DNA from: Gammaproteobacteria bacterium | GTDB taxonomy: Bacteria > Pseudomonadota > Gammaproteobacteria > SZUA-152 | NCBI GenBank assembly: GCA_011371455.1 | Contig: DRQN01000144.1 | Span: 1 to 32,768 of the forward strand | Direction: 5' to 3' | DNA: 32,768 bases | Shown here: piece after piece, positions 1-32,768 of the stretch | Position numbering within the stretch: position 1 is the first letter of the stretch | How the letters are laid out: each line of letters begins with the position of its first letter | The notes under the pieces: generated by a model | Databases searched by the model: none | What the model was told of the DNA's origin: nothing | The model's input: the letters and a program-made list of their open reading frames with translations, nothing else | Program-made: the position numbers and the translations under genes

Positions 1-2
1 CC

Positions 3-1994
3 GATCAGGCCCGGGCGGCCAGCCTCGGCCTGCGCGCCAGGGGCGGCGGCAATGGCCGGGCCATGCTGCTGACGCTGGACGGCCTGAAAAGCCGCCAGGC
101 CCTGGGCATCGCATCGGCAACGGCTGGCCAGCCGGCGCAGCGCTCCCGCTCGGCGGACCCCGTCAAGCAGCTGAAACTGGACACCCTGCAGGCCATCAAG
201 GCCCTGCGGAAACGCGACGACGTGCTGTACGCGGAGCCAAACTATATCCGCCACGCCACGCGGGTGCCCACGGATCGGTATTACGACCTGCAGTGGCACT
301 ACCCGCTCATCAACCTGCCGGCCGCCTGGGACATCAGCACGGGCGATGCCAATGTCATCGTCGCCGTGATCGACACGGGGGTTTTGCTGCGTCATCCCGA
401 CCTGGCCGGGCAGTTTTCGGCCGACGGCGGTTATGACTTCATCAGCGACGACTTGAACGCCAACGACGGCCAGCCGGGCATCGACGATGACCCCAACGAC
501 CCCGGCGACAAGGACTATGGCGGCAGTTCCTTCCACGGCACCCATGTAGCCGGCACCGTGGCCGCGGCGACCCGCTTCAGCGGCACCGGCACCGGCGTGG
601 CCGGCGTCGCGCCGGGGGTGAAGATCATGCCGCTGCGCGTGCTGGGCACCCGGGGTGGCAGCGACTATGACATCATCCAGGCGGTGCGCTATGCCGCCGG
701 CCTGAGCAACGACTCCGGCGGCGTTCCCGCCCGCAAGGCCGATGTGATCAATCTCAGCCTCGGCGGCGCCGGTTATTCCCAGGCGGCGCAGAATGCCTAT
801 ACCGCGGCCCGCAACGCCGGGGTGGTCATCGTCGCGGCGGCCGGCAACGAATCCACCAGCAACCCCTCCTATCCCGCCGCCTATGAGGGGGTGATCTCCG
901 TCAGCGCGGTGGACATCGGCAAGCAACTGGCCCCCTATTCCAACTACGGCACCAGCATCGATGTGGCCGCGCCCGGTGGCAGCCTCAATCTGGACACCAA
1001 TGGCGACGGTTACCTCGATGGCGTGCTCAGCGCCGTCGGCGATGACTCCGGGGGCGGTGGTATCGATTTCGTCTACAAGTTCTACCAGGGCACCTCCATG
1101 GCCGCGCCCCACATGGCCGGCGTGGTGGCCCTGATGAAATCGGTGCACGGGGACCTGACGCCCGACGATGTGGACAACCTGCTGAGCAGCGGCAGGATCG
1201 TCGAAGACCTGGGCCCCGACGGCCGCGACAACCAGTTCGGCCATGGCCTGATCGATGCCCTCAAGGCCGTGGAGGAAGCCAGGCGGCTGGCGACGGGCGG
1301 CGCCATCCCGGACAACCCGCAGCTCAGCGTCACGCCCGCTTCGCTGAACTTCGGCGGCAGCCTCACCCGCCTTCCCCTGTCGGTGACCAACGGCGGCACG
1401 GGGACGCTGGAAATCGACACTGTCAGCGATGACGCGGACTGGCTGACGGTATCCGCCGATAGCGTGAACGCCGCCGGACTCGGCGGCTACCAGGTGGTGG
1501 TGGATAGATCGGGCCTGTCGGCAGGCACCTACACCGCCACCATTACCGTCACCCCCACCGACCCCGCCCTGCCCGCCGTCACGGTGCCGGTGATCCAGCA
1601 GGTGGGCGCACCGGCCATCGCCAGCAACGCGGGCTTTCACTACGTCCTGCTGGTGGATGTGAAGACAGGCAGGGCCTCCCGTTCGCAGTGGGCGGGCGCG
1701 CCCCGGAACGGGGAATACCGCTTCCGGCTCGACAACGTCCCCATCGCCGAAGGACAACGCTACATCCTCCTTGCGGGCACCGATCAAAACAATGACGGCA
1801 TCATCTGTGACGCGGGCGAGGCCTGCGGCGTCTACCTGTCGCGCAGCCAGCCCAAGACCATCGGCACCGGCGACAGCCATCGTGGGCTCGACTTCGTCTC
1901 CGGCTTCAGCATCGGCCTGCAAAACCAGTCGGCATCACTGATTCCGACCCGCGGCATCGCCATCCCGCGGCCGCTGGCCAAGCAAGCGCCATGA
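3..1994 (+). CDS. S8 family serine peptidase (subtilisin-like) with C-terminal BACON-like domain; 5' end truncated by window edge
   Basis: Catalytic motifs VIAVIDTGV, HGTHVAGT, GTSMAAPHMAG; propeptide-like N-terminus (DDVLYAEPNY). Frame is open to the window start, so the true start is probably upstream; C-terminal PQLSVTPASLNFGG... repeat resembles BACON. Confidence 0.93.
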   Translation, partial: DQARAASLGLRARGGGNGRAMLLTLDGLKSRQALGIASATAGQPAQRSRSADPVKQLKLDTLQAIKALRKRDDVLYAEPNYIRHATRVPTDRYYDLQWHYPLINLPAAWDISTGDANVIVAVIDTGVLLRHPDLAGQFSADGGYDFISDDLNANDGQPGIDDDPNDPGDKDYGGSSFHGTHVAGTVAAATRFSGTGTGVAGVAPGVKIMPLRVLGTRGGSDYDIIQAVRYAAGLSNDSGGVPARKADVINLSLGGAGYSQAAQNAYTAARNAGVVIVAAAGNESTSNPSYPAAYEGVISVSAVDIGKQLAPYSNYGTSIDVAAPGGSLNLDTNGDGYLDGVLSAVGDDSGGGGIDFVYKFYQGTSMAAPHMAGVVALMKSVHGDLTPDDVDNLLSSGRIVEDLGPDGRDNQFGHGLIDALKAVEEARRLATGGAIPDNPQLSVTPASLNFGGSLTRLPLSVTNGGTGTLEIDTVSDDADWLTVSADSVNAAGLGGYQVVVDRSGLSAGTYTATITVTPTDPALPAVTVPVIQQVGAPAIASNAGFHYVLLVDVKTGRASRSQWAGAPRNGEYRFRLDNVPIAEGQRYILLAGTDQNNDGIICDAGEACGVYLSRSQPKTIGTGDSHRGLDFVSGFSIGLQNQSASLIPTRGIAIPRPLAKQAP

Positions 1995-2515
1995 CTCGCT
2001 CACGGCGCTCGGCGGCAATGATGGTGGGCGTGGCGGCGCTGCTGCTCAGCGCCTGCCAGCCATGGGCCGGAAAGGCGTCGCAGCGGGAAGGCAAGGCCGC
2101 GGTGGCGGTGGTGTATTCGGGCGCGCACTGCGGCCGCCGCGAGGCCGCGCCCAGGGCCAGCTGGATAGACGACGCCCGCCAGCTGGAGGCCAGCCTGCGG
2201 CACATCCGCGCCGACCGGCTCGGCGGCCAGCCCGCCAGCCTGCCGAACCTGGATTTCCGGCACGAAATCGGCCTGCTGGTCGAAATGGGGCAACAGCCCA
2301 CCCTGGGCTACCGGCTGACGCTGGGCGAGGGTGAAGAGCTGCATATCTCCCAGGGCCGGGCGCGCCTCAGCCTGAATTGGATCCAGCCCCCGGCGGATGC
2401 CATCGTCGCCCAGGCCCTCAGCAGCCCCTGCCTGTTGTTGAAGCTCGAACGGGGCGACTACACGTCGGTACAGGTTCTGGACACCCAGGGCGCCCTCAAG
2501 GTGGAGGCGCGCTGA
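1991..2515 (+). CDS. PrcB-like lipoprotein (protease complex subunit PrcB family)
   Basis: Signal peptide with lipobox LLLSAC; C-terminal pattern GQQPTLGYRLTL...SPCLLLKLERGDYTSVQVLD resembles the PrcB C-terminal domain. ATGA overlap with the upstream peptidase stop. Confidence 0.7.
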   Translation: MTRSRRSAAMMVGVAALLLSACQPWAGKASQREGKAAVAVVYSGAHCGRREAAPRASWIDDARQLEASLRHIRADRLGGQPASLPNLDFRHEIGLLVEMGQQPTLGYRLTLGEGEELHISQGRARLSLNWIQPPADAIVAQALSSPCLLLKLERGDYTSVQVLDTQGALKVEAR

Positions 2516-2567
2516 GCCCCGCCTCCCGCCGGAGCTTTACCCCGCCACGGCCCGTGCGCTATGTTGC

Positions 2568-2589
2568 ACCTGAACCCACGGATTCAGGT
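2568..2589. repeat. Isolated half-site of the ACCTGAA(c/t)CC...GGATTCAGGT repeat family
   Basis: acctgaacccacggattcaggt: 7-bp stem hairpin, same terminal sequence as the element at 8914-9076; 22 nt upstream of pepP. Confidence 0.6.
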
Positions 2590-2610
2590 TGCACTGCCAG
2601 ACATGTCCCC

Positions 2611-3942
2611 ATGAAACAGACCGAATTCGCCCGCCGCCGCAAGCGCCTGATGCAGATGATGGGCAAGGCCTCGGTGGCCGTACTGCCCGCCGCGCGCGTG
2701 GCCATGCGCAACCGCGACGCCGACTATCCCTATCGCCAGGACAGCGACTTCCACTACCTCACCGGCTTCGACGAGCCGGAGGCAGTGGCGGTGCTGATCC
2801 CCGGACGCCCCCACGGCGAATACATCCTCTTCTGCCGCGAGCGCGACCCCTTGATGGAGACCTGGCACGGCCGCCGCGCCGGGCTGGAGGGCGCGCGCGA
2901 GCACTATGGCGCCGACGACGCCTTCCCCATCGGCGACATCGACGACATCCTGCCCGGCCTGCTGGAGAGCTGCGAGCGGGTCTACTACGCCATGGGCGTG
3001 GACGACGCCTTCGACGCCCAGGTCACCGGCTGGATCAGGCGGCTCAAGGAACAGGCCCGCGCCGGCGTGCACACGCCCAGCGAATTCGTCGCCCTCGACC
3101 ACCTGCTGCACGACATGCGCCTGTACAAGAGCCGTAGCGAGATCACCGCCATGCGCCGCGCGGCCAGGATATCCGCCCAGGCCCACGTGCGCGCCATGCA
3201 GGTGTGCCGCCCCGGCATGATGGAATACGAGATCGAGGCCGAATTCCTCTACCACTTCAAGCGCCACGGCTGCGTACCCGCCTACGGCAGCATCGTCGGC
3301 GGCGGCGAGAACGCCTGCATCCTGCACTACACGGAAAACGACGCCGAGCTGCGCGACGGCGAGCTGCTGCTCATCGACGCCGGCGCGGAACACGACTACT
3401 ACGCCGCCGACATCACCCGCACCTTCCCGATCAACGGCCGCTTCAGCGCCGAACAGGCCGCCCTCTACCAGGTCGTGCTGGATGCCCAGAAGGCCGCCAT
3501 CGCCAGAGTCAAACCCGGCGCCCACTGGAACGAGCCCCACGAGGCGGCGGTGAAGGTGCTCACCCGCGGCCTGCTCAAGCTCGGCCTGCTCAAGGGCCAG
3601 CTGCGCGCGTTGATCAAGCAAGAGGCCTACCGCGGCTTCTACATGCACCGCACCGGCCACTGGCTGGGCATGGACGTGCACGACGTGGGTGACTACAAGG
3701 TAGGCAATGCCTGGCGCGAACTGGAGCCGGGCATGGTGCTGACCATCGAGCCCGGCCTCTACATCGCCCCCGGCGCCCGCGTCGGAAAACGAAAAGTGGC
3801 GAAGAAATGGCAGGGCATCGGCATCCGCATCGAGGACGACGTGCTGGTCACCAGGGACGGCTGCGAGGTGCTGACCCGCGACGTGCCCAAGGAAATCGCC
3901 GACATCGAGGCGTTGATGGCGGAGGCGGACCACCACAAATAA
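2611..3942 (+). CDS. pepP: Xaa-Pro aminopeptidase
   Basis: MKQTEFARRRKRLMQMMG..., YPYRQDSDFHYLTGF, metal-binding LLIDAGAEHDYYAADITRTFPI, HRTGHWLGMDVHD, EPGLYI; next to ubiH as in the pepP-ubiH-visC arrangement. Confidence 0.95.
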   Translation: MKQTEFARRRKRLMQMMGKASVAVLPAARVAMRNRDADYPYRQDSDFHYLTGFDEPEAVAVLIPGRPHGEYILFCRERDPLMETWHGRRAGLEGAREHYGADDAFPIGDIDDILPGLLESCERVYYAMGVDDAFDAQVTGWIRRLKEQARAGVHTPSEFVALDHLLHDMRLYKSRSEITAMRRAARISAQAHVRAMQVCRPGMMEYEIEAEFLYHFKRHGCVPAYGSIVGGGENACILHYTENDAELRDGELLLIDAGAEHDYYAADITRTFPINGRFSAEQAALYQVVLDAQKAAIARVKPGAHWNEPHEAAVKVLTRGLLKLGLLKGQLRALIKQEAYRGFYMHRTGHWLGMDVHDVGDYKVGNAWRELEPGMVLTIEPGLYIAPGARVGKRKVAKKWQGIGIRIEDDVLVTRDGCEVLTRDVPKEIADIEALMAEADHHK

Positions 3943-3944
3943 TA

Positions 3945-3978
3945 TTCACCACAGAGACACGGAGGACACAGAGGTGAA
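3945..3978. repeat. CACAGAGACACAG-type dispersed repeat
   Basis: ttcaccacagagacacggaggacacagaggtgaa, with ttcacc/ggtgaa ends; related sequences at 5367, 15179 and 16298. Confidence 0.6.
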
Positions 3979-4023
3979 CGACAGGGACGAATTGACGAGA
4001 GAAATCATAGATGCAGTCTCGTA

Positions 4024-4099
4024 GGGTGGGCACGTCTTTTGTGCCCACACATTACCCCATGCCCTGCAATACCACGTGGGCACACAAAACGTGCCACCC
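4024..4099. repeat. Long imperfect inverted repeat between pepP and ubiH
   Basis: gggtgggcacgtcttttgtgcccac ... gtgggcacacaaaacgtgccaccc. Confidence 0.7.
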
Positions 4100-4125
4100 C
4101 GACTTTTGAAGCTGGCATCCGACAA

Positions 4126-5361
4126 ATGACAACAACGGACTACGACATCCTCATCATCGGCGGCGGCATGGTCGGCGCCAGCCTGGCCATCGCCCTGCGC
4201 GGCCAGCCGCTGCGCGTCGGCATGGTGGAGGCGGCGCCGTTCCGCGCCGCGGCCCAGCCCGGCTACGACGACCGCGCCATCGCCCTGTCGCAGGGCAGCC
4301 GGCGCATCTTCGACGCCATGGGCGTGTGGCAGGGCCTCGCCCCCGCCGCCACGCCCATCGAGCGCATCCACGTCTCCGACCGGGGCCACTTCGGCGTCAC
4401 CCGCCTGGACGCGCGTGAGGAGGGCGTGGAGGCCCTGGGCTACGTGATCACCGGCCGCGCCCTCGGCCAGGGACTGGTGGCGAAGGCCGGCGCTCTCGAC
4501 GGTCTCGACCTGATCAGCCCCGCCAGTCTGTGCGAACTCAAGCTGGGCGAGGACCACGCCACCGCCGTCATCGAACGCGACGGCAGCCGCGAGCCCTTCA
4601 CCGCCTCGCTGGTGATCGCCGCCGACGGTGGCGACTCCGCCGTGCGCCGCCTGCTCGACATCGCGGTGACGGAAAAGGACTACCACCAGACCGCCATCAT
4701 CGCCAACGTCACCCCGCAGCGGCCGCACCGGAACGTCGCCTACGAACGCTTCACCGCCCACGGCCCGCTGGCCCTGCTGCCCCTGGATGCCGACGGCAAC
4801 GACAACCGCTGCTCGCTGGTATGGACCCATGACCCGGCGCGCAGCGAGGAACTGCTGGGGCTGGACGACGCCGACTTCCTGCAGGAACTGCAAGACGCCT
4901 TCGGCTGGCGCTTGGGGCGACTACTCAAGGTTGGACGGCGCGCCGGCTACCCGCTGCGGCTGATCCGCGCACGCGAACAGATCCGCCCGCGCCTGGCGCT
5001 GATCGGCAATGCCGCCCACACCCTGCACCCCATTGCCGGGCAGGGCTTCAATCTCGGCCTGCGCGACGTGGCGGCGCTGGCGCAGGTACTGGCCAATGCC
5101 CGCGAGGCCGGGCGCGACCCGGGCGAGCTGGCGGTGCTGGAGAACTACGCCAACTGGCGCACGAGTGATCACCGCAAGGTCATCGGCTTCACCAATGCCC
5201 TGGTGCACACCTTCTCCAACCGCTTCCCGCCACTGAGCCTGGCGCGCAACCTGGGCCTGGTCGCCACCGACCTGCTGCCGCCGCTCAAGCACGCCCTGGC
5301 GCGCAACGCCATGGGCCTCGGTGGCCGGCTGCCGCGGCTGGCTCGGGGATTGCCGCTGTGA
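4126..5361 (+). CDS. ubiH: 2-octaprenyl-6-methoxyphenyl hydroxylase, UbiH/COQ6 family FAD monooxygenase
   Basis: GxGxxG FAD motif DILIIGGGMVGASLA; RPRLALIGNAAHTLHPIAGQGFNLGLRD; between pepP and a second UbiH/UbiI paralogue. Confidence 0.92.
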   Translation: MTTTDYDILIIGGGMVGASLAIALRGQPLRVGMVEAAPFRAAAQPGYDDRAIALSQGSRRIFDAMGVWQGLAPAATPIERIHVSDRGHFGVTRLDAREEGVEALGYVITGRALGQGLVAKAGALDGLDLISPASLCELKLGEDHATAVIERDGSREPFTASLVIAADGGDSAVRRLLDIAVTEKDYHQTAIIANVTPQRPHRNVAYERFTAHGPLALLPLDADGNDNRCSLVWTHDPARSEELLGLDDADFLQELQDAFGWRLGRLLKVGRRAGYPLRLIRAREQIRPRLALIGNAAHTLHPIAGQGFNLGLRDVAALAQVLANAREAGRDPGELAVLENYANWRTSDHRKVIGFTNALVHTFSNRFPPLSLARNLGLVATDLLPPLKHALARNAMGLGGRLPRLARGLPL

Positions 5362-5472
5362 AGTCTATTTGCCACAGAGACACAGGGTTCACACTTGTGA
5401 CACCGCTCCGCAGTGTCACATACCCTGTGGCGCTCAGCGCCACTCCAGCCATGACGGATGAAACCAGCGCCA

Positions 5473-5562
5473 GCGTTACACCGCTGAGCGGTGTAATAAG
5501 AGAAAATATCTTTTTCTTTGCGTCCTCTGCGTTGAATCGGCGGGGTTCGGTCGTGAAAGCAA
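5473..5562 (+). repeat. Direct repeat copy A flanking the OLD-like gene
   Basis: gcgttacaccgctgagcggtgtaataagagaaaatatctttttctttgcgtcctctgcg-ttgaatcggcgg...tcgtgaaagcaa; aligns with 7563-7669 apart from a 17-nt indel and point changes. Confidence 0.85.
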
Positions 5563-5618
5563 AACCATTTACCATAAAGATACGGTGTACACAAAGGAAA
5601 ACATCTCTTTCACACCGC

Positions 5619-5645
5619 CATTCCCGCGAAAGCGGAAATCCATAA
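5619..5645. repeat. CATTCCCGCGAAAGCGG-type dispersed palindromic repeat
   Basis: cattcccgcgaaagcggaaatcc; its spurious translation ends in HSRESGNP, a recognisable by-product of this repeat. Confidence 0.6.
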
Positions 5646-5736
5646 ACTACGACATCTACGCTAACGCACAGGCAAGGAAGTACAGCAACACGCCCAGCGA
5701 GATGCAATGAAAAAGCTTTCCCAACCCCATCTTCGT

Positions 5737-5742
5737 TATAAT
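5737..5742 (+). promoter_or_regulatory. Candidate -10 element (TATAAT) for the OLD-like gene
   Basis: Exact TATAAT 41 nt upstream of ATG 5784 in AT-rich DNA; no good -35 match. Confidence 0.35.
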
Positions 5743-5783
5743 TCATGCAATGATTGGGGCGCTTCCCTCTTGGATAACCAGGC

Positions 5784-7496
5784 ATGCTTACACATATCAC
5801 TATCCGTAACTTCAAAGGGTTCGACGAGGTTTCATTTGAGCTAGGTGACCGCGTCGTACTCATTGGGCCAAACAATTCAGGCAAGACTTCGTCGCTTCAA
5901 GCGGTGGCGTTATGGGATATTGGTCTTAAACGCTGGATTGAGAAACGAGGAACAGGAGCCACCCCAAAAAAACGATCGGGAGTTGCCATTAACCGTCGCG
6001 ACCTCATCACGGTGCCTGTTCCTAGCGCCAATCTCCTCTGGAGAAATTTACATATGCGGGAATCCGTAAGGGGAAAGGGAACGCAGAACATCCGCATTGA
6101 AATCATCGTTGAAGGAGTCTCCGCTGGAAAGGCCTGGACTTGCGGGCTTGAATTTGACTTTGCCAACGAAGAGTCATTTTACTGTCGACCTTTGCGTAGA
6201 GAAGAGGATGGCGAATATGAAACACTGGCAATCCCAGAATTGGCTTCTGAGGTGCGCGTCGCTTACCTTCCGCCCATGTCGGGATTAACGGCCACAGAGA
6301 CACGTCTGGATTCCGGAGCTATTAATGTCCGGCTTGGTGAAGGGAGAACTGCCGAAGTGCTTCGAAACCTGTGCTATCAAATCGCTGAAAGCGAAAACGG
6401 CCCTCAGCGCTGGCCCCTCCTGGTCGAACAAATCAAAGATTTTTTCGGCATTGAGTTACAGGAGCCCAGGTATATCGCTGAAAGGGGTGAAATAACACTT
6501 GCCTATAAACACCGTGGCGTACAACTGGATATTTCATCTTCAGGCCGTGGTTTACAGCAAACTTTATTACTGCTTGCTCACATGATGGTTAACCCAAAAT
6601 CAGTCCTTCTCATGGATGAGCCCGACGCACACCTGGAAATTCTACGCCAGCGCCAGATCTACCAATTGCTCACTGATACCGCTAGAGAGAATGGCAACCA
6701 GATTATTGCTGCAAGCCACTCGGAAGTTATTCTTAATGAAGCGGCAGACCGGGACATGGTTATCGCCTTTGTCGGCAAGCCACATCGAATTGATGACCGG
6801 GGCTCTCAGGTCTACAAATCATTAAAAGAAATAGGATATGACCAGTATTACCAGGCCGAGGAAACCGGCTGGGTGCTTTACCTGGAAGGCTCCACCGATC
6901 TTGCAATATTACGCAGTCTTGCTGAGACGCTAGACCATCCCGCCAAAAAATGCCTTGAGCGGCCATTTGTTCATTATGTGCTCAATCAGCCGAAAAAAGC
7001 ACAAGAGCATTTTTATGGCATTAGGGAAGCAAAACCAGACCTCGTTGGAATTGCAGTTTTTGACCGGCTTGATAGCGATCTTCCTTCTGATCCTAACCTC
7101 GTGCAACACATGTGGAAACAACGTGAACTTGAAAATTATCTTTGCAACAAAGAAGCAATCCTGGAATTGACCAAGACTATAGCTAACAGGAATGCCGAAG
7201 GGCCTTTGTTTGCTGCCCCCTGGATTGACACAATGACCACTATAATCGCTGAACTTGAGTCAGCTCTTGAAATGTTAAACAAGCCTTCGCCCTGGGGAAA
7301 GGATATCAAGGTAACAGATGATTTTCTGGACCCGCTCTTTGAGAAATTTTTTGAAAAAATCGGACTTCCAAACCTTATGCGAAAAACGGATTATCACGAG
7401 CTTGCAAAATTCGTTGCTCCCGAGAGTCTCGACCCTGAGGTGCTGGAGGTACTAGACGCCATTCAGAAAGTGTCAGAACGAGCAACCCCCCAATAA
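5784..7496 (+). CDS. OLD-like AAA/ABC ATPase with C-terminal TOPRIM-like domain (putative nuclease, candidate defence gene)
   Basis: Walker A GPNNSGKTSS; signature SSSGRGLQQTLLLLAHM; Walker B SVLLMDEPDAHLE; TOPRIM-like VLYLEGSTDLAIL and VFDRLDSD followed by W.QRELENYL. Visibly AT-richer than neighbours. Confidence 0.85.
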   Translation: MLTHITIRNFKGFDEVSFELGDRVVLIGPNNSGKTSSLQAVALWDIGLKRWIEKRGTGATPKKRSGVAINRRDLITVPVPSANLLWRNLHMRESVRGKGTQNIRIEIIVEGVSAGKAWTCGLEFDFANEESFYCRPLRREEDGEYETLAIPELASEVRVAYLPPMSGLTATETRLDSGAINVRLGEGRTAEVLRNLCYQIAESENGPQRWPLLVEQIKDFFGIELQEPRYIAERGEITLAYKHRGVQLDISSSGRGLQQTLLLLAHMMVNPKSVLLMDEPDAHLEILRQRQIYQLLTDTARENGNQIIAASHSEVILNEAADRDMVIAFVGKPHRIDDRGSQVYKSLKEIGYDQYYQAEETGWVLYLEGSTDLAILRSLAETLDHPAKKCLERPFVHYVLNQPKKAQEHFYGIREAKPDLVGIAVFDRLDSDLPSDPNLVQHMWKQRELENYLCNKEAILELTKTIANRNAEGPLFAAPWIDTMTTIIAELESALEMLNKPSPWGKDIKVTDDFLDPLFEKFFEKIGLPNLMRKTDYHELAKFVAPESLDPEVLEVLDAIQKVSERATPQ

Positions 7497-7562
7497 ATAA
7501 ATTCGGCCATCGTTTCTCGCTGTGTTTATGGGAGGGGTTGCCGTTGTGAATATGCATTATTT

Positions 7563-7669
7563 GCGCTACACCGCTGAGCGGTTTAGCGAGAGAAAATGTC
7601 TTTTTCTTTGCGTCCTCTGCGTCTTTGCGCCCTTTGCGTTGAATTGGCGGGGGCCAGTCGTGAAAGCAA
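7563..7669 (+). repeat. Direct repeat copy B flanking the OLD-like gene
   Basis: gcgctacaccgctgagcggtttagcgagagaaaatgtctttttctttgcgtcctctgcgtctttgcgccctttgcgttgaattggcgg...tcgtgaaagcaa; matches copy A with a 17-nt insertion. Confidence 0.85.
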
Positions 7670-7690
7670 TACACCTTCCGGAGGCACTGC

Positions 7691-8893
7691 ATGACAACTA
7701 CCGACTACGACATCGTCATCATCGGCGGCGGCATGGTCGGCGCCAGCCTGGCCTGTGCGCTGGCCGACAGCAGCCTGTCCATCGCCGTCGTCGAGGGCCG
7801 TGAACCGCCCACCGAGTGGCCGGAGGACAGCTTCGACATCCGCGTCAGCGCCATCACACGCGCCTCGGAAAACCTGTTCCGCCGCCTGGGCACCTGGGAT
7901 AAAATGACCACGCTGCGCGTGCAGCCCTATGAGGCCATGGAGGTATGGGACGCCACTGGCTCCGGCCACATCCACTTCGACGCCGCCGAGCTGGGCGAAC
8001 CCAACCTCGGCCACATCATCGAAAACCGCGTCATCACCCGCGCCCTGCTCAACCGCCTGCGCAGCCACGACAACATCGACTACCGCTCCCCGGCCAGCCC
8101 CAAGCGCCTGTTGCTGCGCAGCGGCCAGGCCCAACTGCAACTGGACGACGGCAAGCTGCTCAACGCCAGGCTGGTGGTTGGCGCCGACGGCGCCCACTCC
8201 TGGCTGCGCCAGCAGGCCGGCATCGAGGTGCAGGAACGCCACTATCGGCAAACCGCCGTGGTTACCACGGTGCAGACCGGGCAATACCACCAGGACACCG
8301 CCTGGCAGCGCTTCCTGCCCACGGGGCCACTGGCCTTCCTGCCCCTGCCCGAGGGCCGCAGCGCCATCGTCTGGAGCACCAGCGCGGAGGAGGCCGAGCG
8401 CCTGCTGGCGCTGGACGCGGCCGATTTCATGGCCGAACTGGGCGAGGCCTTCGAACACCGTCTCGGCGCGGTCACCGGCGTCGGCCCACGCGGCGCCTTT
8501 CCGCTCAAGGGCCGCCATGCCAGGGAGTACGTCAAACCACACCTGGCCCTGGTGGGCGATGCCGCCCACACCATCCACCCGCTGGCCGGCCAAGGTGTCA
8601 ACCTGGGCCTGGCCGATGTCGAGGAGCTAGCCTCCGTGGTGCTGGCGGCGCACCGCGCCCAGCGCCCCGTTGGCAGCTTCAAGACCCTGCGCCGCTACGA
8701 GCGCGCGCGGCGCGGCGACAACCTGCTGATGCTGGACGCCATGGGCGCCTTCAAGGCCCTGTTCAGCAACGATACCCCGGTCCTGCGCGAGCTGCGCAAC
8801 CTGGGCCTCGATCTGACCGACCACGCCGGCCCGCTGAAAAATCTCATCGTTGCCCGGGCCATGGGCCTGGGCTCCCTGCCAGGCAAGCCCTGA
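7691..8893 (+). CDS. ubiI: UbiH/UbiF/VisC (UbiI) family FAD-dependent ubiquinone hydroxylase
   Basis: MTTTDYDIVIIGGGMVGASLACAL nearly identical to the UbiH N-terminus; KPHLALVGDAAHTIHPLAGQGVNLGLAD. Confidence 0.88.
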   Translation: MTTTDYDIVIIGGGMVGASLACALADSSLSIAVVEGREPPTEWPEDSFDIRVSAITRASENLFRRLGTWDKMTTLRVQPYEAMEVWDATGSGHIHFDAAELGEPNLGHIIENRVITRALLNRLRSHDNIDYRSPASPKRLLLRSGQAQLQLDDGKLLNARLVVGADGAHSWLRQQAGIEVQERHYRQTAVVTTVQTGQYHQDTAWQRFLPTGPLAFLPLPEGRSAIVWSTSAEEAERLLALDAADFMAELGEAFEHRLGAVTGVGPRGAFPLKGRHAREYVKPHLALVGDAAHTIHPLAGQGVNLGLADVEELASVVLAAHRAQRPVGSFKTLRRYERARRGDNLLMLDAMGAFKALFSNDTPVLRELRNLGLDLTDHAGPLKNLIVARAMGLGSLPGKP

Positions 8894-8913
8894 CCGTTCA
8901 TGGGTATTTTTCG

Positions 8914-9076
8914 ACCTGAATCCGTGGGTTCGGGGCGGATGAAGTACGCAACTGTTTGATTCGTATCGCGTAATGAAAAATCGAGGGAATAGCGGGGATT
9001 GTTGCCGAGATTTTTCATATAGCGAGGCGGATCAATGAGTTGTGTCATTCGCCGTCATGAACCCACGGATTCAGGT
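8914..9076. repeat. MITE-like element, 163 bp, perfect 18-bp terminal inverted repeats
   Basis: acctgaatccgtgggttc (8914-8931) / gaacccacggattcaggt (9059-9076); core tatagcgaggcggatcaatgagttgtgtcattcgccgtcat shared with 16412-16520; internal inverted repeat atgaaaaatc/gatttttcat. Confidence 0.85.
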
Positions 9077-9269
9077 TCGATATTGCCTCGGTGCTGTTCG
9101 GCTTTATCAATCGCCGTTACATCGAGCCGCCGGCGAACCGCGCGAGATCATCCTCGCTATTACCCATGTAATCGTCGTATTCTCCATTTCCGTGCAAGGG
9201 CTTACCATTGGCAGGCTGGTGAAGAGCGCCACCCGGGCAGGATCAAGTCGCGCAACGGACGGCCGCTAA
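9076..9269 (+). pseudogene. C-terminal remnant of a CPA1-type Na+/H+ antiporter (frameshifted)
   Basis: FDIASVLFGFINRRYIEPPANR in one frame continues as REIILAITHVIVVFSISVQGLTIGRLVKSA in the next after a 1-nt loss near 9140; no N-terminal part; 5' end coincides with the MITE-like element boundary. Confidence 0.6.
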
Positions 9270-9317
9270 ATCGAGGGCGCAGCGCCCATTTCCGAGAGCC
9301 GACAGACAACCGCCAAC

Positions 9318-10196
9318 GTGATCCAGCATTCCACCTTTTTCCCCCCTTGGCTGATCCCGTTTCTCACTGGATCGTGGCTGCTGTGCATCGGCGCCCCGCA
9401 GGCGGCGGAACCCGCCGGGACGCCCCCGGCATACCGCTTCGGCGTCTTTCCCTATCTGAGTCCCACCCGCATCGAACAGGCCTATGCCCCCCTGGCCGCT
9501 GCCTTTGCCGAACAGCTGGGCCGCTCACTGCGCCTGGGTACGGCGAAGGATTTCGATACCTTCCGCACGCGCATGCTGCGCGGTGACTTCGACATCGCCC
9601 TCGTGCCCCCCTTTGCGGTGGTGCCGCTGGTCGATCGGCGGGGCTACGTCCCGCTGGCGCGGCGGCCATCGAGTCCCGTGCGTATCGTGGTGCTGATCAA
9701 CAGTTCCCTCGAGCATGTCGGCGACCTGCGCGGCCACAGCCTGGGGCTGCCGCCGGCCCGCTCCCTGGTAAGCGTGGTCATTCACGTCGATCTGGAGGAA
9801 CGCGGCCTGCAGGCCGGCAAAGACTTTCAGGCCCGGCGCTTTCCCAGCACCCCCGCCTGCCTGCACAACCTGCTGGTCAACCGCGTCGACGCCTGCGCCA
9901 CCGCCGGTGGCGCGGGCCTGCGCTCCTTCGAGCGCAAGATGGGGGTCCGCCTGCGCACCCTCTATCAGAGCCAGCCCTTTCCACACATGCTGTTCGTCGC
10001 CCGGCCGGATTTTCCGGCCGATGAGGCCGACAGGCTGAAGCGCTTCCTTGCCGGCCTGCAGGACAGCGATGAAGGGCGCGAGCTGCTTCGCCACATCAGC
10101 CCCGACAGCCGTTTTGTTCCCTACCGCCCGGCGGACTACGATGTCATCCGCCGTTACCGGGAAACCATGCGCCGCCATGCCCAGACTCTCCCTTAA
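9318..10196 (+). CDS. PhnD-like phosphate/phosphonate periplasmic binding protein
   Basis: Signal peptide; FGVFPYLSPTRIEQAYAPLAAAFAEQLGRSLRLGTAKDFDTFRTRMLRGDFDIALVPP is typical of PhnD/TctC-like binding proteins. Confidence 0.85.
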   Translation: MIQHSTFFPPWLIPFLTGSWLLCIGAPQAAEPAGTPPAYRFGVFPYLSPTRIEQAYAPLAAAFAEQLGRSLRLGTAKDFDTFRTRMLRGDFDIALVPPFAVVPLVDRRGYVPLARRPSSPVRIVVLINSSLEHVGDLRGHSLGLPPARSLVSVVIHVDLEERGLQAGKDFQARRFPSTPACLHNLLVNRVDACATAGGAGLRSFERKMGVRLRTLYQSQPFPHMLFVARPDFPADEADRLKRFLAGLQDSDEGRELLRHISPDSRFVPYRPADYDVIRRYRETMRRHAQTLP

Positions 10197-12402
10197 ATTC
10201 CGCATCACGGTGACCATGTTCCTGCTCCAGGCCGCGATCCTCGGCGCGGTGCTGACGCAGGCCCTGTCCAGCTACCTGGACGGCAGCCGCGATCAGCTGC
10301 AACAACAGGAGATCGCCGCCCTCGACCTGATCGAGGGCTTTGCCCGCACCGCCCTGCTGACCAGCCAGTACGACGACATCCAGCCGCAGCTGGAGCAGCT
10401 CACCCGCAACGACTTTATCGAACTGGTGGTGCTGGCGGACGAGTGGGGCATCATCGTCGCCGCCAGCGAGCCGGGCTGGGTGACCAAGTCGCTGGTGGCG
10501 ATGAAGGACTACACCAACTATCCCCAGCTGCTGTGGAAGGAGCGCGCCCTGGAAAATGCCGCCGGGCCGCTGGGGACACTGGGCATCGCCTTTTCCGAGG
10601 CGCCGCTGCTGGCCCTGCACGACCGGGTGCAGGAACTGGCCGTGGCCTGGTCCGCCGGCGGGCTGATCCTGATCCTGCTGGTCTCGTTGCTCAGCGCCCA
10701 CGTCCTCACCCGCCGTCTGGAGCGCATCACCGAGGCCGCCAGCGCCGTTGCCGGTGGCGATCTCAGCGCCCGTTCGGGGATTACCGGCAATGACGAAATC
10801 GCCGAACTCGGCAGCGTCTTCGACAGCATGGTGTCGAGCATCCGCATCGAACGCGACCGGCTGTCGGAGCGTGAACAGCACCTGTCCCTGACCCTCGACA
10901 GCATTGGCGACGGGGTAATCGTCACCGACGCCGAGGGGCGCGTCACACGCATGAATCCGGTCGCCGCCTCGCTCACCGGCTGGCAGGAAGACGAGGCGCG
11001 GGGCCATCACCTGCCAGAGGTATTCCATATCGTCAGCGCCGCCACCCGCGAGCCCATGGACAACCCGGTGGACAAGGTGCTGCAAAGCCAGCACATCATG
11101 GGCCTCGCCAATCACACGGTGCTGATCAGCAAGAGCGGCCATGAATACCAGATCGCCGACAGCGGCGCACCCATCATCGATGGCCACGGCAATGTCCTCG
11201 GCATCATTCTGGTGTTCCGCGACGTCACCGAAGACTACGCCCAGCGGGCGGCGCTGAGCATGAGCCAGAGGATGCTTTCCGAGGCGCAACGCATCTCGCA
11301 CGTCGGCAGCTGGGAGCTGGAACCGAAAAAGAACCGTCTGCGCTGGTCCGAGGAAACCTACCGCATCTTCGAGCTGGATCCGGAAACCGTGAGCCACCTC
11401 TCCGGCGAGCAGTTTTCTGACGCCCATATCGCGCATTTCCGCAGCACCGTGCACCCGGACGACCTGGCGCAGCTCGATGCGGCCTATGTGAAGTCGGTCA
11501 AAGAGCGCACGCCGTTTGACAGCCGCCACCGCCTGCAGATGCCCGATGGACGCATCAAGTACGTGCACGAACGCGGCGAGACCCTCTACGACAGCGACGG
11601 CACCCCCCTGCGCAGCATCGGCACCGTGCAGGATGTCACGGAACGGACCCTGGTCGAACAAGAGCTGGCGGCCTACCGCAGTACCCTGGAGGAGCGTGTC
11701 GCGGCGCGCACCGCCGAGCTGCTCAATGCCAACGAAGAGCTGGAGGCCTTCGCCTATTCGGTGTCGCACGACCTGCGCGCGCCGCTGCGGGCCATCCATG
11801 GCTTCAGCCAGATCCTGCAGGAAGACTACGGCCAGCGGCTCGACGACGAGGGACGCGACTATCTGCAGCGCGTGTGCACCAATGCCAAGCGCATGAGTGA
11901 GCTCATCGACGACCTGCTCGGCCTGTCCCGCATCAGCCGCCACCAACTGGATATCGGCACCGTCTCCCTCACCGATCTGGCGCGGGAAATCAGCGAAAGC
12001 CTGCAGCGGCAGAATCCCGAACGCCAGGCCCGCTTCGAGATCCAGCCCGACGTCTCGGCCCGTGGCGATGCCAGCCTGCTGCGCATCGTGCTGGTCAACC
12101 TGCTCGGCAATGCCTGGAAGTACACCAGCAAATCCGACAATGTACGGATCCAGTTCGGCTGCTGCCGGCAGGACGACATGCAGGTCTTCTTCGTCCGCGA
12201 CAATGGTGCGGGCTTTGACAGCCAGTACGCCAGCCAGCTGTTCATGCCCTTTCAGCGCCTGCACACGGAAAGCGAATTCGAGGGCACCGGCATCGGCCTG
12301 GCCACCGTGCAGCGCATCGTCCAACGCCACGGCGGGCGGATCTGGGCCGAGGCGGAGCCGGGCGAGGGCGCAACGTTTTACTTCATCCTCGACCCGACCT
12401 GA
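10177..12402 (+). CDS. Membrane sensor histidine kinase with HAMP and two PAS domains
   Basis: N-terminal TM; HAMP RRLERITEAASAVAGGDLSARSG; PAS LDSIGDGVIVTDAEGRVTRMNPVAASLTGW; second PAS/PAC GTVQDVTERTLVEQELAAY; HisKA FAYSVSHDLRAPLRAIHGF; HATPase NLLGNAWKYTSK, GTGIGLATVQRIVQRHGG. Start overlaps the binding protein. Confidence 0.92.
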   Translation: MPRLSLKFRITVTMFLLQAAILGAVLTQALSSYLDGSRDQLQQQEIAALDLIEGFARTALLTSQYDDIQPQLEQLTRNDFIELVVLADEWGIIVAASEPGWVTKSLVAMKDYTNYPQLLWKERALENAAGPLGTLGIAFSEAPLLALHDRVQELAVAWSAGGLILILLVSLLSAHVLTRRLERITEAASAVAGGDLSARSGITGNDEIAELGSVFDSMVSSIRIERDRLSEREQHLSLTLDSIGDGVIVTDAEGRVTRMNPVAASLTGWQEDEARGHHLPEVFHIVSAATREPMDNPVDKVLQSQHIMGLANHTVLISKSGHEYQIADSGAPIIDGHGNVLGIILVFRDVTEDYAQRAALSMSQRMLSEAQRISHVGSWELEPKKNRLRWSEETYRIFELDPETVSHLSGEQFSDAHIAHFRSTVHPDDLAQLDAAYVKSVKERTPFDSRHRLQMPDGRIKYVHERGETLYDSDGTPLRSIGTVQDVTERTLVEQELAAYRSTLEERVAARTAELLNANEELEAFAYSVSHDLRAPLRAIHGFSQILQEDYGQRLDDEGRDYLQRVCTNAKRMSELIDDLLGLSRISRHQLDIGTVSLTDLAREISESLQRQNPERQARFEIQPDVSARGDASLLRIVLVNLLGNAWKYTSKSDNVRIQFGCCRQDDMQVFFVRDNGAGFDSQYASQLFMPFQRLHTESEFEGTGIGLATVQRIVQRHGGRIWAEAEPGEGATFYFILDPT

Positions 12403-12455
12403 GCGGCAAAAGGAAGGCCGATCGAAGCCGCAGATCGCTTGTGGGCTTGACGCAC

Positions 12456-12474
12456 TTAATGAGAATCATTATCG
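12456..12474. promoter_or_regulatory. Fur box
   Basis: cttaatgagaatcattatc matches 16 of 19 positions of consensus GATAATGATAATCATTATC; directly upstream of a ferric iron transporter. Confidence 0.75.
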
Positions 12475-12508
12475 TCTAGGGACGATTCAACTTGGCATGG
12501 TTCCCCTG

Positions 12509-13534
12509 ATGAAAACCAGACAGATCCTTTCCACCTTGCTGCCGACCACCCTGCTGCTGGGCGGCCTGCTGTTCAGCGCCATCCCCGCGATTGCCGACGA
12601 GACGCTGGTGATCTATTCCGGGCGCAGCGACAAATTCGTCAAGCCGGTGATGAAGGCGTTCACCGAACAGACCGGCATCGCGGTGACCCTGCACAGCGGC
12701 AAGTCCACCGCCCTGCTCAACAAGCTCAAGCTGGAAGGCGCCGCCACCTCGGCCGATCTGTACCTCAGCAACGACGCCGGCAACCTGCAGAAGGGCAGCG
12801 ACCTGGGCCTGTTCCGGCCCGTGGACGCCACGCTGGCGGCGCCCATCGACGCCAACTACCGCGCCGGCGACAACAGTTGGATCGGCCTCTCGGCGCGCGC
12901 CCGCGTGCTGGTGGTGAACACCGAGGGTGAATGGGCGGACAAGCTGGACTCCGTGTTCGATCTCGCCGATCCGGCGCTGAAGAGCCAGCTGGCCATCACC
13001 AACTCCAGCAATGGCAGCTTCATCGCCGGCGTTACCGTCTACATGCTGGCGGCGGGCAAGGAAAAGACCCGCCAGTGGCTGCAGGGCATGAAGGCCAATG
13101 TCGACGGCAGGGTGTTCAACAAGCACAGCAAGATCGTCAAGGCGGTGGCGCAGGGCCGGAAGCAGGTGGGGCTGGTAAACCATTATTACATCTACCGCCA
13201 CCTCGCCAGGCACCCCGACGCGCCGATCAGGATCGTGCTGCCGGACCAGGGTCCCGACGGCATCGGCGTGGCCTGGAACGTCGCCGGCATCGCCATCAGC
13301 AAGCACAGCAAGAAATCCGCCCAGGCGGAAAAGCTGGTGGCCTTCCTGGTCTCCAGGGCGGGACAGAAGATGTTTGCCGAGATGAACATGGAATACCCCA
13401 CGCGTGGTGGCGTACCGGCCGCCAAACAGGTGCCGCCGGCCGGCAGCTACAAGGTGGCCGACGTGCCCATGGCCGAGCTGGGCCGCCAGCGCGACGCCAC
13501 CCTGGACCTGATCGAAGCCGTGGGCATGCCCTGA
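12509..13534 (+). CDS. Fe(3+) ABC transporter substrate-binding protein (FbpA/FutA/IdiA family)
   Basis: Signal peptide; ETLVIYSGRSDKFVKPVMKAFTEQTGIAVTLHSGKSTALLNKLKLEG; NHYYIYRHLA Tyr motif. Confidence 0.9.
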   Translation: MKTRQILSTLLPTTLLLGGLLFSAIPAIADETLVIYSGRSDKFVKPVMKAFTEQTGIAVTLHSGKSTALLNKLKLEGAATSADLYLSNDAGNLQKGSDLGLFRPVDATLAAPIDANYRAGDNSWIGLSARARVLVVNTEGEWADKLDSVFDLADPALKSQLAITNSSNGSFIAGVTVYMLAAGKEKTRQWLQGMKANVDGRVFNKHSKIVKAVAQGRKQVGLVNHYYIYRHLARHPDAPIRIVLPDQGPDGIGVAWNVAGIAISKHSKKSAQAEKLVAFLVSRAGQKMFAEMNMEYPTRGGVPAAKQVPPAGSYKVADVPMAELGRQRDATLDLIEAVGMP

Positions 13535-13573
13535 TTTGGGCGTGACCGCGCGATACCGGGCCCCGGCGCCGGC

Positions 13574-15169
13574 ATGACCACCGCCGCCCTGCGCCGCCTC
13601 CCCGGCCTGCGCCTCTCCCCGCTCGCCACCCTGGCGAGCGTTGTGGTCCTGGCGGCCGCCATGCCATTGCTGTATGTGGTCTGGAACAGCCTGCAATTGA
13701 GCGGCGCGCAGTGGGCCGGGCTGTGGACCACGCGCCTGCCGGCGCTGTTGTGGAACACCCTCTCGCTGGCGGTGCTGGTGGCCATCGGCAGCGTGCTGCT
13801 GGGCGTCTCCAGCGCCTGGCTGATCGCGCGGCGCGAATTCGCCGGCCGGCGTCTGGCGGTGTGGCTGATGGTGCTGCCGCTGACCGTCCCGACCTATGTC
13901 TTCGCCCACATCTACACCACTCTGCTGGAGGAAGACGGCTGGCTGGGGCGGCTGTGGATCGCCCTCACCGGCAGCGACCGCTACCTGCCCGACCTGTTCA
14001 ACGTCTGGGGCGCCGGCCTGATCCTGACCCTGGCCGGTTTTTCCTACGTGTTTCTGCTCGCCCATGCGGCGCTGGGGGTGTCCACCCGCAGCCTGGAGGA
14101 GGCCGCGCGCATCCAGGGCGCCTCGCGTGCCGAGGTGTTCTGGCGCATCAACCTGCCGCTGCTGCGCCCGGCCATCGCCGCCGCGCTGGCGGTGGTGATA
14201 TTGCACGTGCTGTCCGACTTCGGCGCCGTGAGCATGCTGCAGTATCAGACGTTTACCCTCAGCATCTACTTGCAGATGAGCGGCCGCTTCGACTACCAGG
14301 CCGCCGCCGGGCTGTCACTGGTGCTGGTGCTGCTGAGCCTCACCTTTCTGTTGCTGGAGCGTTTCTTCCGCAGCCGCCAGCGCTATTACTCGACCCGCCA
14401 GCCGCGCCGCCAGCCGCGCCGCCGCGCCACGGCGCTGGAGGCCGGCCTGATCTGGGCCTGGCTGGGGCTGATCACCCTGCTGGCCTTCGGCCTGCCGCTG
14501 GCGTGGATGTTGAGCTGGAGTTGGGTGGCCTGGCAGGAGCGGCTCATCGACGCGGAATTCTGGGGTTATGCCTATAACTCCCTGCTGGTGGCGGCGCTGG
14601 CCGCCAGCGTGGCGCTGGTGGCCGCATTGCCGGTGGCCCTCTACCACGCCCGCCGGCACAACCTGCTGGGCGACGCCCTGCTGCAGCTCTCCAGCGTCGG
14701 CTTCGTGCTGCCCGGGCCGGTGATCGCGCTGGGCATCCTCAGCCTGTTCCTCGCCCAGCTGCCATTGCTCTACGGCGGCCTGGCGGCGCTGGTGATCGCC
14801 CTGGTGATCCGCTTCCTGCCGCTGGCGGTGCAATCGCAGGACGCCGCCATGGCCCAGCTCACCCCCTCCCTCGAACAGGCCAGCCGCAGTCTCGGCGCCG
14901 GGCCGCTGGAGACCCTGTGGCGCGTCACCCTGCCGATGATCCGCGGCGGCCTGGCCACCGCCTGGGTGCTGGTATTCATCGATGCGCTGAAGGAGCTGCC
15001 GGCGACCCTGATCCTGCGCCCCACCGGCTTCGACACCCTGCCGGTGCGCATCTGGATCGAGGCCAGCGAAGAGATGCTGGAACAGGCCGCGCCGGCGGCG
15101 CTGATGCTGGTGATCGGCACCCTGCCGGTACTGTGGATCCTGCTGCGCGGCGAGCGCCGCGGCGCCTGA
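13574..15169 (+). CDS. Fe(3+) ABC transporter permease, two fused permease domains (FbpB-like)
   Basis: Multiple TM segments; two EAA-type loops (LEEAARIQGASRAEVFWRINLPLLRP and LEQASRSLGAGPLETLWRVTLPMIRGG). Confidence 0.9.
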   Translation: MTTAALRRLPGLRLSPLATLASVVVLAAAMPLLYVVWNSLQLSGAQWAGLWTTRLPALLWNTLSLAVLVAIGSVLLGVSSAWLIARREFAGRRLAVWLMVLPLTVPTYVFAHIYTTLLEEDGWLGRLWIALTGSDRYLPDLFNVWGAGLILTLAGFSYVFLLAHAALGVSTRSLEEAARIQGASRAEVFWRINLPLLRPAIAAALAVVILHVLSDFGAVSMLQYQTFTLSIYLQMSGRFDYQAAAGLSLVLVLLSLTFLLLERFFRSRQRYYSTRQPRRQPRRRATALEAGLIWAWLGLITLLAFGLPLAWMLSWSWVAWQERLIDAEFWGYAYNSLLVAALAASVALVAALPVALYHARRHNLLGDALLQLSSVGFVLPGPVIALGILSLFLAQLPLLYGGLAALVIALVIRFLPLAVQSQDAAMAQLTPSLEQASRSLGAGPLETLWRVTLPMIRGGLATAWVLVFIDALKELPATLILRPTGFDTLPVRIWIEASEEMLEQAAPAALMLVIGTLPVLWILLRGERRGA

Positions 15170-15178
15170 TTTCCGATT

Positions 15179-15242
15179 CACCACAGAGACACAGAGAAAA
15201 TATTTTAACGGGTTTTCTCTGTGTCTCCGTACCTCTGTGGTG
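15179..15242. repeat. CACAGAGACACAG-type palindromic repeat, intact copy
   Basis: caccacagagacacagagaaaatattttaacgggttttctctgtgtctccgtacctctgtggtg. Confidence 0.8.
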
Positions 15243-15270
15243 GACACCTTTCGGTATCCCCGCGAATCCA

Positions 15271-16281
15271 CTACCCCACCATCAGGTAATCCACCCCGCG
15301 CTCATAGCCCATCGCCTCCAGCCTTGAGGCAATGTCCTCGCGCGCGCCATGATTGGCGACATAGGACAGCACGAAGGGCCGCGCATCGCGCGCCAGCCAC
15401 TCGGGCGCCACCACCGGCACGCCCCGCAGGCGGTTGCCGATCTTGCGCGGGTCGATGTCCACCCAGGCGATGGGCGTGAAGCCCCGCTCGATGAGCAGCT
15501 TGCAGCGGCGGCGGGTCTTGCGGCCGGCGCCCCAGAAGGCCAGGGGACGACCCCGCAGGCGGGGGTCGCGGGCCAGATAGCTGGCGCGCAGGCGGTCGAA
15601 GGCCTGGCGTGAACAGCGCGGATCGGTGCGCGACAGGCGGCCCGCGCTGTCGCGCCAGTCCAGCAGCACCCGCGGCAGCTTGGCCATCCTCACCCCGCGC
15701 CGGGCCAGGCGCAGCCAGAGGTCGTAGTCCTCGGGAAAGTCGCCCGCGCGGTAGCCGCCGGCGGCCTGCACCACACGGCGGCGAAACATCACCGAGGGAT
15801 GGGCGAAGGGCGACTCGACGTAGATCTCGTCGGCGATGGTGGCGGGGTCGCAGCAGGCATTCTGCCAGCGGATGTATTCACGCAAACCGTCCTGGAGGCG
15901 TGCATCGGGAAACGGGCGCACCCGGGTGGCCAGCAGGCCGAGGCCGGGTTCGGCGCTCAGCCCCGCATGCTGGGCGGCGAGGCGCTCGGGGTGCATGCGG
16001 TCGTCGGCGTCCATGCGCGCGATGAGCGGCGCGCGGGCCTCACGCAGGCCGCGGTTGAGGGCCGCCACCAGGCCCAGCGGCGGCTGGCGGATGAGACGGA
16101 TGCGCGTATCCCGCTCTGCGCGCTGGGCGACGAGCGTGGCGGACGCATCCCGAGAGCCGTCGTCGATGGCCAGCAGTTCGTAGTCGGCGAGGGTCTGCAC
16201 GGCGATGGAGTCCAGGCACTCGGCCAGCGTCTCGTGCGCGTCGCGGAAGGGCAGAAGGATGCTGACCGGTGGCGTGTTCAT
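15271..16281 (-). CDS. Family 2 glycosyltransferase
   Basis: MNTPPVSILLPFRDAHETLAECLDSIAVQTLADYELLAIDDGSRDAS, ARMDADDRMHPERL. Confidence 0.9.
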   Translation of the reverse strand: MNTPPVSILLPFRDAHETLAECLDSIAVQTLADYELLAIDDGSRDASATLVAQRAERDTRIRLIRQPPLGLVAALNRGLREARAPLIARMDADDRMHPERLAAQHAGLSAEPGLGLLATRVRPFPDARLQDGLREYIRWQNACCDPATIADEIYVESPFAHPSVMFRRRVVQAAGGYRAGDFPEDYDLWLRLARRGVRMAKLPRVLLDWRDSAGRLSRTDPRCSRQAFDRLRASYLARDPRLRGRPLAFWGAGRKTRRRCKLLIERGFTPIAWVDIDPRKIGNRLRGVPVVAPEWLARDARPFVLSYVANHGAREDIASRLEAMGYERGVDYLMVG

Positions 16282-16297
16282 GGGCCGGCGCCGGATT

Positions 16298-16574
16298 TCA
16301 CCACAGAAGCACGAAGTACACAGAGAAAAAATCAAAAGCAAATAACCGCCAAGGACGCCAAGACAACAATAGCCAAAACCTTGCGTTCCTTGGCGGCAAA
16401 ATTTGATGAGTGCCTGAATCCGTGAGTTTAGGGCGGATAAAGCATGCAACTGCTTGACCCATATAGCGAGACGGATCAATGAGTTGTGTCATTCGCCGTC
16501 ATAAACTCACGGATCCAGGTAAATATTTTAACGGGTTTTCCCTGTATCCCCGTGCCTCTGTGGTGAATGTTTTT
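16298..16574. repeat. Composite nested repeat: CACAGAG-type palindrome interrupted by other repeats
   Basis: Left half ttcaccacagaagcacgaagtacacagagaaaa (16298-), right half aaatattttaacgggttttccctgtatccccgtgcctctgtggtg (to about 16572) matches the right half of 15179-15242. Between them: inverted repeat ccgccaaggacgccaag/ccttgcgttccttggcgg (16347-16396) and the element at 16412-16520. Confidence 0.8.
16412..16520. repeat. Short (109 bp) copy of the MITE-like element
   Basis: gcctgaatccgtgagttta / taaactcacggatccaggt terminal inverted repeats; core catatagcgagacggatcaatgagttgtgtcattcgccgtcat shared with 8914-9076. Confidence 0.85.
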
Positions 16575-16585
16575 GGCGGGAATGA

Positions 16586-16981
16586 TCAGCCCTTGAGCAA
16601 CTCGGCGACCTTCTGCAGCTTGCCGCGCACCTCGCTGGCCAGCTCGGTGACGGCGGGACTGTCGACCATGCCGAGCACGGCCGCGGGATCCATGAACAGC
16701 ACGCTGACACTGCCGTCGTCTTCCTCGCGCACCAGCACGTTGCAGGGCAGCAGCAGGCCGATGTCGGGCTCGGCCTCGATGGCGCGGTTGGCCAGCACCG
16801 GGTTGCAGGCGCCGAGGATGGTGTAGGGACGGCGCTCCACATCGATCTTTTTCTTCAGGGTGGCCTTGACGTCGATGGTGGTGAGGACGCCGAAGCCCTC
16901 GGTCTTGAGCGCCTCGATGGTCTTGTCGATGACTTCGTCGAAGCTGCCGGGCACGGTGACGCCGAATCCGTAGTTGCTCAT
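16586..16981 (-). CDS. DUF302 domain-containing protein
   Basis: MSNYGFGVTVPGSFDEVIDKTIEALKTEGFGVLTTIDVKATLKKK...YTILGACNPVLANRAIEAEPDIGLLLPCNVLVRE. Confidence 0.92.
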   Translation of the reverse strand: MSNYGFGVTVPGSFDEVIDKTIEALKTEGFGVLTTIDVKATLKKKIDVERRPYTILGACNPVLANRAIEAEPDIGLLLPCNVLVREEDDGSVSVLFMDPAAVLGMVDSPAVTELASEVRGKLQKVAELLKG

Positions 16982-17063
16982 GGTCTGTCTCCTCGGGGGA
17001 ATGATAAATTAGAGAAGCCTGATATTGTGCCCCTTGGCGCAATATGCAAGCCCGCGGGCCAAC

Positions 17064-17543
17064 TCAGCGCCCGCGTTGTTGCATCTCGAACCAGGCATCG
17101 TACACCGGCTGCGGCCACAGGGACTGGAACCAGGCGATCACCGCGGTGATCTCCTGCTCCGAGAGCTTGCCTCGCCAGGCCGGCATGCGGCCCTTGCCGT
17201 CCGGGCTGCCGTTGCGGATGAGATCTGCCAGCACCTCCGTGGAGTGGTGCCAGGCATGGCCGGAACCATTCAGCGGCGGCGGCGGGAACAGGCCGTCGGC
17301 GTCGCGCTTGCGCCAGTTGGGGTCACCGCTGGCGTCGGCGGCGTGACAGCCCGCGCAGTGCTGGCGGTAGACCTGCTCGCCCTGGGCCAGCAGGGCCGGG
17401 TCGGCGTTGCGTGCGACGCCCTCGGGCACCGGCAGGCCACCGCGCAGAGCTGCGCTATTCCCCCCTTCGTCCCCGCAGCCGGCCAGGGCCAGCAATACCC
17501 CTACGACGAACATCCCGCGCAAATTCTTCATCTTGCTCCCCAT
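17064..17543 (-). CDS. Monohaem cytochrome c lipoprotein
   Basis: Lipobox LLALAGC; CAGCH haem motif; distal Met region GRMPAW; LSEQEITAVIAWFQSLWP. Confidence 0.9.
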   Translation of the reverse strand: MGSKMKNLRGMFVVGVLLALAGCGDEGGNSAALRGGLPVPEGVARNADPALLAQGEQVYRQHCAGCHAADASGDPNWRKRDADGLFPPPPLNGSGHAWHHSTEVLADLIRNGSPDGKGRMPAWRGKLSEQEITAVIAWFQSLWPQPVYDAWFEMQQRGR

Positions 17544-17605
17544 TATTCTTAAAGGCGCTGGAAGGCGTGGCCGATAAATGCCTGCCCCAGCCGTGATTTC
17601 AACAG

Positions 17606-18400
17606 ATGAATAAAAACACCAGCCTCGACAAGGCGCAACGGATTCTCCAGCAACTGCGGGACAATTTTCTCGACGAGCTGCCGGAACGCTGTGACGCCAT
17701 CGAGGAAGGCATCCTGGCCCTGGCTGAGGATAGAGAGGGCGAGCATTTTCAGCGCCTGTTTCGTGAGGTCCACAGTCTCAAGGGCAGCGCCGGCACCCAC
17801 GGCATCGTGGCCATCAGCACCATCTGCCACCAGCTGGAGGACGGCCTCACCACCGCCCAGGCAACGGCGCCGCACGCGCCCGAACGCATCGATCTCTATC
17901 TGCGCTACCTGGATCTGATCCACCGCTGCATCGAGATTGCGCGAGACAAGCGCGGCAACTATGCCGAGATCGATCAGGCCCTGGAAGATATCCGCCGCCA
18001 CAGCTCGCCACACCAGCTGAGCGGCCTGATCGTGGAGAATTCACCCGCCATGATCGCCCTCTACCAGGGTGCGCTGGCGGATCAGCCGGTGCAGCTGGCC
18101 GTGGAGCAGGACGGCATGGTAGCGCTCAACCGCCTGCTGCACGAGCGTTTCGACCTGCTCATCATGGGCGCTGAGACGCGCACCCTGAACGGCATCGGCG
18201 TGCTCTATGCCCTGCGCGCCGCCAACGGCATCAACCGCCACATCGAGGTCATCCTGGTAAGTTCCAGCCAGCGGCAGAATTTCGCCAAGGCGCTGGCGCC
18301 GGACGTGCTGGTACCTCGCGGCCCGGAAATGATTCCGCGCCTGGCCACGGCGGTGAGCGGGATCGTCCGGCGCGCGCGAAGCGGAGGCAGACGGCCATGA
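17606..18400 (+). CDS. Hpt domain protein with C-terminal degenerate receiver-like domain
   Basis: Hpt motif FREVHSLKGSAGTHG; C-terminal receiver-like region (LIVENSPAM...FDLLIMGAETRTLNGIGVLYALR...ILVSSS). Confidence 0.82.
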   Translation: MNKNTSLDKAQRILQQLRDNFLDELPERCDAIEEGILALAEDREGEHFQRLFREVHSLKGSAGTHGIVAISTICHQLEDGLTTAQATAPHAPERIDLYLRYLDLIHRCIEIARDKRGNYAEIDQALEDIRRHSSPHQLSGLIVENSPAMIALYQGALADQPVQLAVEQDGMVALNRLLHERFDLLIMGAETRTLNGIGVLYALRAANGINRHIEVILVSSSQRQNFAKALAPDVLVPRGPEMIPRLATAVSGIVRRARSGGRRP

Positions 18401-19749
18401 AGGGCGACCGCCTCCGCTTCGCGCTGTTGCCGTTTACCGCTCCCTGGGTCCCGGAGGCCGGTGCCGCCGGTCCCTCCGGCACCCAGGCCGGCACCGCCAT
18501 GGCGCTGGTGATCGCGGTGCTGCTGGTATTGATGGCGGGACTGGCCCTGCACCGCGAGCAGCGCCGACGGGAAGCCGTCGAGGAGGCGCTGACGGCCAGC
18601 AATATCCAGCAGCAGGCGCTGATCGATACCATGGTGGACGCGGTGATCATCATCGATGAGACGGGAACGATACAGAATTTCAACCCGGCGGCGGAGGCCA
18701 TGTTCGGCTACACCGCCAGCGAGATGGTCGGACGAAACATCCGCCTGCTGATGCCAGAGCCTCACCGCAGCGCCCACGACGGCTATCTCGCCCGCCACCG
18801 CGAAACCGGCGCGCGCAACGTGCTGGGCCGGCGCAGCGAGGTGGAGGCATTGCGCCGTGACGGCAGCCGCTTCCCCGTCGAGCTGGCCGTCACCGACATG
18901 AGGATCCACGGCCGGCGCCTGTTCAGCGGCCTGCTGCGCGACATCACCGAGCGCCGCAAGGTGGAGCGGCTCAAGGACGAATTCATCGCCACCGTCAGCC
19001 ACGAACTGCGCACCCCGTTGACCGCCATCCGCGGTTCTCTCGGTCTGGTCAACGGTGGCGCCGCCGGCGAGCTGCCGGCGCAGCCTGCCGCCCTGATCCG
19101 GCTCGCCCACGACAACAGCGAACGCCTGCTGCAGCTCATCGACGACCTGCTCGACGTGGAGCGCCTCGGTTCCGGGCGCATGGAATTTCACTTTGCCCCG
19201 CTGGCACTGATGCCCCTCATCGAAGAGGCCATCGCCGGGAATGCCGCCCTCGCCGAGAAACACGCCGTGCCGTGCAGGATCACCCGGACGCTCGGTGATG
19301 CCCGCGTGCATGGTGACCCGCAGCGCCTGCTGCAGGTGCTGGGCAACCTGCTCTCCAATGCCTGCAAGTTCTCGCCCCGCGGCAGCACGGTGGAGATCGA
19401 GGTTACGCGCCGCGGCGACCGGGTACGCATCGCCATCCGCGACCACGGTCCCGGCATCGCCGAGGCACTGCGCCCGCACCTGTTCAGCCGCTTCGCCCAG
19501 GGCGACACCGGCAACACCCGCCAGAGCGGCGGCACCGGCCTCGGCCTGTACATCAGCAAGGCCATCGTCGAACGGCACGGTGGCGAAATCGGCTTCACCC
19601 CCGCCACCGGAGGCGGCACCACGTTTTATCTGGAATTGGCGGCGCTCGGCACGATGCCGGGGCCCGTTCAAATACCGGCTCTCATGACGAGGTCCAATGC
19701 CATCGGCCAGGGAAGCAGGAAAGAAAGGAAAACCTATGAACAGCAATGA
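18397..19749 (+). CDS. PAS domain sensor histidine kinase (FixL-like PAS)
   Basis: PAS TMVDAVIIIDETGTIQNFNPAAEAMFGYTASEMVGRNIRLLMPEPHRSAHDGYL; HisKA TVSHELRTPLTAIRGSLGLV; HATPase NLLSNACKFSPRGS, GGTGLGLYISKAIVERHGG. Confidence 0.93.
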   Translation: MKGDRLRFALLPFTAPWVPEAGAAGPSGTQAGTAMALVIAVLLVLMAGLALHREQRRREAVEEALTASNIQQQALIDTMVDAVIIIDETGTIQNFNPAAEAMFGYTASEMVGRNIRLLMPEPHRSAHDGYLARHRETGARNVLGRRSEVEALRRDGSRFPVELAVTDMRIHGRRLFSGLLRDITERRKVERLKDEFIATVSHELRTPLTAIRGSLGLVNGGAAGELPAQPAALIRLAHDNSERLLQLIDDLLDVERLGSGRMEFHFAPLALMPLIEEAIAGNAALAEKHAVPCRITRTLGDARVHGDPQRLLQVLGNLLSNACKFSPRGSTVEIEVTRRGDRVRIAIRDHGPGIAEALRPHLFSRFAQGDTGNTRQSGGTGLGLYISKAIVERHGGEIGFTPATGGGTTFYLELAALGTMPGPVQIPALMTRSNAIGQGSRKERKTYEQQ

Positions 19750-20128
19750 ATTAGAGCGCATCCTCTTCGTCGAAGACGAAGCCGATATCCAGGCCGTCGC
19801 CCAGGTCGCCCTCGAGGCGGTGGGCGGCTTCACCGTCAGGATCTGCAGCAGCGGCGAGGAGGCGCTGCGGGTCGCCGAGGCCTTCGCCCCGCAGCTGATC
19901 CTCTCCGATGTGATGATGCCGGACATGGACGGCCCCGCGACCCTCATCGCCCTGCGCCGGTTGCCGGCGCTGGCGGATACCCCGGCCATCTTCATGACCG
20001 CCAGGGTACTGCCGCAGGAGGTGGAACAACTGCGCGCCTGCGGCGCCATGGCGGTCATCGCCAAGCCCTTCGACCCCATGACCCTGGCGCAACAGATCAA
20101 GGACATCTGGGGACAGAGCCATGCCTGA
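19736..20128 (+). CDS. Single-domain response regulator (CheY-like receiver)
   Basis: ILFVEDEADIQAVAQVAL, LILSDVMMPDMDGPATLIALR, FMTAR, VIAKPFDPMTL; intact DE, phospho-Asp and Lys. Confidence 0.93.
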   Translation: MNSNELERILFVEDEADIQAVAQVALEAVGGFTVRICSSGEEALRVAEAFAPQLILSDVMMPDMDGPATLIALRRLPALADTPAIFMTARVLPQEVEQLRACGAMAVIAKPFDPMTLAQQIKDIWGQSHA

Positions 20129-20462
20129 CGAATCCGACATCCAGGCCCGCCTGCAGGCCCTGCGCACGGCCTACGCCGAACAGCTGCCGGACAAGCTGGC
20201 GGAGGTGGCCCGGCAATGGGCCGGGATGCAGGCCCAGCCGTGGAACCCCGAGCAGGCCGCCGTCCTCCACCGCCGGCTGCACACCCTCGCCGGCTCCGCG
20301 CCGACCTTCGGCTTTGCGGACATCGGCCGGCGGGCGCGCCAGGCCGAACGGCTGTTGAAGGCATGGAACAACGATCTGCGCAAACCCGGCGAGGGGGAAA
20401 CCGCCGAACTGAACGGGCATATCCAGGCCCTCTGCACGGGCCACGGCGACCTGCGCACCTGA
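20121..20462 (+). CDS. Stand-alone Hpt domain protein
   Basis: AVLHRRLHTLAGSAPTFGFADIGRRARQAERLL matches Hpt phospho-His motif HxLAGSA; overlaps the RR gene. Confidence 0.82.
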   Translation: MPDESDIQARLQALRTAYAEQLPDKLAEVARQWAGMQAQPWNPEQAAVLHRRLHTLAGSAPTFGFADIGRRARQAERLLKAWNNDLRKPGEGETAELNGHIQALCTGHGDLRT

Positions 20463-20515
20463 GCGGTAGTCGCGGAACCCGTGCCGCGGCAAGGGCCGCC
20501 AGCCACTATCAGCCA

Positions 20516-21118
20516 CTACAAGGCGGGGCGGTTATGGAATTCCAGCATCAGGCCACGCTCGCCCTGGCGGCAACGGGTGAAACAGGCATTGCCCACCGCC
20601 ACGCGATAGGCGCACCGCAGGTCCGCTTGCAGCACATGCGCCAGGGTGGCGCGGATCACCCCGGCGTGGGCCACCACCAGCACGTGTTCACCGGCATGTT
20701 CCCTCAGGCAGCCGTCGAAGGCCGCCGCCACGCGGGCGGCGAAGTCCGGCAGGGATTCGGCGCCCTCGGGCCGGCAGTTCAACGGGTCACGAAAGAACGC
20801 CGCATACGCCTCGGGTTCCTCATCCCGGATCTGGTCTGGCGTGCGTCCCTCCCAACTGCCGAAACCCACCTCGCGGAAACGCATCTCCACGGATACCGGC
20901 AGGCCTGAACGCCCGCCCAGGGCCTCGGCAAAGTCACGGCAACGGATCAGCGGCGAACTGACGATGCGCGTCCACGGCCAGCCGGCCTGTTCACCCACTG
21001 CCGCCCACATCTGCGCCCAGCCCTTCTCGCTCAGCGGATCGTCGATGCCATGGCCGCGATAGGCGCGCCCGCCCTCGGGGGTGCCGTGGCGCAGTAAATC
21101 GATGACGGTGTCGCTCAT
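20516..21118 (-). CDS. Histidine phosphatase family protein
   Basis: IDLLRHGTPEGG (RHG motif), IVSSPLIRCRDFAEAL, EVGFGSWEGRTPDQI, VLVVAHAGVIRATL. Confidence 0.92.
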   Translation of the reverse strand: MSDTVIDLLRHGTPEGGRAYRGHGIDDPLSEKGWAQMWAAVGEQAGWPWTRIVSSPLIRCRDFAEALGGRSGLPVSVEMRFREVGFGSWEGRTPDQIRDEEPEAYAAFFRDPLNCRPEGAESLPDFAARVAAAFDGCLREHAGEHVLVVAHAGVIRATLAHVLQADLRCAYRVAVGNACFTRCRQGERGLMLEFHNRPAL

Positions 21119-21273
21119 GGGGTCTCCATCGTTTCGTCAGGCGTGCCGGCGATTGTAACCCGGGCCGGCATACTTGCGGGATTGAGACCAAAGCGATCCG
21201 CGCGCCTTGAAGAGATATGCATGGCAATCTAATATCGTATGCATTGCCGTGAAGGAAAGCCGTGGAGGAAAAA

Positions 21274-21468
21274 ATGAGAACGACGCTTGATCTACCTGAA
21301 GATTTACTGGAAGAGGCCATGAAGGTGACCCATACGAACACCAAGACGGGGGTGATCATCAAGGCACTGGAAGAGTTGGTCAGAAAATCAAAGATTTCCA
21401 ATCTCAAGAAATACAAGGGGAAGATTGATCTGGAGATCGATCTGGATGAAATCAGAGATCGCCATTGA
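21274..21468 (+). CDS. VapB-type antitoxin
   Basis: MRTTLDLPEDLLEEAMKVTHTNTKTGVIIKALEELVRK, ribbon-helix-helix; overlaps the PIN toxin gene. Confidence 0.85.
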   Translation: MRTTLDLPEDLLEEAMKVTHTNTKTGVIIKALEELVRKSKISNLKKYKGKIDLEIDLDEIRDRH

Positions 21469-21845
21469 TGGACGTCCTGGTCGACACGTCAATCTGGATT
21501 GACTATTTCCGCGGTGGCGACTCTTGCAAAGAGATGGACTTCCTGATTGATGAAAATCTCATCGTCACCAATGAAGTCATCCTGGCGGAGTTGGTGCCTT
21601 ATTTGAAAATGAAGCAGCAAAGGAAAATCGTCGAATTGCTTCATGAAGTAAGCCTGGTTTCACTGGATATTCAGTGGGAAGAAATCATCGAATTTCAAGT
21701 GAAATGCTTGAAGGCTGGCGCAAACGGCGTGGGAATCCCCGATTTGATCATTGCGCAAAATGCAAGACAGAATGCTTGCAAGGTCTATTCACTGGACAAG
21801 CACTTTCGTCTTTTAAGCCAAGCATTAAAAGTGAAGCTGTATTGA
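21465..21845 (+). CDS. VapC-type PIN domain ribonuclease toxin
   Basis: MDVLVDTSIWIDYFRGG, conserved acidic residues, GIPDLIIAQNAR...KVYSLDKHFRLL. Confidence 0.88.
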   Translation: MMDVLVDTSIWIDYFRGGDSCKEMDFLIDENLIVTNEVILAELVPYLKMKQQRKIVELLHEVSLVSLDIQWEEIIEFQVKCLKAGANGVGIPDLIIAQNARQNACKVYSLDKHFRLLSQALKVKLY

Positions 21846-21930
21846 CAAAACATACAAATATATTTAGACGAACAGTCTCGTTCTTTGCTTCAGAGCGCGA
21901 TTTATACGGCCCACAGAGTTACCATATTTT

Positions 21931-22509
21931 ATGCGCGTGAAAAATGCTGTTTGTCCAGACATGGAAGAGGTGATGAAAATGAACTTTAGGTTCAGCGAGC
22001 TGGCTGAGGATATGCTTATAAACAGGGGGCTTCTTGTCATATCATTTACCATCATCATTTCATCGATATTCTCTGGATCAACATCGCCTATTTTATGTAT
22101 GGCGTCTTTTGTTTGCGCGATTGGGTTTCTCCCACTGGCGGTCAATTCATTCGTTATCGAGTACCGAAAGAGGTTCTCGATTGACACCAAACATGATGGG
22201 CGTCATTTTGCCAATTTCATTGGTCTTTCTTCCAGCTTTATCGGTTTTCTTATAGCTTTATATAGCATCAATCTATGGCTGCCGGTTGTATTGATTATGG
22301 GGCTTGCCGTCACACTGTTCTATTTTCCATATTTGGATAAATTGGTAGAAGTAAATAAAAAGAAGGCCGGCAGGACTCGATGGGCCGGCATAAAAAACGC
22401 CAGCACAGTAGGATGCGGTGAGCTTGCGACCTCATCAATCGAGAAGCATGCTCCTCTTGTCACCACATCCCAAATATCCCAGATTTCGCAGGCTCGCCCC
22501 AGGCTGTGA
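21931..22509 (+). CDS. Hypothetical membrane protein
   Basis: Several hydrophobic segments; AT-rich coding region. True start may be the internal Met (MKMNFRFSE). The C-terminus runs into a gtaggatgcggtgagc-type repeat. Confidence 0.5.
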   Translation: MRVKNAVCPDMEEVMKMNFRFSELAEDMLINRGLLVISFTIIISSIFSGSTSPILCMASFVCAIGFLPLAVNSFVIEYRKRFSIDTKHDGRHFANFIGLSSSFIGFLIALYSINLWLPVVLIMGLAVTLFYFPYLDKLVEVNKKKAGRTRWAGIKNASTVGCGELATSSIEKHAPLVTTSQISQISQARPRL

Positions 22510-22527
22510 ATGATGGCTGTTCACGCA

Positions 22528-22695
22528 TCAGCAGTCGGCGGCTGGCGATAGAGGAATAACCTGAAATTGTTGTTGAGGTAGCATTCGCGCGACCACCGTG
22601 GTGGTGCTCCAGTAGAGGACGTTGGGGCGCCAGCCGTGACGTAGCAGGGCGCCACGATGGCGGTCGCGGATGCGTTGGCGCTGCGCCGGGGTCAT
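22528..22695 (-). pseudogene. Possible truncated N-terminus of a class I SAM-dependent methyltransferase-like gene
   Basis: Own translation: MTPAQRQRIRDRHRGALLRHGWRPNVLYWSTTTVVARMLPQQQFQVIPLSPAADC*; the MTP.QR.RIRDRHR..L.RHG..P..LYWS start resembles methyltransferase N-termini, then the similarity is lost. Confidence 0.3.
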
Positions 22696-22711
22696 GGGCT
22701 TTCCGTGGGCG

Positions 22712-24982
22712 CTATTTGGTCAGCGCCATGAACAGCTGCGGCAGCTTTTCCGGCAACCGCTCGACGTTGTCGATGACCGTGTACTGCTGGCCGAAGATGT
22801 CGCCCACGTATTCGTCGGCGCGGCGATCGAGGTTGATGCAGTGGGTGAAGATGCCCTCGCGATCCAGTTCCTGCACGGCCTTGCGGGCATCCTCGATGAG
22901 CAGGCGTTCGTCATTGACGTCGATGTCGGCGGGCTCGCCATCGGTGAGGATCAGCAGCAGCTTCTTCTCGGCGCGGCGCGCGGCCAGGTAGTGACCGGCG
23001 TGTCGCATGGCGGCGCCCATGCGCGTGGAGTAGCCGGCCTCCATGGCGCCGAGGCGTGATTTCACGTCGTCGCCCCACTTTTCCGTGAAGCCCTTGATGT
23101 GCTGGTAGCGCACCTCGTGGCGGGTATTGGAGGAGAAGCCGGCGATGGCGAACTCGTCACCCAGCTTGTCGATGGCCCAGCCGAGCAGGGCCACGGCCTC
23201 CTGGCTCAGTTCCAGCACCGTCTGCTGACAACCCTTGGGCACCTCGGCCACCGATTGCGAGAGGTCGATGAGCAGCGACACGGCGATGTCACGGCCGGCG
23301 GTGGTGTGGCTCATGTTGATGCGCGGGTCCGGGGTGTGGCCGGTCTTGAAGTCGATCAGCGAGCGGATGGCGACGTCCAGGTCCAGCTCGCTGCCGTCTT
23401 CCTGGTAGCGCACGCGCACGAACTGCTGCGGCTTGAGCATGTCGAGGATCTGCTTGAGGCGCTTGGCCAGGGCGGCGTTCTTTTCCAGCAGCCGGTCGAT
23501 CAGCACCGGGCTGTTGCCGGGGTGCAGGGACTCGTACAGGCTCACCCAGTCGGGGCGGAAGCTCTGGGTGTGGTAGTCCCATTCGTGATAGTGGCGCGGC
23601 GGCAGGCCCGACTCGGGGCTGTCCTCTTCCTGCACTTCTTTCTCATTGAGGTCGAACAGCTCCTCTTCGTCGCCCATCTCGATGAATACCCACAGACTGC
23701 GGTTGTCGTCGCGGTAGCCCACCACCGTGTCGGTGAAGTGCACGTTGGGCAGCTGGTCGCTCTGGCGCCGGGTGCGGGCGACGAAGCTGGCGGCGAGGCT
23801 GGCCATTTCCCTGGTGCTGCTTTCGCCCTCGGCGAGCAGGGCGTGGAAGCGTTCGGCGAATTCGAGCACGTCCGGGTCGCCGTAGCCGTGATCCGGATCG
23901 AGCACGGCGCGCGAGAACAGCGCCAGGCGGTGGCGGATGCAGGATTCCGTCTCCGGGTCGCAGGCGTCTTCCACCGGCCTGGGGTGCAGGCTGAGGAGGA
24001 TGCGGCGCAGGCCGGGGTAACGGCGCATCACCAGGGTGTCGATGCGGCAGTCCTCGAACAGCTCGATGGCGACGCGCTGGAAAGGGCTGAAGTTGTCGGC
24101 GATCACCGTGCCGCTCCAGCGCCGGTGGCCGGCGACGTGGGCCAGCAGGGCGCGGTAGCGGTCGAGGCCGGGGATGCCGTTGAGGTCGTCGTAGACGTCG
24201 GGCACGCGGATGCCGAGCTTGTCGAAATAGGGCTGCGGCTTGCGCAGTTCGTCGAAGCCCTCGGAATACGGCACCAGGTAGGGTTTCTCTTCGCCGCGCT
24301 CCAGCCACATGGCCCACAGGTAGAGATCGAGCTTGCGTTCGTGGTCCATGAACAGCACGCCGCGACGTTCCCGCTGCAGTACCGCGCGGCTGTCGGCGGA
24401 CTGTAACTGGAAGTAGTCGCGCTGGCGCTCGGGGTGATCGGCGTAGTTGTGGATGCCGTAGTCGACCCAGTTACGCACTCCCTCCAGCGACAGCTGGCTG
24501 AGCAGGAAGGGAATCTGTTCCAGCAGGTCGGGCAGGCCGGGGCTGGGGATGGTGCTGTGGAAGCCGTGGATGGAGCGCGTGGTGCGTTCCGCCATGTCGA
24601 AAACCAGCTCGACATAGCGCTCGAGCAACGCCAGGCTACCCAACCGGCGGCTGGCCTCGGCAATGGCCTGCAGGAAGGGCGGGATGGCCTTGCCATTGGG
24701 AGTGCGCGACAGCTTCCACACCGCCCGCGAGATCAGCGACAGGGATCCCTCGCCGACCTGCTTCGCCACCTGAGGCATGTTTTCCAGGTACACCAGAACC
24801 GGCTCGAAACCGCGCCCGATCATGCACACCAGGGAGGCGCCGTCGAGGTAGTCGTCGACGCCCCTGGGCGACAGCAGCGCCGCGGCCTCGGCCATGCAGT
24901 CGGCGAACACGTCGTCGAGCTGCGGGAAGCTGCAGGTCAGGCGTTTGCGGCAAGTGGCGAGTTGTTCTTCGCTCAGGCTCAT
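22712..24982 (-). CDS. cbbO: VWA domain RuBisCO activation protein CbbO (NorD family)
   Basis: VWA/MIDAS-like DIAVSLLIDLSQSVAE; LLLILTDGEPADIDVND; downstream of a MoxR-type cbbQ and cbbM. Confidence 0.9.
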   Translation of the reverse strand: MSLSEEQLATCRKRLTCSFPQLDDVFADCMAEAAALLSPRGVDDYLDGASLVCMIGRGFEPVLVYLENMPQVAKQVGEGSLSLISRAVWKLSRTPNGKAIPPFLQAIAEASRRLGSLALLERYVELVFDMAERTTRSIHGFHSTIPSPGLPDLLEQIPFLLSQLSLEGVRNWVDYGIHNYADHPERQRDYFQLQSADSRAVLQRERRGVLFMDHERKLDLYLWAMWLERGEEKPYLVPYSEGFDELRKPQPYFDKLGIRVPDVYDDLNGIPGLDRYRALLAHVAGHRRWSGTVIADNFSPFQRVAIELFEDCRIDTLVMRRYPGLRRILLSLHPRPVEDACDPETESCIRHRLALFSRAVLDPDHGYGDPDVLEFAERFHALLAEGESSTREMASLAASFVARTRRQSDQLPNVHFTDTVVGYRDDNRSLWVFIEMGDEEELFDLNEKEVQEEDSPESGLPPRHYHEWDYHTQSFRPDWVSLYESLHPGNSPVLIDRLLEKNAALAKRLKQILDMLKPQQFVRVRYQEDGSELDLDVAIRSLIDFKTGHTPDPRINMSHTTAGRDIAVSLLIDLSQSVAEVPKGCQQTVLELSQEAVALLGWAIDKLGDEFAIAGFSSNTRHEVRYQHIKGFTEKWGDDVKSRLGAMEAGYSTRMGAAMRHAGHYLAARRAEKKLLLILTDGEPADIDVNDERLLIEDARKAVQELDREGIFTHCINLDRRADEYVGDIFGQQYTVIDNVERLPEKLPQLFMALTK

Positions 24983-25010
24983 GGTTCTCTCCGGGGGCAG
25001 TGCTGAGTCC

Positions 25011-25823
25011 TCAGTCCTCAAACACCGCATCGATGGCATGACCCAGCGTGCTACGGATATCGGCGTCGTCGGTGATGGGACGCACCAGGGCCATGCGGCA
25101 GGCATCGCGCGCGGCGATGCCGCCCTTGATGAGGTTGGCGGCGTACACCAGCAGGCGGGTGGAGACGCCTTCGTCGAGGCCGTGGCCCTTGAGGTTGCGC
25201 GCGGTGTGTCCCACCTTGACCAGTTTCTCGGCGGCGGCCTTGTCGATGCCGGTTTCCTTGGTCAGTATTTCGACCTCCAGCGCGGCGCCGGCGTAGTCGA
25301 AGTCCAGCGCCACGAAGCGCTGCTTGGTGGACTGCTTGAGGTCCTTCATCAGGCTCTGGTAGCCGGGGTTGTAAGAGATCACCAGCTGGAAGTCGGGATG
25401 CGCCTCGACCAACTCACCCTTCTTGTCCAGCGGCAGGGTGCGGCGGTGGTCGGTGAGGGGATGAATGACCACGGTGGTGTCCTGGCGCGCCTCGACGATC
25501 TCGTCCAGATAGCAGATGGCGCCGATGCGCGCGGCCAAGGTCAGCGGGCCGTCCAGCCAGCGGGTGCCGTTGGCGTCCAGCAGGTAGCGGCCGACCAGGT
25601 CGGAGGCGGTCATGTCCTCGTTGCAGGCCACGGTGATCAGCGGCTTGCCCAGCCGCCAGGCCATGTGCTCGATGAAGCGCGACTTGCCGCAGCCCGTCGG
25701 GCCCTTGACCATCATCGGCAGGCGCGAGGCGTAGGCCGCGGTGTAGAGTGCAATTTCGTTGCCTTGCGGCTCGTAGAAGGGTTCTTGGGTGATGCTGTAC
25801 TGTGCGGTGTCTTGTGTGCTCAT
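25011..25823 (-). CDS. cbbQ: MoxR-type AAA ATPase CbbQ
   Basis: Walker A KGPTGCGKSRFIEHMAWRLG; GRYLLDANGTRWLDGPLT; Walker B AICYLDEI; between cbbM and cbbO. Confidence 0.94.
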   Translation of the reverse strand: MSTQDTAQYSITQEPFYEPQGNEIALYTAAYASRLPMMVKGPTGCGKSRFIEHMAWRLGKPLITVACNEDMTASDLVGRYLLDANGTRWLDGPLTLAARIGAICYLDEIVEARQDTTVVIHPLTDHRRTLPLDKKGELVEAHPDFQLVISYNPGYQSLMKDLKQSTKQRFVALDFDYAGAALEVEILTKETGIDKAAAEKLVKVGHTARNLKGHGLDEGVSTRLLVYAANLIKGGIAARDACRMALVRPITDDADIRSTLGHAIDAVFED

Positions 25824-25920
25824 GCGGTCACCTGCTTCTGCGGTTGGGTGAGGGGTATTCCCAAGCCGGTTGGCGTGAAAACCGGCCCGGGAATAGCCCT
25901 GATGCCTGATAGTCGTTTAG

Positions 25921-25952
25921 AAAAAAAGCCCCTGCAGGCAGGGGCTTTTTTC
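25921..25952 (-). terminator. Hairpin with A/T tracts on both sides between cbbM and cbbQ (terminator or attenuator)
   Basis: aaaaaaagcccctgcaggcaggggctttttt. Confidence 0.8.
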
Positions 25953-25979
25953 CGGTCTGCGTTCGTCCGAGCGTTCGCC

Positions 25980-27359
25980 TTACTTGTGAACGCCCAGCCT
26001 TTCGCGCCAACCCGGGTAGAGCTTGTCCGCATCGTGCGGGAAGGACTCGAAGGCGCGCGCGAATTCCTTGTGCTCCTTGGCGAACTCGATGGGGTCTGCG
26101 CCTTCCTTCCAGCACTCGTAGGCCTGGCGCAGGGAGATGGCGCCGGCGGCCGGGCTGTCGATGTGGCCGTAAGAGCCGCCACCGGCGGTGTTGATCACGT
26201 TGCCGTGGCCCAGGTTCTCGAAGAAGCCGGGCAGGCGCAGGGCGTTCATGCCGCCGGAGATGATCGGCGTGGTGGGCTTCATGCCGTACCACTCCTGGTG
26301 GTAGAAGGGGCCGTCGGCGCTGTCGCGCTCGATCATGTAGGCGATGTTGCGGTCGTCGGCGCCACCTTCCATCTTGCCGAAGCCCATGGTGCCCACGTGG
26401 ATGCCGGAGGCGCCCTGCAGGCGGGCCATCTTGGCCAGCACGAAGGCGGTATAGCCGCGCTTGGAGCTGGGGGAGGTCACGGCGCCGTGACCGGCACGGT
26501 GATAGTGCAGGTACTGGCCGGCAAAGTAGCGGCGGGCGGTGGTGACCATGCCGGGACCACCGACGTAACCGTCGACCAGCAGGGCGACCTTGTCGGCGTC
26601 GGGGCCAAAGGTTTCCAGCACGTACTCGCCACGGGCGATCATCTCGCTGTGGTCGTCGGCGGTGATGTTGGCGGAGAACAGCTTGGCCTGGCCGGTCTCG
26701 TCCTGGGCCCGCTTCATGGCGTCGGCCACCAGCGGGATCACCTTCTTCATGGGGCAGAACACCTGGTTGCCCTGGGGCTCGTCGTTCTTGATGAAGTCAC
26801 CGCCCAGCCAGAACTGGTAGGCCGCTTCGGCGAAGGGCTCGGGACGCAGACCCAGCTTGGGCTTGATGATGGTACCGGCGATGTAACCGCCGTCCTTGAC
26901 GGGGCGGCCGAGGATGCGCCACAGGTCGGAGATGTCCTTGGAGGGACCATCGAACAGCTGCAGCATGCGCGGCGGCATGTAGAAGTCCTGCATCTGCGCG
27001 TTCTTGACGTCGCCCATGCCCTGGTTGTTGCCGATGCACAGGGTCAGGAAGGAGACGATCATGGTGCGACCGTCGATGACGTTGCGATCGAACAGGTCGA
27101 TGGGGTAGGCGATCTTCATGATGCCCTTGGCCTCGTCGATTTCGTAGACCAGGGCATCGACGCCCTTGGTGAAGTCGTCGGTGGTGCAGACTTCGACGTT
27201 GGTGCCGGTGGAGGATTCGGCAGCGAAGTGGGCGGCGACTTCCAGGTAGCCGTAGCCCTCGGCGGGCTCCATGGTGTAGGCAACCAGGACGTGGTTGCCG
27301 CCGGCGATCAGTTCGTCTTCTTTCAGACTCAGGTCTGCGTAACGATTGGATTGATCCAT
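25980..27359 (-). CDS. cbbM: Ribulose-bisphosphate carboxylase, form II
   Basis: [116 protein letters not shown]. Confidence 0.98.
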
Positions 27360-27524
27360 TTCGATCTCCTTTCAAGGTGAGAAACCAGGCCGAAACCGCA
27401 GCCCAGAGTAAAGAAAACCGTGTCGAGCGGGTCGTGCCGCGCGGGATTTCCGCCGCTTCCCCCCTCGATCAGGATTGCCACTCTATCGCCAAAGACCCAT
27501 AATTAAAAATAAATACTTTGATCA

Positions 27525-27550
27525 TATCGATAAGGAAAAACTTATCGATA
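27525..27550. promoter_or_regulatory. Perfect 10-bp inverted repeat in the cbbM-cbbR divergent intergenic region (candidate CbbR operator)
   Basis: tatcgataag-gaaaaa-cttatcgata. Confidence 0.6.
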
Positions 27551-27571
27551 ACCATTGCCAGGGAAACCACC

Positions 27572-28513
27572 GTGCACCTTACCCTGCGTCAACTCAAGGT
27601 CTTCGAGGCCGTTGCCCGTCATCTCAGCTTTCGCCGCGCCGCGGAAGAGCTGCACCTCAGCCAGCCCGCGGTGTCCATGCAGATCAAGCAGCTGGAAGCC
27701 AATGTCGAGCTGCCGTTGTTCGATCATGTGGGAAAAAAGGTGTTTCTCACCGAGGCGGGGCACGAGATGTTCCATTACAGCCGCGCCATTGCCGACCTGC
27801 TGAACGAGACGGACGAGGTCATCGAGCAACTCAAGGGCGGGCGGCGCGGCAAACTGACGCTGTCCGTAGCCTCCACTGTCAACTATTTCGCGCCAGCCCT
27901 GCTGAGCACCTTCTGCCAGCGCTTCCCCGACATCAATATCAGCCTCGACGTGACCAACCGCGAAACCCTGCTGCGCCAGCTGGCCGACAACGAGGCCGAT
28001 CTGGTGATCATGGGCCAGCCGCCGGCAGGCGAGGATCTGGAGGCCGGCGCCTTCATGGAAAATCCGCTGGTGATCATCGCCCCACCGGATCACCCCCTGG
28101 CAGGGGAAAGGCGCGTGCCGCTGCAGCGCCTGGAGGACGAGACCTTTCTGGTGCGCGAACGCGGCTCGGGCACCCGCGGCGCCACCGAGCGCTTCTTCAG
28201 CCAGCACGGCATCACCCTCAATGCCGGCATGGAGGTCTCCAGCAACGAGGCCATCAAGCAATCCGTGCAGGCCGGCCTGGGGCTGGGCCTGTTGTCGCGG
28301 GATACGCTGGAGATGGAACTGGCGCTGAACAGGCTGGTGGTGCTGGACGTGGAGGGATTCCCCATCGTGCGTCACTGGTACGTGATGCACCGGCGGGCGA
28401 AACGCCTGTCGCCAGTGGCGCAGGCCTTCAAGCGCTTTTTACTGGAAGAGGCCAATACCCTGCTGCACCCGGAATTACCGGCTGGCGGGGTATCGGCCGT
28501 GGCAGAGGAATGA
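27572..28513 (+). CDS. cbbR: LysR family transcriptional regulator CbbR
   Basis: HLTLRQLKVFEAVARHLSFRRAAEELHLSQPAVSMQIKQLEANVELPLFDHVGKKVFLTEAG; divergent from cbbM. GTG start inferred. Confidence 0.9.
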   Translation: MHLTLRQLKVFEAVARHLSFRRAAEELHLSQPAVSMQIKQLEANVELPLFDHVGKKVFLTEAGHEMFHYSRAIADLLNETDEVIEQLKGGRRGKLTLSVASTVNYFAPALLSTFCQRFPDINISLDVTNRETLLRQLADNEADLVIMGQPPAGEDLEAGAFMENPLVIIAPPDHPLAGERRVPLQRLEDETFLVRERGSGTRGATERFFSQHGITLNAGMEVSSNEAIKQSVQAGLGLGLLSRDTLEMELALNRLVVLDVEGFPIVRHWYVMHRRAKRLSPVAQAFKRFLLEEANTLLHPELPAGGVSAVAEE

Positions 28514-28550
28514 CAGAAAGGCGGAAATGAGCAGCGCGGCCGGCGCCGGC

Positions 28551-28784
28551 TCAGTGCAGGTCACAGCGTTCCGGGTGCCGGGAAATGATGGCGTAGACCG
28601 TGTCGTAGAGTTTTTCCTTGCCGCGGCGGCTGCATTCCACGTACACCAGGTCCAGCAGCTGGCGGCCCTCGTCGGCCTCCTTGCCGGCCCCCATCAGGGC
28701 GCGGCAGACACTACGGCGGACAAAGCGAACCAGCGCCTTTTCCGACATCTTCGGCAGGGCATGTTCCAGTCGCTCGATCTTCAT
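28551..28784 (-). CDS. Small conserved hypothetical protein
   Basis: MKIERLEHALPKMSEKALVRFVRRSVCRALMGAGKEADEGRQLLDLVYVECSRRGKEKLYDTVYAIISRHPERCDLH, with gaaggagaaaacc upstream as RBS on the minus strand. Confidence 0.65.
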   Translation of the reverse strand: MKIERLEHALPKMSEKALVRFVRRSVCRALMGAGKEADEGRQLLDLVYVECSRRGKEKLYDTVYAIISRHPERCDLH

Positions 28785-28805
28785 GGTTTTCTCCTTCTTC
28801 CCTAG

Positions 28806-28963
28806 AGGCTGTCGGGTTTAGGTAATCGTAGCGAGCAGGTGGGAGAGCGGCCAAAATCTCCCCGATTTTTCGTTAAATACCCCCACTATTCGCCTCAAAA
28901 ATCGGGAATATTTTGACTCGCCCTCCCACCTGCGCAGTAGATTATTCCTAAATCCGACAGCCT
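28806..28963. repeat. Long imperfect palindromic element (MITE/BIME-like), 158 bp
   Basis: aggctgtcgggtttagg / cctaaatccgacagcct ends (1 mismatch), extending inward through gcaggtgggag/ctcccacctgc and ccgattttt/aaaaatcgg. Confidence 0.8.
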
Positions 28964-29210
28964 TCTATTCAAGAATAGTCTTGCCGATGGCGCTGGCAAT
29001 GCGTGTGATCAAATTTTTCGCATTGCATGCGCCTCACTGGGACTATCGTCCCGCAAGCAAAAAATTCCACCGCAAACCGTGAGCCGGCTCACAGCGGTAA
29101 CGATTGCCGTGCGGCACTTGCCAGATCCGCCGCGAGGGAGAATAATCGGGCGTCGATACCCGACAGAATAAGTCGGATTATCGCCCCCAGCGAAAGAAAG
29201 GAGGATCGTC

Positions 29211-29492
29211 ATGCGCAAAACCACCCTCACCGGCCTGGCCCTGACGGCCAGCCTGTTTTCCGCCAGCGTCCTGGCCTGCGACGCCATGGGCCCCAGCACC
29301 CACATGGGCCAGCTGATGTCCATCGATGCGGCCAACAGCACGTTCACCATCCGTGACGCCCAGTCCGGCGGCCCCATCACCTTCAGCGCCGATGCCGATG
29401 TTCTCAAGGCATTGAAGGCACACACCGGCAGCGTGATGGTGAATTACGAGGAAGACGAGACCGGCAACAAGGCGGTCGGCGTGTCTTTCTAA
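29211..29492 (+). CDS. Small secreted hypothetical protein
   Basis: Signal peptide MRKTTLTGLALTASLFSASVLA; RBS aaaggagg upstream; rho-independent terminator downstream. Confidence 0.75.
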   Translation: MRKTTLTGLALTASLFSASVLACDAMGPSTHMGQLMSIDAANSTFTIRDAQSGGPITFSADADVLKALKAHTGSVMVNYEEDETGNKAVGVSF

Positions 29493-29528
29493 AGGCCAGC
29501 GCTAAACTTGCCTTCGGGCAGGCCGAAG

Positions 29529-29551
29529 AAGGGCGGGCAACCGCCCTTTTT
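29529..29551 (+). terminator. Rho-independent terminator
   Basis: aagggcgggcaaccgcccttttt. Confidence 0.8.
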
Positions 29552-29648
29552 CATGCGTGTCCGGTGGCCGGGATTTTGCCCGCTCATGGCAGGGGAGTAA
29601 CATGCATATCAGATACACGATAAAGCGCCCAACAAGAACAATAACGCC

Positions 29649-30815
29649 ATGAGCCTGACCGCCACCCTGCAACGCTGGTTTCCGCCGCAGAGCGATCTCA
29701 GCGGCAAGCGCATCCTGATCTCCGCCATCGCCGCCCTGATTTCCGTGGTACTGGTGGCGCTGAGCAGCCGACAGCTCCTGGAGGGCATCGCCGGCCCCTT
29801 CCTGCTGGCCTCCATGGGCGCCTCCTCGGTGCTGTTGTTCGTCGTTCCCTCCAGCCCCATGTCACGACCCTGGCCCTTTGTTGGCGGGCACCTGATGGCC
29901 GGCCTGGTCGGCGTCAGCTGCGCGCAGCTGATTCCCGACATCGCTCTCGCCGCCGCAGTGGCCGCCGGCGGCGCCATCCTCGTCATGCACCTGCTGCGCT
30001 GCATGCACCCGCCCGGCAGCGCCACCGCCCTGCTGGCGGTGGTGGGGGGTGACACCGTGCACGACCTCGGCTATCAGTTCCTGCTCTCGCCAGTGGCCAT
30101 CAATGTCGCCATCATGCTGGCTTGCACACTGCTCTACTGGCGCCTCAGCCGGCTGCTGCGGCACACCCGCCGCCGACCGCTGGAGACGGTGATCGAGCGC
30201 GGTGAGGAAAAATGGCTCGCCAGCGGCCCCGCCTTCTCCGACGAAGACCTGCGCCAGGCAATGGCAGAAATGGACACCTTCCTGGACATCAGTCACAAGG
30301 ATCTGAAGGAGATCTACACCCGCGCCGAACAGCTCGCCCACGGCCGCCGGCTGGGCAGGCTGCGCTGCGGCGAGGTCATGAGCCAGCCGGTCATCACGGT
30401 GGAATTCGGCACCGAACTGGAGGAGACCTGGCAGCTGCTGGAGAAATACGATATCCGCGGCCTGCCGGTGATCGACCGCGCCCGCCATGTGATCGGCATC
30501 GTCACCGTCAGTGATTTCGTCCACCACGCCGACCAGCTGCCGCACGAGACCCTCGCCGAGCGCCTGGCGCACCTGCGCCGCCGCACCACGCGCCTGGAGT
30601 CGGACAAGCCCGAGGTGGCGGGCCAGATCATGACCCACCCGGTACTCACCGCGCGCGAAGACCAGCCCCTGTCCGAGGTGGCGCAACAATTCACCGCCAA
30701 CCACATCCACCACATCCCGGTAGTCGACCCAAAACGGAAACTGGTGGGCATGCTCACCCGCGAGGATGTGATGGCCGCCTGCGACTGCCCGGCGGACAAA
30801 ACGCCGCAGGACTGA
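29649..30815 (+). CDS. HPP family membrane protein with tandem CBS domains
   Basis: GPFLLASMGASSVLLFVVPSSPMSRPWPFVGGHLMAGLVG, MHPPGSATALLAVVGG; CBS repeats VMSQPVITVEFGTELEETWQLLEKYDIRGLPVIDRARHVIGIVTVSDF and IMTHPVLTAREDQPLSEVAQQFTANHIHHIPVVD. Confidence 0.93.
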   Translation: MSLTATLQRWFPPQSDLSGKRILISAIAALISVVLVALSSRQLLEGIAGPFLLASMGASSVLLFVVPSSPMSRPWPFVGGHLMAGLVGVSCAQLIPDIALAAAVAAGGAILVMHLLRCMHPPGSATALLAVVGGDTVHDLGYQFLLSPVAINVAIMLACTLLYWRLSRLLRHTRRRPLETVIERGEEKWLASGPAFSDEDLRQAMAEMDTFLDISHKDLKEIYTRAEQLAHGRRLGRLRCGEVMSQPVITVEFGTELEETWQLLEKYDIRGLPVIDRARHVIGIVTVSDFVHHADQLPHETLAERLAHLRRRTTRLESDKPEVAGQIMTHPVLTAREDQPLSEVAQQFTANHIHHIPVVDPKRKLVGMLTREDVMAACDCPADKTPQD

Positions 30816-30851
30816 ATTTGGCGAAAATCCGCACCAGCGCACAGTTTCGGC

Positions 30852-30880
30852 TTGGGAAAAACCGAGGGCGCGGCTATACT
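30852..30880 (+). promoter_or_regulatory. Candidate sigma70-type promoter
   Basis: TTGGGA (30852-30857), 17-nt spacer, TATACT (30875-30880), 34 nt before the start at 30915. Confidence 0.45.
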
Positions 30881-30914
30881 TTGGCGAGAAAGGCCCGAAG
30901 ATGAAGGGGGTTTT

Positions 30915-31211
30915 ATGACCTCAGTCGACCTGCCGCGCGACGACGCGGCGCTCAAGATCAACGCCAAGGCCGTTGCCAAGCGCAACGTCAAGCCCGCCGA
31001 AGGCTATCCGGTCACGCCAGCGGTAAAGGAAGAAGAGCAGCGGCATACGCCCGTGCCGCCGGTGCAGGCCCGGCAGCGGCGCCGTGAAGGGGAGCGGCGC
31101 CAGCGGGACGAGCCGGTGTTGCTGGATACGCGCAGCGGCCACGATCGCCGCAAGCAAGGCGAGGAGGGTGATGGCGATACCCCGACGGGGCATATCGACG
31201 TCTATATCTAA
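30915..31211 (+). CDS. Small charged hypothetical protein
   Basis: MTSVDLPRDDAALKINAKAV...RRREGERRQRDEPVLLDTRSGHDRRKQGEEGDGDTPTGHIDVYI; upstream purine-rich RBS and promoter-like sequence. Confidence 0.6.
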   Translation: MTSVDLPRDDAALKINAKAVAKRNVKPAEGYPVTPAVKEEEQRHTPVPPVQARQRRREGERRQRDEPVLLDTRSGHDRRKQGEEGDGDTPTGHIDVYI

Positions 31212-31266
31212 CATCCGTGTCGCCAGGGCGGGTGCAGAGTGTAACGCATTGATTTAGCTGTACTTT

Positions 31267-31295
31267 CAAAAAACTTCGCCCATCGGTTGGCGAAG
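31267..31295 (-). terminator. Rho-independent terminator for cbpA-cbpM
   Basis: Plus strand caaaaaacttcgcccatcggttggcgaag; on the minus strand a stem followed by a T-run. Confidence 0.6.
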
Positions 31296-31437
31296 TGTAT
31301 CCCGCGGATAAACGGGCATTTCTTGGAAGTGCCGTGGAGACAAGAGCCCGTGCCTTGTGCCGTCACGAAGGCACGGTCTCAGGGCCAAGGCGCCCGTCCC
31401 CGCGGACCCACCGCCCGGGTCAGCGCAGCGTCATCAC

Positions 31438-31758
31438 TCACTCGAAACGCCCTTCGAGGCGGCGCAGGCGGGTCTCCAGTTGCTCGATCTCGTCGAGCAG
31501 ATCGAGGATCATGGCGGTGCCGGCGAAGTTGACCTCCAGATCCCGCCGCAGGCGCAGCGCGGTGCGCGCGCGGCTCAGAGCCTCGCCCGGGAAGCGCCAG
31601 GGCAGCAGCCGCATGTCCAGCGGCTCCAGCAGGCCCTCCTGCACCATTTCCACCAGCACCATGCGCTCCACGCCACAGGCGCGGCTCAGGTCTTCCAGCG
31701 ACAGGCTGGCGGACTCGTCCAGCAGCACGCCGGCCAGTACGGTCAATTGTGTGCTCAT
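31438..31758 (-). CDS. cbpM: Chaperone modulator CbpM (MerR-like)
   Basis: LSLEDLSRACGVERMVLVEMVQEGLLEP, RTALRLRRDLEVNFAGTAMILDLLDEIEQLETRLRRLE; directly after the cbpA stop. Confidence 0.88.
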   Translation of the reverse strand: MSTQLTVLAGVLLDESASLSLEDLSRACGVERMVLVEMVQEGLLEPLDMRLLPWRFPGEALSRARTALRLRRDLEVNFAGTAMILDLLDEIEQLETRLRRLEGRFE

Positions 31759-31761
31759 TGC

Positions 31762-32703
31762 TCAAACCTCCAGTGCGGCGCGGGGATTCATGGGCATCTG
31801 CTTCGCCATCTTGCGGTACAGGGCTTCGTCGTCCGCCGTGCGGGGCTCGGGCGTGACCATCTCCAGCACCACGTATTGATCGCCGGCGGGCTTGCCCGGC
31901 AGGCCACGGCCGCGCAGGCGCAGTTTCTGTGCCGATTTTGCCCCACGCGGAATCTTCAGATCCACCTTGCCGCCCAGAGTCGGCACCTTGATCTTGGCGC
32001 CCAGCGCCGCCTCCCAGGGGGTGATGGGCAGGTCGAGATAGATGTCGCGGCCGTCCACCCGGTACAGGCGGTGCGGCTGGAAGGCCACCTCCAGGTACAG
32101 GTCACCGGCCGGCTGGCCGCCGCTGCCCGGCGCACCCTGCCCGGCCAGGCGGATCACCTGGCCCTCGGCGATGCCCTTGGGAATGGTGACGTTGAGGGTG
32201 CGCTGCCGGGTCTGCACATGGCCGTCCGCGGTCAGGGTAGGGGCCTGCAGGGTGATGGTGCGGGTGGCGCCGTTGTAGGAGTCCTCCAGCGAGATCAGGA
32301 TCTTGGCGTGGTGGTCGCGCCCCGGCCGCTCATGGAAGCCTGGCCCCGCATAATGACGACGTCCACCGCCGCCGAACAGGCTCTCGAAGAAGTCGCTGAA
32401 CTGCTCGGCGCCGTCGCCGCCGAAACCGCCGCTGAACTCGAAACCGGCGTCCCAACCCGGCGGGGGGGTGAATTCCTCGCCCGGGCGCGCGCCGCTGCCG
32501 AGTTGGTCATAGGCGAGGCGCTTTTCCGGGTCCTTCAGCACCGCATAGGCCTCACCCACTTCCTTGAAGCGGGCCTCGGCATCGGGTTCCTTACTGACAT
32601 CGGGGTGATATTTGCGCGCCAGTTTGCGATAGGCGCGCTTGATCTCACCCTCCGAGGCATCCTTCGATACCCCCAGAATCTCGTAGTAATCCTTGAATTT
32701 CAT
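31762..32703 (-). CDS. cbpA: Curved DNA-binding protein / DnaJ-class co-chaperone CbpA
   Basis: MKFKDYYEILGVSKDASEGEIKRAYRKLARKYHPDVSKEPDAEARFKEVGEAYAVLKDPEKRLAYDQLG; HPD J-domain, Gly/Phe region, DnaJ C-terminal domain. Confidence 0.93.
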   Translation of the reverse strand: MKFKDYYEILGVSKDASEGEIKRAYRKLARKYHPDVSKEPDAEARFKEVGEAYAVLKDPEKRLAYDQLGSGARPGEEFTPPPGWDAGFEFSGGFGGDGAEQFSDFFESLFGGGGRRHYAGPGFHERPGRDHHAKILISLEDSYNGATRTITLQAPTLTADGHVQTRQRTLNVTIPKGIAEGQVIRLAGQGAPGSGGQPAGDLYLEVAFQPHRLYRVDGRDIYLDLPITPWEAALGAKIKVPTLGGKVDLKIPRGAKSAQKLRLRGRGLPGKPAGDQYVVLEMVTPEPRTADDEALYRKMAKQMPMNPRAALEV

Positions 32704-32768
32704 GCCCTGCTGGCTCCCAATGAAAGTCTCATATGCTGTCACCTAGCATGTGGCCGCCGGGGGGCGAA

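Follow-up and report, generated by a model that had tools for sequence, protein, structure and literature searches.

Among the OLD proteins, single-gene class 1 forms a recognised group (PMC10568477, PMC13261556) that includes P2 Old, Thermus scotoductus OLD (TsOLD, 6P74) and Escherichia coli YbjD/OldB. Each is encoded by one gene and joins an insertion-split N-terminal ABC ATPase to a C-terminal Toprim domain. Class 1 genes are described as isolated, and whether one OLD gene alone gives broad phage protection is listed as an open question (PMC10568477). In TsOLD the Toprim residues are E377, D381, D431, D433, S478 and E480 (PMC7049728). Related designs include the class 2 OLD/GajA proteins of Gabija, the class 3 OLD proteins of retrons, and PARIS, in which the ATPase and Toprim logic is carried by AriA and AriB or by a fused AriAB. 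A back-up effector role in BREX and related systems has also been reported or proposed for OLD-ABC units linked to Toprim nucleases (PMC12839542).

Here we describe an OLD-family gene in a 32,768-nt stretch of a gammaproteobacterial genome (contig DRQN01000144.1; hereafter the window). It shares the single-gene organisation and domain order of class 1, stands alone, and has TsOLD as its best sequence and structure match. Unlike class 1 proteins, it lacks the second acid of the Toprim DxD motif, its C-terminal domain best matches class 2 C-terminal regions, and its relatives often lie in defence operons. It resembles GajA in having a Toprim-type domain with a helical C-terminal part; Gabija was nevertheless ruled out, since the gene downstream is ubiI and not a UvrD/PcrA/Rep helicase gene. 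It also differs from class 3 OLD in that no reverse transcriptase gene is adjacent and no ncRNA was found, an Rfam search of the window giving no match. Similarity to PARIS is weak: padloc reports AriA, AriAB and weak AriB matches to what is one short protein, with no separate AriB. Like the BREX accessory effectors (PMC12839542), relatives of the gene adjoin brxC or lie between pglW and pglX, whereas the window copy lies outside any BREX locus.

An OLD-family gene between ubiH and ubiI

The gene begins with ATG and separates ubiH from ubiI, with pepP upstream (Table 1). Local GC content falls from about 0.70 to 0.44-0.51 across it, and its GC3 is 0.46 against 0.91 for ubiH and 0.89 for ubiI, bearing out the first-pass annotation, which had described an AT-richer gene splitting the two hydroxylase genes. 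That annotation had also given the gene its own TATAAT-like -10 element. The string is present (5747-5752), but a scan for sigma-70-like promoters found none where 2.9 were expected by chance, and the promoter itself is not upheld. Both immediate neighbours are ubi genes, and neither an adjoining defence gene nor a defence operon was seen beside the window copy.

Foreign composition, four empty junctions in congeners and relatives in other phyla together support horizontal acquisition of the gene. A plasmid- or phage-borne origin was rejected, since no phage record searched matched the protein and plasmid matches were 27% identical or less. Two IMG/VR contigs hold relatives, at 62% and 55% identity.

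Table 1. Coordinates of the features discussed, numbered from the first base of the window
Feature	Position	Strand	Remarks
ubiH, left neighbour	4126..5361	+	TIGR01984 above cut-off
Dispersed element, three hairpins	5394..5507	+	Fold z = -5.1; same element at same place in empty junction of G004
Left direct repeat	5473..5562	+	Aligns with right copy
OLD-family gene	5784..7496	+	570 aa; ABC-type ATPase ~1-330; Toprim-type domain and helical tail ~341-570
Walker A GPNNSGKT, residues 28-35	5865..5888	+	Invariant or nearly invariant in family alignment
ABC signature region SSSGRGLQQ	6534..6560	+	G254, R255, G256, Q258, Q259 invariant
Walker B VLLMDEPD (D278, E279)	6603..6626	+	D278, E279, P280, D281 invariant
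Toprim motif 1 E368-G-S-T-D372	6885..6899	+	E368, D372 invariant (20 rows); spacing of TsOLD E377/D381
Toprim motif 2 D427-R-L	7062..7070	+	D427 (first Asp of DxD) invariant; second Asp replaced
E448-x-E450-N451, possible second-metal ligands	7125..7136	+	E448, E450, N451 invariant
17-nt copy of ubiH 3' end GGGGTTGCCGTTGTGAA, probable recombination scar	7534..7550	+	17/17 against ubiH end of G006
Right direct repeat	7563..7669	+	Aligns with left copy
ubiI-like hydroxylase, right neighbour	7691..8893	+	TIGR01988 above cut-off

Domain architecture and active-site residues

The 570-aa protein combines an OLD-family ABC ATPase with a Toprim-type domain at its C terminus, an identity proposed in the first-pass annotation and supported by Pfam, profile and structure searches. 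Pfam assigned AAA_15 (3.9e-18), AAA_21 (1e-17) and an SMC_N ATPase match. Searched against the PDB, a 20-sequence profile built from the window protein and 19 relatives found TsOLD (6p74) as the best solved sequence (E 3e-12). Foldseek with the full-length model likewise placed 6p74 at the top, over 625 columns, with GajA and PtuA chains next. The pTM of that model is 0.53, so its domain packing is unreliable. Modelled alone, the C-terminal part reached pLDDT 92.7 and pTM 0.89, and its best four PDB matches in Foldseek were the C-terminal regions of the Burkholderia pseudomallei (BpOLD) and Xanthomonas campestris (XccOLD) proteins (probability 0.97-1.00, E 0.003-0.014). The Pfam Toprim models did not recognise this domain (best single-member E 0.067), and its profile gave no useful match among the sequences of solved structures.

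Conservation across the family is strong, with a mean column identity of 65%. In the 20-row alignment the Walker A, signature, Walker B and H-switch motifs of the ATPase are invariant or nearly so. Of the residues equivalent to the metal-binding acids of TsOLD, E368, D372, D427 and E450 are invariant, while the second acid of the DxD motif (the TsOLD D433 position) is replaced in 19 of 20 rows: residue 429 is L, I, V or P in these and D in the remaining one. E448, E450 and N451 could possibly serve as the ligands of OLD metal B. Because the second DxD acid is replaced and Pfam does not recognise a Toprim domain, the predicted nuclease may be altered or inactive.

Relatives and their gene neighbourhoods

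A scan of genome contigs found 23 loci with relatives, most of them matching along the full length at 52-85% identity. They come from metagenome-assembled genomes (MAGs) assigned to Gammaproteobacteria, Campylobacteraceae, Acidobacteria, Chloroflexi, Gemmatimonadota, Poribacteria, Planctomycetota and others, a breadth of phyla that fits horizontal spread, with the proviso that MAG contigs can be misbinned. The family is nonetheless rare, occurring in 11 of 369 genomes sampled across the class and 5 of 399 sampled across the phylum (E <= 1e-60; both counts include this genome).

Several neighbourhoods bear on function. At one locus (L089) the gene lies between type III mod and res, in the order mod, OLD-family gene, res, with gaps of a few bases; at another (L128) it lies between pglW and pglX of a BREX system, in that order, and at L092 it follows brxC by 33 bases. 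Three relatives are within Hma loci (L095, L098 and L133), and at L099 the gene follows hsdS and precedes an AlbA-type gene and hsdR. Because several relatives thus sit in methylation-based defence operons, a predicted phage-defence role is well supported by association, in keeping with the link between the OLD/Toprim family and defence drawn in the first-pass annotation. Many other relatives adjoin metabolic, mobile-element or unassigned genes, some with IS110, a DDE transposase or TraD nearby, and no partner gene is common to most of the loci.

The relatives at L101, L104, L106 and L127 are split by frameshifts or stops, to which assembly error may contribute. Since several relatives are broken in this way, decay of the gene appears to be common, and the remnant described below for one congener no special case. 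At L134 (contig G238:C120; 4150-5553 and 6737-8425), a PD-T4-4_A-like ATPase gene is found upstream of a distant relative (32% identity), and the next gene after that relative encodes an unassigned 946-aa protein that has no padloc match.

The ubiH-ubiI junction in congeners

Six congeners (G001-G006) were compared with this genome (G000). G003 carries an intact OLD-family gene in the ubiH-ubiI junction, with 85% amino acid identity, and G002 carries a 3' remnant there with a frameshift and internal stops. In the other four (G001, G004, G005 and G006) the junction is empty, spanning 104-250 bp; it is likewise empty in G009, from another genus of the same family. The flanks of the gene in G002 and G003 match one another and share with G000 nothing beyond about 17 bases.

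In a protein tree the G000 and G003 proteins are sisters (support 0.999). Between these genomes dS is 1.42 for the OLD-family gene and 0.48 and 0.49 for ubiH and ubiI, values that may not be comparable between GC-biased ubi genes and an AT-rich one. Between G002 and G003 the relation is reversed, with 0.19 for the OLD-family gene and 0.47 and 0.55 for its neighbours. Its dN is similar to that of ubiH and ubiI, and neither the G000 nor the G003 lineage shows a rise of its GC3 toward the host value. With a dS roughly threefold that of the genes beside it, the G000 copy does not appear to be a simple vertical orthologue of the G003 copy. Given this discordance between gene and neighbours, the likeliest history is that closely related alleles entered the one junction independently or were exchanged there between species.

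Direct repeats and intergenic elements

The direct repeats that the first-pass annotation had reported on either side of the gene, with their 17-nt indel, are present. They align in two blocks, 5473-5532 with 7563-7622 at 90% and 5515-5565 with 7622-7672 at 86%, and the indel is one additional copy of a 17-nt tandem unit, TCTTTGCGCCCTCTGCG (7605-7639). The view that they are members of a dispersed family applies only to their middle 45 nt, which has 61 matches genome-wide. The outer parts of the repeat, its head and tail, are shared by this pair and by none of the 28 other loci examined in the same genome. For this reason, two dispersed repeats inserted independently were rejected as an explanation.

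An element with three strong hairpins overlaps the left repeat and extends toward ubiH. Congener genomes have as many as 34 matches to it each; the searched genomes of other genera have none. An empty site carrying one repeat copy had been anticipated in relatives; the empty junction of G004 does hold this element, and the alignment runs past it to about 5605, but the stretch 5508-5557 is absent and the whole repeat is not found there. No direct repeats are present at the gene-bearing junctions of G003 and G002.

Ahead of the right repeat, and belonging to no dispersed repeat, lies a copy of the ubiH 3' end, whose alignment score was reached by 0 of 2000 shuffles though it is only 17 nt long. 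Because the repeat head and tail are shared only by this pair and a copy of the ubiH 3' end lies on the right, the gene looks to be bracketed by two diverged copies of the ubiH-ubiI junction. A crossover that duplicated the junction, or an import with the same effect, would explain the repeats and the scar in one step. Further, G006 loses its place as the nearest relative over the final 120 nt of ubiH and the opening 120 nt of ubiI, a weak hint of a mosaic tract at these ends that points in the same direction.

Proposed model and alternatives

We think it probable that this horizontally gained gene acts on its own as an OLD-family defence effector, and that it entered or was exchanged by recombination at the ubiH-ubiI junction. 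Cleavage of nucleic acid by the Toprim-type domain would be licensed once the ATPase domain senses an infection cue, leading either to destruction of phage DNA or to growth arrest of the infected cell. The gene would belong to a flexible pool that it entered horizontally; it resides in the ubiH-ubiI junction of some congeners, is missing from others and decays in one. In G000, its entry or an exchange of alleles would have left two diverged intergenic copies and the ubiH 3'-end scar around it.

The first-pass annotation had instead proposed that the gene arrived as compact cargo when two copies of a dispersed intergenic repeat recombined. The repeats on both sides, the dispersed core and the related element in the empty G004 junction would all suit this route, which we nevertheless judge improbable. 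The annotation had itself named a gene at this locus without repeats as evidence against it, and that is the arrangement in both G003 and G002; moreover, the restriction of head and tail to this pair makes it look like a local duplication, and the ubiH 3'-end copy by the right repeat does not belong to a dispersed repeat. A single ancestral insertion, passed down vertically within the genus with four losses, the G000 repeats being due to later, unrelated intergenic rearrangements, is less easily set aside and seems to us unlikely to a lesser degree. It suits the presence of the gene at one junction in three congeners, the sister relation of the G000 and G003 proteins and a dN like that of ubiH and ubiI. 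It does not readily account for a dS some three times that of the neighbours in one comparison and below theirs in the other, for a GC3 no nearer the host in either lineage, or for flanks that G003 and G002 do not share with G000 beyond about 17 bases.

As to function, the Toprim-type domain might act as in PARIS, cutting tRNA when phage proteins attack restriction or BREX, with the gene as a back-up effector. This is possible, if on balance doubtful. The fused AriAB model of padloc spans parts of the ATPase and Toprim regions, the C-terminal part only weakly; among 20 C-terminal domains, the AriAB model touches 7 and the AriB model 2 (best E 3.7e-4); and relatives occur in restriction-modification and BREX operons, where OLD-ABC/Toprim back-up effectors have been proposed (PMC12839542). 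The AriB sequence matches are weak, however, the structure search favours OLD C-terminal regions over AriB, and the window copy has no defence operon beside it. Rather unlikely, in our estimate, is a broader reading in which a distinct, strongly conserved OLD subfamily whose Toprim active site is altered would form an exchangeable effector, inserted in unrelated methylation-based systems (type I and III restriction-modification, BREX and Hma) and also solitary, that guards the modification state of the cell and is swapped between species at the ubiH-ubiI junction without a mobile element. A housekeeping ATPase of DNA repair or the cell cycle would fit the strong conservation, and such a role is reported for the archaeal OLD protein Cran1 (PMC12796447). 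Patchy presence even within the genus, the decayed copy in G002 and the defence-operon contexts of relatives make this very improbable.

The case is ordinary but instructive: a housekeeping operon that holds a solitary OLD-family defence gene, the kind of gene being already known. It extends the single-gene OLD proteins, which are poorly understood, by a well-conserved subfamily. The empty, full, decayed and duplicated junctions of the genus offer a natural series for studying how lone defence genes move without a transposase or integrase.

Another short repeat in the window

A 17-nt motif, GAACCCACGGATTCAGG, occurs in the window as three exact copies and one with 2 mismatches, against an expectation of 0.01: 2572-2588 (+), 8915-8931 (-), 9059-9075 (+) and 16413-16429 (-). 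Those at 8915 and 9059 lie just past ubiI as an inverted pair and resemble the ends of a small palindromic element.
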